Shown: one piece after another, positions 1 through 64,000 of the stretch
Layout of the letters: each line of letters starts with the position of its first letter
Position numbering within the stretch: the stretch's first letter is position 1
DNA from: Sulfurospirillum sp. UBA12182
Lineage (GTDB): Bacteria; Campylobacterota; Campylobacteria; Campylobacterales; Sulfurospirillaceae
Assembly (NCBI GenBank): GCA_002742765.1
Contig: DLUF01000042.1
Coordinates: forward strand, 104,761-168,760
DNA length: 64,000 nucleotides
Reading direction: 5' to 3'
The notes under the pieces: generated by a model
Told to the model about the DNA's origin: nothing
The model's input: the letters and a program-made list of their open reading frames with translations, nothing else
Database searches by the model: none
Made by a program: the position numbers and the translations under genes

Positions 1-9
1 ATCCAAAAC

Positions 10-378
10 CTATAATACGTCTTCTAGTTTCTCTTTTAGCACCTGTGGAGTAAATGGTTTTACTATATAGTTGTTAACACCTGCTTTTAAAGCTGTGATA
101 ACTTCTGCTTTTCCTCCCTCAGTTGTAACCATAATGATTGGCATATCATTGTATTTTGCTTGAGCTCTTACTTTTTTGACAAGCTCTAAGCCATTCATTT
201 CTGGCATATTCCAATCGGTTATTAAAACATCAATATCATCATTTTCACACATAATTTGCCAAGCTTGAGCTCCGTGTTCTGCTTCTAAGACATCTTTATA
301 GTCAAGTCTTGCCAATGTATTTTTAATAATACGGCGCATTGTCGAACTATCATCCACAACTAGTAGTCTCAATGTCAA
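10..378 (-). CDS. cheY: CheY-like single-domain response regulator
   Basis: 122 aa receiver domain: VVDDSSTMRRII, DVLITDWNMPEMNG, VTTEG, K in NYIVKPFTP. Confidence 0.9.
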   Translation of the reverse strand: MTLRLLVVDDSSTMRRIIKNTLARLDYKDVLEAEHGAQAWQIMCENDDIDVLITDWNMPEMNGLELVKKVRAQAKYNDMPIIMVTTEGGKAEVITALKAGVNNYIVKPFTPQVLKEKLEDVL

Positions 379-435
379 TCCTTTAATAAAACATTATTTT
401 TTACTCATTTTAACTAATTTTACTTTGAAAATACT

Positions 436-1167
436 TTAACTTTTCAAAGTTTTTACTAGCTCAAATGCTTTTTGAAGTTCTAAAGTTCCCTCATAATATG
501 CTTTTCCAACAATCACTCCAGAAACTTCTTTTGTAGCCAAAAGTGCTTCGATATCTTGCATATCTTTTACGCCACCACTAGCAATGGTATCTATACCACT
601 TGCTCTTGCAATCTCTAAAGTAAAATCGACATTTACTCCACTTAATGTACCATCTTTGCCAACATCTGTACAGATGATTGCTTCAACGCCAGCATCTGCA
701 AACTCACGTGCCAAGTCGGTCGCTAGCATGGTTGATTTTTCAGCCCAACCTTCGACAGCAACATATCCATCAATCGCATCGATTCCTACAACAACTCTGT
801 ATCGTTTTGCAACACTTTTTACAAAATTTGGATTTCTAAGAGCAATGGAACCTAAAATCACTCTATCCACACCTAAATCGATATATTTTTTTATCGTCTC
901 TTCATCTCTTATGCCACCACCAATTTCTAATTTTAGATTACAATTTTGACGGATTTTTTCTATCTGTTCTAAGTTTTTAGGAGTTCCTGCAAAAGCACCA
1001 TTTAAATCTACTAAATGTAACCACTTTGAGCCCATCTGTTCAAACTTTTTAGCTAACTCCCAAGGTTCATTAGAGTAGATTTTTGCGCTTTCCATAAGCC
1101 CTTTTGTGAGCCTTACTGCAACACCATCTTTCAAATCAATCGCTGGTAAAATATCCATAAAAAACAA
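436..1167 (-). CDS. hisA: HisA phosphoribosylformimino-5-aminoimidazole carboxamide ribotide isomerase
   Basis: [40 protein letters not shown]. Confidence 0.95.
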
Positions 1168-1221
1168 TACTCCTTTATTTATTTTACATGTAGGTTAAAA
1201 TGAGTTTGACTCAAGAGTCTC

Positions 1222-1836
1222 TCAAATAGATACAAAATTGCTTAAAATTTTCAAGCCATTATCGTGAGATTTTTCAGGATGAGGCTGAAATCCATAAATG
1301 TTTTCTTTTTGTATTGCACTAGCAAATTCATATCCATAAAAGCTTTTTCCGATTATGTACTCTTCTTTACATGTAGTGTGAAAGCTATGCACAAAATAGA
1401 GATAAATCTCCTTAGAAAGCCCTTTAAAAAGAGCCGATTCTTTTTGTACAAAAAGTTCATTCCAACCCATATGAGGTACTTTTAAACGAGTTTCAAATCT
1501 ACTCTTATCAAACTCGACTACCTCGCCTGGTATCAAACCTAAGCCTTGAGTCATGCCAAACTCTTCACTACTCTCAAGCAGCAGCTGCATCCCTAAACAA
1601 ATCCCAAGAAGAGGTTTACCACTCTTTGCAAACTCACAAATAGCCTCTTGCATTCCTCCTGCTTGAAGATGTGACATAGCATCTTTAAAAGCACCTACTC
1701 CTGGTAAAATAATCTTATCAAATTTTTTTAACTCTTCTGCTTGGCTTACAACTTCTACCTTAGAGCCTATCTTTTCAAAAGCATTTATAACGCTTCTGAG
1801 ATTACCCATGTTATAATCAATTAGAGCTATCATCAT
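1222..1836 (-). CDS. hisH: Imidazole glycerol phosphate synthase glutaminase subunit HisH
   Basis: ALIDYNMGNLRSV, PLLGICLGMQLL (nucleophile Cys), FQPHPEKS. Confidence 0.95.
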   Translation of the reverse strand: MMIALIDYNMGNLRSVINAFEKIGSKVEVVSQAEELKKFDKIILPGVGAFKDAMSHLQAGGMQEAICEFAKSGKPLLGICLGMQLLLESSEEFGMTQGLGLIPGEVVEFDKSRFETRLKVPHMGWNELFVQKESALFKGLSKEIYLYFVHSFHTTCKEEYIIGKSFYGYEFASAIQKENIYGFQPHPEKSHDNGLKILSNFVSI

Positions 1837-2734
1837 CTACCTTATGAGAAACAAGTTTTACATATATAGCCAACCCTACAAGAAGTACAGTCACCCCAAA
1901 TATCAGATAAACAGCTGAGAGTATATGTACTGGGTCTGTAATGGCAAACTTAAAGACTAACATCAGTGCTTCAATAGCAAGTGCGATGATGATAGAGCCA
2001 AGAAAACGAACCATCGTTTTATGCATACCACCTGCCTCATCTTTTTTAATTCTCTCTAAAACTTCCTCTTCAAAAATAGTTTTTACAAGATCAAAAATAG
2101 CCAAAGATAGTGTGAGTAAAATCGTTGATTTAAACATAGATTCGATGTTTAAGAGTCCTATACGAAAACCATGTTCAGCGATACTTGCTATTCCATTGTA
2201 AAAGAGTAAAAAAGCAACTAGCAAGAGTGCAACTGAAAATGCGCTATATGTAAATTTTACAAAATCACTAAAATAGCCTTGAAAAGAGGAAGGCTGCGCT
2301 ACTTCTAAAACGTTTTTAAGGGAGATATCCATACAAGCTACATACTTTAATTCTGATTTGTCATCATAGATAGGATATGCAGCTGTTACTGTTAAATTAT
2401 TTGTTAAAGAGGATGGATAAGGATCAGTTAAAACACATCTTTTTTGTCTTACAGCACGATAAAAATAGGATTTGTTACTTCTGTTGACACCCATACCACC
2501 TTTGTATTCGATTTTATTTGTTAAGTTATGGGTTACTTGCATACCTGAGTTATCAAGAACATATAAAGCATCAAGATTATCAACTTCATTGACAATTTTA
2601 TCCAATCCAACTTCGATAACATCTAAACTTGGATTAGGAAGACGAGATGGCATGTTTCGTGTAAAAAGGTAACAAAAATATGCTCTAGCTCTAGGTCTTA
2701 TCTCTGCGAATTGTTGTATATCTCGAACAACCAT
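1817..2734 (-). CDS. PDC/Cache-type sensor membrane protein
   Basis: 305 aa; N-terminal extracytoplasmic-like sensor region and several hydrophobic segments; upstream of the glycosylation genes. Confidence 0.55.
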   Translation of the reverse strand: MVVRDIQQFAEIRPRARAYFCYLFTRNMPSRLPNPSLDVIEVGLDKIVNEVDNLDALYVLDNSGMQVTHNLTNKIEYKGGMGVNRSNKSYFYRAVRQKRCVLTDPYPSSLTNNLTVTAAYPIYDDKSELKYVACMDISLKNVLEVAQPSSFQGYFSDFVKFTYSAFSVALLLVAFLLFYNGIASIAEHGFRIGLLNIESMFKSTILLTLSLAIFDLVKTIFEEEVLERIKKDEAGGMHKTMVRFLGSIIIALAIEALMLVFKFAITDPVHILSAVYLIFGVTVLLVGLAIYVKLVSHKVDDDSSN

Positions 2735-2799
2735 AAAAAGCCTTTTTAAGATTTATATATATTTTATCTAAAAAAAACTAAATTTTTATGTATAAAGTT

Positions 2800-4536
2800 T
2801 CAACAATGCGGACGATGGTCAAATTCTGGAACGATTTCTTTGAGTTTAGCAAGTTTATCCTCAGTTTCTAACAGCTCATGGATATCTTGATTGAGTTTTT
2901 GAATCTCATAAGGAGTGTTTTTGGCTATGGTTATGGACTCAAAATCCGTCTTTTTATCGCTTTCATCAAGTAAAAGTTCTTCATAAAGTTTTTCACCTGG
3001 TCTTAAGCCTGTAAAGACTATCTCTATATCTTCTCTTCCGCTCAATTCACACATTCTTTTTGCCAAATCAGCTATCTTAACAGGTTCACCCATATCTAAG
3101 ATACAAATCTCTCCACCTTTGGCGATAGCTCCTGTTTGAAGAACAAGTTCACAAGCTTCTGGAATAAGCATAAAATACCTTGTAATTTCAGGATGCGTTA
3201 CAGTGATAGGTCCACCACGTTCTATCTGAGAACGAAATTTTGGAATAACGGAGCCTGAAGAACCTAAAACATTACCAAAGCGAACTGCTACTATGTCTGT
3301 ACTTTGTGAGGCAACATTGGCTGCATAAAGCTCACAGATACGTTTCGTTGTACCCATTACATTTGTTGGTCTAACAGCTTTATCAGTTGAGATAAGAATA
3401 AACTTGGAAACATTATATTGTATAGCCAAATCAATACAATTTTTTGTGCCAAGTATGTTGTTTCGTATCCCCTCTTCTATGTTTGCCTCAACCAAAGGAA
3501 CATGTTTATAAGCAGCAGCATGGATAACGATATCTGGTTTATACTGCTCAAAAGTAGTTTCTAACTCTTTTACATGTAAAACATTTTGAAGAACAGAAAT
3601 CACTTTAGAAGAGTTCAATTCTTCATTTAGAGCATAAAGATTGTATTCGCTACTATCAAGAGCTATGAGGGTTTTAACATCGTATTTGAGGCACTGCCTA
3701 CATATCTCACTTCCGATACTTCCACCTGCACCTGTAACTAAAACTACCTTGTTTTGTAAAAAGCCTTTGATGAGATTTTTATCCAAATCTTTTGGATTTC
3801 GAGCGAGTAAATCCTCAAGAGAGATATTTTTAAGCTGCGTAAAAAAGGGTTTATCGGATAAAATCTGTTCTAACTTTGGTAAAATTCTGATTTCACGAAA
3901 ATAGTTATGTAACCTTTCATAAATATCTTTTATCCTTTTAGCTTCAGCAGAAGGCATTGCGATGACTAAAAGATCGAATTTTTCATTTTTAGCTAACTCT
4001 TTAAGCTTTGTTCTTGAGATTATCTTAATCCCATCAATACTTCTTTTTTGCAAAGACTTATCATCATCTACGAAATATTTGAGTTTGTACTGTGTATTTC
4101 TATACTCTTCTTCTAGTTTCAATCCTGCTTTACCAGCCCCATAGATAATCAAAGATTTTCCTTTTTTGATGCGAGAACGGTTGATAAAGAGATAATAAGC
4201 ATACATTAAAAAATTTATACTGAAAAGATATAAAAAAAGCTCAGATAACATAAAAGCTATGCGAAGTTGCCCATGATAAAAGGGCATATATATACAAAGA
4301 GGAACTATATATACAAAACTTTTCAAAATAAATGTTTTTTGAGAAGCCTTACTCCAAGAGAGAGAATAGTCTTTAAAAATCAATACCGAAGCAATAATAC
4401 GTAAAAAAATTACTACCAAAATAGCGTCATATCTGATAGGTTGGTGAAAAATCCAGAAAGTCCAAATAAACGTAATAAAACTCAATCCTATAATCACTAA
4501 AATATTTAAAATACGTTTATCCAAAAAGAGATTCAT
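2800..4536 (-). CDS. pglF: PglF/CapD-like membrane UDP-GlcNAc 4,6-dehydratase
   Basis: 578 aa, N-terminal TM segments, VVLVTGAGGSIGSEICRQ Rossmann motif, STDKAVRPTNVMGTTKR. Confidence 0.85.
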   Translation of the reverse strand: MNLFLDKRILNILVIIGLSFITFIWTFWIFHQPIRYDAILVVIFLRIIASVLIFKDYSLSWSKASQKTFILKSFVYIVPLCIYMPFYHGQLRIAFMLSELFLYLFSINFLMYAYYLFINRSRIKKGKSLIIYGAGKAGLKLEEEYRNTQYKLKYFVDDDKSLQKRSIDGIKIISRTKLKELAKNEKFDLLVIAMPSAEAKRIKDIYERLHNYFREIRILPKLEQILSDKPFFTQLKNISLEDLLARNPKDLDKNLIKGFLQNKVVLVTGAGGSIGSEICRQCLKYDVKTLIALDSSEYNLYALNEELNSSKVISVLQNVLHVKELETTFEQYKPDIVIHAAAYKHVPLVEANIEEGIRNNILGTKNCIDLAIQYNVSKFILISTDKAVRPTNVMGTTKRICELYAANVASQSTDIVAVRFGNVLGSSGSVIPKFRSQIERGGPITVTHPEITRYFMLIPEACELVLQTGAIAKGGEICILDMGEPVKIADLAKRMCELSGREDIEIVFTGLRPGEKLYEELLLDESDKKTDFESITIAKNTPYEIQKLNQDIHELLETEDKLAKLKEIVPEFDHRPHC

Positions 4537-5495
4537 ATAAACTTTTTCCTTTTATCGACAAATTTTACACATGCAAATAATACTACAAGAGTTATAAAAA
4601 ACGCTAAAAATGGATTTGAGATGAAGTATACTAACCCTAAAAGAAAAAGGTTAAGTCCTAAAGAGTACACTACTACTTTACTATGAGACCAGCCACTTTG
4701 GGTAAGCCTTTGATATGCATGTTTTTTATGAGCTTGACTTAACTTCTCTTTGTTTTTTAAGCGTCTAAAAAGTGTCAAAGTTGCATCAAACCAAAAAGCT
4801 CCAAAAAGGATAATCCAAATCCACAGATTTTGACTTGCTTGATTTGCATAGTAAATCGTAAATATAGCTACATTGTACCCCAAAAGTGTACTTCCTACAT
4901 CTCCCATAAATATCTTTGCTCTATGCCAATTTAAAACTAAAAATCCTGCTACACACACTACCAAAACCAAAAAATGCTTATCTCCAAAAAGAAACAATCC
5001 GCTCATACCTAAAAAAATCGCTTCGCTCCCTGCATACCCATCTATGCCATCTAAAAAGTTATACAGATTGATAAACCATACAATCAAAAAAATAGCGAAA
5101 ACATTGGTTAAAAGCTGATTTTTGACACTAAAGAAAAAAAGATTAATCTCGCCCAATCCACCTAGAAAAGAGAGTCCTAGTAATGCAACAAAAAGCTGAG
5201 TAAGAAGTCGTGTCTTTGGTCTTAAGTCTATCATGTCATCAATAAAACTTACGATACTAATGACCCCGCCTGCTAATAATGCAAAAAAGAGGTTTGCTTC
5301 TATAAGGCTGTACATGTAAAGATATAAAAGTCCTAAAAACCAAGTGAGTGCTATCGCAATCCCACCACCATGAGGAGTTGGAGTAGTGTGCGAACTTCTC
5401 TCGTTTACAGCTGCTAAAAGTGACTTTTTTATCGCATAATTTTTGATGATATAAGTCAAAAGAAGTGATAAAAAAAAGAAAATTGCATAAATCAT
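4533..5495 (-). CDS. MraY/WecA-family undecaprenyl-phosphate sugar-1-phosphate transferase
   Basis: Polytopic; TPHGGGIAIAL, IDDMIDLRPKTRL, NLYNFLDGIDGYAG, IFMGDVGST. Confidence 0.88.
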   Translation of the reverse strand: MIYAIFFFLSLLLTYIIKNYAIKKSLLAAVNERSSHTTPTPHGGGIAIALTWFLGLLYLYMYSLIEANLFFALLAGGVISIVSFIDDMIDLRPKTRLLTQLFVALLGLSFLGGLGEINLFFFSVKNQLLTNVFAIFLIVWFINLYNFLDGIDGYAGSEAIFLGMSGLFLFGDKHFLVLVVCVAGFLVLNWHRAKIFMGDVGSTLLGYNVAIFTIYYANQASQNLWIWIILFGAFWFDATLTLFRRLKNKEKLSQAHKKHAYQRLTQSGWSHSKVVVYSLGLNLFLLGLVYFISNPFLAFFITLVVLFACVKFVDKRKKFI

Positions 5496-5499
5496 GAGC

Positions 5500-6138
5500 T
5501 TATATATCTTTAATTTCGCAGATAAGCTTTAAAAACTCTTCATCAAATTGTTCTAAAAATGTTTTATCGATAATCTTTATCTCTTTTAATAACTCTTTTG
5601 GAAAGCTTTTAAGTCTGATGATTAACTCTGCATTTGAAAACTCTACTTTTTTATGTGCTGACTCTAGTATAGTCTCCCAATCAAAGTCATAAAACTTCCA
5701 AATAAGATAGATATCAAATACATCTTTTGGATTGTCTCTTCCCATCACTGCTGTAAGCTTATTTGAAAGTATATTTTCCACAGTGTCTACAATATAGTTT
5801 TTTTCGGTTATGATTGGCTCTTTATATCTAAAAGATATATCATTGACAAAATCAACTTGCAACACTCCATCTATCTTAAATCTTGTAAAATCTTTAGATT
5901 CCACTTCAGCATTTAACTGAAAGGCTTGATGTAAGGCTTGTTTGATATTTTTTATAGCAAAACTATATCTCGGCGATTGGTTAGTAAAAAAATCAAGATC
6001 ATCGGAATATCTTTTCTCTGCATAAAACCTACTTAAACAAGTACCTCCCGTAAGATAAAACTCTCTTTCGGTTTTAAAAACCACTTCTAAAACTCTATCT
6101 TGGAGTTCATAAAGTTTTTTATATTTTATACTATCCAT
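5500..6138 (-). CDS. AbiEii/AbiGii-type nucleotidyltransferase (putative toxin)
   Basis: FYLTGGTCLSRFY...RYSDDLDFF nucleotidyltransferase signature; DVFDIYLIW. Confidence 0.75.
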   Translation of the reverse strand: MDSIKYKKLYELQDRVLEVVFKTEREFYLTGGTCLSRFYAEKRYSDDLDFFTNQSPRYSFAIKNIKQALHQAFQLNAEVESKDFTRFKIDGVLQVDFVNDISFRYKEPIITEKNYIVDTVENILSNKLTAVMGRDNPKDVFDIYLIWKFYDFDWETILESAHKKVEFSNAELIIRLKSFPKELLKEIKIIDKTFLEQFDEEFLKLICEIKDI

Positions 6139-6431
6139 TTTAACTCATCTATGAGTAAAGGCTTATCAAAAAAATACACTTCTGCGATATTTTTTCTTCT
6201 AAAAGCATAATCAATGTTAAACTGGGGAATTTTATAAGTTTCCAAAAGTTCTTTTAAATCTTCTTTGTTAAACATTTCTAAATCTTTAAATAAAGCAGTA
6301 CTGTTTAAGAGAATCTTTTCAAAAAGCATAGTTTTTTTTCTTTTATCTTGCCCCTGCAAAATAGTTTCTATTTGCTCCTTAGAAATATCCAAATCCCAAA
6401 AACAATCTCTTTTTAACCTTTCATAATTCAT
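6126..6431 (-). CDS. Small partner protein of the AbiEii-like nucleotidyltransferase (putative antitoxin)
   Basis: 101 aa ORF overlapping the nucleotidyltransferase start by 13 nt, same strand. Confidence 0.5.
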   Translation of the reverse strand: MNYERLKRDCFWDLDISKEQIETILQGQDKRKKTMLFEKILLNSTALFKDLEMFNKEDLKELLETYKIPQFNIDYAFRRKNIAEVYFFDKPLLIDELKWIV

Positions 6432-6479
6432 AATTTACCCACTTGAAATATACTTTAGAGATAGAAATTGTAGCATAAA

Positions 6480-8606
6480 TCATATCTTCAGCCTAAAAAC
6501 TTTAGCACTTGGATCTAAAACAACTGGTTCAAAATAACGCTCATCATAGTTTTCAAATACAAAAAGTTGGATATAGCTTGAGTTAATCATCTCTTCATCA
6601 AGTACTAAAAAAGTGTTATATGAGCGCATAAAAACGACAGAAAATCTCCCATCTTTGTGTAACTCTTGCTTTTGCCTTACAAGTTTGCCAGCTTGGTCAT
6701 AAGCTGTAAAATAAAATGTCTTTAGTGGAGTCTCTTGTTTTCCTATCTTGAGTATACCTCTTTGTTTATCGACACCTATGCCATTGTCTAAATTCAAAAA
6801 TTCTTTTGTATCTTGAAATCTATTTGTTTGATAGATAAAAGGTTCTCTTATCATCTGACCACTCATCAGGTCAAGGTCACTAAACTTTGTAATAGTAGGC
6901 AAAATTCCTAGCATTCGATAAGGTAAATAAAAGTATATATCTCTTGTTTTCTCTGGCACAACATTGTTTACATGTAAAGAGTTTAAAAAGTCATTTGTAT
7001 CTTTAAAACCACTAGCCAATGTCATCTGGGCTATATTTGATTGGAGTTTTATACGCTCTTCTTTTGGTTTTTCAAGATTTTCCTTTCCTATAGCAAAAGC
7101 CCTCTCGGTATACTCCACATCAAAACGAGCCAATTTTGCAGCTACATTTTGTGGATTTGTAAGCATATAGCTTACTGGAAAATTCACTGACCCACTATGC
7201 TTACCACCATCTATAAGAGTTTTTACATCTGCGTAGTAACGGATAGGATAGCCATAATCCCACCAAGCTACAACATAATCTTCTCTGGAAGCTATGTTTT
7301 TTAGCTTATCAAGCACAGCTACTTCTTGCTTAGTAAAGACTGTTGGAACTTTATACTCTTTTACATGTAAGATATTTGGGTATAAAATGCCTAAAGTTGC
7401 AAGGGTTAAAAAAGAGTATATAAGAAATTTTTTATTCATATACTCACTTATAGAAACTATCAAAAAACCCATTCCAAAAGCAAGAACTGGCACGGCATAG
7501 ATAGTAAATCGAAGTCCTCCCACATAAGCTAAAAATCCAAGCCCAATCATAGGAAGTCCTAGAAGCATCACAGGTTGCCTAAAACAAAGCCAAATATAAC
7601 CAACGCAAGAGAGGATAAAAGTTATCACATGCCCACTGATACGATTTGCAAAGGTTTCAAAGGGTATTTTTCCTGCTTCTCGTACTGTTTGCATTACCGT
7701 AAAGAAATGGAGTTGTAATTCTTCTCCTAAAACTTCTACTTCATCTTTGAATACATATCCTTTCAGTTGACTCCAGATAGGGCTAAATCCACCAGTAATA
7801 AAAAAAAGAGTGATTGAAACAAGTAAAAAATGATAGATATATTTGTCTAAAAGTTGCTTTTTATAAAGTATGTACACTACTATAACACCACCTAGCCTTA
7901 GGGTATCTGGTAAACCCATCATTGCTATGAGCATAAGAGCTAAAAGCTTATAATGATAAACACTTCTTCTCTCATATACCAAAGTATAAAGCAAGATAAG
8001 CCCAAAAAATGCAAACTCTAAAGAGTAACTTTGTGGATACCACCATCTGTAAGCCACTATCTCCAAAGCTGTAAAAAGTAGATATTTTTCCTCTTTTGTT
8101 TTAAGTGCGAGAACCAGCGACCATAAAAGTAGTGTTGGGAAGATGATATTTAGCATATCTGTATCATAATATCCTATCATTGTACGGTTGTAGTAACTCC
8201 AAGCAATAGAGCTTAAAAGTGCCGCTATAAAACCAGCAGATAAGAGATTTAACTCTCGTGATAAAAGTAAGATAGGTATAACTATAAGGGAACTTAAAAG
8301 AGCTGGCATATAAAAGATAATACTCTCAAATGAAAAAGGCAAGATAAAAGCAAAAAAAGCTGTGAACTGTGAAGCTGCACTATGTATAGGAGAAAAACTA
8401 TTTTCTTGCCATGTCCAACTCAGTATGTCTCTCGCTCCTTCTGCAAAGTAATAACCATCATTTGTGTTTATCATGAACTCTTCATTCCACATAAAACTAT
8501 CAGTTCCATTAAACTGATAAACCCAGATAAGCCTTATAGAAAAACTAAAAATAAAAGCGATTAAAATATATATGAATGTTTGTCTATTGAGTGTCAAATT
8601 TTTCAC
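6480..8606 (-). CDS. pglB: PglB/STT3-family oligosaccharyltransferase
   Basis: 708 aa, polytopic N-terminus, WWDYGYPIRYYA catalytic signature. Confidence 0.9.
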   Translation of the reverse strand: MKNLTLNRQTFIYILIAFIFSFSIRLIWVYQFNGTDSFMWNEEFMINTNDGYYFAEGARDILSWTWQENSFSPIHSAASQFTAFFAFILPFSFESIIFYMPALLSSLIVIPILLLSRELNLLSAGFIAALLSSIAWSYYNRTMIGYYDTDMLNIIFPTLLLWSLVLALKTKEEKYLLFTALEIVAYRWWYPQSYSLEFAFFGLILLYTLVYERRSVYHYKLLALMLIAMMGLPDTLRLGGVIVVYILYKKQLLDKYIYHFLLVSITLFFITGGFSPIWSQLKGYVFKDEVEVLGEELQLHFFTVMQTVREAGKIPFETFANRISGHVITFILSCVGYIWLCFRQPVMLLGLPMIGLGFLAYVGGLRFTIYAVPVLAFGMGFLIVSISEYMNKKFLIYSFLTLATLGILYPNILHVKEYKVPTVFTKQEVAVLDKLKNIASREDYVVAWWDYGYPIRYYADVKTLIDGGKHSGSVNFPVSYMLTNPQNVAAKLARFDVEYTERAFAIGKENLEKPKEERIKLQSNIAQMTLASGFKDTNDFLNSLHVNNVVPEKTRDIYFYLPYRMLGILPTITKFSDLDLMSGQMIREPFIYQTNRFQDTKEFLNLDNGIGVDKQRGILKIGKQETPLKTFYFTAYDQAGKLVRQKQELHKDGRFSVVFMRSYNTFLVLDEEMINSSYIQLFVFENYDERYFEPVVLDPSAKVFRLKI

Positions 8607-9453
8607 CTTTTATCATATGCATTATTCCCTCTTGTGTAGTATAGGGATTTTGCAAGTTTAGTATCTTTTTTGTTTGTGTATTATCAACTTCTAAGTTTTC
8701 ATAAAGTCTTTTGTAAAATGATGGTTTAAAAAGTTTTAGCAACTCCTTAAAAAATGGTATTTTAATCAAGTATACCTTTTTACCTAAAGCTTTTGCTATA
8801 AGTTTTATTAGATCTGTAGTGCTTAGTGGTTCATCATCTGAAGCTAAGAAAATTCCTGACTTTTTTTGTTCTATTATTTGGTCAACCAAATGGCAAAGAT
8901 TACCAACATAAACAAAGCTTCTAGCGTTATGAATCCCATCAAATGGTAATAATGAAATACTGTTTACTAACTTCACTAAAGATCGGATATTTGCTTTTAC
9001 TCCACAACCATAAACTATAGGAGTTCTAAGGATACTAACTTTAAAGTTCTCATCTTCTAATCTTCTAAGTTCAATTTCAGCTTTTAATTTACTTTTTCCA
9101 TAATCATCTTGAGGTTTACATGTAGAGCTTTCAGTATAAGCCTCGTCGCTCTCTTCTCCACAAACTTTAATGGTGCTCATAAAAACAAACTGTTTTACAC
9201 CTGATTCTTTAGCTCTATTTGCCAACTCTAAAGTTTGTGTTACGTTTACTCTTTCATATTCTTCTTTACTTGCTCCAGCCATCTGATGAACTAACGCTGA
9301 AAGATGTAAAACTACATCAACACCCTTTACATGTAAGGATTTAAAATCATCTTTTAAAAAGCTAAAAGTTTTAAAACTATATTTATCCTTGTATTGTCTT
9401 ATGAAATAGCTTCCTATAAAACCATTTGAACCTGTGATAAGTAGTTTTTTCAT
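8584..9453 (-). CDS. NAD-dependent epimerase/dehydratase (UDP-sugar 4-epimerase-like)
   Basis: LLITGSNGFIGSYF, YGKSK catalytic motif. Confidence 0.8.
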   Translation of the reverse strand: MKKLLITGSNGFIGSYFIRQYKDKYSFKTFSFLKDDFKSLHVKGVDVVLHLSALVHQMAGASKEEYERVNVTQTLELANRAKESGVKQFVFMSTIKVCGEESDEAYTESSTCKPQDDYGKSKLKAEIELRRLEDENFKVSILRTPIVYGCGVKANIRSLVKLVNSISLLPFDGIHNARSFVYVGNLCHLVDQIIEQKKSGIFLASDDEPLSTTDLIKLIAKALGKKVYLIKIPFFKELLKLFKPSFYKRLYENLEVDNTQTKKILNLQNPYTTQEGIMHMIKGEKFDTQ

Positions 9454-10199
9454 CTTTTAAATAACCCTAAGATTTTCTTTGGATACTTGCTTAAAACCTT
9501 TAGCCAATTTGTATCTATACCATTTTCTTTACAAGCCTTTATAATCTCTTTATTTAATATATAATTACTCTTTATACCACTTGTACTAGCTCCACCCATT
9601 CTCATTTTTACAATTGGCTCTTTTAAATAGCTATAAGTGATTCTATTTTTAGCTAGAAATCTAGTCAGGAGTTCATAATCAGCTGCTATCTTATAGTCTG
9701 TTTTAAATAGACCATATTTTTCATATATATCTTTTTTTACAAAAAATGTAGGATGTGCAGGCATCCAACCATAAGCAAATTTTTCAGGACTAAAATAGCT
9801 ACTATCATAGTATCGTACAGTTTTAGAAAGATTTTCAGGTTTTACAAATACTAAATCAGCATATAAACTATCGACTTGTTTCTCTTTAAACTCTTTTACA
9901 ACTTTCTTTATCACATACTCATCTATATAAAAGTCATCACTGTTGAGTATCCCAACTATATTACCAGTAGCTAATTTAACACCCTTATTCATAGCATCAT
10001 AAAGCCCTTTATCCTTTTCACTTATAAACTTAGATATCTTATCTCCATAGCTTTTTACAATTTCAACTGTACCATCTGTACTAGCACCATCTACTACTAT
10101 ATACTCTATGTTTTCATAAGTTTGATTCAATACAGAGTCAATAGCATATTTTATAGTTGTAACATTATTTCTTACTACTGTTATAATTGAAACTTTCAA
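9450..10199 (-). CDS. GT2 family glycosyltransferase
   Basis: SIITVVRNNVTTI...VDGASTDGTVEI, ILNSDD. Confidence 0.88.
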   Translation of the reverse strand: MKVSIITVVRNNVTTIKYAIDSVLNQTYENIEYIVVDGASTDGTVEIVKSYGDKISKFISEKDKGLYDAMNKGVKLATGNIVGILNSDDFYIDEYVIKKVVKEFKEKQVDSLYADLVFVKPENLSKTVRYYDSSYFSPEKFAYGWMPAHPTFFVKKDIYEKYGLFKTDYKIAADYELLTRFLAKNRITYSYLKEPIVKMRMGGASTSGIKSNYILNKEIIKACKENGIDTNWLKVLSKYPKKILGLFKR

Positions 10200-11347
10200 A
10201 TTGTATTCTCCAAAATATCATTATAAATCTTTATTTGGTTTTCTATCACATATTCATTTTCATATATCTTTGCAGTTTTAATGGCTTCTTTACTCAAATT
10301 TTCATACTCTTCATAATCATATGAGTTTTCAATAATATCTTTTAAGTTATCTCTGCCACTCAAAAATCCATTTACACCATCTCTTATGAAGTCTCCACGA
10401 GTTCCGATATCAAAACCAATCACAGGTACCCCAAAACTCATAGCCTCTATGATAGTCAAACCAAAAGTTTCATACAAAATTGAAGGCTGAATAAGGTATT
10501 TTGATATTGAAATAGCTTTCAGAGTCTCTTCTCTACTGCATTTGCCCTTGAAAATTATATTTTGTTTACTATATTTTTCTCTTAGTTTTTGCTCTATATC
10601 TCCACCACCTATGATAGTCAAGATATATTTCTCATCCAGTTTTTTCCACACTTTTAATAGTTCAACAACCCCTTTTGATTCTTCAAGCCTTCCCACATAG
10701 ATATAATTTTTTTTCTCTTTTGATATCTCAAAACTCATTTCTAAACTATTTGACTTTAAGATAATTTTATCCTCATTTATACCTAAATTTCTCACTTTTT
10801 CTTTTTGAAAGTTTGTCAATACAAAAAAATAATCAATATCATCAAATACTTTAGTAATTCTATAGTACAAAAATGAGAGTTGTGCCAATACACTTTGAAT
10901 CATAGATTTTCTAAAGCACTTATTAAATATACCTTGTAATGAAAACTTACTTTTAGTACATAATTCACATATTCCAAAACCATCTCTATAAAAAATCCCT
11001 GATATACACCAAAGTCTATAGTTATGTAAAGTATGGACCACTTTTGCACCCCCATCTTTACTCGCTTTAAAAATACTTGGAGTTAAAAGTGGATAAAAGT
11101 TATGTATATGCACTAAGTCTATTTTATTTTCTTCAACTATTTTTTTTACTTCTTTATAATAATACTTATTGAACCAAATATTAAATATGAGTTTGATTTT
11201 ACTTAGGTTATCATTTGATACTTCATAGCTAAAAACATTTTTTTTACCTAATTTTTTTTGCAAAGATTGTAGTTCATTTGTATAAACTATATCTTCACCA
11301 CCTATATTGCTTGACTGGTATCTATTGTGGATTATTAAAATTTTCAC
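10196..11347 (-). CDS. GT4 family glycosyltransferase
   Basis: YVGRLEESKGVVELLKVW; ETFGLTIIEAMSFGVPVIGF. Confidence 0.88.
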   Translation of the reverse strand: MKILIIHNRYQSSNIGGEDIVYTNELQSLQKKLGKKNVFSYEVSNDNLSKIKLIFNIWFNKYYYKEVKKIVEENKIDLVHIHNFYPLLTPSIFKASKDGGAKVVHTLHNYRLWCISGIFYRDGFGICELCTKSKFSLQGIFNKCFRKSMIQSVLAQLSFLYYRITKVFDDIDYFFVLTNFQKEKVRNLGINEDKIILKSNSLEMSFEISKEKKNYIYVGRLEESKGVVELLKVWKKLDEKYILTIIGGGDIEQKLREKYSKQNIIFKGKCSREETLKAISISKYLIQPSILYETFGLTIIEAMSFGVPVIGFDIGTRGDFIRDGVNGFLSGRDNLKDIIENSYDYEEYENLSKEAIKTAKIYENEYVIENQIKIYNDILENTI

Positions 11348-12360
11348 AGATACACTTCAATTTGTAAGATATCTTTTTTATCGATTGAAACATTTTTGAC
11401 ACCATCAAGAAGAGTTTTATATAACTTATCATCAATCTGATTTATTATATTATACAAATTCTCAGTATTTACTATATATCCATTTTTACCATTTTCAATC
11501 AATTCACTTGCTCCACAGTTATCACTAATCAGTACAGGTAATCCAAAATATAAAGCTTCTTCAATCACTAGTCCCCAAGATTCTGAAAGACTAGGTAATA
11601 TAAAAATATCATTCTTATTAAAATAATCTTGGAGTTCAGTATTATTGACTTGCCCTAAAAAAATTATGTTTGAATTTGCTTTATTTTTCAGCTCTTTTTC
11701 TAATGATCCTGTGCCAATGACTGTCAAAGTATGCTCTGGAAGCTGATTAAAAACATCTACAAGTAATTCTATATTTTTCTCCTTAGAAATTCGTCCTATG
11801 AATAAAAATCTTTTTTTATACTCTTTTTTTATAGGCTCAAAACTAGGCTTATTTATTATTCCTACACCTTTTGTGATTTTAACTTCACCTTTAAAACATA
11901 AAGCATCCAAAAGTTCTTGATGCAGTTTACCAGATGCATAAACGGTAGAGATACGACTTAAAAATATTTTTTTAATAAAGCCTCTTATACCATCTGTTTT
12001 ACTTTCCTTGATAGTTGACTCTAATGCTAAGCAATTTTTTGATTTTGAGTTTGTTATTACTAAGTACCAAAACTCTTTTAAGTCCCAACCACTTACAACT
12101 ATTTTTTTGTACTGAATATCTTTAAAAATACCTCGAAGTTTAAAAATGTTTTCTTTTACATCTCTATCTTGAAAGTTTCCATCAAATAACAATTCATATT
12201 TAAATTTTACATTTTGCAAAGTTATAAAATCATCTGCCCTTTTTTCAGCTGTATTTGAAGCTATAAAAACAACTAATATATTTAACTTTTTAGATAACTC
12301 ATTATAAAGATTAACTTTATAAAATGCAGGAATATGAGTGACTATCACATAATCATACAT
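11344..12360 (-). CDS. GT4 family glycosyltransferase
   Basis: FIGRISKEKNIELLVDVF; ESWGLVIEEALYFGLPVLIS. Confidence 0.88.
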   Translation of the reverse strand: MYDYVIVTHIPAFYKVNLYNELSKKLNILVVFIASNTAEKRADDFITLQNVKFKYELLFDGNFQDRDVKENIFKLRGIFKDIQYKKIVVSGWDLKEFWYLVITNSKSKNCLALESTIKESKTDGIRGFIKKIFLSRISTVYASGKLHQELLDALCFKGEVKITKGVGIINKPSFEPIKKEYKKRFLFIGRISKEKNIELLVDVFNQLPEHTLTVIGTGSLEKELKNKANSNIIFLGQVNNTELQDYFNKNDIFILPSLSESWGLVIEEALYFGLPVLISDNCGASELIENGKNGYIVNTENLYNIINQIDDKLYKTLLDGVKNVSIDKKDILQIEVYL

Positions 12361-12369
12361 ACTTACAAA

Positions 12370-12870
12370 TTATTTCAAATATTTTTTTATCACCGCAGGA
12401 TTTCCTGCGACCATACAAAAATCTGGAACATCATTAATTACTATAGAACCTGCCGCAACTATACTTTTTTTCCCAATTTTTACTCCCGGCAAAATAATAG
12501 ATCCAAATCCAATCCATGCTCCATTATCTATAAAAATATCTTTTCCTGTACCTTTTCCAGCAATATGCCTACCACTTAAATCAACTTCATGTGTTCCAGT
12601 AATAACAGAAACTCTTGATGAAATATCGACAAAATCTCCTATTACAACTTTTGTATTATTCGCACCCATTATTAATGATTCATGACCCAAAAAAGTATCT
12701 TGACCTATCTGTATATTTTCAACACCGACTATATTAAAGCTACTAAACATTCTTACTGATGGGTGTATTTCAAATTTACACAAAACTCTATATATAAAAT
12801 TTTTCGTTTTAAAAAATCTACTCTCTGGAAAAAAGCTTGTAAGTTTATTTGCTATAGCATTCCAAATCAT
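12370..12870 (-). CDS. Hexapeptide-repeat acyltransferase
   Basis: IFIDNGAWIGFGSIILPGVKIGKKSIVAAGSIV left-handed beta-helix repeats. Confidence 0.85.
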   Translation of the reverse strand: MIWNAIANKLTSFFPESRFFKTKNFIYRVLCKFEIHPSVRMFSSFNIVGVENIQIGQDTFLGHESLIMGANNTKVVIGDFVDISSRVSVITGTHEVDLSGRHIAGKGTGKDIFIDNGAWIGFGSIILPGVKIGKKSIVAAGSIVINDVPDFCMVAGNPAVIKKYLK

Positions 12871-13676
12871 TTTATACCTTTGTTAAATATTAGTGCTTTT
12901 AAAACCCCTAGAAAACCAAAGTTTTTATTTATAATACGATATTTTTCTGGAATTAACTTTTTTTTGACTCTAGACGATATACCACGTGTTTCAAAAACAG
13001 AAACTATTGTATTTGAAAAATATATTTTATAATTTTTTTTAATAACTCTCATCATAATATCATTGTCTGAATTTACTGGAAATCTTAAATCATAATATAT
13101 ATCATCACGCATATTAGTTTTATTAAAGAATAATGCTTGATGACAAGATAATAATTCTCCAAATTTAATAATTTGTAATTTTTGTTGAGCAAAATAAATC
13201 TTATCAGAATCCTTAAGAGTATAACAACCTGCAATAACTGAATAATTATTTAAATGTGTTTTATTGAAAATATATTCAAGTGTCTCTGCACTATAGAATA
13301 CATCACTAGCATTCATAAAGTTTATCCACTCTCCACTAGCTACATCTATCCCCTTATTCATAGCATCATAAATCCCCCCATCTCTCTCACTCACCCAATA
13401 ATCAATTCTTTCTTCATACTTCTTGATTATATCAATTGTCCCGTCAGTTGATCCGCCATCTATGATAATATATTCAAAATTATCGTAGGTTTGATTTATA
13501 ACACTTTGGATTGTCTCATCTAAAAACTGTTCACCATTATAAACAACTGTGATAATAGATATAAGTGGTTTACCATCATAAGATTTTTTAAAATACCCTT
13601 GTGTTCTAAGTCCACCCTGAGTTAAGGTTGAATTGTTAATTTTTAATTTTAAATTATCTTCTTTTTCATTCAACAT
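12867..13676 (-). CDS. GT2 family glycosyltransferase
   Basis: ISIITVVYNGEQFLDETIQSVINQTYDNFEYIIIDGGSTDGT. Confidence 0.88.
   Translation of the reverse strand: MLNEKEDNLKLKINNSTLTQGGLRTQGYFKKSYDGKPLISIITVVYNGEQFLDETIQSVINQTYDNFEYIIIDGGSTDGTIDIIKKYEERIDYWVSERDGGIYDAMNKGIDVASGEWINFMNASDVFYSAETLEYIFNKTHLNNYSVIAGCYTLKDSDKIYFAQQKLQIIKFGELLSCHQALFFNKTNMRDDIYYDLRFPVNSDNDIMMRVIKKNYKIYFSNTIVSVFETRGISSRVKKKLIPEKYRIINKNFGFLGVLKALIFNKGIK
13627..13654. repeat. Four degenerate heptamers near the 5' end of a GT2 gene
   Basis: Minus strand reads ATTTAAA ATTAAAA ATTAACA ATTCAAC. Confidence 0.6.
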
Positions 13677-13740
13677 TGAAAACTCATCATTCGAAATAAC
13701 CTTGTCACGCTATGATTTTCATCCAAACATATTGTGTTAG

Positions 13741-14712
13741 TCATTTATTATTTCCCTCTCTAAAAAGCTCATCAACTACCTTCAATCCAAGTTCAGTCAA
13801 ACTCACATCACCGAATTGATCTAAAACTATTTTTTTACTTATTAGTGACTGGATAGCTTTTTCTGATGTCACTTTTTGCATTTGATTATTTTTCAAAATC
13901 AAATCTTTAAAGCTATTCTTATTCATCTTGCTATCAGTTTCAAAAAAAGATTTCAACATGACTTTTTCATCCTTTTCAAGAGACTTTATCAATCTTTGAA
14001 ATTCATTATCTTGCTTATTTTGAGCATCACTAAGTATTTTTTCTAATCCAGATTTTGGCTTTTCACTTGAAGGAGCTGATGCATATTTTGGACTCTGATT
14101 TACTTTAATCTCCAGACTAGCGACTTGTTTTTTTAACTGCTCTATCTCTCCACCTCTATCAGCTACTTTTTTCTGAGCTTCGATAAGTTCATTTTTTAGT
14201 TTTTCGGTATCTTTTGCTACTCTTTCTTCAAAACTACTTTCTAGCTCTTTACTTCTATCTATGTATTCTGTTTCTAGTCTAGTTTTATAGTCGTCATACT
14301 CTTTTTTTGTTTGTTCGTATTTTTTGATATATTCATCAAGCTCATCTTGAAGTTTTATAGCTGTATATCTTATCTCTATTGACTCTTCCACACTAAGCAA
14401 TGTTTGCTTTTCTATAGCTTGTTTTCGCTCATTCATCTTCTTGTCAAACCAAAGTTTCGCACTATAAAAACCAATCTGAAAGAATGGAAATATCAAAGTA
14501 TAAAACAAAGCTCCTACTATAGGCTTCCAGTGACAAACATCATCATAACTCAACATCTCAATTTTACAAGTAGTAGCTAACTCTGGATCAAAAAATATCA
14601 AAAATAACTTTGCATTAAAATACACAAAAAAGAAAACATACGATGCTAAAAATGGTGTGTATTTCATATCGTACAGTCTAGCTTTGATTGAGTCTTTTAG
14701 GTCGTTATGCAT
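13741..14712 (-). CDS. Membrane-anchored coiled-coil protein of unknown function
   Basis: 323 aa, two N-terminal hydrophobic segments, long heptad-rich coiled coil, possible wHTH-like C-terminus; ATG overlaps upstream stop. Confidence 0.6.
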   Translation of the reverse strand: MHNDLKDSIKARLYDMKYTPFLASYVFFFVYFNAKLFLIFFDPELATTCKIEMLSYDDVCHWKPIVGALFYTLIFPFFQIGFYSAKLWFDKKMNERKQAIEKQTLLSVEESIEIRYTAIKLQDELDEYIKKYEQTKKEYDDYKTRLETEYIDRSKELESSFEERVAKDTEKLKNELIEAQKKVADRGGEIEQLKKQVASLEIKVNQSPKYASAPSSEKPKSGLEKILSDAQNKQDNEFQRLIKSLEKDEKVMLKSFFETDSKMNKNSFKDLILKNNQMQKVTSEKAIQSLISKKIVLDQFGDVSLTELGLKVVDELFREGNNK

Positions 14713-15380
14713 TATTTCGTGCTCACATTTGACTCATTTGTTTTTATATTACTTTCAATTACTTTTTTATTAACAATAGCTTTTTGATGGTTTAATTGAT
14801 TACTTTCTTTTTGTAGTGTAGATATTTGATTATCTTTTTTACTATTCACAACTTCAATACTCCCTACAAAAATTATAAAACCAATAAAAAATAAAACCAC
14901 AATCCCCCATTTTGTGAACCTAAACCAAGGTTCACCTTTTTTAACCCTTTCCCATTCATTTTTTAAAATCGTATGAGCTTTTTCAGTAAACTGATTCGTA
15001 GCATTTTCAAGATTATTATCTTTTATCATTTCAGATGGACTTATCAATATCTTATTTAATTTATTCAATTCTTTAATTAATCCTTCACTATCATTTGGAT
15101 TAAGTCGTAGATTAATTTTATGTATCATAAGTTGAATTTTATTTGTAATTTCAATATTTTCATCAATAAAATCATGTGCCAATTTTCCTCTATTTTGCTT
15201 TTTATAAGTTAAATAAGCTAGTTCAAAATGATTAATAGTGCTCATCAATTCTGCTACATCATTTCTTAGTGCTTCTATCCAAGCTTGTCGAAACTCTGAT
15301 ATTTTTTGCTCTTTAGTGATGACAAGCCCTATAAATGAGACAAATCCTGCGATTATGGCTACTATGATACTAGTTTCCAT
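14712..15380 (-). CDS. Two-TM membrane protein of unknown function
   Basis: 222 aa; TM at N-terminus, KEQKISEFRQAWIEALRNDV, second TM followed by polar tail. Confidence 0.6.
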   Translation of the reverse strand: METSIIVAIIAGFVSFIGLVITKEQKISEFRQAWIEALRNDVAELMSTINHFELAYLTYKKQNRGKLAHDFIDENIEITNKIQLMIHKINLRLNPNDSEGLIKELNKLNKILISPSEMIKDNNLENATNQFTEKAHTILKNEWERVKKGEPWFRFTKWGIVVLFFIGFIIFVGSIEVVNSKKDNQISTLQKESNQLNHQKAIVNKKVIESNIKTNESNVSTK

Positions 15381-16611
15381 TTAACACCTCTTTGTATAGC
15401 TCCACATACTTTCCAGCAACAACTCTGCTGTCAAACTCTCTCATTACTTTCTCTCTAGCATTTGTACAAAGTTCATCATAATTTGGAACATTCAGAACCC
15501 ACTCAATTCCACATGCCAAATCTTTACTTTCAAAAGGTTTAGCTTTATATCCATCAACCTTATGTGTTACTATATCTTTTGGTCCAGTGGCATCAAAACA
15601 AACGACAGGTGTTCCACATGTCATAGATTCTGCCAAAGTTTTTCCAAAAGCGTCCATAAGACTTGGAGCCACAAAGACATCTGCACTACTATAAGCTAGT
15701 CGTAAAGAAATATTGTCATTTAGATATCCAAAGCTTTTATATTCGAAACCTAGTTCTTCAGCCACATTTTTATCTACATTTCCAAAAAAACATAAAAAAT
15801 ACTTACTTTTATCAAGTTCTTTAACTGCTTCTTGAAATTTTACAAAACCTTTATAAAAATCTTTCAAACTTGTAGAACCGACTAATACAATCTTTTTTTG
15901 CGTTTTAATGCCTAAAATATCTCTTGCTATTTTTTTATCTATCGAAAAAAATTCACTTGTATCAATATTGTTCGATATTGTTCGTATATCAAACTCTTTA
16001 AAAAGCTCGCTTTCTTTTGCTCTTTCACTTAACCAATTGCTTATACCTACAAGTTTCATATTTTTTGGTAAGTATTTTTTCTTGCGATTTAAAACAAACT
16101 TTGAAAGATCATAGCTACTACTACTTCGCAGTTGTTCACAATTTCCACAGCCTGTTTTATATTTTTCACATTCCATGGAATAATGACAGCCACCAGTAAG
16201 TGGCCACATATCTCGCAGTGTCCACACTATTGGCTTATCAATCTTTGCAAGGTGCTTTATGTTTACAAAACTTCCATTTATCCAGTGCAGGTGGACAATA
16301 TCAGCCTCTTCATACTCTTTTGTTTTTTTAAAATCAACGCCAAACATCCCCGTACTAAATATTATTTGTTTTCGTTTTGGATACAAAAGTAAAAGCAAGT
16401 TATCAAGCTGCCCTCGTATCATTTTAAAAGCTTTATCTTTTTTTGTCTTTATAGTTGTAACAACATTACTGTCACCTAAAGTGATTTTGCTGTTTGTAAA
16501 TACTTTACTATCTACTTCAAGCTCTCTAAGCCCACTATGAAGCCAATACGCTCCACGAGCCGCTCCACCACTTAAATCTCCTGCTACTATATGTAATACT
16601 TTCACTTCCAA
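15370..16611 (-). CDS. GT4 family glycosyltransferase
   Basis: VLHIVAGDLSGGAARGAYWLHSGL; DAFGKTLAESMTCGTPVVCFDATGPKDIV. Confidence 0.88.
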   Translation of the reverse strand: MEVKVLHIVAGDLSGGAARGAYWLHSGLRELEVDSKVFTNSKITLGDSNVVTTIKTKKDKAFKMIRGQLDNLLLLLYPKRKQIIFSTGMFGVDFKKTKEYEEADIVHLHWINGSFVNIKHLAKIDKPIVWTLRDMWPLTGGCHYSMECEKYKTGCGNCEQLRSSSSYDLSKFVLNRKKKYLPKNMKLVGISNWLSERAKESELFKEFDIRTISNNIDTSEFFSIDKKIARDILGIKTQKKIVLVGSTSLKDFYKGFVKFQEAVKELDKSKYFLCFFGNVDKNVAEELGFEYKSFGYLNDNISLRLAYSSADVFVAPSLMDAFGKTLAESMTCGTPVVCFDATGPKDIVTHKVDGYKAKPFESKDLACGIEWVLNVPNYDELCTNAREKVMREFDSRVVAGKYVELYKEVLNGN

Positions 16612-16630
16612 AACTCCCTCAATTCATTCA

Positions 16631-18076
16631 TCAACTTTTTCGTTTCTTAAGCTCTTGGATCAGGCTTATAGTATCATGTCTATAAAATATCATAAGCAAT
16701 CCTATGTAAATCAATACGCCTAGGAGTATTTGTAGCGGTAAGATAGCATAAATACTTAGCTCTACTGACTCTAGACCTGCACCTGCATAATAAACCATTC
16801 CTGCCATGACTACTGCACTTAAAAAATAAGGCCATAATTTGTGCAATCCTTCCCAAACTCCTAGTTCCATTTGGTCCCATGAAATTTTAAGATTTGGGTA
16901 GAGCATAATTAAGTTAGCGAGTGCATAGGCTATAGCAACTCCTTCTACTCCGTAAGGCAATCCGATGATAAATGACAATACAGTAACCACTGCATTGACT
17001 GCACCTATTTTGAACATAAGTCCAGTACTTCCCTTTGCCATATAGATAGAACCAACTGTTGTTACAATAGATTGCATCATACCGATAGGGGCCAAAATCA
17101 TTAACAAAGCAGCCATGCCGATCCATTTATCGCCGAAAGCCACTGCAACAAAAGTATTTGCAGTGGCTAGCAGACCCATCATAAGCGGAAATGTAACCAA
17201 TGCTATAAAACTAATAGCCTTAATATAAGCATTTTTAAAACGAATGTTGTCATGTTTTATTTCTGAAAATGCGGGGAAAAGTACGCGCACAATGACGCGT
17301 GATATATTGTCCAAAGGGTAAAGCATAATTTTATAGGCTAGACTATACATTCCAAGAGAAGAAGCCCCTATAAACTTACCAATGAGAAACTGATCAGCAC
17401 TTCTGGCAAAATAGTTTATAAAACTAAAACTTGTTAGATTAAAAGAATAATTCCATATCAATTTAATATCTTGAAAATCAAAACTCAAAGACGGGCGCCA
17501 ATGCCCAGAAAACCAAAGCCCGATGGTTAAAATCGCACTGCCTGACAATGTCATTATAATTAAACTATATACACCATAACCGTAAAAAGCTGCAGTGATT
17601 CCTACAAAAAAAGATAAGGCTAGTGCGATTGTTTCAATTGCTACTACCCGCTTGAAAAGCATTTGCTTTTCGAGCAGGACTTTTTGAACTAATGATAATG
17701 CTCCTATAATAAAATTCAGTCCAATCCACTGCAGATAATGTACTAAATCAGGATTAGTAAAAAAAGCAGAAATAGGCCAAGCCAATACATACAGCAAGAC
17801 GAACAAAAACAGACCTACAACAAAATTAAAATAAAAAATGCTTGAGAGTATACCTTGGCTTGGACTATCTAGATGAATAATAGCTTGTGATGTTCCCATG
17901 GAAGCAAAAATATTAAAAAAGGCAACAAATATCATCAAAATTGCAAAAATACCAAAATCCTCTGGCGATAATAAGCGCGCCATAATAACAAGAGATAAAA
18001 CTTGAAAAATCTGACGAGCAATATTGCCAACACTGTTCCAGCCTATACCCGAAATTGTTTTTTGTTTTAGGGACAT
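16631..18076 (-). CDS. MOP-superfamily polysaccharide flippase (Wzx-like)
   Basis: 481 aa polytopic, MSLKQKTISGIGWNSVGNIARQIFQVLSLVIMARLLSPEDFG. Confidence 0.88.
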   Translation of the reverse strand: MSLKQKTISGIGWNSVGNIARQIFQVLSLVIMARLLSPEDFGIFAILMIFVAFFNIFASMGTSQAIIHLDSPSQGILSSIFYFNFVVGLFLFVLLYVLAWPISAFFTNPDLVHYLQWIGLNFIIGALSLVQKVLLEKQMLFKRVVAIETIALALSFFVGITAAFYGYGVYSLIIMTLSGSAILTIGLWFSGHWRPSLSFDFQDIKLIWNYSFNLTSFSFINYFARSADQFLIGKFIGASSLGMYSLAYKIMLYPLDNISRVIVRVLFPAFSEIKHDNIRFKNAYIKAISFIALVTFPLMMGLLATANTFVAVAFGDKWIGMAALLMILAPIGMMQSIVTTVGSIYMAKGSTGLMFKIGAVNAVVTVLSFIIGLPYGVEGVAIAYALANLIMLYPNLKISWDQMELGVWEGLHKLWPYFLSAVVMAGMVYYAGAGLESVELSIYAILPLQILLGVLIYIGLLMIFYRHDTISLIQELKKRKS

Positions 18077-19017
18077 TAAACCATTCTTCTGATTATTAAA
18101 TTTTTTATAAATCTCGATACTGCAAGAGCATAGAATAATGGATACGCTACAATCAAGCTAATTTTAATATCAGAATCTATATTGGACAAAAGAATATGCC
18201 TTAAAGCTTTTAAGCTACCAATTGGATTAACTCCAAATCTAAAACGCCATCTTTGTTGCAAAGTTAAATTCAATGATGCTAAAATTTTCTTTATTCTATT
18301 ATTTTTAAAGATACTTTGGTAATTTTTGTATATTTCAGTCAAGAGACCTGAATCATCATAATTCCAATCTTTAGAGTTGCTTTGAGTTACTTTTACGGCG
18401 AACTGTGGCAAATAAACTGACCTGTATCTAAGAAGTCCATAGGTTATAAAAAATATAAATAGATAAATATTTCTGTTGTTTTCATCACTTAAATAGTTTT
18501 CTATCACTCCTTCCCTTTTGAAGACCAAGCCACTCAATTGATGTCCATATTCTGACAAATCAAGGACAGACATAAAACCAGCTTGTTTTTCTCTCATATT
18601 AAAGTCTTGACGCCCGTCTTTAATAGTACCATCACTATATAATCCAACAAATCTTGGAATAATTACACCAATTTCATTTTTATTTACTATATCTACAACT
18701 TTTGATAAATATCCCTCGGGCAAATAATCATCATCGCCTAAAAACATTACATAATCTGAAGTAGCATTCTCAAGCGTAAAAACTGCATTTTTTTCAAGAC
18801 CGATATTATGATTTTGTGTGTATACAACTATTTCTAAACTAATTTTTGACTTGATAGATTCTAGCTCTTGCTCAGTATTGTCAATTGAAGCATTATTAGA
18901 AACAATCAACCTAAATTTTCCTTGCAGTCCCTCATTTTCAACTAACTTGTTGAGATATAAAATATTTTTTACCAAATCCTGCTCTCTGTTATAAGTAGGT
19001 ATTAATATATCAATCAT
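18076..19017 (-). CDS. GT2 family glycosyltransferase
   Basis: IDILIPTYNREQDLVKNI; FLGDDDYL. Confidence 0.85.
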   Translation of the reverse strand: MIDILIPTYNREQDLVKNILYLNKLVENEGLQGKFRLIVSNNASIDNTEQELESIKSKISLEIVVYTQNHNIGLEKNAVFTLENATSDYVMFLGDDDYLPEGYLSKVVDIVNKNEIGVIIPRFVGLYSDGTIKDGRQDFNMREKQAGFMSVLDLSEYGHQLSGLVFKREGVIENYLSDENNRNIYLFIFFITYGLLRYRSVYLPQFAVKVTQSNSKDWNYDDSGLLTEIYKNYQSIFKNNRIKKILASLNLTLQQRWRFRFGVNPIGSLKALRHILLSNIDSDIKISLIVAYPLFYALAVSRFIKNLIIRRMV

Positions 19018-20032
19018 GTGATTTTACCCACTCAATCATTTTTCTAATTCCTTCTTCCTTAGAAACCTTTGGTTCCCAGCATATCAGCTCTTTTGCTTTT
19101 GATATATCTGCTACAAATACTCTTTGGTCTGATTCCCTTGGAGGCAGTTGTGTATATGTCATCTTGATATCTAGTTCTTCTTCTAAGAAAGAAAAAAGTT
19201 CTAAGAGTGAAGATGAGTTTTGCATACCACCTCCAATATTAAAAGCTTGTCCTTTTATAGTGTCTATTTTTTGTGAAGCTTTTAAGTATAAATCCACACA
19301 ATCACTTGCATAAAGCAGATCTCTTACTTGTTTTCCATTTCCTGAGATGGTAAATGGCTCTTTTAAAGTATTTGTTTTTATCTCTATGGCTTTTTGAGTA
19401 AACCATCCAAGCCATCCTTGGTCATAAGTAGCAAATTGTCTTCCGCCAAACATAGATGAGTGTCTAAAAACTGCTGTTTTGATACCATAGATTCTTGCAA
19501 AGTCAAGCATATATTGATCAGCACTTCCTTTTGAAGTACCATAAGGTGAGTGGAAGTCTAAAGTTACTTTTTCATCAAAGCCGTTTGGTTTATCTATACA
19601 ACTATATCTTGTAGCTGTTTCTTTGTAGGAGTATTGTTCTAAATCTCCATATACTTTGTTTGTTGATGAGTAGATTATAGTACTCTCAGGGCTATAAAGT
19701 CTAACTGCGTTTAGAAGATTAAAACTTCCTCCTACATTTATCTCAAAGTCCATTCTTGGGTCTGCTATAGAAGTGGTCATAGCTACTTGCCCAGCTAAGT
19801 GATATATCACATCAGGCTTATGAGTTTTAATAGTTCGTTCAACATCATTTGTATTTCGTATATCTCCATGAATAAATGTAAATACACCTTGAGTTTCAAG
19901 CCACTCTTTGTTTTGATAGCTACCAAATCTATATAAACTATCAAAAACTACAAGTTCATCTCCTCGTTTGAGTATTTCACTTGCTATGTTTGAACCTAAA
20001 AATCCACATCCACCTGTTATTAAGTATTTCAT
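19010..20032 (-). CDS. rfbE: CDP-paratose/tyvelose 2-epimerase-like NAD-dependent epimerase
   Basis: ITGGCGFLGSNIA, SPYGTSKGSADQYMLDFARIYG; adjacent to rfbH. Confidence 0.7.
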   Translation of the reverse strand: MKYLITGGCGFLGSNIASEILKRGDELVVFDSLYRFGSYQNKEWLETQGVFTFIHGDIRNTNDVERTIKTHKPDVIYHLAGQVAMTTSIADPRMDFEINVGGSFNLLNAVRLYSPESTIIYSSTNKVYGDLEQYSYKETATRYSCIDKPNGFDEKVTLDFHSPYGTSKGSADQYMLDFARIYGIKTAVFRHSSMFGGRQFATYDQGWLGWFTQKAIEIKTNTLKEPFTISGNGKQVRDLLYASDCVDLYLKASQKIDTIKGQAFNIGGGMQNSSSLLELFSFLEEELDIKMTYTQLPPRESDQRVFVADISKAKELICWEPKVSKEEGIRKMIEWVKSHD

Positions 20033-20041
20033 TATTTAGCC

Positions 20042-21373
20042 TTATTTACTTGTCACAAATTCTCTGATTTTTTCTATCATATAATTGATAGCCTCATCGC
20101 CCATACCAGGATACAACCCTATCCAAAAGCTATCAGTCATGATTTTATCTGTAACTCTAAGTTCCCCAACTATTCTATAGTCAGTACCCAGCACCATACT
20201 ATCAAACATAGGGTGTCTTGTCATATTTCCTGCAAAAAGATTTCTTGTTTGGATGTTGTTGTTTTCTAAGTATTCAACTATCTCATTTCTAGTGAATTTT
20301 GCATCATCTGTAAGTGTCATCATAAATCCAAACCAGCTAGGATCTGAGTTTGGCTGCGTCTCTACGAGTTGAAGCTCTTTGATATCTTTGAGCCCATCAT
20401 AGAGTTTCTTTTGGTTTTCTTTTCTTTTTACTACAAAGCTTGGAAATTTTTCTAACTGAGCCACACCAACTGCTGCTTGCATATCTGAAACTTTCAGATT
20501 AAACCCAAAGTGAGAGTAAACATACTTATGGTCATACCCTTTTGGTAATGTTCCAAACTGTTGCGTAAATCTACATCCGCAAGTGTTATCTACACCACTT
20601 TCACACCAACAGTCTCTTCCCCAATCTCTCATGCTTAGCATAATTCTTCTAAGGAGCGGATTGTCTGTATATACTGCTCCACCTTCTCCCATAGTCATAT
20701 GGTGTGGTGGATAAAAGCTAGATGTTCCCATGTCTCCCCATGTTCCAGTTGGTTTTCCTTCGTAAGTTGAACCTAATGCATCGCAGTTATCTTCTATGAG
20801 CCAAAGGTTATGTTTGTCACAAAACTCTTTGACAGCTCTTAGGTTGAATGGATTTCCTAAAGTATGAGCTATCATAATCGCTTTTGTTTTAGGACTAAGG
20901 GCAAGTTCTAGTTGTGTTACATCAACATTGGCATGAGTTAAATCCATATCAACAAATACAGGAATAGCACCATATTGAACAATAGGAGCTACAGTAGTGG
21001 GAAATCCAGCGGCTACAGTGATAACTTCATCGCCTCTTTTTACTTGTCTCTCTTTTAAAAGTGGTGAAGTTAAAGCATAGAATGCAAGAAGATTTGCACT
21101 ACTTCCAGAGTTTACTAAAAATGCATACCTAACCCCTAAGTATTTAGCTAATTGCTTTTCAAATTTTTTAGAATATTCTCCGTATGTAAGCCAAAAATCA
21201 AGTGAACTATCTACTAAATATTGCATCTCTATTTCATCAAAAACTCTTCCTGCATAGTTAACTCTACTTTTTCCTGCGACGAATTCTTTTGTTTGTTGTG
21301 GTTTATGTACAAGATCATAATACTCTTTAGTTTTTTGTAAAATTTCCTGTTTTAACTTCTGTGCTTGTGTCAT
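20042..21373 (-). CDS. rfbH: RfbH CDP-4-keto-6-deoxy-D-glucose-3-dehydratase
   Basis: Aminotransferase-fold E1 enzyme: VNSGSSANLLAF, CDKHNLWLIEDNCDALGS, SSFYPPHHMTMGEGGA (His in place of PLP Lys); CWCESGVDNTCGCRF. Confidence 0.93.
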   Translation of the reverse strand: MTQAQKLKQEILQKTKEYYDLVHKPQQTKEFVAGKSRVNYAGRVFDEIEMQYLVDSSLDFWLTYGEYSKKFEKQLAKYLGVRYAFLVNSGSSANLLAFYALTSPLLKERQVKRGDEVITVAAGFPTTVAPIVQYGAIPVFVDMDLTHANVDVTQLELALSPKTKAIMIAHTLGNPFNLRAVKEFCDKHNLWLIEDNCDALGSTYEGKPTGTWGDMGTSSFYPPHHMTMGEGGAVYTDNPLLRRIMLSMRDWGRDCWCESGVDNTCGCRFTQQFGTLPKGYDHKYVYSHFGFNLKVSDMQAAVGVAQLEKFPSFVVKRKENQKKLYDGLKDIKELQLVETQPNSDPSWFGFMMTLTDDAKFTRNEIVEYLENNNIQTRNLFAGNMTRHPMFDSMVLGTDYRIVGELRVTDKIMTDSFWIGLYPGMGDEAINYMIEKIREFVTSK

Positions 21374-22260
21374 TGTATAGCTTCCTTTATTATTAGTTTA
21401 ATCCCATCTTCTATGGAAATTTTTGGTTTCCAACCTAAATCAAACAAAGGCTTAACATCTTCTTCAATTTCCATAAACTCACCTTCTCTATAAGCTTTAG
21501 CACCAAAATTTAGTTTTGTACTAATTGGTTTTATTTTTGAAATCTCTTTGTAGATTTTCAATATAAACTCTTTGAGTTCTATTTGATCGCCTGTTCCAAC
21601 ATCAAATTCGCTAAATGCTTGAAAAATCTTCGACTTTTCAAGCATTAATAAATAAACATCTACAACATCATCAATATAAATAAAATCTCTTTTTTGAATA
21701 CCCTCTGTTAAATCAACAGACTCTACATTTTGAAGCATCTGATTTGTAATCCATGTTACAAATTTTGTATTATCATCTTTTGGACCATACATATGTTCTA
21801 GTTTTAAATTTACTACTTTTATCCTATCACTAAAATATTTCAACCACTCTACAAACTGCTTTTTTGAAAGTGAGTAGTGGTTTAAATACTTATAAAGAAG
21901 TGTGTCCGTGTTGAAAAATGTGTCCGTGTTGAAAAATGTGTCCGTGTTGAAAAATGTAGCTGTCTCCATAAGTTTTAGTGAAAACATCAAATTTGTATCA
22001 ACTATATTTGATATACTTGAATTATTTCGTCCATAGTTTGTAACCGTATGTATTACAGCATCTATTTTTTGATCTTCAAAAGGTTTTTCTATGGCAACTT
22101 TGTCTATATCATAGCTTTTTACTTTTGATAATACTGAATCTATTCTCCAGATATTTGAAGTACTTCTTTTTAAAATAACTACTTCATACTTCAACTCTAA
22201 TAATCTATGAAGAAGATGACTTCCTAAAAATCCTGTTGCACCTGTAAGTAAAATAGTCAT
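21370..22260 (-). CDS. CDP-paratose/abequose synthase-like reductase (SDR) with three copies of an FFNTDT repeat
   Basis: LLTGATGFLGSHLLHRL; YSLSKKQF catalytic motif; FFNTDTFFNTDTFFNTDT. Confidence 0.75.
   Translation of the reverse strand: MTILLTGATGFLGSHLLHRLLELKYEVVILKRSTSNIWRIDSVLSKVKSYDIDKVAIEKPFEDQKIDAVIHTVTNYGRNNSSISNIVDTNLMFSLKLMETATFFNTDTFFNTDTFFNTDTLLYKYLNHYSLSKKQFVEWLKYFSDRIKVVNLKLEHMYGPKDDNTKFVTWITNQMLQNVESVDLTEGIQKRDFIYIDDVVDVYLLMLEKSKIFQAFSEFDVGTGDQIELKEFILKIYKEISKIKPISTKLNFGAKAYREGEFMEIEEDVKPLFDLGWKPKISIEDGIKLIIKEAIQ
21901..21954. repeat. 3 x 18-bp perfect tandem repeat (TGTGTCCGTGTTGAAAAA)
   Basis: Read directly; three identical units; in-frame within the reductase CDS. Confidence 0.98.
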
Positions 22261-23376
22261 TTAGCTAATTGCCCACTCTATATTTTTAGCTTTTGCATCC
22301 ACCACATAACTTTCTAAATCCTCTTGCGTTAAAACCACTTTATCATTTTCATAATAAGATTTATACCACTTTACAGTTTTTTCAAAGGTTGTTTCACTGT
22401 CCCATACATCTTTCCACTTTAAAAGGATATGAGCTTTTGAACAGTCAAGTTTTAAAAGATTTGCTTCATGAAGTTGATTTGGGTTACTATTTATCTCATA
22501 GTTAATTCTTTGCCAATGTTTTTTGACATTTTTCACTACTTCTTCTACAGTGATACTCCCCTCATCACTTGGACCAAAGTTCCAAGCTTCACCAAACTCT
22601 ACTTTTTCTTCAAGTAGCTTTTGACCGATATGAAGATATCCACTCAAAGGTTCAAGAACATGTTGCCAAGGTCTTGTGGCATGTGGATTTCTTATGTTTA
22701 CTTTTTTACCTTGAGATACTGAGAGCATGATATCTGTTATAAGTCTATCTTTTGCCCAGTCACCGCCGCCTATGACATTTCCAGCTCGACAAGATGCAAG
22801 TAAAGTGTTGTGAGTTTTTTTATACTCTTTTGGATTAAAATAAGAATTTCTATATGAATTTGCCAGTAAATCTGCACAGCCTTTTGATGAGCTGTATGGG
22901 TCATACCCACCCATTGGATCATTCTCTCGATATCCCCATATCCACTCTTTATTTTCATAAGCTTTATCACTTGTTATATTTACTATTGCTTTTACATTAT
23001 TTTTTCTGCAGGCTTCAAAGACTTTAAGTGTACCTATGACATTGGTTTCATAAGTCTCTATCGGATCTTCATAAGAGAGCCTCACAAGTGGTTGAGCTGC
23101 AAGATGAAATACGATATCTGGTTTGTAAGTTTGCACTGTTTGATTTAATTTATCTAAGTCTCTAATGTCTCCAATTACAGAAACTATGTCAAGATTAAGC
23201 AATTCAATATGATTAGGATTAGTTGGAGCTTCTAATGAATATCCAACTACTTTTGCACCCATTTGACGGAGCCAATACACAAGCCAACTACCTTTAAATC
23301 CAGTATGACCCGTAACTAATACAGTTTTATTTTTATAGATTCCAGAAAAAAGATTTTGCATTACCAAGTTTTCCAT
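22261..23376 (-). CDS. rfbG: CDP-glucose 4,6-dehydratase
   Basis: VLVTGHTGFKGSWLVYWLRQMGAKVVGYSLEAPTNP; DPYSSSKGCADLL. Confidence 0.93.
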   Translation of the reverse strand: MENLVMQNLFSGIYKNKTVLVTGHTGFKGSWLVYWLRQMGAKVVGYSLEAPTNPNHIELLNLDIVSVIGDIRDLDKLNQTVQTYKPDIVFHLAAQPLVRLSYEDPIETYETNVIGTLKVFEACRKNNVKAIVNITSDKAYENKEWIWGYRENDPMGGYDPYSSSKGCADLLANSYRNSYFNPKEYKKTHNTLLASCRAGNVIGGGDWAKDRLITDIMLSVSQGKKVNIRNPHATRPWQHVLEPLSGYLHIGQKLLEEKVEFGEAWNFGPSDEGSITVEEVVKNVKKHWQRINYEINSNPNQLHEANLLKLDCSKAHILLKWKDVWDSETTFEKTVKWYKSYYENDKVVLTQEDLESYVVDAKAKNIEWAIS

Positions 23377-24134
23377 GGAGCTTTACCACTATCCCAAAGT
23401 TTATTTAAATCATTTTTGTCTTTTAAACTGTCCATCGGTTTCCAAAAACCTTCATGTTTAAAAGTAAATATCTCACCATCTCTAGCTAAATTCATTAAAG
23501 GAGCTTGTTCAAATATCGTACTATCACCCTCAGTTATATAATCAAATACTTTAGGCTCACATACAAAAAATCCTGCATTAATCCAGTTACCATCACCTTT
23601 TGGTTTCTCTTTAAATTCATGCACTTGATTATTCTCATCAATGTTTAAAGCACCAAATCTTCCCTCTGGCTGAGCAGAAGTCATAGTCATAGCTTTTCCA
23701 TGAGATTTATGGAATTTTACTAATTCATCTATATTTATATCTGAAACTCCATCTCCGTAAGTTAGCATAAAAGATTCATTACCTACAACCTCTTGTGCTC
23801 TTTTTACTCTTCCACCAGTCATTGTATCTAAACCTGTATCTAAAAGAGTTATTTTCCATGGTTCACTTGAGTTATTTAATACTTCCATTTCCCCTGTTTG
23901 CATATCTATTGTTACATCACTCTGATGTAGAAAATAATTTGCAAAATATTCTTTAATATAGTAACCTTTATAACCAAGAAGTACAACAAATTCATTAAAA
24001 CCGTACTTTGAATATATTTTCATTATATGCCAAAGTATTGGTTTTCCACCAATTTCTACCATTGGTTTTGGTCTTATATCTGTCTCTTCAGAAAGTCTTG
24101 TTCCAAAGCCACCTGCTAATAATAATACTTTCAT
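23361..24134 (-). CDS. rfbF: Glucose-1-phosphate cytidylyltransferase
   Basis: [36 protein letters not shown]. Confidence 0.94.
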
Positions 24135-25192
24135 TTATTTTCTCCTTTTGTTAAATACCACTCATACATAGTTCTAATTCCATCTTCAAGCTCAACCTTG
24201 TGCTTCCACCCAAGACTATGAAGTTTACCTGAGTCTGTTAGCTTAACCATTGTACCATCTGGTTTATCTGTATTAAACATAAGACTACCTTTAAAACCTA
24301 CGATGTTTTGTATAAGCTCTGCTAACTCTTTTATGCTGATGTCGATTCCAGTTCCTATGTTTATATGCGTATTTTTTATCTCTTTACATGTAGCGTTATA
24401 AGAATCTTTAAAATCCCTATTTTCCAGCAAAAAAACACAAGCATCTGCCATATCTTCAGAGTATAAAAACTCACGTCTAGGCTTTCCACTGCCCCAGATC
24501 TCAACACTATTTTCACTTACTCCAAATTTAGCAAGGTATGATTTTGCCTCTTCTAAGTTTTTCACATGTAAATCTTGTATAACTTCTTCATATCTTTTTT
24601 CATTTAAAAGCTTTGCTAAGTGTATCTTTCTTATGAGTGCTGGTAAAACATGTGATGTTTGAAGGTCAAAGTTATCACCTAACCCATATAAATTCGTAGG
24701 CATTACAGAGATAAAGTTTGTGCCATATTGTAAATTATAGCTTTCACACATCTTAATTCCTGCTATCTTTGCTATAGCATATGGTTCATTTGTATATTCT
24801 AGTTCACTTGTAAGCAAATACTCTTCTTTCAACGGTTGTGGTGCATTTTTTGGATATATACATGTACTACCTAAAAAAAGAAGCTTTTTAACTTTATTCA
24901 CGTAACTTTGGTGTATAACATTATTTTGAATTTGTAAATTTTCATAGATAAAATCTGCTCTATAAGTGTTATTAGCAACTATACCCCCTACCTTTGCAGC
25001 TGCTAAGATAACATACTCAGGTTTTTCTGACTCAAAAAACTCTGCTACTGCTTGTTGATTGGTTAAATCAAGTTCACTGTGTGTTCTATACACTAAATTT
25101 GCATAACCTTTACATGTAAGGTTTTTGACTATCGCAGAACCTACAAGACCTCTATGCCCTGCAACATAAATTTTAGAACTTTTTTGCATCAT
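24131..25192 (-). CDS. fcl: GDP-L-fucose synthase
   Basis: [39 protein letters not shown]. Confidence 0.93.
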
Positions 25193-25193
25193 T

Positions 25194-27302
25194 TTACTCG
25201 AAATAACTCATGATTTTATAGCCACCCTCTTTGAGGTAAACGTCTTTTTGCATAAGTTTCAAATCATTTTTCATCATGTCATCTACAAGATTTTGAAGGT
25301 TAAATTCTCTTTTCCAACCAAGTTTTTGCTCTGCTTTTGTTGGATCACCTAAAAGAAGATCAACTTCGGTAGGTCTAAAGTATCTAGGATCAACAGCAAC
25401 TACAACCTTGCCAATTTCAACTTGATAACTAGGATTGTGGCAGGCTTTGATAATGCCAACTTCATCCACACCAGTTCCTATAAACTCAAGTTCTATCCCA
25501 CAGTAATTAAATGCCATACGCACAAAATCACGCACCATAGTAGTTTGTCCAGTTGCTATAACCCAGTCTTCTGGTTCTTCTGCTTGCAAAATCATCCACA
25601 TCATTTTACAATTTCCAGATACAAAAATAGTATCATTTCTTTTTGTAATAATAGTTTTATTCTTTGTTGTTTCAACACACCAAAGATTTTCTTTTGATTC
25701 TTCTTTAAGAATATCTGTCACAAAATTATTAATACTCTTTTTTGCCAAAGAAAATATTTGCAATATATAAACTCCTGATTTTCGTTTAGATAACTTGCTT
25801 CTATATCCTATTAAAGAGACGATATTCATAAAATCATCAATTAACTCTTTTCTTTTTGATACATATTGAAGTTTAGACCAACAACCATCAGCATTCATCA
25901 TGGCTTCAAATAGAATATTTAACTGCCTTTTAGAAAACTTATATATAAATTTAGGCAAACGATGAATATCAAAATCGTCAAAATATTCTAAAATCTCATC
26001 TTGACTTTTGGCAGAAAAAATAAACTCAACAACTTCATCTTCTCGTTTTTTTTCTCTGTATTCTAAATTTAAATTATCGATAATATTTTTTAACTCTTTA
26101 TAATATTTTTTTTGTGATTGACTAACACTTAGAGTTGAACCTCTGCCTATCTCTTTTGATAAAGATAAATTGCCTTCAGTTACAACATATCCTAAAAGTC
26201 TAATATAATCATCTCCAATATCATAAGCATTTTCATTTTCTTCTAATCCTACAAATCCTGGAAAACAAAAATCGTATTTTGTTCTTAGTTCTTTATCCTC
26301 ATAAATCTCATAAATCTCTTTTGCTGTTGTTTCAATCCAACTATAATCACTCCATGATTTATGCTGTTTAGTTTTCCTTTTGTAAAAAATTCTATGATTT
26401 TCTGAACACCTAAAATGTAATCCATTTCCAATAAAACTGTACATATTACCACTATATTCAACATCATATATTTTTTCAATAGTGTCATACTCCCAAGAAT
26501 TATTTTCTTGATTGAAATTTATTAAAGTATCACTTAACGTCAAATCTTCTCTTTTTTTAAACCCCTCTATGGTCAATATTTGACTATCTAAATCAATACA
26601 ATAATCTTTTGCATGGCCCCAATCACGCTTGGCATCGAGGTTACCAAGGTAGAGTTTATCTTGTAATCCTAATGCTATCTTCGCCGCTGCTCTTGTAATC
26701 TTACGAGTTACAAAAGTTTCACCTCGCACAGGTGATTCATGATTAAAAAGGATTCCATTACATGCAAACATACCATAAGCTTCACGGTAATTAACAGTTA
26801 TCCAATACGCATACATCTTAGCAACTGCATATGGGCTTCTTGGATAAAATGGTGTTGTCTCCTTTTGTGGAGTTTCTTGTACTTTTCCATAAAGTTCACT
26901 TGTACTTGCTTGGTATATCTTTGTTTTTTTCTCCAACCCCAAAAGCCGTACAGCTTCTAAAATCCTTAAAGTGCCAGTACCATCTGCATTTGCAACATAT
27001 TCTGGTGTTTCAAAACTTACATGTACATGACTCATAGCTGCTAGATTGTATATCTCATCTGGTTGGCACTCGGCGATGATACGAGTAAGATTCATAGAAT
27101 CTGTCATATCTCCATAATGAAGAATTAAGTTTCTATCTTCTACATGGGGGTCTTGATATAAGTGATCTATACGATCTGTGTTAAAAAGTGAACTTCTTCT
27201 TTTAATCCCGTGTACTATATAACCTTTTTTGAGCAAAAACTCCGCTAGATAGCTTCCATCTTGTCCTGTAATCCCTGTTATCAATGCTACTTTCTTTTTC
27301 AT
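25194..27302 (-). CDS. gmd: GDP-mannose 4,6-dehydratase precursor containing an intein
   Basis: Extein halves [28 protein letters not shown]...[10 protein letters not shown] and [30 protein letters not shown] are Gmd; 330-aa intein between. Confidence 0.93.
25611..26600 (-). other. Intein with LAGLIDADG-type endonuclease motifs (330 aa) in gmd
   Basis: Cys1 ([14 protein letters not shown]), block [28 protein letters not shown] and [11 protein letters not shown] motifs, C-terminal ...[18 protein letters not shown]. Confidence 0.92.
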
Positions 27303-27309
27303 TTATATA

Positions 27310-28638
27310 TCATTCCTTTCTATCAAAATCATCTTCTAATCTTTCTATATCATCTTCACCAGTATAGCTTCCTACTTGAGCTTCTATGATAACTAAAAGT
27401 TCCTCAGTATTATTTGAAAGTCTGTGTATATCTCCTGCTTTGATATATGTTGATTCATTTTGATTAAGAACAAACGTATTGGTTTCTATCGTAACAGTTG
27501 CTTGTCCACTAACTACTATCCAATGCTCATTTCTATATTTATGCCTTTGCAAAGAGAGTCTTTTTCTTGGTTTTACTTCAATTCTCTTAATCTTATATCC
27601 ATCTTGTTCTTCCAAGATAGTAAAAGTACCCCATGGTCTATATCCAGTGAGATGTGTATCTGTTAATGTTGATTTTTCTTTTTTTAATGTAGTAACAATC
27701 TCTTTTATCTTCTGAGTTGAACCTTTTTTAGAGACAAGCAAAACATCGTTAGTATCAACTATGATACTATCTTTTATATCTATCGTATGTACTGGTTTTT
27801 CTGATATTATCAAGTTATTATTTGCGTCATTTGGCAACTCTTCACAAAGAGCATCAAAACTTCCAACATCAGACCAGCTGATGTCACTTGCTACGACTTT
27901 AACTCGATTTGATTTTTCCATCACAGCATAATCTATGCTATCTATTGGAATATTTAGCATATCTTCATAAACAATTCTTATCATATTATCTTGCTTTGCA
28001 TTTTTATATGCTTCCAATGACTTGTCATATATTTGTGGCGAATATTTTTTTAGCTCTTCTAAAAAAACACCAACTTTAAAACAAAACATTCCACTATTCC
28101 AGTAGTAGTTCCCAGCATTTAGATATTCTGTAGCTTTTTCAACATTTGGTTTTTCATGAAAAGCTTTTACATTTTCTCCATCTGATTCTATATATCCAAA
28201 ACCAATCTCTGCAAATGTTGGTTTAATCCCAAAAGTGACAAGATAATTCTCTGATGCCAACTCTTGTGCTCGCTTCACCACTTTCTTATAAGAGTCTTCA
28301 TCTTTAATAAGATGATCACTTGGTGTTACCAATACCATTTCGTTCTTGTCGAGGAACAAACAAGCTAGGGCAATAGCTGGAGCAGTGTTTCTTCCTATGG
28401 GTTCTAGCAAATATCTACTGTTTATCACATCTAACTCTTCTAATTGATCCTTAGCTAAAAAATATTGTTCTGCATTAGATACTATAAGGTGCGAACTACA
28501 GATTTTTGAATTTCTTTCTACAGTAAATTGAAACAGAGACTTATTTGAAAAAAGTTTGATAAATTGTTTTGGCATTAGAGTTCTGCTCATAGGCCATAGT
28601 CTTGTTCCATTGCCTCCACATAATATAATATTAGTCAT
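27310..28638 (-). CDS. manC: Bifunctional mannose-1-phosphate guanylyltransferase/mannose-6-phosphate isomerase
   Basis: ILCGGNGTRLWPMSRTLMPKQF; GYRPWGTF; cupin-like C-terminus YRNEHWIVVSGQATVTI. Confidence 0.94.
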   Translation of the reverse strand: MTNIILCGGNGTRLWPMSRTLMPKQFIKLFSNKSLFQFTVERNSKICSSHLIVSNAEQYFLAKDQLEELDVINSRYLLEPIGRNTAPAIALACLFLDKNEMVLVTPSDHLIKDEDSYKKVVKRAQELASENYLVTFGIKPTFAEIGFGYIESDGENVKAFHEKPNVEKATEYLNAGNYYWNSGMFCFKVGVFLEELKKYSPQIYDKSLEAYKNAKQDNMIRIVYEDMLNIPIDSIDYAVMEKSNRVKVVASDISWSDVGSFDALCEELPNDANNNLIISEKPVHTIDIKDSIIVDTNDVLLVSKKGSTQKIKEIVTTLKKEKSTLTDTHLTGYRPWGTFTILEEQDGYKIKRIEVKPRKRLSLQRHKYRNEHWIVVSGQATVTIETNTFVLNQNESTYIKAGDIHRLSNNTEELLVIIEAQVGSYTGEDDIERLEDDFDRKE

Positions 28639-28639
28639 G

Positions 28640-29704
28640 TTACTTTACCTCATACCCATCTGGATTATTAGATTGCCATCTCCAGCTATCTTCACACATC
28701 TCATCTAAACTTCTTTTTGCAACCCAACCGAGTAGCTCTTTTGCATAAGAAGGATCAGCAAAACATTTTGCAATATCTCCTGCTCTTCTATCAACTAATT
28801 TATAAGGTACTTTTTTACCGCTTGCTTTTTCAAAAGCTTTTACTACATCAATAACTGAATATCCTGTACCTGTTCCTAAATTTACTACCAGTGGTTTGAT
28901 ATTTTCATGATTATTAAGATAATCAATAGCTTTTACATGTCCATAGGCTAAATCAACTACGTGGATATAGTCTCGTACACCTGTACCATCATGTGTATCA
29001 TAATCACTTCCAAATACACTTAAATATTCTCTTTTTCCAACAGCTACTTGAGAGATAAATGGCATAAGGTTATTTGGTATTCCGTTTGGATCTTCACCTA
29101 TGGTTCCGCTTTTGTGAGCTCCAACTGGGTTGAAGTATCTAAGAATCGCTATTTTAAAAGAGTTATCTGATATGTATAAATCTTCTAAAATTCTTTCAAT
29201 CATATATTTTGAAGTTCCATAAGGGTTCGTTGTACCACCTACAGGCGAATCCTCTCTTAGGGGAGAGTATTCTTTAATGTTTAATTTTGAATGTTGAATG
29301 TTTAATTTATCTGGATCAGTATAGACGGTAGCACTAGAGCTAAATACAATTTTTTTGCATCCAAACTCGCTCATAACTTCAAGAAGTCTTAGAGTTCCCA
29401 CTACATTGTTATCATAGTATTCAAGTGGTTGTTCAACTGATTGCCCAACTGCTTTTAAACCTGCAAAGTGGATAACAGAGTCTATAGAGTGATTTCCAAA
29501 TACTTCTTTTAATTTAGCTGTATCTCTTATATCACCATTGATAAAAGTGATAGATTTACCTATGATTTTTTCGACTCGATTAAGTGACTCTGACGAGGAG
29601 TTTGAGAGATTGTCATATACTATAAAGTCATAATTTGCATTAGCTAATTCTACTAATGTATGACTTCCTATATATCCTGCTCCACCTGTGATAAGTATGC
29701 TCAT
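28640..29704 (-). CDS. galE: UDP-glucose 4-epimerase
   Basis: [46 protein letters not shown]. Confidence 0.94.
29272..29306. repeat. Five consecutive degenerate heptamers inside galE
   Basis: Minus strand reads ATTAAAC ATTCAAC ATTCAAA ATTAAAC ATTAAAG, encoding part of the unusual insert [15 protein letters not shown]. Confidence 0.85.
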
Positions 29705-30069
29705 TATTTAACCACACTCTCTTTTGCATAATCATATTTTTCTTTGTAGACTTCCATCTCTTCTTGGAGTTTGTCGTATTCTGCTTTTTTCTTCTCTATA
29801 AATCTTTGAGTGATATCGATCTTTTCTTTAATACCTTTTTCAGTAAGAAGATATTTATATTTTTGTTTTTGCTTAGAGTTTATAAATCTCTCTGCTTTTA
29901 TAAAACCTTTTTCAATAAGACCATTAAGCACATAGTTTACCTTACCTACACTGTATCCTATCTCAGCTGCAATGCTTTTTTGATTGGTTATTTTACCTAC
30001 GGACTTCAAAATAGCAAGTTCTGCTTCTTCGTTTGTCAATGCTATGCCTTTTTTGTGATTTTTATTCAA
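29704..30069 (-). CDS. MarR-family EPS-associated transcriptional regulator
   Basis: 121 aa w[49 protein letters not shown]-terminal coiled coil. Confidence 0.8.
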
Positions 30070-30474
30070 GGGTTGAATTATATCTAGTTCAAGCTTTGAA
30101 TTAGATTTGATGAGAAATATTTTGAACTATGGTTTTATTACTATTTGTTATCGATAAATTTATTTGAATTACATTGCACCATTTACAATCTTTATCTTAT
30201 AAGAATTTTCACAATAAAAAGTATATTGATGGTCATAATACACTTTTTTTAATAGGAGTTTTTTTGATTGTGAGAAACTTGAGGAAAAAATAAAATTGTT
30301 AAAAAGCAACACTATGAGTAAAAAATATTATGCCACCTTGCTTTATAAAATCGATGGAATTATATTTGATTGATAAATGAGATTGTTTTTAGTTGAATAT
30401 TTTTCAACTGATGTTAATTTGATGAAGTAGTATTATGAATATTTTATTTTGTAATTGTTTTAAAAAGAAGAGAG

Positions 30475-30752
30475 CTATTGATTTCGTAGATTAAAGAATT
30501 TTATCGGATTTCCACTTTTTAATCTTTGCTCTATTATCTTGAACTCTTTGGATATGTTTGCTTTTTTTTGAAAATCATTAATTACTAAGAGGTATTGATT
30601 TTGATAATACTTGTATAAAAACATACAAAGTTGAGATTTGTACTCCTCTAGTGTAAGAGTTTTTAATTCACTTCTTGCAAGAACAGATGTTAACCTATCT
30701 ATTTGCCCACTTAACAGATATTCAAACTCTTCTTTATGTTTTTGAAACATAG
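30475..30752 (-). pseudogene. dnaG': 3' remnant of a dnaG (DNA primase) fragment, cut off by the IS
   Basis: MFQKHKEEFEYLLSGQIDRL... joins in-frame to the 31958..32540 remnant once the IS and one TSD copy are removed. Confidence 0.75.
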
Positions 30753-30781
30753 TGTAACCATCCCCATAATATAGACCAGAT

Positions 30782-31522
30782 TTAAGCTGATAAAATCTGA
30801 TTCTTATTATGCCTTTTTAAAAATTCTACTGGACTTAAATTATCCAATGCCTCATGTGGTCTATGATAGTTATAATCAAACATCCACTCTTCAACCTTTT
30901 CTCTGACTTCTGAAAGAGAAGTAAAAATATGACAATCTAAAAGTTCTCTTCTCATAGAGCCATTAAATCTTTCAACTCTTGCATTTTCTGTTGGTTTGCC
31001 TGGTCTAATAAAATCTAGCATAATATTGTGCTTGTTGCACCATAGCTCTAAATGGGTTGAAATGAACTCTGGTCCATTATCTACTCTGATTGTATTTGGA
31101 TAGCCTCTATATTCACAAACTTGCTCCAACGCTTCTATAACTCTTCTTGCTGGAAGTGATGTATCGACTTTTACATGTAAGAGTTCTCTATTAAATTCAT
31201 CTATGATATTTAATAGCCTATATCGTTTTCCATACCATAGAGTGTCACTCATAAAGTCCATTGCCCATATTTCATTTTGACATTGCAATTCACTTAGTGG
31301 TGTTTGAACACGCATTGGCAATCTTTTTTTCATTTTTCTTCTTATATTCAAACCTAATTTTTTATAAATTCTATACACTCTCTTATGATTCCACGCATAT
31401 CCAGCACTTCTGATACGAAGATAGAGTTTTTTAAATCCATTACGAGGATGTTTTTGAACCAAATGATTTAAAACTGCAACAAGTTCTGCATCATTGTCTC
31501 TTTTTTGAGATTTATAATACAT
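30782..31522 (-). CDS. IS3-family transposase OrfB (DDE integrase core); true ORF extends upstream to about 31627 by frameshift
   Basis: WAMDFMSDTL, IRVDNGPEF, PGKPTENARVERFNG, HRPHEAL. Confidence 0.95.
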   Translation of the reverse strand: MYYKSQKRDNDAELVAVLNHLVQKHPRNGFKKLYLRIRSAGYAWNHKRVYRIYKKLGLNIRRKMKKRLPMRVQTPLSELQCQNEIWAMDFMSDTLWYGKRYRLLNIIDEFNRELLHVKVDTSLPARRVIEALEQVCEYRGYPNTIRVDNGPEFISTHLELWCNKHNIMLDFIRPGKPTENARVERFNGSMRRELLDCHIFTSLSEVREKVEEWMFDYNYHRPHEALDNLSPVEFLKRHNKNQILSA

Positions 31523-31620
31523 TGAACTTCTATTAAGTTTTATTGCTGCACATGCCTGACGAACACTAAGCTTATGCTCAGTCTGTAGATATCTAACTGA
31601 TTCTCTCTTGTCCTCAGGCG

Positions 31621-31923
31621 TTAAAGCTTTTTTTCTATTAAATCTTTGAGTGCATGATTTTCAAGTGCCATATCAGCGTACATCTTTTTTAACTTTGAAT
31701 TCTCTTCTTCTAACTCTTTGAGACGCTTGATATCTGAAACACTCATACCACCATATTTACTCTTCCAAACATAATATGTCTGTTGTGTTATCCCATGCTT
31801 TCGACATACATCTACTACTTTTAACCCTGCCTCTACCTCATTCAAAATCCCAACAATTTGGGTTTCGCTAAATTTACTCTTTTTCATCATAACTCCTGAT
31901 ATTATTTTATCAGAAATTATCAA
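31621..31923 (-). CDS. IS3-family transposase OrfA (HTH)
   Basis: KKSKFSETQIVGILNEVEAGLKVVDVCRKHGITQQTYYVWKSKYGGM. Confidence 0.95.
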   Translation of the reverse strand: MIISDKIISGVMMKKSKFSETQIVGILNEVEAGLKVVDVCRKHGITQQTYYVWKSKYGGMSVSDIKRLKELEEENSKLKKMYADMALENHALKDLIEKKL

Positions 31924-31957
31924 CTTATGCGTGGTCTAGTTTTTGGGGATGGGTACA

Positions 31958-32540
31958 ATAGAACTATCTAATGAAGCTAAGATAATTTCTTTTTTATCAG
32001 GATAGTTTAAAATCCCTTGTAATATTAAAATTTCAGTGATGTCAATCATCTGATTTTGAAGGGTATTAGGTGTTTTCAAGGAAACTCCTAAAGTCGTTTT
32101 GATGTACTTTGGGTGTAAATTAATAAGATGTGATGCATAACCCTTGAACTCTTCTGCCATTACAGGCTTTAATGTAGAAAGAAATTCCTCTATTTTTACT
32201 AGTATTTTTTGCTTTTCTTCGGGTCTATTTATATCAAATCTATAGTTTCCTAAATTATCCTTAACAATATAATCTAATGCAAATTCTACAAAGTACTTTG
32301 GGTGTAAAAGTAAGGACTTTAATTCATTTACCCTACCCTCTTTTACATAATCAGCAGGATCTTGTCCATTTTGAAAAATAACAACTCCACCAACGAAGTC
32401 ATTTTGTGCTAAAAAAATTGAAGCTTTATAAGCAGCTTCCATACCAGCTTTATCTCCATCATAACCCAATATTATTTTTGCATCTGATTTTTTTAAAAGT
32501 GGTATGTGTTGAGATGTAAGTGCGGTTCCAAGCTTGAACA
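31958..32540 (-). pseudogene. dnaG': dnaG fragment (TOPRIM domain onward), 5'-truncated and IS-interrupted
   Basis: LGTALTSQHIPLLKKSDAKIILGYDGDKAGMEAAYKAS TOPRIM signature; N-terminal zinc-binding region absent. Confidence 0.85.
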
Positions 32541-32605
32541 AGAGGTGCCATTTTAATTGCTTCTGGACGTGTACCAAATATCAATAATACTTTTTGCAAA
32601 ATCAT
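32530..32605 (-). pseudogene. wecB': 5' stub of wecB (UDP-GlcNAc 2-epimerase), about 23-25 codons
   Basis: Minus-strand translation MILQKVLLIFGTRPEAIKMAPLVQAW, then reads into dnaG sequence. Confidence 0.85.
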
Positions 32606-32608
32606 TCG

Positions 32609-33853
32609 CTACAACCTTCCATCAGCATTTTTAAGGATCCCTTTTATATCAAATACTACTTGATTTTTGCCTTCAAACTTGAAGATTTTATACTCATCAT
32701 GTGCCACTGCTAAAACTACTGCTTGATAGTGTGATATATCAGGCTCACGTAAAAGTTCTAAGCCATATTCATATTTAACTTCTTCTTTATCTGCCCAACA
32801 ATCACTCACATCAACCCTGCATCCGAAATCTTGTAGCTCTTTTATAACATCTATAACTCTACTATTTCTTATATCTGGGCAATTTTCTTTAAAAGTGATA
32901 CCAAGTACAAGTACACGTGATCCTTCTATCGTATAGCCTCTTTTTATCATGAGTTTTATCACTTGATTTGCTACATAAATCCCCATGTTGTCATTGAGTC
33001 TTCGACCAGCTAAGATAATCTCTGGATTATATCCTACTTCTTGAGCTTTATGCGTAAGATAGTATGGATCCACTCCTATACAGTGTCCTCCAACAAGTCC
33101 TGGCTTAAAAGGCAAAAAGTTCCACTTTGTTCCAGCTGCTGCTAGTACTGCTTGAGTATCGATATTTAGTTTGTTAAAGATTATAGCTAGTTCATTTATA
33201 AAAGCTATGTTAATATCTCTTTGACTGTTTTCTATAACTTTTGCAGCTTCAGCTACTTTGATAGAGGGAGCTAGATGTGTACCAGCTGTTATGATAGCTC
33301 TATAGAGTTCATCTACTTTTTGTGCCGTTTCTGGTGTACTACCACTTGTAACTTTAAGTATCTTTGTTACTGTGTGTTCCTTATCTCCTGGATTTATCCT
33401 CTCAGGGCTATATCCACAGAAAAAATCAATGTTAAACTTAAGACCAGAGTATTTTTCTAAAACAGGAACACAATCTTCTTCAGTTGCTCCTGGGTAAACT
33501 GTTGATTCATAGATAACTATATCATCTTTTTTTAAAACCTTTCCAACACTCTCACTAGCTTTTATAAGTGGGGTAAGATCTGGTTTTTTATGTTTATCGA
33601 TAGGAGTTGGAACAGTTATGATATAAACATTGCAAGAAGCTATATCTTCTAATTTTGTTGAAAACTCCATACCATTTTTCAACGCTTCTTCTAGCTGGTT
33701 TTGGTTCAATTCTAAAGTTCTATCATAACCTTTTTTTAACTCATCGATTCTTGCTTGGTTTATATCAAAACCTATAACCTTATACTTTGAGCTAAAAGCA
33801 TGTGCCAATGGCAATCCAACATATCCTAGTCCGATAATACATAATCTATACAT
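32609..33853 (-). CDS. UDP-sugar dehydrogenase, WecC/TviB-like
   Basis: [51 protein letters not shown]. Confidence 0.93.
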
Positions 33854-35180
33854 TTACATCAACCCCTATTTGAAAATATCTAAATCCGTATGAAGCAAGT
33901 CTTTTTTGACTGTATTGATTTCTTCCATCAAAGATAATTTTATTTTTAAGACGTTTTGCCATCTCTTCAAAGTCTGGACTTCTAAACTCTTTCCACTCTG
34001 TTAAAAGTATCATCGCTTCGCACTCATCTAAAGCATCATATTTATTTTTCATATACTCTACACTTGCGTTACTTTTAAGATAAAAGTTTTTTGCTTCATG
34101 CATCGCTTTTGGATCATAAGCCCTTATCTTTGCACCTCTTGTTGTAAGTTCATTGATAACCGTTATGCTTGTAGCTTCTCTCATATCATCTGTTTCTGGC
34201 TTAAAACTAAGCCCCCAGATAGCAAAACTATATCCTTGTAAATCTTCTCCAAACTCTTTGATAACTTTTGCCGATATAACTCTTTTTTGTTCAAAATTTA
34301 CAAGTTCTACTGCATCAAGTAACTTAGGAACATATCCCTTTTCTTTGCTTGTTTTTAGAAGGGCTTGAACATCTTTTGGCAAACAACTTCCACCATACCC
34401 ACATCCTGGATAGATAAAACTATATCCGATACGAGAATCACTCCCTATGCCTATCCTTACTTGATTGATGTCAGCTCCAACTCGCTCACAGATATTTGCC
34501 ATCTCATTCATAAAGCTAATTTTAGTTGCTAACATCGCATTGGCAGCATATTTTGTCATCTCTGCACTTTTGATATCCATAGCTATAAAGCGATCATGAT
34601 TTCTTGTAAAAGGTGCGTAGAGTTCTTTCATAACTTCAAGTGCTTTTTGATTATCTACGCCTATGACAACGCGATCTGGTTTCAAAAAATCCTCAACAGC
34701 AGCACCCTCTTTTAAAAACTCTGGATTGCTAATAACATCAAATGTAAGCGCTACTCCTCTTTTATCGAGAGCTTTTTGTATCTCTTCTCTTACTCTCTTG
34801 GCAGTACCCACTGGAACTGTTGATTTGTCTATAACATACATATGTTGTGTCATACACTCACCAATAGACTTAGCAACACCTAAAACATATCTTAGGTCTG
34901 CACTTCCATCTTCGCCCATGGGAGTTCCCACTGCTATAAAAGAAATTTCACATTTTTCTAAAGCCTCTTTTATATCAGTTGTAAAGCTTAAGGTTCCATT
35001 TTGATAGTTTTCATAAACTATCTCTTCAAGACCAGGCTCATAAATAGGGATTATACCTTTTTTCAGGTTTTCAATTTTTTCTCTATCCACATCAACACAA
35101 ATTACATCATTTCCCATTTGAGCAAAACATGCTCCACTCACAAGCCCTACATAACCTGTACCTATAACGCTTATTTTCAT
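33846..35180 (-). CDS. ugd: UDP-glucose 6-dehydrogenase
   Basis: [52 protein letters not shown]. Confidence 0.95.
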
Positions 35181-35989
35181 TTATCTCTCACTCTTAAATA
35201 TACTGGAAATCTAGGAAATCCATTTTTAGTAATACCTTGATATTTATAGGTCACAATACTTCCTATTTCTGGTGGATTTACTCTTTGAGCTTCACTAAGT
35301 CCACTTCCTATATAAAAAATTTTACCATCTTCTAGTTTACATTTGATTGAGCCAGTTTGATTTTCAAACTTCCCTTCGCCTCTCTTATATCCTAAAACTT
35401 CACACTCACTATCTTCAAAGCTTTTAACCTTAAGTGCTTCATCTGTTCTTTTTCCTATATATGGTGCATCTGGATTTCGAAGAACAACACCTTCTCCACC
35501 TTTATCTTCTATCTCTTTGAGAAAATTTTTCAGATGTTCTTTATCTTTACATGTAAGCTGTTCTATGATACGTATAGGTGTATTTGTGTTTGTTTTTAGG
35601 TAGTTTTTTAAAACTTCTAATCTTTGTAAAAGTCCTCCTTGTTGGTTTGGTACTTCAAAGATATTGTAAGTTATATCTTTCCAACCATCATGGGGCTTTT
35701 TTACTGAAGTGATTGAGCTTATGTTTTCAAAATCTCCTCTTTTGCTCCAAAGCTCTCCATCTATCGCAAAAGGAGGAAAGTCTTTTGTAAACCATGTTGG
35801 CGTTGCAAACTCTTTACCACTTCTTGAAAGTAGTTTTTTACCATCCCAGTATGCTCTCACACCATCTAGCTTTTCACTCATAAGCCAGCCATCTGGTCGC
35901 ATACTTTCATCATACTTTTTTAAAAGTAAGAGTGCTGGCTGTTGCGCATACAGAAAAAAAGGTATAAGAAAAATAAAAAACCGTATCAT
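35177..35989 (-). CDS. Periplasmic ATP-dependent DNA ligase (LigE-type)
   Basis: Signal-like N-terminus [19 protein letters not shown]; adenylation motif [24 protein letters not shown]-fold-like C-terminus. Confidence 0.88.
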
Positions 35990-37011
35990 GACACTTTAAC
36001 TTTAAAAAATTCCAAATACCAATCCACAAACTTATCGATTCCTTCTTGGATAGGAGTTTGTGGCTTGTACCCTAAATCCTCTACCAAATCACTTACATCT
36101 GCATAAGTTTCTGGAACATCTCCTGCTTGTAATGGCAAGAAATTTTTTTCTATCTCAATTCCGAGTTTATTCTCAATCGCTTCGATAAAATCCATGAGCT
36201 TTACTGGATTATTGTTACCAATGTTATAGACTTTATAAAAATCTGCTGGATTGTCGATGACTCTCACAACTCCCTCAACGATATCATTTATATAGGTAAA
36301 ATCTCGAAGCATCTCTCCGTTGTTAAAGACATCTATCGCTTTGCCTTCAAGTGCAGCCTTAGTAAATAAAAACAGAGCCATATCGGGTCTTCCCCACGGT
36401 CCATATACAGTGAAAAACCGAAGCCCAGTTGTTTTGATACCAAAAAGATGACTATAAGTGTGTGCCATAAGTTCATTTGATTTTTTACTCGCAGCATAAA
36501 GGCTTATAGGGTGGTCTACGCTATCACTTGTACTAAAAGGAAGTTTTGTATTTGAACCATACACAGAGGAACTTGAAGCATAAGAGAGATTTTTTACTTC
36601 ATGATGACGACACGCTTCTAGGATATTTAAAAAGCCTATGATATTTGAGTACATGTAAGCATCGGGATTTGTTAGAGAGTAACGTACACCTGCTTGTGCT
36701 GCAAGGTTACATACAGCGTCAAACTTTTGAGTTTTAAAAAGCTCAAACATCGCTTCTTTATCTTCAAGATTAAGTTTTATAAATTTATAATTTGGATAAA
36801 GTTTTGAAGAGAGAAGTTTTCCATAAGGGATATCTTTACCCTCTTTTAAAGAATCTATGATCCCTGCTCTTTGAAGTCTACCGTATTTGACATTTTGGTC
36901 GTAATAGTCGTTGATATTATCAAGCCCTACAACCTCATCGCCTCTTTGCAACAATCTCAAAGCTAGATGTGAACCTATAAATCCAGCCGTACCAGTTACT
37001 AGTATCTTCAA
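35986..37011 (-). CDS. UDP-glucuronate 4-epimerase-like
   Basis: [54 protein letters not shown]. Confidence 0.9.
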
Positions 37012-37092
37012 ACAAACACCTTATGATTTAAATGAATGATTATTTTACCAAAAAGAAGCGTAAGGCTACTTTAAAGAGCCTTACATGTAGAG

Positions 37093-37341
37093 TTATTTTT
37101 TGCATTCGCCTAAGCTTAAATTGGCTCTATTTTTTTCAAGAGTCTTTTCACCGATACCTTTGACTTGCAAAAGTTCATCAAGAGATTTGAAACAACCATG
37201 TGCTTGTCTATAAGCAACAATCTCTTTAGCTTTTGTGGCACCTATACCTTTGAGTTGGGATAATTCTTTTTCACTCGCAGTGTTTAATTCTACACCAAAA
37301 AGAAAAACAAAGCTTAAAGCTAAACTTAAAAACCACTTCAT
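37093..37341 (-). CDS. ComEA-like helix-hairpin-helix protein with signal peptide
   Basis: ELNTASEKELSQLKGIGATKAKEIVAYRQAHGCFKSLDELLQVKGIGEKTLEKNR. Confidence 0.88.
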   Translation of the reverse strand: MKWFLSLALSFVFLFGVELNTASEKELSQLKGIGATKAKEIVAYRQAHGCFKSLDELLQVKGIGEKTLEKNRANLSLGECKK

Positions 37342-37401
37342 AAAAAACTCCTTTAAAAATAAGATATAAATTATTTTATATGAGTTTTTATAAAAATAGT
37401 A

Positions 37402-38232
37402 TTAATTTAACGTATAAAAATGGTTTGTTGCCTCAACAAATCCCTCAACACTACCACAATCAAATCTTTTGCCTTTAAACTTATACGCGATAACTTTTCC
37501 TTGTTTTGCCATCTGTAAAAGTGCATCTGTTATCTGTATCTCTCCACCCTTACCAGGTTTTGTTTCTCTTATAACATCAAAGATATCTGGAGTTAAGATA
37601 TATCGTCCTATGATAGCTAGGTTGCTTGGAGCATCTTGTGGTTCTGGCTTTTCTACCATCGTTTCTACTCTATAAGTATCATCACTGCTATCTACCAAAT
37701 GCCCTGCTATCACTCCGTATCTGTTCGTATGTTCTTTTGGGATTTCTTCTATGGCAACCACACAACAGTTATACTTTTCATATACCTTTTTCATCTGCGC
37801 TAAAACACTGGGACCTTCACTATAACACAAATCATCTGCTAAGATAACTGCAAATGGTTCTTCTCCGATGAGAGTTTCTCCTGTGAGGATAGCGTGTCCT
37901 AATCCCTTCATCTCTATCTGTCTAGTGTATGAAAAAGTACATCTATCGATAACAGCTCTTATCTCTGTCAGATAGTGTTCTTTTGCACTTCCTTTTATCT
38001 GATGTTCAAGCTCATAGCTGATATCAAAATGATCTTCTATCGCTCTTTTCCCACGCCCTGTAACTATCGCCATAGTATCAAGTCCCGCACTGATAGCCTC
38101 TTCCACACCATACTGGATAAGTGGTTTTGTAAGCACTGGTAACATCTCTTTTGGCATTGCTTTTGTCGCAGGTAAAAATCTCGTTCCATACCCAGCAGCT
38201 GGAAATAAGCACTTCTTTATTACATTTTTCAT
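37402..38232 (-). CDS. galU: UTP--glucose-1-phosphate uridylyltransferase
   Basis: KCLFPAAGYGTRFLPATKAMPKEMLPVLTKPLIQYGVEEA. Confidence 0.95.
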   Translation of the reverse strand: MKNVIKKCLFPAAGYGTRFLPATKAMPKEMLPVLTKPLIQYGVEEAISAGLDTMAIVTGRGKRAIEDHFDISYELEHQIKGSAKEHYLTEIRAVIDRCTFSYTRQIEMKGLGHAILTGETLIGEEPFAVILADDLCYSEGPSVLAQMKKVYEKYNCCVVAIEEIPKEHTNRYGVIAGHLVDSSDDTYRVETMVEKPEPQDAPSNLAIIGRYILTPDIFDVIRETKPGKGGEIQITDALLQMAKQGKVIAYKFKGKRFDCGSVEGFVEATNHFYTLN

Positions 38233-38309
38233 TTATTTTTCTCCTTTAATTTGCAACAAGTTACAAGTTAAATTCCTATCACTAAAGCTTGTGCTTTGCA
38301 CAGAAATTT

Positions 38310-39551
38310 TCATAACAGTCTTCTATCCTTTAACTTTTCTTTTAATATCTCTTTACTCTCTTCGACTCCTGGTTGCCCATAAGCATCAACACCCATCAGT
38401 TTTGCAACTAAAGAAGTGAGTAATTCATAATAAAAGATAAATTTTCCTATATTTTTCTCATCAATTTGCTCTAAAACGATAGTATCAATAGGGATATCTC
38501 CTTTTTTCAAAAGAGACTCAATCACTGCATCTGCTTGAAGATTGATAAGTGAATTAAAAGAGAGTTCATTGATACTATCAAGTTTTTCTAAACTTTTTAA
38601 ACTTATCGCTGGTATATCTATATCTTTATTGAAACTATCTATCTTTAAAAAAGTAACACTTTTATCTCGTAACCCCTCAACTATAAGTTGTAAAAAAGAG
38701 TGTTGGTCTTTTGGTCCTATCAGCCCAACAGGGGTCAAACCTACATTAAAACTACTATGGAGCTGTTTTTTCCCCAAACTCTCACCCCAAAGCTGCACAT
38801 ACCATTCACAAAAGTATTTAAAACTCTCCGAATAAACAAAAAGTGCATTGATATTGTAAGCAAACGAGTTTTTAGCATAATAAGTCGCTTTTTTAAGTAA
38901 GATATCTCGCATATATCCAGCTTCAAAAAAACTGTTTTTTATCTCACTAGCACCTTGCAAAAGAGCTTTCACATCAACTTCAATAAGAGACAAAGGAGCA
39001 AGCCCCACACTGCTAAGAACTGAAAATCTTCCACCAACATTTTTGTGTACATGTAAACAAAAACTAGGTTTTGTTGTTGCGTGTTGTTCTAGCGCACTTC
39101 CAGCATCTGTAACATAAGTAAATCTATATGCGTCTTCTATCTGCTTTTCTTGAAGTAGATTTAAAACATATTTATAGATTGCTATCGTTTCTATAGTAGT
39201 TCCTGACTTGCTTATAACAAAAAAATGTGCCTTTTGTAAATCTATTTTTTCTAATTCAGAATCTATAGCAATGGGGTCAGTACTCTCCAAAAAATGAATT
39301 TTACGTGAAAATTTTTTAACATTTTTCAAGGTTCTATAAATCGCTTTTAAACCTAGAGAACTCCCACCAATCCCTATAACTACAAGATGTTTTATCTCTT
39401 TTGTATGTTTTTCAAAATCTTCTTTATATGTACTAAGATAGGAGATATCTTGCGTAGGAAGATGATAATACCCAACAGATTCTTGTTCTTTTATGATAAG
39501 TTCGTAAACACTCTCATGTGCATTTACATCAAAAAAGAGGCGATTTGTCAC
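38310..39551 (-). CDS. pgi: Glucose-6-phosphate isomerase
   Basis: VVIGIGGSSLGLKAIY; FVISKSGTTIETIA; DAYGQPGVEESK. Confidence 0.94.
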   Translation of the reverse strand: MTNRLFFDVNAHESVYELIIKEQESVGYYHLPTQDISYLSTYKEDFEKHTKEIKHLVVIGIGGSSLGLKAIYRTLKNVKKFSRKIHFLESTDPIAIDSELEKIDLQKAHFFVISKSGTTIETIAIYKYVLNLLQEKQIEDAYRFTYVTDAGSALEQHATTKPSFCLHVHKNVGGRFSVLSSVGLAPLSLIEVDVKALLQGASEIKNSFFEAGYMRDILLKKATYYAKNSFAYNINALFVYSESFKYFCEWYVQLWGESLGKKQLHSSFNVGLTPVGLIGPKDQHSFLQLIVEGLRDKSVTFLKIDSFNKDIDIPAISLKSLEKLDSINELSFNSLINLQADAVIESLLKKGDIPIDTIVLEQIDEKNIGKFIFYYELLTSLVAKLMGVDAYGQPGVEESKEILKEKLKDRRLL

Positions 39552-40933
39552 AAACTCTCCTTTGCTTTTACTATAAGTTCATTTAGCTTTGTTTCATACA
39601 TTTTTGCTTTTGTCTTGCTTGTTGATTCAAACCGTGTTACAAGGACAGGTGTTGTGTTGGAAGCTCTTACCAATCCCCATCCTTCATCAAAAAGTACTCT
39701 CACTCCATCAACTTCGATAATCTCTTTGATATGAGGGAAATCATCAGGTGGATTTTTTAAGAGCTTTTTCAATTTATCGATAAGTTTAAACTTTTCTTCT
39801 TCACTCGTATGCACTTTAATCTCTTCTGTTGAATAGACTTTTGGTAAGGCTTCTATACGTTCATCAACTTCCAATCCATTTTGTATAAGTTCAAGCATAC
39901 GTAAAGTTGCATATATAGCATCATCGTACCCAAAATACCTATCATTGAAAAAAAGATGCCCACTCACTTCAGCAGCAAAATCTGCATTTAGCTCTTTGAT
40001 TTTTACTTTAAGATTGCTATGTCCTGTTTTGTACATGTACGCTTTGCCATAAGAATTAATCGTATCATACATCACACTTGAACACTTTACTTCACCGATG
40101 ACTGTTGGATTTTGCATCGCTTCACTAAACAAAATCGCCATAATATCACCTTTGACATTATAATTTTTGGTCAAAAAAGCGATACGATCAGCATCGCCAT
40201 CATACGCAAATCCATATTCAAAACTATCAGTTCTACTCTCATTGCTTGTTAACTCTTTTTTTATATCTATGAGATTTTTTTCAACAGTAGGGTCTGGGTG
40301 GTGGTTTGGAAATGCTCCATCAGGCTGTATATATAAACCTTTTGCTTTAATGCCAAGTTTTTGAAAGATTTCTGGGAGTACCACGCCAGCAACACCATTG
40401 CCACAATCATATACGATAGGTTTGTCAAATCCTTGTAAATGTGCAAAAGCCTCCACCAAATAGTTTATATATGCACTTTTAACATCAATATCTTTACATG
40501 TAAAATCATCTTCAATGAAAAAATCAAGATTTTCTTCGATTTGCCTGCCTAAAGCATAGATATCCTCTCCAAAAAAAGGTTGCTTATCGATGGTGATTTT
40601 AAATCCATTATATTCACTTGGGTTGTGAGAACCTGTTATCATCACACTTGCGTTTGGAGTTATCCCATCCCACGCATGATAATTTGAAAAGTAATTCACA
40701 GGTGTTGCTACTAACCCCATGTTTAAGACTTTACATCCTGCTTTATTAAACCCACTAGCAAGGTAATCAAAAAGCTTTGGTGAATGACTTCTAGCATCAT
40801 AACCGATAGCAACAACTCCACCGATTGGCTTGATTTTTTTTCCTAAAAAATACCCTATCAGCTTCACGCTTTTTTCATTTAACTCTTGTGGGTATATACC
40901 TCTTATATCGTATTCTCTAAATATTGATTGCAT
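39548..40933 (-). CDS. Phosphomannomutase/phosphoglucomutase
   Basis: MQSIFREYDIRGIYP, SVMITGSHNPSEYNGFK, AYDGDADRIAF; start chosen at internal ATG (ORF track starts at 40975). Confidence 0.92.
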   Translation of the reverse strand: MQSIFREYDIRGIYPQELNEKSVKLIGYFLGKKIKPIGGVVAIGYDARSHSPKLFDYLASGFNKAGCKVLNMGLVATPVNYFSNYHAWDGITPNASVMITGSHNPSEYNGFKITIDKQPFFGEDIYALGRQIEENLDFFIEDDFTCKDIDVKSAYINYLVEAFAHLQGFDKPIVYDCGNGVAGVVLPEIFQKLGIKAKGLYIQPDGAFPNHHPDPTVEKNLIDIKKELTSNESRTDSFEYGFAYDGDADRIAFLTKNYNVKGDIMAILFSEAMQNPTVIGEVKCSSVMYDTINSYGKAYMYKTGHSNLKVKIKELNADFAAEVSGHLFFNDRYFGYDDAIYATLRMLELIQNGLEVDERIEALPKVYSTEEIKVHTSEEEKFKLIDKLKKLLKNPPDDFPHIKEIIEVDGVRVLFDEGWGLVRASNTTPVLVTRFESTSKTKAKMYETKLNELIVKAKESL

Positions 40934-41696
40934 TATCGATTGCTTCTTTAAATGTTTTTGTATAAGATTTTTCATCTTTTAATAAAGAGGACATTGTAGC
41001 TAAGCTTCTTTTAAAATCCTCTAATATAATGTTTCCCTTCAGTAACTCATACTTCAAAAACAACCAATAGGTGTTTAAAACATCACTTTCACAATACTCT
41101 TTTATCTTTTCTATCTCCCCTTCATAAAAAAGCTCAAAAACTTGATCTCCACTAACATCATACTTCCCAGGTGCACCAACTAAAGAGCAAAGTACATCAA
41201 GCTTCAACCCTCTTGTAGCTCCAAATTCGCTAATGTGATCCATCAAATCAACATGAAATCTATCGGAAAATCGATATCTATAATTATCCCACTTACTCTT
41301 GCCAATCTCTTTATCTTCTGTTTCAAAATAGGCTCTACATGTAAGATTGTATTGCATCGCTCTTATCATAAGAAGTGGCATATCAAAACTTCTGCCATTG
41401 AAGCTTATAAGCTTGGGATTGTGTTTATCTAAAAAAGCTAAAAAATTTGCAATCATCTCTTTTTCACTTGCCCCTTCGATAGAACTTACTTTTTTGAAAG
41501 TTCCAAAATCATCAGCGATAACCGCACTAATGGCTACTATCTTGTGATATGGCAATGGCAAAAAACTACTTCCACTCTCTTCTTCTTGGTCACTCATAGC
41601 TCTTGTGGAAACTTCTATATCATCTCCTTCTATGTGATACGTTTTGCGAATCAATGCTGCATCTGGAATCGTTTCTATGTCATAAACACAAATCAT
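40917..41696 (-). CDS. Predicted 3'-5' exonuclease (PolB-exonuclease-like, DnaQ fold)
   Basis: VYDIETIPDAALI; KLISFNGRSFDMPLL; YCESDVLNTYWLFLKY. Confidence 0.85.
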   Translation of the reverse strand: MICVYDIETIPDAALIRKTYHIEGDDIEVSTRAMSDQEEESGSSFLPLPYHKIVAISAVIADDFGTFKKVSSIEGASEKEMIANFLAFLDKHNPKLISFNGRSFDMPLLMIRAMQYNLTCRAYFETEDKEIGKSKWDNYRYRFSDRFHVDLMDHISEFGATRGLKLDVLCSLVGAPGKYDVSGDQVFELFYEGEIEKIKEYCESDVLNTYWLFLKYELLKGNIILEDFKRSLATMSSLLKDEKSYTKTFKEAIDNAINI

Positions 41697-41757
41697 TTAG
41701 TGCCCTTTTAGATAATTTTTGTATAATTATATCCTTAAATATTTGTAAAGAGTTAAG

Positions 41758-42626
41758 ATGAAAGAAAGAGTCGAATGCTATCTTGTAAAATTTTTTATCT
41801 ATTTTCTAGGATTACTCCCTAAAACAGTGATTTATAAATTTACTCACTTTTTAGCAATGACTTTTTTTAAATTTGAAAAAAGAAGAAGTTCTTTAACATT
41901 AAAAAACTTGGCTCTTGCATTTCCTGATAAATCAGAACAAGAGATATATGAACTAGCAAAAAAAACTTACACGAGTCTTTCTATTAGTATTGCTGAAATT
42001 ATTATGATGTTCAATGATAGAATCGATATTGAACAAATGATTGAGAACAAAGAAGAGAGTTTGGCAACACTTCGAACGTTGATTCAAAACAATCAAAACG
42101 GAACTATTTTTATAACTGCTCATTTTCAAACTGGGAACTTTTGGCACAATTTTTGCCAAAAAATGGATTTCCTATGACAGTGATAGGAAGAGAGGGAAAT
42201 AACAAATTGATTGAAGTAAATTTTACAACACCTTTTAGAGAAAAATTTGGTAATGAAAACATTTATAAAAGAAATTCTCTTATTAAACTTATTAAGCTTC
42301 TCAAACAAAACAAAAATGTTGGTTTTTTAATCGATCAAAAAGCAGGAGGAACTGCTAGTTTCAAAGCACGATTTTTCAACCATCCAGCAGACACAACTAC
42401 ATCTGTCGCACTGTTAGTACTTAAATATAATCCTTTAGTTATTCCTATTTTTATGCCTAGACTTAAAAATGGCAAATATCACTTAAAAATTATAGAAACT
42501 TCACAAGATGAAACAGCTACAATCGAATCACTTACCCAAAAATACAATGACATCCTAGAAGAAGTTATCAAAGAGTACCCAGAACAATGGTTTTGGATGC
42601 ATAATCGGTGGAGACTTCCTAAGTGA
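41758..42626 (+). pseudogene. LpxL/HtrB-like lipid A acyltransferase split by a frameshift
   Basis: ORFs 41758..42177 and 42141..42626 are the two halves; frame switch at CATTTTCAAACTGGGAA within the HX4E motif. Confidence 0.85.
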
Positions 42627-43471
42627 AAATACTCATCATCAGTGATGGTAAAGCTGGTCATCTCAATCAATCTCTTGCTTTTGCAAAACTAAAAAATTAT
42701 GAATATGACATCATAATTCTAAAAAATAAATTTAGATTTTTAACTTATATTTTCGATTTCTTTGGGCTTTACATCAATCTATTTTCTTTACATATACAAG
42801 GTAATTATAAGGCTGTCGTTTCTACTGGTTCAAGTACTTACTATGCAACGAAATATCTTTCAAAAACATTGAATATCAAATCAATTGCACTCATGTTACC
42901 ACGAGGCTTTAGATATAGCAACTTTGATTATATTATCGCTCAAAGTCATGATAATCCTCCAAAATGTCACAATATCATTGAAATACCTATCAATTTGTCT
43001 ACAAGTGAACCTAAAGGGTATATTCAAAAGGCTCATACAAAATCAATCGGCATCATCCTTGGAGGAGATAACAAAATCTTTAAAATGTGCAAAAATACCA
43101 TTCAAAAGCAACTCGATGATATCTTTCAAAATTATCCTAATCATCTTAAATATATCACAACATCAAGACGAACTCCGCAAGAGATAGAAAATCTTCTTGA
43201 AAGTTATTCATTTGATTACAAACTTATCTACTCACAAAACCCGCATATAAATCCTATAGCAGATTTTTTAGAGGTATGTGAAGAGCTTTTTATCTCTATT
43301 GATTCAACATCTATGCTTTCAGAAGCAAAGGCAAACTCTGAAGCTTCCTTACACATTATTGAGTTAGAATCAAAAAAGAGAGATACAAAATACCATCAAA
43401 TAGCTCATAACATATCAAAAATTAGTGGCAAATTTGATTATAGCCCATATCTAGATAAGATAAATTTATGA
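42623..43471 (+). CDS. ELM1/GtrOC1-family protein (putative nucleoside-diphosphate-sugar epimerase or GT-B-like)
   Basis: MKILIISDGKAGHLNQSLAFAKL; LPRGFRYSNFDYIIAQSHD; GIILGGDNKIF. Confidence 0.75.
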   Translation: MKILIISDGKAGHLNQSLAFAKLKNYEYDIIILKNKFRFLTYIFDFFGLYINLFSLHIQGNYKAVVSTGSSTYYATKYLSKTLNIKSIALMLPRGFRYSNFDYIIAQSHDNPPKCHNIIEIPINLSTSEPKGYIQKAHTKSIGIILGGDNKIFKMCKNTIQKQLDDIFQNYPNHLKYITTSRRTPQEIENLLESYSFDYKLIYSQNPHINPIADFLEVCEELFISIDSTSMLSEAKANSEASLHIIELESKKRDTKYHQIAHNISKISGKFDYSPYLDKINL

Positions 43472-44562
43472 AAATAGTCCAATTACTCCCAGAATTTAAT
43501 GAAGGTGGAGTTGAGCGTGGGGTGCTTGAACTTTCTCGTGAACTAGTTAAAAAAGGTTTTGAAAGCATTATCATCAGTAATGGAGGAAAACTTGTTAATG
43601 TAGCTAAAAGTGAGGGGGCTTTACATGTAAAGCTTGATGTCTGTTCTAAAAATCCTTTTAGTGCACCTTGGCGTATCTACAAACTTTATAAAATTTTACA
43701 AAAAATAAATCCTGATATCTTACATGTACGTAGTCGTATCCCTGCTTGGATGGTTTTTTTTGCCAACAAATGCTTGAAAAAAACAGTCATTTCTACTGTT
43801 CATGGCTTCAATTCTGTAAGTTTTTACAGTTCTATCATGACAAGTGCAAACCATATAATCTGCGTAAGTGGAGCTATAAAAGAGTATATACAACAACACT
43901 ATAATACTCTTGAAAACAAAATTACAATTATCCCCCGTGGAATTGATTTAGAAAAATTTAATCCACAAAATGTAGATAAGCAATTTATCCAAGAATTTAA
44001 AAACAAGTTCGATTTGCATGACAAATTTATCGTGACTACTGTTGGACGTATCACGCAACTTAAAGACTTAGAGACTTTTATACATGCCATTGCACTTGTG
44101 CAACAAGAAAATCCCAATGTCATAGGACTTATCGTAGGTGGGGTAAGAGATGATAAACAAAACTACTTTAAGAGTTTACAAGAACTTATAAAATCTTTAG
44201 ATGTAAATGTTGTTTTCACGGGTAGTCAAGAAAAAGTTGCTGAAATCTATTTTTTAAGCGATGTAGTTATCAGTGCTTCCAAAAAACCAGAAAGTTTTGG
44301 TAGAAGTGTAGCCGAAGCCATAGCACTAGGTACTCCTGTAATCGCGACAAATCATGGCGGAGTAAAGGATATCATTAAAGAAGGCATCAACGGATATCTT
44401 GTTTCGATCCAAAGTCCAAATGAACTGCATAACCAAATTTTAATAACAAAAAAGTTAAAATTTGATGGATTTGATTATATTGCTACAAACTTTTCGCTAG
44501 AACAGATGGTAGAAAAAACAATCAAAATATATAAAACATTCATACCTAAACTTGGAGAATAA
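43468..44562 (+). CDS. GT4 family glycosyltransferase
   Basis: LLPEFNEGGVERGVLELSREL; GRSVAEAIALGTPVIATNHGGVKDII. Confidence 0.9.
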   Translation: MKIVQLLPEFNEGGVERGVLELSRELVKKGFESIIISNGGKLVNVAKSEGALHVKLDVCSKNPFSAPWRIYKLYKILQKINPDILHVRSRIPAWMVFFANKCLKKTVISTVHGFNSVSFYSSIMTSANHIICVSGAIKEYIQQHYNTLENKITIIPRGIDLEKFNPQNVDKQFIQEFKNKFDLHDKFIVTTVGRITQLKDLETFIHAIALVQQENPNVIGLIVGGVRDDKQNYFKSLQELIKSLDVNVVFTGSQEKVAEIYFLSDVVISASKKPESFGRSVAEAIALGTPVIATNHGGVKDIIKEGINGYLVSIQSPNELHNQILITKKLKFDGFDYIATNFSLEQMVEKTIKIYKTFIPKLGE

Positions 44563-44565
44563 AAT

Positions 44566-45777
44566 TTGCTCTCATTTGAAACCAAACCCTATTTACACTA
44601 CCTTTTATATCTTTTAACAATAGCTTGCTTTTTAGGTAAATCTTTTCAGGTTGTTGCTGGGCTTATCGTCATTGTATTTTTTTATGAAAAATACAAACAA
44701 AAAGATTACTCATTTTTTAAAAATCCTATCTTCATTCTTTTAATGACTTGGTGTTGTTATCTTCTTTTATCATCACTTTGGGCGATTAATCCTAGTAGAT
44801 CCCTTAAAGGTGCTTTTGAGATACTACTTTGGAGTTGTACATATATTGCGATAGTAAATATTTTAGTAAAGAAAGAAGATATAGAAAGATTTATTAAAAT
44901 TCAAGCCTATCTAATTTTATTTATATGTTTTAATGTCTTTATACAATATACATTTGGATATAATCTTTTTGGAACTCCAACAAGAGGCTCTGGATTTACT
45001 TCTGATTTATTACATACAGATAAAGTTTATGCTTATATTTTTACTCTTTGGATTGCTCTTTTTGGAGGAATGATTGTTTCTAAACAACTGCAAAAAAAAC
45101 AATACATACTTTTTGGAATCAGCCTTTTTTGTTTGCTTGTCGCTATCCCACTAAGTGGAGGAAGAGGACCTCTTATAATATTGTCAATATTTTTACCTAT
45201 TATAGCTTGGCTTTCTCCATATAGAAAATTAGCTTTTAGCTTTTTGGGAATTTTGCTCATTTGTGGAGTTGTATTAGTCTCTTTTAATACTTCTTTACAA
45301 AAAAGGTTAAGTACTCTCTCTGATCCTTTTGAAAATCAAAGGCAAATTAGAATTTCAATTTGGCTTACTGCCTTTGAAATGTTTAAAGACAATCCTATAT
45401 TGGGAGTAGGTTTTAAAAACTTTAGAGAAAATGTATTTACTTATTATGATCCATCTTTCGATAGTATCGAAATCATTCCTCAAGAAAATCGAAAGGCCTT
45501 ACATGCACATAACCCTTGGATGGATATTTTATCTGAACAAGGATTGATCGGTATCGGTTTTCTTCTCTCTCTTCTTTTTCTAATTACAAAAAGTATTTAT
45601 CGTAAAAAAGGTATCGTTTTCGTAGGAAGTATTGGTGTTTGGTACTCTTTTTCTTTACTAAATAGTAATTTTGTTTTATCAAATGGTTCATGGGCATTTT
45701 TTATGCTTTTATCATTATCCTTTTTTACGGTAATGAAAAACTACGCTTCTTTAGAGGAGAAACCTAACTTTGCTTAA
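44566..45777 (+). CDS. O-antigen ligase (WaaL/Wzy-like)
   Basis: Polytopic; LSGGRGPLIILSI; NPILGVGFKNF; HAHNPWMDILSEQGLIGIGF. Confidence 0.88.
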   Translation: MLSFETKPYLHYLLYLLTIACFLGKSFQVVAGLIVIVFFYEKYKQKDYSFFKNPIFILLMTWCCYLLLSSLWAINPSRSLKGAFEILLWSCTYIAIVNILVKKEDIERFIKIQAYLILFICFNVFIQYTFGYNLFGTPTRGSGFTSDLLHTDKVYAYIFTLWIALFGGMIVSKQLQKKQYILFGISLFCLLVAIPLSGGRGPLIILSIFLPIIAWLSPYRKLAFSFLGILLICGVVLVSFNTSLQKRLSTLSDPFENQRQIRISIWLTAFEMFKDNPILGVGFKNFRENVFTYYDPSFDSIEIIPQENRKALHAHNPWMDILSEQGLIGIGFLLSLLFLITKSIYRKKGIVFVGSIGVWYSFSLLNSNFVLSNGSWAFFMLLSLSFFTVMKNYASLEEKPNFA

Positions 45778-46726
45778 ATTTTTATATAGACACAACAAAG
45801 ACTATTCAAGATACAACATTATCAAGGCTCTTACCAAAGATTTAGAATTATCTTCAGATATTTATATCTTAATGCCTTTTTCAAAAAACCAATTTATTAA
45901 AAATTTTTTTAAAAGAAATAGAATTATAAATGATTTTTTTATATCTAACTATGATACTTACATCTATGATCGACAAAAAATAAAAAAATCCAATCCAAGA
46001 GCTTGGTGGAAATATTTTCAAGACTGGATTAATTTTAGATTTTCTCATTATCTTTTATCAGATACACAACATCATTTTGAATACTGGGAAAAGCTTTTTG
46101 GAAAATACAAAGGAAAGCATTTTGTTTTACCTGTTTTAGCAGACAAAGAAATCTACTTTCCAAACCAAGATGCTCCCGTCAACCAACCAATAAAAATTTT
46201 ATTTTATGGTTCTTTTATTCCTCTTCATGGCATAGATATCATTTTAAAAGCTTTTAAACTTTTAGAGAACAAAGGGCTAGACTTTGAAGCGAATATAATT
46301 GGAACAGGACAAACGTATAAAAAAATGTTACAACTTTATCAAGATTTAGATTTAAAAAATGTTTATATGAATGGACAGGTAATTGATGAGATAAAACTGG
46401 CAAATGAGATAAGAAATGCTGATATAATCCTAGGGATATTTGGGAACAGCCAAAAAGCTTTATCTGTTATCCCAAATAAAGTGTACCAAGCACTTGCATG
46501 CCAAAAACTAATCATTACTATGGAGACAAAGGCTATTTTGGAATTTTTTACTGAAAATGATTTAGTCTTTTCTAAAAACTCTGAAGAATCTTTAGCAGAA
46601 ACAATTTTTGATTTATCGATAGACTCAAACAAAAGAAAGATTATTTCAGAAAACGGCTATAAAAGCTTCATTCAACTTTATGACAAAACTGAAAAAGAGT
46701 TCAGATCTTTTATAAAAAGTATATAA
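45770..46726 (+). CDS. Glycosyltransferase (GT-B fold)
   Basis: IKILFYGSFIPLHGIDIILKAFKLL; SVIPNKVYQALACQKLIIT. Confidence 0.8.
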   Translation: MLKFLYRHNKDYSRYNIIKALTKDLELSSDIYILMPFSKNQFIKNFFKRNRIINDFFISNYDTYIYDRQKIKKSNPRAWWKYFQDWINFRFSHYLLSDTQHHFEYWEKLFGKYKGKHFVLPVLADKEIYFPNQDAPVNQPIKILFYGSFIPLHGIDIILKAFKLLENKGLDFEANIIGTGQTYKKMLQLYQDLDLKNVYMNGQVIDEIKLANEIRNADIILGIFGNSQKALSVIPNKVYQALACQKLIITMETKAILEFFTENDLVFSKNSEESLAETIFDLSIDSNKRKIISENGYKSFIQLYDKTEKEFRSFIKSI

Positions 46727-46731
46727 ATACA

Positions 46732-47595
46732 ATGAATATCTTAGTCACAGGTTCAAATGGTCAAGTAGGTAGCGAAATTCAAGAACTCTCTTCTAATTAT
46801 CAATATAGATTTTATTTTACATGTAAAAGTGATTTTGATATTATTGATACTGATATGATGAGAAAATTCATAGTTAAAAATGATATTGACACTCTTATCA
46901 ATTGTGCAGCTTATACAGCTGTAGACAAAGCTGAAAATGAAAAAGAATTAGCAGATAAGATAAATCACTTGGGAGTAAAAAATCTTGCTAATTTGGCTCA
47001 TGAACTTGATATCAAATTGATTCATATTTCTACTGATTATGTGTTTAGCGGAACTAATTTTAAGCCATATACTGAAACCGATACGCCTAATCCAAAAAAC
47101 GTTTATGGGCAAACCAAACTTGATGGAGAAAAAGCTATCCTAGAATACAACTTGAAAAACTCACTTATTATAAGAACATCTTGGGTTTATAGCTACTATG
47201 GAAACAATTTTGTTAAAACTATGCTGCGCTTAGGTCGTCAAAAAGATAGTTTAGGAGTTATATTTGACCAAGTAGGCACTCCCACTTATGCAAAAGATTT
47301 AGCAAAAGCAATTCTTGATCTAATTCCTCAAATCAAAAACAACAAAACAGAAATCTATAATTATACTAATGAAGGTGTTCTCTCTTGGTATGATTTTGCA
47401 AAAGAGATTATGAAAATGACAAAACTATCGTGTAAAATAACTCCTATAAAAACAAAAGATTATCCATTGCCAGCTTTAAGACCACATTATAGTGTATTAA
47501 ATAAATCAAAGATAAAAAAAGACTTTAATCTTACAATACCTTACTGGAAAGATGGACTAGAGGATTGTTTAAAGAGATTGGGAGAGCGAAGATAA
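46732..47595 (+). CDS. rmlD: dTDP-4-dehydrorhamnose reductase
   Basis: ILVTGSNGQVGSEIQEL; IHISTDYVFSGTNFKPYTETD; YGQTKLDGEKAI. Confidence 0.94.
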   Translation: MNILVTGSNGQVGSEIQELSSNYQYRFYFTCKSDFDIIDTDMMRKFIVKNDIDTLINCAAYTAVDKAENEKELADKINHLGVKNLANLAHELDIKLIHISTDYVFSGTNFKPYTETDTPNPKNVYGQTKLDGEKAILEYNLKNSLIIRTSWVYSYYGNNFVKTMLRLGRQKDSLGVIFDQVGTPTYAKDLAKAILDLIPQIKNNKTEIYNYTNEGVLSWYDFAKEIMKMTKLSCKITPIKTKDYPLPALRPHYSVLNKSKIKKDFNLTIPYWKDGLEDCLKRLGERR

Positions 47596-48611
47596 TGCAA
47601 AATATTTTACTTACAGGAACAGCTGGGTTTATCGGCTCCAACTTTGTACCTTATTTTTTAGAAAAATACCCAAAATATAATCTTATTAATTTAGATTTGC
47701 TTACTTATGCTGGAAATTTAGAAAATTTAAAAGAGTGCGAGAATAATCCTAGATATAAATTTATCAAAGGAGATATTTGTAATAGGGAATTGATAGAATA
47801 TATATTTGCAGAGTACGATATTCGAGGTGTCATTCATTTTGCAGCTGAATCTCATGTTGATAATTCTATCAAAAATCCTGGTGTTTTTGTTCAAACAAAT
47901 GTAAATGGAACGTATACTCTTTTAGATGTAGCGAAGAAATATTGGATGGAAAATCCATTTGTATATAAAGATAATTATAAAGAGTGTAGATTCCACCATA
48001 TCTCAACAGATGAAGTATATGGTACTTTATCTGAAGACCCAAATAATCTCTTTACAGAAAAAACACCATATGCACCCAACTCTCCTTATTCAGCTTCAAA
48101 AGCATCGAGTGATATGATAGTAAGAAGCTATGTAGAAACTTTTGGGATGAATTGTGTTATTACAAATTGTTCAAATAACTATGGCCCGAAACAACATGAT
48201 GAAAAACTAATCCCTACAATTATAAGAAATGCTCTTTTAAAAAAACCTATTCCAATTTATGGTGATGGAAAAAATATAAGAGACTGGCTGTATGTACTTG
48301 ATCACTGTAAAGGCATTGATTTAGTTTATCACAATGGCAAAAAAGGTGAAACATATAATATAGGTGGAAAAAATGAGAGAACAAATCTACAAATAGTCAA
48401 TAAGATTTGTGAAATCTTAGATGAAAAAATTCCACAAAAAGAGAGTTATAAAGATTTAATTACATTTGTAGAAGATAGAGCTGGTCACGATAGAAGATAT
48501 GCTATAGATGCAACTAAACTTGAAACAGAACTTGGCTGGAGAGCTGATGAAAATTTTGAAAGTGGGATTATGAAAACTATAGATTGGTATTTACAGAAGG
48601 CTCAAAAATGA
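47565..48611 (+). CDS. rmlB: dTDP-glucose 4,6-dehydratase
   Basis: [46 protein letters not shown]; likely start at 47595 (MQNILL). Confidence 0.95.
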
Positions 48612-49498
48612 AAGGAATTATACTAGCAGGTGGAAGTGGTACTAGACTCTATCCAATTACCAAGGGAGTATCAAAGCAGCTTGTTCCAATCTATGATAAA
48701 CCTATGATTTATTACCCTTTATCAGTTCTAATGCTAGCTGGGATTAAAGAGATTTTAATTATTTCGACTCCTCATGATTTACCTCGTTTTATAGAATTGT
48801 TTGGAGATGGTAGTGATATAGGAATGCATTTTACTTATAAAGAGCAGCCTAGCCCTGATGGTTTGGCTCAAGCTTTTATCTTAGGGGAAGAATTTATCGG
48901 AGAAGATGATGTTTGTTTGATTTTAGGAGACAATATCTTTTATGGTCAAGGTTTATCTCACCTTTTAAGAACAAGTATCGTTGATGTTACTGAAAATGAT
49001 AAAGCAACTGTCTATGGATATTATGTTAATGACCCAGAAAGATATGGTGTAGCTGAATTTGATAAACATAAAAATGTCATTAGTATAGAAGAAAAACCTA
49101 AAAATCCAAAATCTAATTATGCAGTGGTAGGATTATATTTTTATCCAAATGATGTTGTTAAAAAAGCAAAACAAGTCAAACCTAGCGATAGAGGGGAATT
49201 AGAGATAACCTCACTCAATCAAGAATACCTTAAAGAAGGAAGATTGAGAGTTAAACTGATGGGTAGAGGCTATGCATGGTTAGATACTGGGACACATGAA
49301 AGCTTACTAGAAGCAAGTCAGTTTATTCAAACAATAGAAAAAAGGCAAGGGCTTAAAATTGCTTGCCTTGAAGAAATTGCTTTTGAAATGGGGTACATTT
49401 CAAAAGAGAAACTCTTAGATTTAGCAGAACCTTTGAAAAAAAATCAATATGGTCAATATCTTATAAAAAGAGCTTTCGAAGGAAGAGTCGAAAAATGA
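48584..49498 (+). CDS. rmlA: Glucose-1-phosphate thymidylyltransferase
   Basis: [38 protein letters not shown]; likely start at 48608. Confidence 0.96.
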
Positions 49499-50112
49499 AT
49501 TTTATAAGAACTGAGATACCAGAGGTTATCATTTGTGAACCTATTGTGCATGGTGATTATAGAGGTTATTTTGTAGAGACTTTTAGAAAAGATTTATTAG
49601 AAAAATTTTTAGGTCATCAAATTGATTTTTGTCAGGATAATGAAAGCAAATCTTCCAAAGGAGTATTAAGAGGTCTTCATTATCAATTACCACCTTTCGC
49701 ACAAACTAAACTTGTCAAGGTAATACAAGGAAAAGTTCTTGATGTGGCAGTAGATATACGCCAAGGAAGCCCTACCTTTGGCAAACATGTAGCAGTCGAA
49801 TTAAGTAGTGAAAATAAAAGGCAACTACTTATTCCAAGAGGTTTTGCTCATGGTTTTGTGGTTCTTGAAAATGAGACTATATTTACTTACAAAGTTGATA
49901 ACTATTATAGTCCAGAAAACGATAGAGGTATAGCATTTAATGATGAAACTTTAAATATCAATTGGATATTAAATCATCATCAGTTAAAACTATCGCAGAA
50001 AGATACAAAGCAACCTAGACTGCAAGAAACCAAAACACTATTCAATTATAATATAAATTATTACAACGAAATTAGCAGTTTTGGCTATAAACTCAATACC
50101 AATAATCTTTAA
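49495..50112 (+). CDS. rmlC: dTDP-4-dehydrorhamnose 3,5-epimerase
   Basis: [50 protein letters not shown]. Confidence 0.95.
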
Positions 50113-50893
50113 TCCACAAAGTAGGGAGACAAGCTTTATAGAGCCTTTTCCAAGATTTAAGAGGTTTTATACCGCTTTTATCTAACCAAACCCCATCTAT
50201 GGCTTCTTTTGGATTTGGAACACCATGAAATGCAATCGCTTTTAATCCTATTTTATTTTTAGGAATTTTTGGGACTAAAAAGTGTCTTAAAGGACCAAAT
50301 TTTGGCATACAGTGAAATCTAAATGAACAAAACCAATCATCAGGCCAAAAATTTAATTTTCCATACTTTTCTATAATTTTACTTGAAAGATATTCTTGTG
50401 AAGCAGTAAAAAATTTATCAACAACTTTTTTAGGATTCTCTTCATAATATTTTTTTATATAACCTAATGTTCCTACAACCCAAGAGTAACAGCTTGCTTG
50501 ACCAACTGTATCGCCTTTGGTATTCCAATCATTGATAATATAAAATTTATCATTTTGAGGGAAACTAAAAAACTCATCAAGATTAGAAATTATTACCATA
50601 TCTAAATCAAAGAAAAAAACTCTTTTTCCGTTTAAATTTCCTAGGTTATCATCACATAAGCCTGCCTCTTTTCGGTAAGCATACTTTGTTTGATACTCTT
50701 GTTGAGTATTTAACTGTGGTAAAGGTTTGATTATAATTTCATTATCAAGTCCTTCACTATCATCTGTAAAACAATAAAAGTTAACGATATAGGAAGTATT
50801 CCTTGAAATCATATTTTTAAGCTTATTTACATATTCAGGTTTATATGCAGTTCCCCATTTTATACAAATTACATTCACTTCTTTTTGCATCAT
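50093..50893 (-). CDS. Putative glycosyltransferase (GT8/GT-A-like)
   Basis: 266 aa; GKRVFFFDLDMVIISNLDEFFSF DxD-like motif; IKWGTAYKPEYVNKL. Confidence 0.65.
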   Translation of the reverse strand: MMQKEVNVICIKWGTAYKPEYVNKLKNMISRNTSYIVNFYCFTDDSEGLDNEIIIKPLPQLNTQQEYQTKYAYRKEAGLCDDNLGNLNGKRVFFFDLDMVIISNLDEFFSFPQNDKFYIINDWNTKGDTVGQASCYSWVVGTLGYIKKYYEENPKKVVDKFFTASQEYLSSKIIEKYGKLNFWPDDWFCSFRFHCMPKFGPLRHFLVPKIPKNKIGLKAIAFHGVPNPKEAIDGVWLDKSGIKPLKSWKRLYKACLPTLWIKDYWY

Positions 50894-51915
50894 AATCCTT
50901 TTACAAGATTAGTTATTCTAAAAATAAAAAATCTTATTAAATCTGGCAAATATCGTAACCTCATTATTCTTCTATTGTATATTTTTATACTCTTATTTTC
51001 TTTTCGATTAGAATTTTTTGGAGACTTCTCAACTATTTCATTAATCATCGCAAATAAATTATATTTTTCTATTACTCTATGCCTTGCTTCCACAACAGCA
51101 TCTAATCTTCTTTCATATTCACCTTCTGTGGAAATAACTTTTTTAATTATCTCAACTGCTTTTTCTGGCTCTGTAATATCTATTTGTATTATGCTATCTT
51201 TAGGAAAATAATCATATACATTTGGACACCCACAATAAATTGGGACAGCATATCCTAAAAATGTATCTGCCAATTTTTCAGTCCACATATGTTTTCCAAT
51301 ATGATTTTCTATGCATATATGAAATTTATATCTATCAATTGCATCAGCTTTTCTTTCAATCCAACGATATCCTTTCCCAAATCTATCCATTTCTTTAAAA
51401 ACATCTTGTAGTTTTTGGGTAAAATGAAATCGCATTTTATGGAAAGTATGCCCTTGTTGCTTACTAGAACAAACTGTGGAAATTATCTTATCTTTTTTTG
51501 GAACTTCCATAGAAATAATTTCATTATAACTTTTTCCATAAAACCATACATTACCTGTTTGAGACCGTAAAGCATTTGGATGAGGCAATATCTCCTCTGG
51601 TTGATTCGTTATAAGATACTGAAACTGTTTTGCAAATGCTCTTCCATAACGAGTAATTGAAGATGGTTCTGTTGTAACTAAAATTGTATTTTCTTTTGGG
51701 CAATTTAATTTTTCTATTCTGTGTGGGATAATATTTGCAATATCATCAATAACAACTAACCAATCATACTTTTCAGCCAATGGATTAAATGTAAAAATAC
51801 ATGAACCCAAAGTAGGATTACCTGTAGGAAGCTGATTTATAAATTGAGTATCTTCATCTGCTTTACTCCCTCGAGTTACAAATTTTATTATTTTTTTTTG
51901 AGAATTAGCTGGCAT
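50890..51915 (-). CDS. GT10-like fucosyltransferase
   Basis: [48 protein letters not shown] resembles the GT10 alpha-1,3-fucosyltransferase motif; start at internal MPANS preferred. Confidence 0.75.
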
Positions 51916-52468
51916 TATCAATTCCTTGACAAATAATATGCCCAATCATAATGTGCATCTCTTGGATACGAGGTGTATCGTTACTTGGAACGACCAAATT
52001 AACATCACAAAATTCGTTCATAACGCCACCGTCTCTTCCACTAAAACCTATCGTTTTGCATCCTATATTACGAGCTAAGCTAAGTGCCCTGATAACATTT
52101 TTACTATGTCCACTTGTCGAGATACCAATAAGAACATCTCCTTCTCTTGCTAATGCTTCTACTTGTCTATCAAAAATTCTATCATATCCATAGTCATTTC
52201 CAACAGCAGTAAGAACCGATGTATCGGTAGTAAGAGCAATTCCTGGTAAACCACGTCTTTCAGTTTTATAGCGACCACTAAGCTCTGCTGCTATATGTTG
52301 TGCATCAGCAGCACTTCCACCATTGCCACATAATAAAATTTTATTGCCATTCTTGATAGCTTCAGTCGCAATCACGCAAGCTGTATAAATATAACTTTGC
52401 AAACTTTCTATACTTTTAGCTATGACTTCTTGATGAGAATTCATCTCATTTTGTATCATCGTCATCAT
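51905..52468 (-). CDS. gmhA: Sedoheptulose-7-phosphate isomerase
   Basis: [35 protein letters not shown]. Confidence 0.95.
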
Positions 52469-53883
52469 TTTTGCTGAACCCTTTCTATTATCTTTGTTGT
52501 ACTTTTACCCTCGACAAACTCAACCAATCGCACTTCTTTAGCGATATCGCTTCCTACAACCTCTTTACCTTCATAATCAGCTCCCTTTACCAAAACATCA
52601 GGTAAAATCGCACTAATAAGCTCATAAGGGGTATCTTCTTCAAAAGGAACGACATAACTAATTGATTCTAAACTTGCTAAGATATAAGCTCTATCTTCAA
52701 GAGGATTAATCGGTCTGCTCTCCCCTTTGAGTCTTTTGATAGACTCATCCGAATTAAGCCCAACGATAAGTACATCTCCAAAACTTTTAGCAACTTCAAG
52801 ATACTTAACATGCCCTACATGTAAGATATCAAAGCAGCCATTTGTAAAAACAATCTTTTGATTTTTTAAATTCTTCAAAAGCTCTACAATCTGTTTTTTT
52901 GTCTTAATTTTACTCTCAGAGGTACCACCACGAAGTGAATGAACATAAGCATCAACCTCATCAAGCGTTACAGTTGCACTTCCTAATTTTCCAACAACAA
53001 CAGCAGCAGCTTCATTAGCAAACATCACAGCTTCTTGAATACTCAAACCACAAGAAAGTGCATATCCAAGACTAGCTAAAACAGTATCTCCAGCCCCTGT
53101 TACATCATATACTTCTCTTGCAACAGTTGGAAATTTTTCAAATTTCTCTCCAAAAAGGGCAATCCCCTCTTCAGAGAGAGTAATAATCGCATACTCTAAA
53201 GATAACTCATTTCTTAGTAATGTTCCTGCACTGTGCAAAGAGCTATCATCTACAATAGATATTTTTGTTGCAACACTTGCTTCTTTTTTGTTAGGTGTTA
53301 TAAGTGTAGCACCTTTGTATTTACTATAATCATCCCCTTTAGGATCAACTAAAATAGGCTTTTGATATCTCTTTGCTAGTTCGATAACTTTACATGTAAA
53401 AGCTTTTGTAAAAACACCTTTACCATAATCTGAAAGCAAAATAGCATCAATACCCTCTATCCAAGCCTCACATGCTTTTAACAAAGCACTCTGCGATTCT
53501 ATCGTTATATCATCTTTTGATTCGCTGTCATAACGCACCACTTGCTGATGTGATGCGATAACTCTGCTTTTTTTACTTGTTTTTCGCCCACTTTGATGCA
53601 CTAGTGCATTAGCATCTACACCCAAGCTCTGTAACATAAAAGAGAGTTCTTTGCCATTACTATCATCTCCTATTACACTTAAAACAGTTACATTTGCACC
53701 TAAACTCACAAGATTATTTACAATGTTTCCTGCTCCTCCTAGAACTGTTGTTTCTCTTTGAACATCAACAACTTGCACAGGAGCTTCAGGAGAGATTCTC
53801 TCACACTTTCCCCAAAGGTAATGATCTAACATCAAATCACCAATAACCAAAATATTTGGTTTATACGCTCTTAATCTATCCAT
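52465..53883 (-). CDS. hldE: Bifunctional heptose-7-phosphate kinase/heptose-1-phosphate adenylyltransferase
   Basis: [57 protein letters not shown]; start at internal MDRLRAYKP. Confidence 0.95.
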
Positions 53884-54871
53884 TGTTATAAATTCTCTTA
53901 ATTTCTGGGATATATGCCCTAATCCCCTCTTCAAGTGAAAATCTAGGTTCATACTCTAGAAACTCTTGAGTGAGTGAGATATCAGCCTCAGTAAAAAACT
54001 GATACTGCCCGATAAAAGGATTTGGTATATATATATCTTCTCTTTGGATTTTAAGCTCATTTTTAAGAACATCAACGATATCTTGGAAACTTCTTGCTTT
54101 CCCAGTTCCTACATTGTACACACCACTTTTTTTTGCTTTGCATGCTTTGATATTTGCCCCTATAACATCTTCGATATAGATAAAATCTCGTTGTATTTTA
54201 TCGCTTCCCTCGAAAAGTTTTGCACTCTCTCCTTTTAGGAGTTGTAATCCAAATTGCAACACCATAGAAGCTGTTTTATCTTTAAAAAATTCCCGCTCTC
54301 CATACACATTAAAGTAACGAAGTCCTACGATTCTAATCGGAGAGTTTTCGATATATTTAGCCGCTAAATTATCCATCATAAGCTTTGAAAACCCATAGAC
54401 ATTATTTGGACTCTCATAACCTATACTAAATTTATCACTATCTCCATAAGTAGCTGCAGATGAGGCATAAATCATGTCAGCATTCATCTCTAAAGCTAAA
54501 TCCAACAATGCTTTAAAAGCATTTACATTTGTTTGTATCATCAAAGTCTGATCACTCACAGTAGTGTCAGAAATCGCTGCTTCATGAAAGATATAATCAA
54601 ATTTATATTTTTTTAGTTTTTCTATATCTTCTTTTGAGTTTATATCCCCACTTATTACTTCACCCTTAAATCCAAGAAGATTTTTAAAATGCCCAAAACT
54701 CATCAAGTTTCTATTTGAGAAGGTTTGGGTTGAACGAAATTTATCAAAAACAACTACTTTACATGTAGGATAATTTTTTTGAAAATAAAACGCCAAATTA
54801 CTTCCTATAAATCCTGCACCACCTGTTATTAAAACAGATTTTTTATTAAAATCTATATCTGTATATGGCAA
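53876..54871 (-). CDS. hldD: ADP-L-glycero-D-manno-heptose-6-epimerase
   Basis: VLITGGAGFIGSNLAFYFQ; YGFSKLMMDNLAAKY; GLRYFNVYG. Confidence 0.94.
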   Translation of the reverse strand: MPYTDIDFNKKSVLITGGAGFIGSNLAFYFQKNYPTCKVVVFDKFRSTQTFSNRNLMSFGHFKNLLGFKGEVISGDINSKEDIEKLKKYKFDYIFHEAAISDTTVSDQTLMIQTNVNAFKALLDLALEMNADMIYASSAATYGDSDKFSIGYESPNNVYGFSKLMMDNLAAKYIENSPIRIVGLRYFNVYGEREFFKDKTASMVLQFGLQLLKGESAKLFEGSDKIQRDFIYIEDVIGANIKACKAKKSGVYNVGTGKARSFQDIVDVLKNELKIQREDIYIPNPFIGQYQFFTEADISLTQEFLEYEPRFSLEEGIRAYIPEIKRIYNNG

Positions 54872-54891
54872 TCACTTATCCTTTAATTGTC

Positions 54892-55395
54892 TTAAGTCAA
54901 TTTTATTATATCCAAAAGTGATTTAACACTATATTTAGCCTCTTTACAAGCCTCTTTTCCTATAAAAACAGTATTTAGAACCCCTGCATTTTTGGCTGCT
55001 TGTATATCGCTTGGTTTATCTCCTATCATCCAAGAGTTTTTCATATCAATCCCAAGCTCTTCAAAAGCCAATTCAAACATACCTATATTTGGTTTCCTAC
55101 ATGTACAATTAACTTGGGGAGTATGAGGACAGTGATAGACTTTTGAGATTGTTATGCCTTGATTTTGAAACTCTTGCACCATCCAAGAAGTAAGTTTTAA
55201 AAAGTCCTCTTCACTATAATAACCTCGTCCTATGCCTGATTGGTTTGTGACCACAACAAGAAGATAACCCAGATTTTGAAAGTGCTTTAAAAGTTCAAAA
55301 ACTCCATTACAAAATTCAAAATCTTCTATTTTGTGGAGGTACTCTTTATCAATATTTATAACACCATCTCGGTCCAAAAAAAGAGCTTTGGGCAA
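54892..55395 (-). CDS. gmhB: D-glycero-beta-D-manno-heptose-1,7-bisphosphate 7-phosphatase
   Basis: ALFLDRDGVINIDKEYLHK; VVTNQSGIGRGYYSEEDF; CTCRKPNIGMF. Confidence 0.93.
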   Translation of the reverse strand: MPKALFLDRDGVINIDKEYLHKIEDFEFCNGVFELLKHFQNLGYLLVVVTNQSGIGRGYYSEEDFLKLTSWMVQEFQNQGITISKVYHCPHTPQVNCTCRKPNIGMFELAFEELGIDMKNSWMIGDKPSDIQAAKNAGVLNTVFIGKEACKEAKYSVKSLLDIIKLT

Positions 55396-55418
55396 AATAA
55401 AACCTTTAAGGATATAAA

Positions 55419-56168
55419 TTATTTACTTAATTCAAAAATTATATCACTTAAAAATTGAGGATATTCTTTGGCAGGAACAAGATTCTCGTTAGCTTGAAGC
55501 AACTCTTTTGCTTTTTGTAAATATTTAGTAGCATTTCCACTATCTTGAAAGGAATATTTTAAGATTTTACCGAGATAATAATTTGCATAAAAATTGTCTT
55601 TATTGAGTTTAATAACCTCTTTTAAATTCTCTAAGGCACCATAATTTTGTCCAACTTTTTTGTAGCATAGAGCCAATTTTAAAACAATTTCCTCTTGATT
55701 TTTATCAATTTTTACACTGTTCTCATAAGCTTCTAGTGCTTCTTTGTAAACACCCATATCATAAAAACTATCTCCTATTTCATTCCAAGCATTTGGATTT
55801 TCTTCTTGAAGAGCATTTTCTTTTAAAGCACTGATTTTTAACGCAAATGGTAAGATGGAAGCAACGGCACTTTTTTGGACTGCTTGCGGATTTAGAGTAT
55901 ATGCTTCATAAATAAGCTCAAAGCCTTTAGAAAGTTCTCCTTGCCTGAGATAAAGATTTGCCAACTTAACAATACATTGGATATTTTTAGGGTCTTTTTT
56001 TAAAACCCTTTGTATGCACTCTTTTGCACTTTGTGTATCTAAAGTATCTATTTCACATATACCATATTGAGTATCTGCAAATACAAAATTGAAAAATATT
56101 AAAAAACCTATTAAGTACTTCAAAACTGCTCCATAATTTACTAAAATAGCTTGAAAATGATTATACAA
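55419..56168 (-). CDS. TPR-repeat protein with signal peptide
   Basis: Hydrophobic N-terminus; repeated TPR-like helices NEIGDSFYDMGVYKEALEAYENSVKID. Confidence 0.8.
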   Translation of the reverse strand: MYNHFQAILVNYGAVLKYLIGFLIFFNFVFADTQYGICEIDTLDTQSAKECIQRVLKKDPKNIQCIVKLANLYLRQGELSKGFELIYEAYTLNPQAVQKSAVASILPFALKISALKENALQEENPNAWNEIGDSFYDMGVYKEALEAYENSVKIDKNQEEIVLKLALCYKKVGQNYGALENLKEVIKLNKDNFYANYYLGKILKYSFQDSGNATKYLQKAKELLQANENLVPAKEYPQFLSDIIFELSK

Positions 56169-56273
56169 AAGTAGTATTATACAAAACCCTTGCCTAAATA
56201 TTGATATAGAAAAATAAGTCTTTTTAAAGACAAGTGCGATATAATTGTGGCATATTAAAATAGGAGAAAATGC

Positions 56274-56570
56274 ATGAAAAAAACATTGTTGGCGCTTTTA
56301 TTTGTCACAACTTCATCTCTATTTGCTGCTGATGGTGCAACACTTTATAAAAAGTGTGCAGTCTGTCACGGTGCAAAAGCAGAGAAAAAAGCTTTGAATA
56401 AGTCTCAAATCATCCAAGGTTGGTCAGTTGATAATTTAGTTGCTTCAATGAAGGGCTACCAAGCTGGTACTTATGGTGGTGCACTAAAAGGTACTATGAA
56501 AGGTCAAGTTGCAAATCTAAAAGATGAAGATATCAAAGCACTTGCTGAGTATATCGCAGGATTAAAATAA
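56274..56570 (+). CDS. Periplasmic monoheme cytochrome c
   Basis: Signal peptide MKKTLLALLFVTTSSLFA; CAVCH heme motif; 98 aa. Confidence 0.92.
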   Translation: MKKTLLALLFVTTSSLFAADGATLYKKCAVCHGAKAEKKALNKSQIIQGWSVDNLVASMKGYQAGTYGGALKGTMKGQVANLKDEDIKALAEYIAGLK

Positions 56571-56807
56571 TCAATCAGGCGGAGCATATCCGCCATCTTT
56601 TCTCTTCTTTTCTAGTATCTCTTTTTTCTTCTTTTCTAACTCAAGTGCATCTTGCAAAGCCTCTTCACTATCGAATTGCGCCCCATCTAAAAACTTTTTA
56701 CTGTCATCAAATTGTCCAGATTTCAATCCCCACAAAAGAGCCCATAAACCTAAAGCCCCTAGTATAGTCGAAACTGTTAGCATCATAGCAATCACCCAAT
56801 TATCCAT
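56571..56807 (-). CDS. ccoS: cbb3-type cytochrome oxidase maturation protein CcoS
   Basis: Short TM protein, LWGLKSGQFDDSKKFLDGAQFDSEE. Confidence 0.88.
   Translation of the reverse strand: MDNWVIAMMLTVSTILGALGLWALLWGLKSGQFDDSKKFLDGAQFDSEEALQDALELEKKKKEILEKKRKDGGYAPPD
56578..56594. terminator. GC-rich hairpin between convergent cytochrome c and ccoS genes
   Basis: GGCGGA-GCATA-TCCGCC then T-rich ATCTTTTCTCTTCTTTT on + strand. Confidence 0.55.
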
Positions 56808-56871
56808 CTAATTCTCTCCTTTTTTTAAACAAACCCACAAAATCTAGCTTTTATAAAACTTGTCTTTAACA

Positions 56872-59295
56872 CTATTTTATCCTCATAGAGTTAGTTACTA
56901 CTATAAGTGAACTAAAAGACATAGAAATCGCAGCTACAAGAGGTATCACATAGCCAGCCATCGCAAGTGGGATAGTGATAACATTGTAAAGAATTGAAAA
57001 TGCTAAATTTTGTTTTACGATATTAAAAGTATTTTTTGAAATTTGAAAAACCTCTTTTAATCCTTCAAATGACTCATTCATCAACACTACGTCACTGACA
57101 TTTACAGCTATATCTGTACCACTTCCCAAAGTGATAGCCACTTGTGAATTAGACAAAGCCAAAGTGTCATTGATTCCATCTCCTACCATCACTACTTTTT
57201 TTCCCTCGTCTTTTAATTGACGAATAAACTCTGCTTTTTCAATAGGCAACAAACCACTTTTTACCTCTTCAATGCCAACTTCTTGAGCAATTTTTTGTGC
57301 TACTTTTTCGTTGTCACCAGTTAGCATAACAACTTTCAAGCCCAAATTTTTCAAAAATGAGATAGTCTCTTTTGCACCATCTCTTGGTTTATCTTGCAAA
57401 CCAAAAACAGCAACAATCTTTTTATCCAAAGCAAAATAAAGCTGTGTATACTCTTCAAATTCTTCTTTACATGTAAGACCTAGCTCTAGCATAAAAGCCC
57501 TATTGCCAGCAGCTAGTTCTAAGCCATTATATTTTGCTTTTACACCTTTTGCTTCTATCGTTTTTACCTCTTCTAATTCATACTCTGTTGTGATTTGCTC
57601 ATTTTTCAACAACTCTTTTATGCCTTGGCTTACAGGGTGAGAAGAGAGAGAAACAAGAGAATACAAAAGTTTTTTATCAAAATCCATTTTATAACTTTGT
57701 TTTATAACTTCAGGTTTTCCCTTTGTTATCGTTCCTGTTTTATCCAAAACTACACTATCACATTTAGCTATGCTCTCTAGATAACTTGCTTCCTTGAACA
57801 AGATACCTCGTTTTGCAGCCCTACCAATCCCTACTAAAGTGGCTACTGGTGTAGCAAGCCCTAAAGCACAAGGGCAAGCTATCACAACAACTGAGATAGC
57901 AACAACTAAAGAGTGTTCAAAAGACCCACTTAAAGCAAGCCAAACTCCAAAAGTTGCTAAAGCTAAAAATAGAATTATCGAAGAAAAATAACCAGAAATC
58001 TCATTTGCAAGTTGCTCTATACGAGGTTTTTTATCCATCGCATCTTCTAGCAAAGAGACTATCTTACTAAGCATTGAAGTCTGATATGTACTTGTTGCTT
58101 CATACCTAATAACACTATCTAAACAGATACTACCACTTAGAACCTTATCCCCTTTTTTAAGCAGTACAGGCTCACTTTCTCCACTTAACGAAGAGTTATC
58201 AAAAGAGCCTTCACCATTTATGATAACCCCATCTATGACTACTTTTTCTGCGCTTCTAAGCTCAATTATATCTCCTAAAGAGACATTTTCTACTCTTACT
58301 AATGATTTATCTTTATCTTTGATAACCAAAACTTCTGTCGGTATAGAAGAGCTAAAACTATCAAGAGTATCGACTGCTTTTTTCTTCGTTAAAACTTCCA
58401 GATATTTTCCAGCAAAAACAAATGTTACAATCATAGTAACAGAATCAAAATAGACTTCTCCATGACCACTAAACATCGAGTAAATAGAAAATATATAAGC
58501 ACTTGTTGCACCAGTAGCCACTAAGGAATCCATATTTACAAATCTATTTTTGATACCATAGTATGCACCTTTAAAATAGACCGAACCCGTATAAAAAAGA
58601 GTAGGTGTGGCTAAAACAAACTCTGCAAAATTTAAAATACTCTTTATATCTTCTCTCATGCCAGTAAAGTAACCACCATACTGGGCAATCGCAATCCACA
58701 TGATATTCATCGTAGCAAAGATACCTACTAAAAGCTTAGAGTAGTAGTCTCTTCTTCTTGCATTCGCTTGTACTTCTTGTTGGGTGGGATCATACGGATA
58801 AGCATTGTAACCGATACTTCTAATTGCTTGAATGATTTGTGAAAGTTTGATTGTATCGTTATCCCAAGTGATTTTTGCTTTATTGTTTGTGTGATTTATA
58901 ACAGCTTCAACTACACCTGGTGTTTTGTGTAAAACTTTTTCGTTCAGCCACACACAAGCAGCACAATGGATTCCATCAATGATAAGTGAAATTTCACTAA
59001 AACCATCTTTGTTCTTTACATATTTTTGGGTAAAACCATCTAAATCAAATTTTTCTATGTTATCATTTAACTCTTTTGGAGGTTCTATCGTATTCTCACC
59101 CATTCGCTCATAAAAGCCATCTAAACCCTCCGAGCGCAAAAGATGATAAATTCCTTGACAACCTTTACAACAAAAGTAACGAGTAGTGGTCGGTGAATCA
59201 GAACTTTCTTTAGAAAAACACTTCTCTTCATCTTTAATTAAAACAGATTTATCATAGCTTAAATGACAATGATCACAACGTCTTTTTTCACTCAA
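56872..59295 (-). CDS. ccoI: Heavy-metal P1B-type ATPase (CcoI/CopA-like)
   Basis: HCAACVWLNEK HMA motif, CPCALGLATP, DKTGTITKGKP, GDGINDTLAL; N-terminal metal-binding Cys cluster. Confidence 0.92.
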   Translation of the reverse strand: MSEKRRCDHCHLSYDKSVLIKDEEKCFSKESSDSPTTTRYFCCKGCQGIYHLLRSEGLDGFYERMGENTIEPPKELNDNIEKFDLDGFTQKYVKNKDGFSEISLIIDGIHCAACVWLNEKVLHKTPGVVEAVINHTNNKAKITWDNDTIKLSQIIQAIRSIGYNAYPYDPTQQEVQANARRRDYYSKLLVGIFATMNIMWIAIAQYGGYFTGMREDIKSILNFAEFVLATPTLFYTGSVYFKGAYYGIKNRFVNMDSLVATGATSAYIFSIYSMFSGHGEVYFDSVTMIVTFVFAGKYLEVLTKKKAVDTLDSFSSSIPTEVLVIKDKDKSLVRVENVSLGDIIELRSAEKVVIDGVIINGEGSFDNSSLSGESEPVLLKKGDKVLSGSICLDSVIRYEATSTYQTSMLSKIVSLLEDAMDKKPRIEQLANEISGYFSSIILFLALATFGVWLALSGSFEHSLVVAISVVVIACPCALGLATPVATLVGIGRAAKRGILFKEASYLESIAKCDSVVLDKTGTITKGKPEVIKQSYKMDFDKKLLYSLVSLSSHPVSQGIKELLKNEQITTEYELEEVKTIEAKGVKAKYNGLELAAGNRAFMLELGLTCKEEFEEYTQLYFALDKKIVAVFGLQDKPRDGAKETISFLKNLGLKVVMLTGDNEKVAQKIAQEVGIEEVKSGLLPIEKAEFIRQLKDEGKKVVMVGDGINDTLALSNSQVAITLGSGTDIAVNVSDVVLMNESFEGLKEVFQISKNTFNIVKQNLAFSILYNVITIPLAMAGYVIPLVAAISMSFSSLIVVTNSMRIK

Positions 59296-59365
59296 ATCTT
59301 TTCCTTAATTTTAAATTGTCATTATATCGCTACTTTTTAGAGAAAACTCTTAGAGGCATGAAATT

Positions 59366-59788
59366 ATGTTAGAATTTCAAAAATTTTTAGGGGTGTTGAT
59401 GGAAGAAAGTGTTGCTTTATATCTAGTAATGCTCATTTTTTTAGAATTTTTTGAAATTCTTTGGCAAAAAGGAAATACTTTTAAAGAGTATTTAGCAAAT
59501 CTTTTTTACTTTTATAGAAAAAATATGCTTTTTTTCCTTCTTTTACATCCAAGCCTTTTTTTTAGTTTTTTTGCTCAAATTTCTCTTAATAACTATGGCT
59601 TTTTAGCCTCTTTACTCTCCTTAATAAAAATCATCGACCTATGTACAAAAATCTATATCATGGACAAACTATATAAAAAACAAAATCTTGTATTCATCAG
59701 TGAAACTTTAGATACACAGATTTCACCTTTGCTCAAATCTGTTGGACTTATTATCTATGTTACACTCTTTTTTTTCGCCTATACCTAA
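59366..59788 (+). CDS. Small multi-TM membrane protein of unknown function
   Basis: 140 aa, hydrophobic segments, upstream of rho. Confidence 0.65.
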   Translation: MLEFQKFLGVLMEESVALYLVMLIFLEFFEILWQKGNTFKEYLANLFYFYRKNMLFFLLLHPSLFFSFFAQISLNNYGFLASLLSLIKIIDLCTKIYIMDKLYKKQNLVFISETLDTQISPLLKSVGLIIYVTLFFFAYT

Positions 59789-59890
59789 CTTCTCTTTTCT
59801 TGACAAAACATTTGCTTTATTATAAAATTTCAACATTAAATAGCTACAGATTGCAAAAAGGCAACGCTTCTGCAACCTAACACACTTAAC

Positions 59891-59990
59891 CTAAGCGCTA
59901 ATTATTTTTAACGACTTGTCGTAAAGAGTGCTCTTTTTTGTTAGCAAACTCTCTATTAGCGTAGCTTTTTTAGGTTTTTATCTAAAAAAG
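59891..59990 (+). promoter_or_regulatory. Structured rho 5' leader
   Basis: Long-range pairing CTAAGCGCTAAT (59891-59902) with ATTAGCGTAG (59955-59964); adjacent hairpin CTTTTTTAG (59965-59973)/CTAAAAAAG (59982-59990). Confidence 0.5.
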
Positions 59991-60017
59991 TATAATCCAA
60001 AATTAAAAGAAGGTAAT

Positions 60018-61355
60018 ATGGGCGGACAAAACTCGTCAAACACTCAAAAAAATGGCACTCCTAGCCATCCAAGCAAATCAAGAACACATATCCCAGTTGA
60101 AGGCTACAAAATAGAAGGTTTAAGAAATACTCCCCTAGACAAACTTATAGAAATCGCTTTAGAATTAGGTATCGAAAACCCTAGTGAATTAAAACGTCAA
60201 GATTTAATGTTTGAGATTTTAAAATCTCAAGTAAGCCAAGGTGGGTTTATCCTCTTTACTGGTATCTTAGAGATAACAAATGAAGGTTATGGATTTTTAA
60301 GAGCAACAGACTCAAATCTAAGCGATAGTGTAAATGATGCTTATGTAAGTGCGACACAAGTTAGAAAATTTGCCTTACGTACAGGAGATATCGTTACTGG
60401 GCAAGTACGACCTCCTAAAGACCAAGAGAGGTACAACGCCCTTTTAAAAATCGAAGCTATCAACTATCTACCGATGAAAGATAGCAAAAAACGTCCTCTT
60501 TTTGAGAACCTCACACCTCTTTATCCAACGCAATCTATCAAACTAGAATATGACCCGATGAAAGTCACTGGTCGTGTACTTGATCTTTTTACTCCTATTG
60601 GGAAAGGACAAAGAGGGCTTATCGTAGCCCCTCCAAGAAGTGGTAAAACCGAACTTATGAAAGAGTTGGCTCATGGGATAGCAAGAAACCATCCTGAAGT
60701 TGAACTCATTGTTCTACTAGTCGATGAGAGACCTGAAGAGGTTACAGATATGCAAAGATGCGTTAGAGGAGAAGTTTTTAGCTCAACCTTTGACCAACCT
60801 GCTGCAAATCATGTAAGAGTTGCAAATCTCGTTATCGAAAAAGCAAAAAGAAGTGTTGAGATGGGCAGAGATGTCGTTATCTTACTTGATTCTATCACTA
60901 GGCTAGCTAGAGCTTACAACACAGTAACTCCATCAAGTGGAAAAATCCTCACAGGTGGTGTTGATGCCAATGCCTTACATAAACCTAAAAGATTTTTTGG
61001 AGCTGCTAGAAATATAGAAGATGGTGGTAGTTTGACCATCATCTCAACAGCACTCATCGAAACAGGTAGTAGAATGGACGAAGTTATCTTTGAAGAGTTT
61101 AAAGGTACTGGTAACTCAGAGATAGTACTCGATAGAAATATCTCTGATAGAAGAATTTATCCAGCTGTAAATATCATGAAATCAGGAACAAGAAAAGAAG
61201 AATTACTATTAAAACCTGATATCTTACAAAAAGTTTGGGCATTAAGAAGTGCTATCAATCAAATGGAAGATGTTGAAGCACTCAAATTCTTATATGCAAA
61301 AATGTTAAAGACAAAGGATAATGAAGAGTTTTTATCTCAAATGAATGAGGGATAA
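60018..61355 (+). CDS. rho: Transcription termination factor Rho
   Basis: [38 protein letters not shown]; start ATGGGCGGA at 60018 with upstream AAAGAAGG. Confidence 0.96.
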
Positions 61356-61357
61356 AA

Positions 61358-62098
61358 TTGAGAGTTGGTGTTTTTGACAGTGGTATCGGGGGGCTTACAG
61401 TTGTAAAAAGTCTCCTCGAACACCAGCTTTTTGAAGAGATTATCTACTTTGGCGATACTGCTCGTGTTCCTTATGGTGTAAAAGACAAAAATACGATTAT
61501 CCGCTACTCACTAGAAGCTGTTGAGTTTTTTAAAAATTTTGATATAGATATCATGGTTGCAGCTTGTAACTCAGTGAGTGCCTATGCTATAGAAGAGATG
61601 CGTGAAGTTGCACCTTTTAAGGTTTTTGGGGTCATTGAACCAGGAGCTTTAGCACTCCAAAATGCAATCAAAAACAAAAATGCACAAATCCTCATCTTAG
61701 GAACTAAAGCAACAATCAACAGCCAAAAATACACAAGACTCTTGAACTCTTATGGATATGAGAATCTACTTTCACTAGCCCCTTCACTTTTTATTCCTAT
61801 CGTAGAAGAGGGATTATTTGAAGGAGAAATTTTACAAAGTGCGATGGATCATTACCTAAAGCACATACAGCAACCAGATGCTCTTATCTTAGGTTGTACC
61901 CATTTTCCACTTATAGCAGGTCCTTTACAAAAGAGATTTCCAGATGCAAAACTCATTCACTCAGGGGAAGCGATAGTGCAGTATTTGCAAAACTACTTTA
62001 GTTTTACAAAAAAGTTTTCAGAAACAAAGTTAAAATTTTTCGCTTCTGAAAACCCAGATGGTCTCAAAGAGGTAGCAAAAAAGTGGCTTAAGCTTTGA
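61358..62098 (+). CDS. murI: Glutamate racemase
   Basis: TTG start; VGVFDSGIGGLTVVKSL; ACNSVSAYA; LGCTHFPLI. Confidence 0.95.
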   Translation: MRVGVFDSGIGGLTVVKSLLEHQLFEEIIYFGDTARVPYGVKDKNTIIRYSLEAVEFFKNFDIDIMVAACNSVSAYAIEEMREVAPFKVFGVIEPGALALQNAIKNKNAQILILGTKATINSQKYTRLLNSYGYENLLSLAPSLFIPIVEEGLFEGEILQSAMDHYLKHIQQPDALILGCTHFPLIAGPLQKRFPDAKLIHSGEAIVQYLQNYFSFTKKFSETKLKFFASENPDGLKEVAKKWLKL

Positions 62099-62102
62099 GA
62101 TG

Positions 62103-62210
62103 TTATTTATTTGTTCTGTGTAAAGGATGTTGATAATCATTTCTTTCACATCCACTAAAAGCAACAGCTGCCAAAACAACTAAAAATATTGCTAATATGA
62201 CTTTTTTCAC
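62103..62210 (-). CDS. Small lipoprotein (35 aa, GTG start)
   Basis: Minus-strand translation M(V)KKVILAIFLVVLAAVAFSGCERNDYQHPLHRTNK; lipobox-like AFSGC; AGAAGGGTGAG upstream. Confidence 0.7.
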   Translation of the reverse strand: MKKVILAIFLVVLAAVAFSGCERNDYQHPLHRTNK

Positions 62211-62306
62211 GTCTCACCCTTCTTTTTTTATTTGCAATTATATATAAAAAGAGTAAAATTACCAAATATCTCAAAACTGTTAAAATAAATCATAAGGTCT
62301 AATATT

Positions 62307-63929
62307 TTGTCTGAAGTACTCGCATTAAAATACCGTCCAAGCTCTTTTGATAAACTCATTGGGCAAGAAGCTGTTACACAAACTCTATCCTTAGCACTCA
62401 ACCAAAACAGGCTTTCTCATGCTTATTTATTTTCAGGTTTAAGAGGAAGTGGAAAAACCTCAACAGCTAGAATCTTTGCTAAAGCGTTAGTTTGTGACCA
62501 TGGACCTACTTCTAAGCCTTGTGGTATATGTCAAAATTGTCAAATGGCAAATGAAAACAGACATATAGATATCATCGAAATGGATGCAGCTAGTAGTAGA
62601 AAGATTGATGATATACGAGATTTAATCGAACATACAAAATACAAACCAAACTCTGCTCGTTTTAAGATTTTTATTATAGATGAAGTTCATATGCTCACTA
62701 AAGAAGCTTTTAATGCCTTACTAAAAACTTTGGAGGAACCTCCTTCATTCGTCAAGTTTATCTTAGCAACAACTGATCCTTTAAAATTACCAGCAACGAT
62801 TTTGTCTCGAACACAGCATTTTAGGTTTAAACAAATCGCAAAATCAGATATCACCCATCACCTCTCACATATACTAAATCTTGAAAATATAGAATATGAG
62901 ATAGACGCACTAGATATGCTTGCTCGTGCAGGAAATGGCTCACTAAGAGATACACTGACTCTTTTAGATCAAGCTATTATCTACTCTAAAAGCTATGTTA
63001 CCCCAGAAGCAGTAGCTTCTATGCTAGGGTTACTTGACCCTGTCCAATTAGAAAATATCTTTGAGACGATTTTAAAAGGGGATAAAGAGAAGCTAATTGC
63101 CATCATAAAAGATTTAGAAAGTTATGAATGTGAAGTTGTTATTGATGAATTAATCGCTTATCTCAAAGAGGCTTTTTTCTCCAAAAACAACAAATTTTCA
63201 ATTCTCCTTTGCGAAAGATTTTTTAGAATTTTAAGTGAAGCAAAAAATCTACTCTTTTTAAATGCTGATAACGGTTTTGTGTTAAGTCTTGTCTTTTTTA
63301 AAATGCTAGAAGCTACCAATATAAAAACTGTTGAAGAGATGATAGAATCTTTAGAAAGTGAGAAGTTTCGTATCCCTCAAAAAGAGGAGCTTATCAAAGC
63401 CCATACATCAAATATGCTTAACACAACTGTACAAAAAGAGACTATCCATGAGCAAAACACACAAACACAAGAGACAACAAACGCTTCTTTGTTTGCGCAA
63501 CTTATAGAAAAACTTGAAGATAGAAGCCATGAGTTGGCAACTTGTTTTAAGAAAAATATAGAATTTATCAGCTTTGAAAATGCTACACTCACATGGTCTT
63601 CTAGTGCAGATGGAGAAGATAAAGAAACCTTACGTTATGGATATGCTATCATTCGTCAGTTTGTACAAGAGATTTTTGGGCTTGATACAAAAATACAGAT
63701 GCAACAAGCACAACCAAAAGAAGTTTTTGAACAAGAAGAAGAGATTCCATCTTCCATGATAGAAGAAATAGAGTTTGAAGAGGGTGCAAACACACATAGC
63801 TGTGTAAGTGGGCATTTAAGCCAAGAAGCTAAAGATGCTCAAGCAAAAGAGATACTCAATGACCCTTTTGTGCAAAAAGTACAAGAAATGTTTCAGCCAA
63901 AAGATATTAAAATTTATCCAAAAGTTTAG
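62307..63929 (+). CDS. dnaX: DNA polymerase III subunit gamma/tau
   Basis: TTG start; LALKYRPSSFDKLIGQEAVTQTL; GLRGSGKTSTARIFAKAL; four-Cys zinc module; IIDEVHML. Confidence 0.95.
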   Translation: MSEVLALKYRPSSFDKLIGQEAVTQTLSLALNQNRLSHAYLFSGLRGSGKTSTARIFAKALVCDHGPTSKPCGICQNCQMANENRHIDIIEMDAASSRKIDDIRDLIEHTKYKPNSARFKIFIIDEVHMLTKEAFNALLKTLEEPPSFVKFILATTDPLKLPATILSRTQHFRFKQIAKSDITHHLSHILNLENIEYEIDALDMLARAGNGSLRDTLTLLDQAIIYSKSYVTPEAVASMLGLLDPVQLENIFETILKGDKEKLIAIIKDLESYECEVVIDELIAYLKEAFFSKNNKFSILLCERFFRILSEAKNLLFLNADNGFVLSLVFFKMLEATNIKTVEEMIESLESEKFRIPQKEELIKAHTSNMLNTTVQKETIHEQNTQTQETTNASLFAQLIEKLEDRSHELATCFKKNIEFISFENATLTWSSSADGEDKETLRYGYAIIRQFVQEIFGLDTKIQMQQAQPKEVFEQEEEIPSSMIEEIEFEEGANTHSCVSGHLSQEAKDAQAKEILNDPFVQKVQEMFQPKDIKIYPKV

Positions 63930-63987
63930 GGGTGTTAGCTCAGCTGGGAGAGCGCTACGCTGGCAGCGTAGAGGTCAGGGGTTCGAT
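63929..63987 (+). tRNA. tRNA-Ala (anticodon GGC), 3' end missing
   Basis: GGGGTGTTAGCTCAGCTGGGAGAGCGCTACGCTGGCAGCGTAGAGGTCAGGGGTTCGAT: D-arm, anticodon stem CTACG/CGTAG with loop CTGGCAG, start of T-arm. Confidence 0.92.
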
Positions 63988-64000
63988 AGATCGGAAGAGC
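63988..64000 (+). other. Illumina adapter sequence (AGATCGGAAGAGC)
   Basis: Exact 13-nt match to the common Illumina TruSeq adapter start at the window end, replacing the expected tRNA 3' sequence. Confidence 0.93.

Follow-up and report, generated by a model that had tools for sequence, protein, structure and literature searches.

A predicted intein with a LAGLIDADG endonuclease in the GDP-mannose 4,6-dehydratase of Sulfurospirillum, with same-site relatives in viral gmd genes

The GDP-mannose 4,6-dehydratase gene (gmd) of Sulfurospirillum sp. UBA12182 is interrupted by an insert that we read as a complete intein of class 1 type in which a LAGLIDADG homing endonuclease is nested, predicted to splice and to home, and with phage gmd as its likely reservoir. 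We give this explanation as a whole a probability of about 93%. The gene lies in a window of 64,000 nucleotides (the whole stretch of DNA that was analysed), to which all coordinates refer unless another contig is named. A genome-wide search found no second gmd elsewhere in the genome, and the interrupted copy is its sole gmd.

The interrupted gene and its insertion site

The gmd ORF encodes a precursor of 702 aa, free of internal stops. A sequence-only reading of the window had recognised Gmd at both ends of this ORF, and two comparisons agree with it: residues 4-235 and 566-698 align with the Gmd of Escherichia coli (1db3; 413 and 134 bits with phmmer, one match for each half), and the NCBIfam profile TIGR01472 (gmd) matches the ORF in two stretches (E 1.4e-174). 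The 330-residue insert that it had placed between RDWGHAKDY and CKMMWMILQ was recovered with the same boundaries, residues 235-564 corresponding exactly to 25611-26600 and being non-Gmd sequence. Removal of the insert leaves the 372 aa that had been predicted, the normal length of a Gmd. The insert starts with a Cys and ends in SGN, and is followed by a second Cys. The features, all on the minus strand, are as follows.

27310-28638, minus: manC-like mannose-1-phosphate guanylyltransferase, upstream neighbour (ORF; name from sequence inspection)
25194-27302, minus: gmd ORF, comprising N-extein, intein and C-extein (ORF reading, TIGR01472, 1db3 alignment)
26601-27302, minus: N-extein, Gmd residues 1-234, ending in RDWGHAKDY (alignment to E. 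coli Gmd 1db3)
25611-26600, minus: intein of 330 aa, from C1 to GN330 (PF14528, alignment of seven inteins, profile, fold)
26562-26600, minus: block A with the Cys1 nucleophile, codon 26598-26600 (C1, L9, T10 and G13 invariant in seven divergent inteins)
26388-26429, minus: block B with intein His69, and Ser66 replacing Thr (H69 invariant)
26172-26201, minus: first LAGLIDADG helix, LLGYVVTEG, with acidic Glu142 (PF14528; G137 and G143 invariant)
25884-25913, minus: second LAGLIDADG helix, with Asp238 (D238 and G239 invariant)
25647-25688, minus: block F, Cys308 at the F4 position, without the block-F His (C308 invariant in the seven-intein alignment, C or D in another comparison)
25611-25634, minus: block G, DTIFVSGN, with penultimate Gly329 and terminal Asn330, codon 25611-25613 (G329 and N330 invariant in the seven-intein alignment)
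25608-25610, minus: Cys+1 codon TGT, first residue of the C-extein (Val or Ile in 64 intein-free Campylobacterota Gmds)
25194-25610, minus: C-extein, from CKMMWMILQ to the stop (alignment to 1db3)
24131-25192, minus: fcl/wcaG-like GDP-fucose synthase, downstream neighbour (ORF; name from sequence inspection)

The insertion falls directly after RDWGHAKDY, in the conserved DWGHAKDYV motif. Among 64 intein-free Gmds of Campylobacterota, the ten residues preceding the site show a mean conservation of 99%, which places them at the 99.7th percentile of all ten-residue segments of the protein. The usual Val was said to be replaced by Cys at the +1 position, and this holds: the 64 proteins have Val (63) or Ile (1), encoded by GTN or ATC, which differ from TGT by two or more changes. 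Bacterial intein-like (BIL) domains sit in variable, non-conserved regions of proteins (PMC5874633), and we rejected this class for the insert given the conservation of its site.

Three other loci of the window deserve mention. A C-terminal fragment of DnaG (Toprim) is encoded at 31936-32577 (minus strand) within the polysaccharide cluster, beside IS3-type transposase ORFs (30782-31522 and 31621-31923), and a longer dnaG frame (548 aa) is found elsewhere in the genome. A perfect 18-bp tandem repeat (21901-21957, 3.2 copies) lies in frame in a sugar epimerase ORF, where it encodes repeated FFNTDT and might vary in copy number. A lipid A acyltransferase (PF03279) is split on the plus strand, the halves of the family matching adjacent overlapping ORFs (41758-42177 and 42141-42626).

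Identity of the insert and predicted splicing

The elements listed by the sequence-only reading (Cys1, a block-B-like motif, two LAGLIDADG-like motifs, a C-terminal motif and Cys+1) are all present, with some peculiarities. Block B is S-E-N-H, not T-x-x-H; its His is invariant and the Thr is found in most relatives. The penultimate residue is Gly329, not His, and this Gly is conserved across the intein family. The block-F His is absent. A penultimate His is typical of inteins without being obligatory, and the combination of a penultimate Gly with a missing block-F His is unusual among bacterial inteins, though it is the norm within the present family. The LAGLIDADG_3 profile (PF14528) matches the insert in two stretches (E 2.7e-7, Pfam), with E142 and D238 as the acidic residues. 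The general Pfam intein model (PF14890) matched neither the window intein nor anything else in its genome, because this intein family is too diverged from the model; the homologous intein of a Nautiliaceae genome, described below, reaches 27 bits (E 4e-6), under the cut-off of 35.8.

Searches with tblastn found long relatives of the insert in phage genes and some plasmids, at 20-26% identity. We read the ORFs of five of them: a nucleotidyltransferase of a Pectobacterium phage, a hypothetical protein of an Aeromonas phage, a gp55-like protein of a Synechococcus phage, a radical SAM protein of an archaeal plasmid, and a gene of a Prevotella Lak phage. All five inserts start with Cys and end in Gly-Asn, and the next residue is Cys, Ser or Thr. 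In the alignment of these five (22-25% identity) with the two bacterial Gmd inteins, 14 columns are invariant (C1, L9, T10, G13, H69, G137, G143, L230, D238, G239, G265, C308, G329, N330), and they include the block-A nucleophile, the block-B His, positions in both LAGLIDADG motifs, the Cys of block F and the Gly-Asn at the C-terminus. The phage inteins (Pectobacterium DU_PP_I, Prevotella Lak, Synechococcus B23, Aeromonas AhC3_1) are thus of the same family as the window intein, with the same blocks, GN ending and LAGLIDADG endonuclease, but they differ at 22-25% identity and in their hosts, which are genes of phage biology (nucleotidyltransferase, gp55-like) instead of a bacterial sugar enzyme. 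A further relative, gp53 of mycobacteriophage Switzer, annotated as a recombination directionality factor (RDF), aligns over residues 1-330 (E 6e-13, 22% identity) and ends in TGN. It shares with the window intein end-to-end homology, Cys1, the block-F WC, the penultimate Gly and the terminal Asn, and differs by its host (a metallophosphoesterase-like RDF), a Ser+1 and a diverged endonuclease.

The profile of the seven inteins matched solved structures of inteins: AceL NrdHF-1 (3e-11), PI-PkoII (6e-10), the Spl DnaX mini-intein (2e-5) and MJ0781 (2jmz; 4e-4). Among the solved inteins, AceL NrdHF-1 (PDB 6zgq) is the closest in sequence over the N-terminal splicing region, but its chain has 165 residues, leaves the endonuclease region unmatched and comes from another host gene. 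An AlphaFold2 model of the intein built from 11 sequences, a shallow alignment, has a pLDDT of 81 and a pTM of 0.78, and superseded a single-sequence model with a pLDDT of 42. In a Foldseek search of the PDB with this model, the top 15 hits were inteins with endonucleases (best E 1e-12), followed by the endonuclease I-DmoI. TliVMA, PI-PfuI, PI-SceI and PI-PkoII have the same two-domain fold as the model (TM to the query 0.54-0.70), but only 10-12% identity and other host genes. The identification of the insert as an intein is therefore borne out by homologous phage inteins, by matches of the family profile to solved inteins, by the comparison of folds and by empty sites in 64 relatives; the search of residues 235-564 against intein profiles gave the LAGLIDADG_3 match and reached solved inteins with the family profile, PF14890 being without a match.

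We used the definitions of class 1 and class 3 inteins of PMC5050341. The window intein is an in-frame insert at a conserved site, has intact homologous exteins, insert-free alleles and a predicted Hint fold, and carries Cys1, the block-B His, Asn330 and Cys+1; the penultimate His is the class 1 feature that it lacks. It has Cys1, its block-B stretch lacks Trp, and it is therefore of class 1, not class 3. Class 3 was rejected, the block-F Cys alone being shared with the WCT triplet.

Could the insert be a stable domain, retained in a functional Gmd? It is in frame and open in all carriers, as such a domain would be. Yet it interrupts a stretch of Gmd that is among the most conserved, it has the ends and the fold of an intein, and it is absent from nearly all relatives: close relatives are uninterrupted, and the only relatives with an insert keep all splicing residues. 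This makes a stable domain very improbable. An assembly artefact fusing two genes is still much less credible, to the point of being negligible: all bacterial carriers of the gmd intein are metagenome-assembled genomes (MAGs), but the same junctions are seen in three MAGs separately and again in several viral contigs, and the insert is a single open frame.

In the mechanism that we propose for the intein, the Hint domain would excise it after translation. An acyl shift at Cys1 would be followed by transfer to Cys+1 and by cyclisation of Asn330, preceded by Gly instead of His, and the ligated exteins would form a Gmd of 372 aa with Cys replacing Val after DWGHAKDY. Splicing has a good precedent: the mycobacteriophage RDF intein with a penultimate Gly (tested in Bethlehem gp51) splices completely, and its Gly-to-His variant splices more slowly (PMC5050341). 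We infer splicing of the window intein from this related element. The insert might instead be a decayed intein, incapable of splicing or reduced to cleavage, with Gmd activity lost or weak in the organism. The missing penultimate His and block-F His would fit such decay, but the rest of the splicing residues are intact and are kept in relatives as distant as 22% identity, the related Gly-penultimate intein splices to completion (PMC5050341), and the ORF is unbroken in three MAGs (this genome, a UBA6810 MAG of the same genus, L001, and the Nautiliaceae MAG). L001 carries the same intein allele with one amino-acid difference, and all 16 differences between the extein sense codons of the two MAGs are synonymous. 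Hence, Gmd appears to be under selection as a working enzyme, and decay is improbable.

Distribution in Campylobacterota and in viral contigs

We found a gmd match above the family cut-off in 206 of the 397 Campylobacterota genomes. Only two of the 397 have an intein at this site, the genome studied here and one Nautiliaceae MAG, and Cys at +1 occurs only in these two intein alleles. The two inteins are 64.6% identical and the exteins 69.8%. The host genes of the carriers are not a clade, the Nautiliaceae gmd grouping with intein-free relatives, and a tree constrained to unite the bacterial carriers was rejected (AU p 1e-49). On this host-gene tree we rejected a transfer of the whole gene with its intein between Nautiliaceae and this genus.

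Divergence within the genus is mosaic. Between 24155-28320 of the window and L001:1-4167 there are 60 differences in 4.2 kb; they are clustered, with long identical stretches over the intein and part of fcl, and the 990-bp intein contains only one of the 60 (P 1.5e-6). This suggests recombination in the sugar cluster. Recent homing from one of these MAGs to the other was considered and set aside: given the clustering, and given that the neighbouring fcl also contains a run of 653 bp without differences, the low divergence is not intein-specific.

A genome of another Campylobacterota family (L035) encodes an unrelated intein of 341 aa at a second site of Gmd (L035:5176-7317, G054:C60). Its junctions are NHE|SVPK...KVHN|SPVRG, with Ser1, a penultimate His and Ser+1. 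Like the window intein it is hosted by Gmd and matches LAGLIDADG_3 (E 1.1e-8), but it is an unrelated allele and differs by its site, its first residue and its penultimate residue; PF14890 matches it below the cut-off. No homologue of it was found in phages or in the 397 Campylobacterota genomes. With unrelated inteins at two sites, Gmd in this phylum has, on sequence evidence, received no fewer than two distinct inteins. As a separate observation, the DnaG primase of one Campylobacterota genome (L075:868-3426, G059) is interrupted, after HCFG and before CGAGGDAV, by an insert that resembles an intein and ends in GN ahead of a Cys.

The same gmd site is occupied in viruses. Back-translated intein scans of viral contigs found nothing, and we scanned IMG/VR for DNA encoding DWGHAKDYC, obtaining 24 stretches. 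In L095, L106, L107, L110 and L113 the motif runs on into a homologous intein. The intein ends in GN|C and Gmd then resumes in L106/L107, L110 and L113; in L095 the intein is entered from Gmd at the same site and the fetched stretch ends before the second junction. L106 and L107 have an identical ORF and were counted once, which gives at least four viral carriers. Besides the gmd intein, L113 has another, different one (L113:3430-6747; PF14890 E 1.3e-14, above the cut-off) in a large ORF resembling a terminase. Another 19 viral stretches, some of which repeat one another, encode an uninterrupted Gmd with Cys at +1. The scan was selected for Cys and therefore gives no frequency of this residue. 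Among six GenBank phage Gmds that we read, Val is present in five and Ile in the sixth; hence, as far as these sequences go, Cys is one residue found at +1 in phage Gmds and not the rule. In the uninterrupted genes it could be native or the footprint of past residence of an intein.

The six Gmd inteins cluster in the intein phylogeny (92/92), with the two from bacteria as sisters (99/98); viral L095 is the next to join this pair, ahead of the remaining viral Gmd inteins (96/97). At the level of the host protein, the viral carriers share around 50% identity with bacterial Gmd and are placed outside it; between the window and L095 the inteins are 50.7% identical and the exteins 49.8%. The host-gene and intein trees of the carriers are compatible when unrooted.

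These data probably reflect movement of the element between phage and bacterial sugar genes. The endonuclease would cut uninterrupted gmd genes at this most conserved stretch, and repair would copy the intein and the Cys codon into new gmd genes. Phage gmd, with inteins at the same site and intein-free genes that already have Cys, would be the likely source of the inteins that entered bacterial gmd. The scar left by Cys+1 suggests phages as donors, a direction read from the sequences, and viral Gmds already endowed with Cys suggest an explanation for the change from Val to Cys in the bacterial carrier.

Another history would have an ancestral gmd intein, not derived from phages, lost in nearly all Campylobacterota. 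Since inteins and exteins have diverged in parallel (64.6 vs 69.8% for Nautiliaceae, 50.7 vs 49.8% for L095), and the unrooted topologies of the carriers agree, such an ancestry with many losses is possible. We regard it as rather unlikely: it needs a loss in essentially every sampled lineage, each time with reversion of Cys to Val at a cost of two or more base changes; the bacterial carriers do not form a clade in the host-gene tree; and the L095 intein, although viral, has the bacterial inteins as closer relatives than the remaining viral Gmd inteins.

A metabolic host gene for inteins

Most reports of inteins concern proteins of DNA replication and repair. That a nucleotide-sugar enzyme serves as host more than once, to unrelated inteins at two sites of the bacterial protein, one of them shared with phages, widens this picture. 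Inteins as such, LAGLIDADG endonucleases, phage inteins with a penultimate Gly and the exchange of inteins between phages and bacteria were known already (PMC5050341). In titles, abstracts and passages of the open literature, a scope that leaves most subscription papers and InBase outside, we found no report of an intein in Gmd. It is apparently as an unreported metabolic host gene that gmd joins those of inteins, with a second site and a link to phages.

The gene occurs in phages too, as a metabolic gene, and its presence in both phage and bacterium provides a homing route between the two. The Val/Cys difference at the site is a testable sequence marker of the direction of transfer. If the intein splices, all the GDP-4-keto-6-deoxymannose of the organism depends on the splicing step, because there is no other gmd in the genome. 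We tentatively speculate that gmd may be a point of exchange between phages and bacteria, with the Cys as a footprint of direction, and that conditional splicing could gate the supply of GDP-fucose and deoxysugars and, with it, the cell surface recognised by phages.
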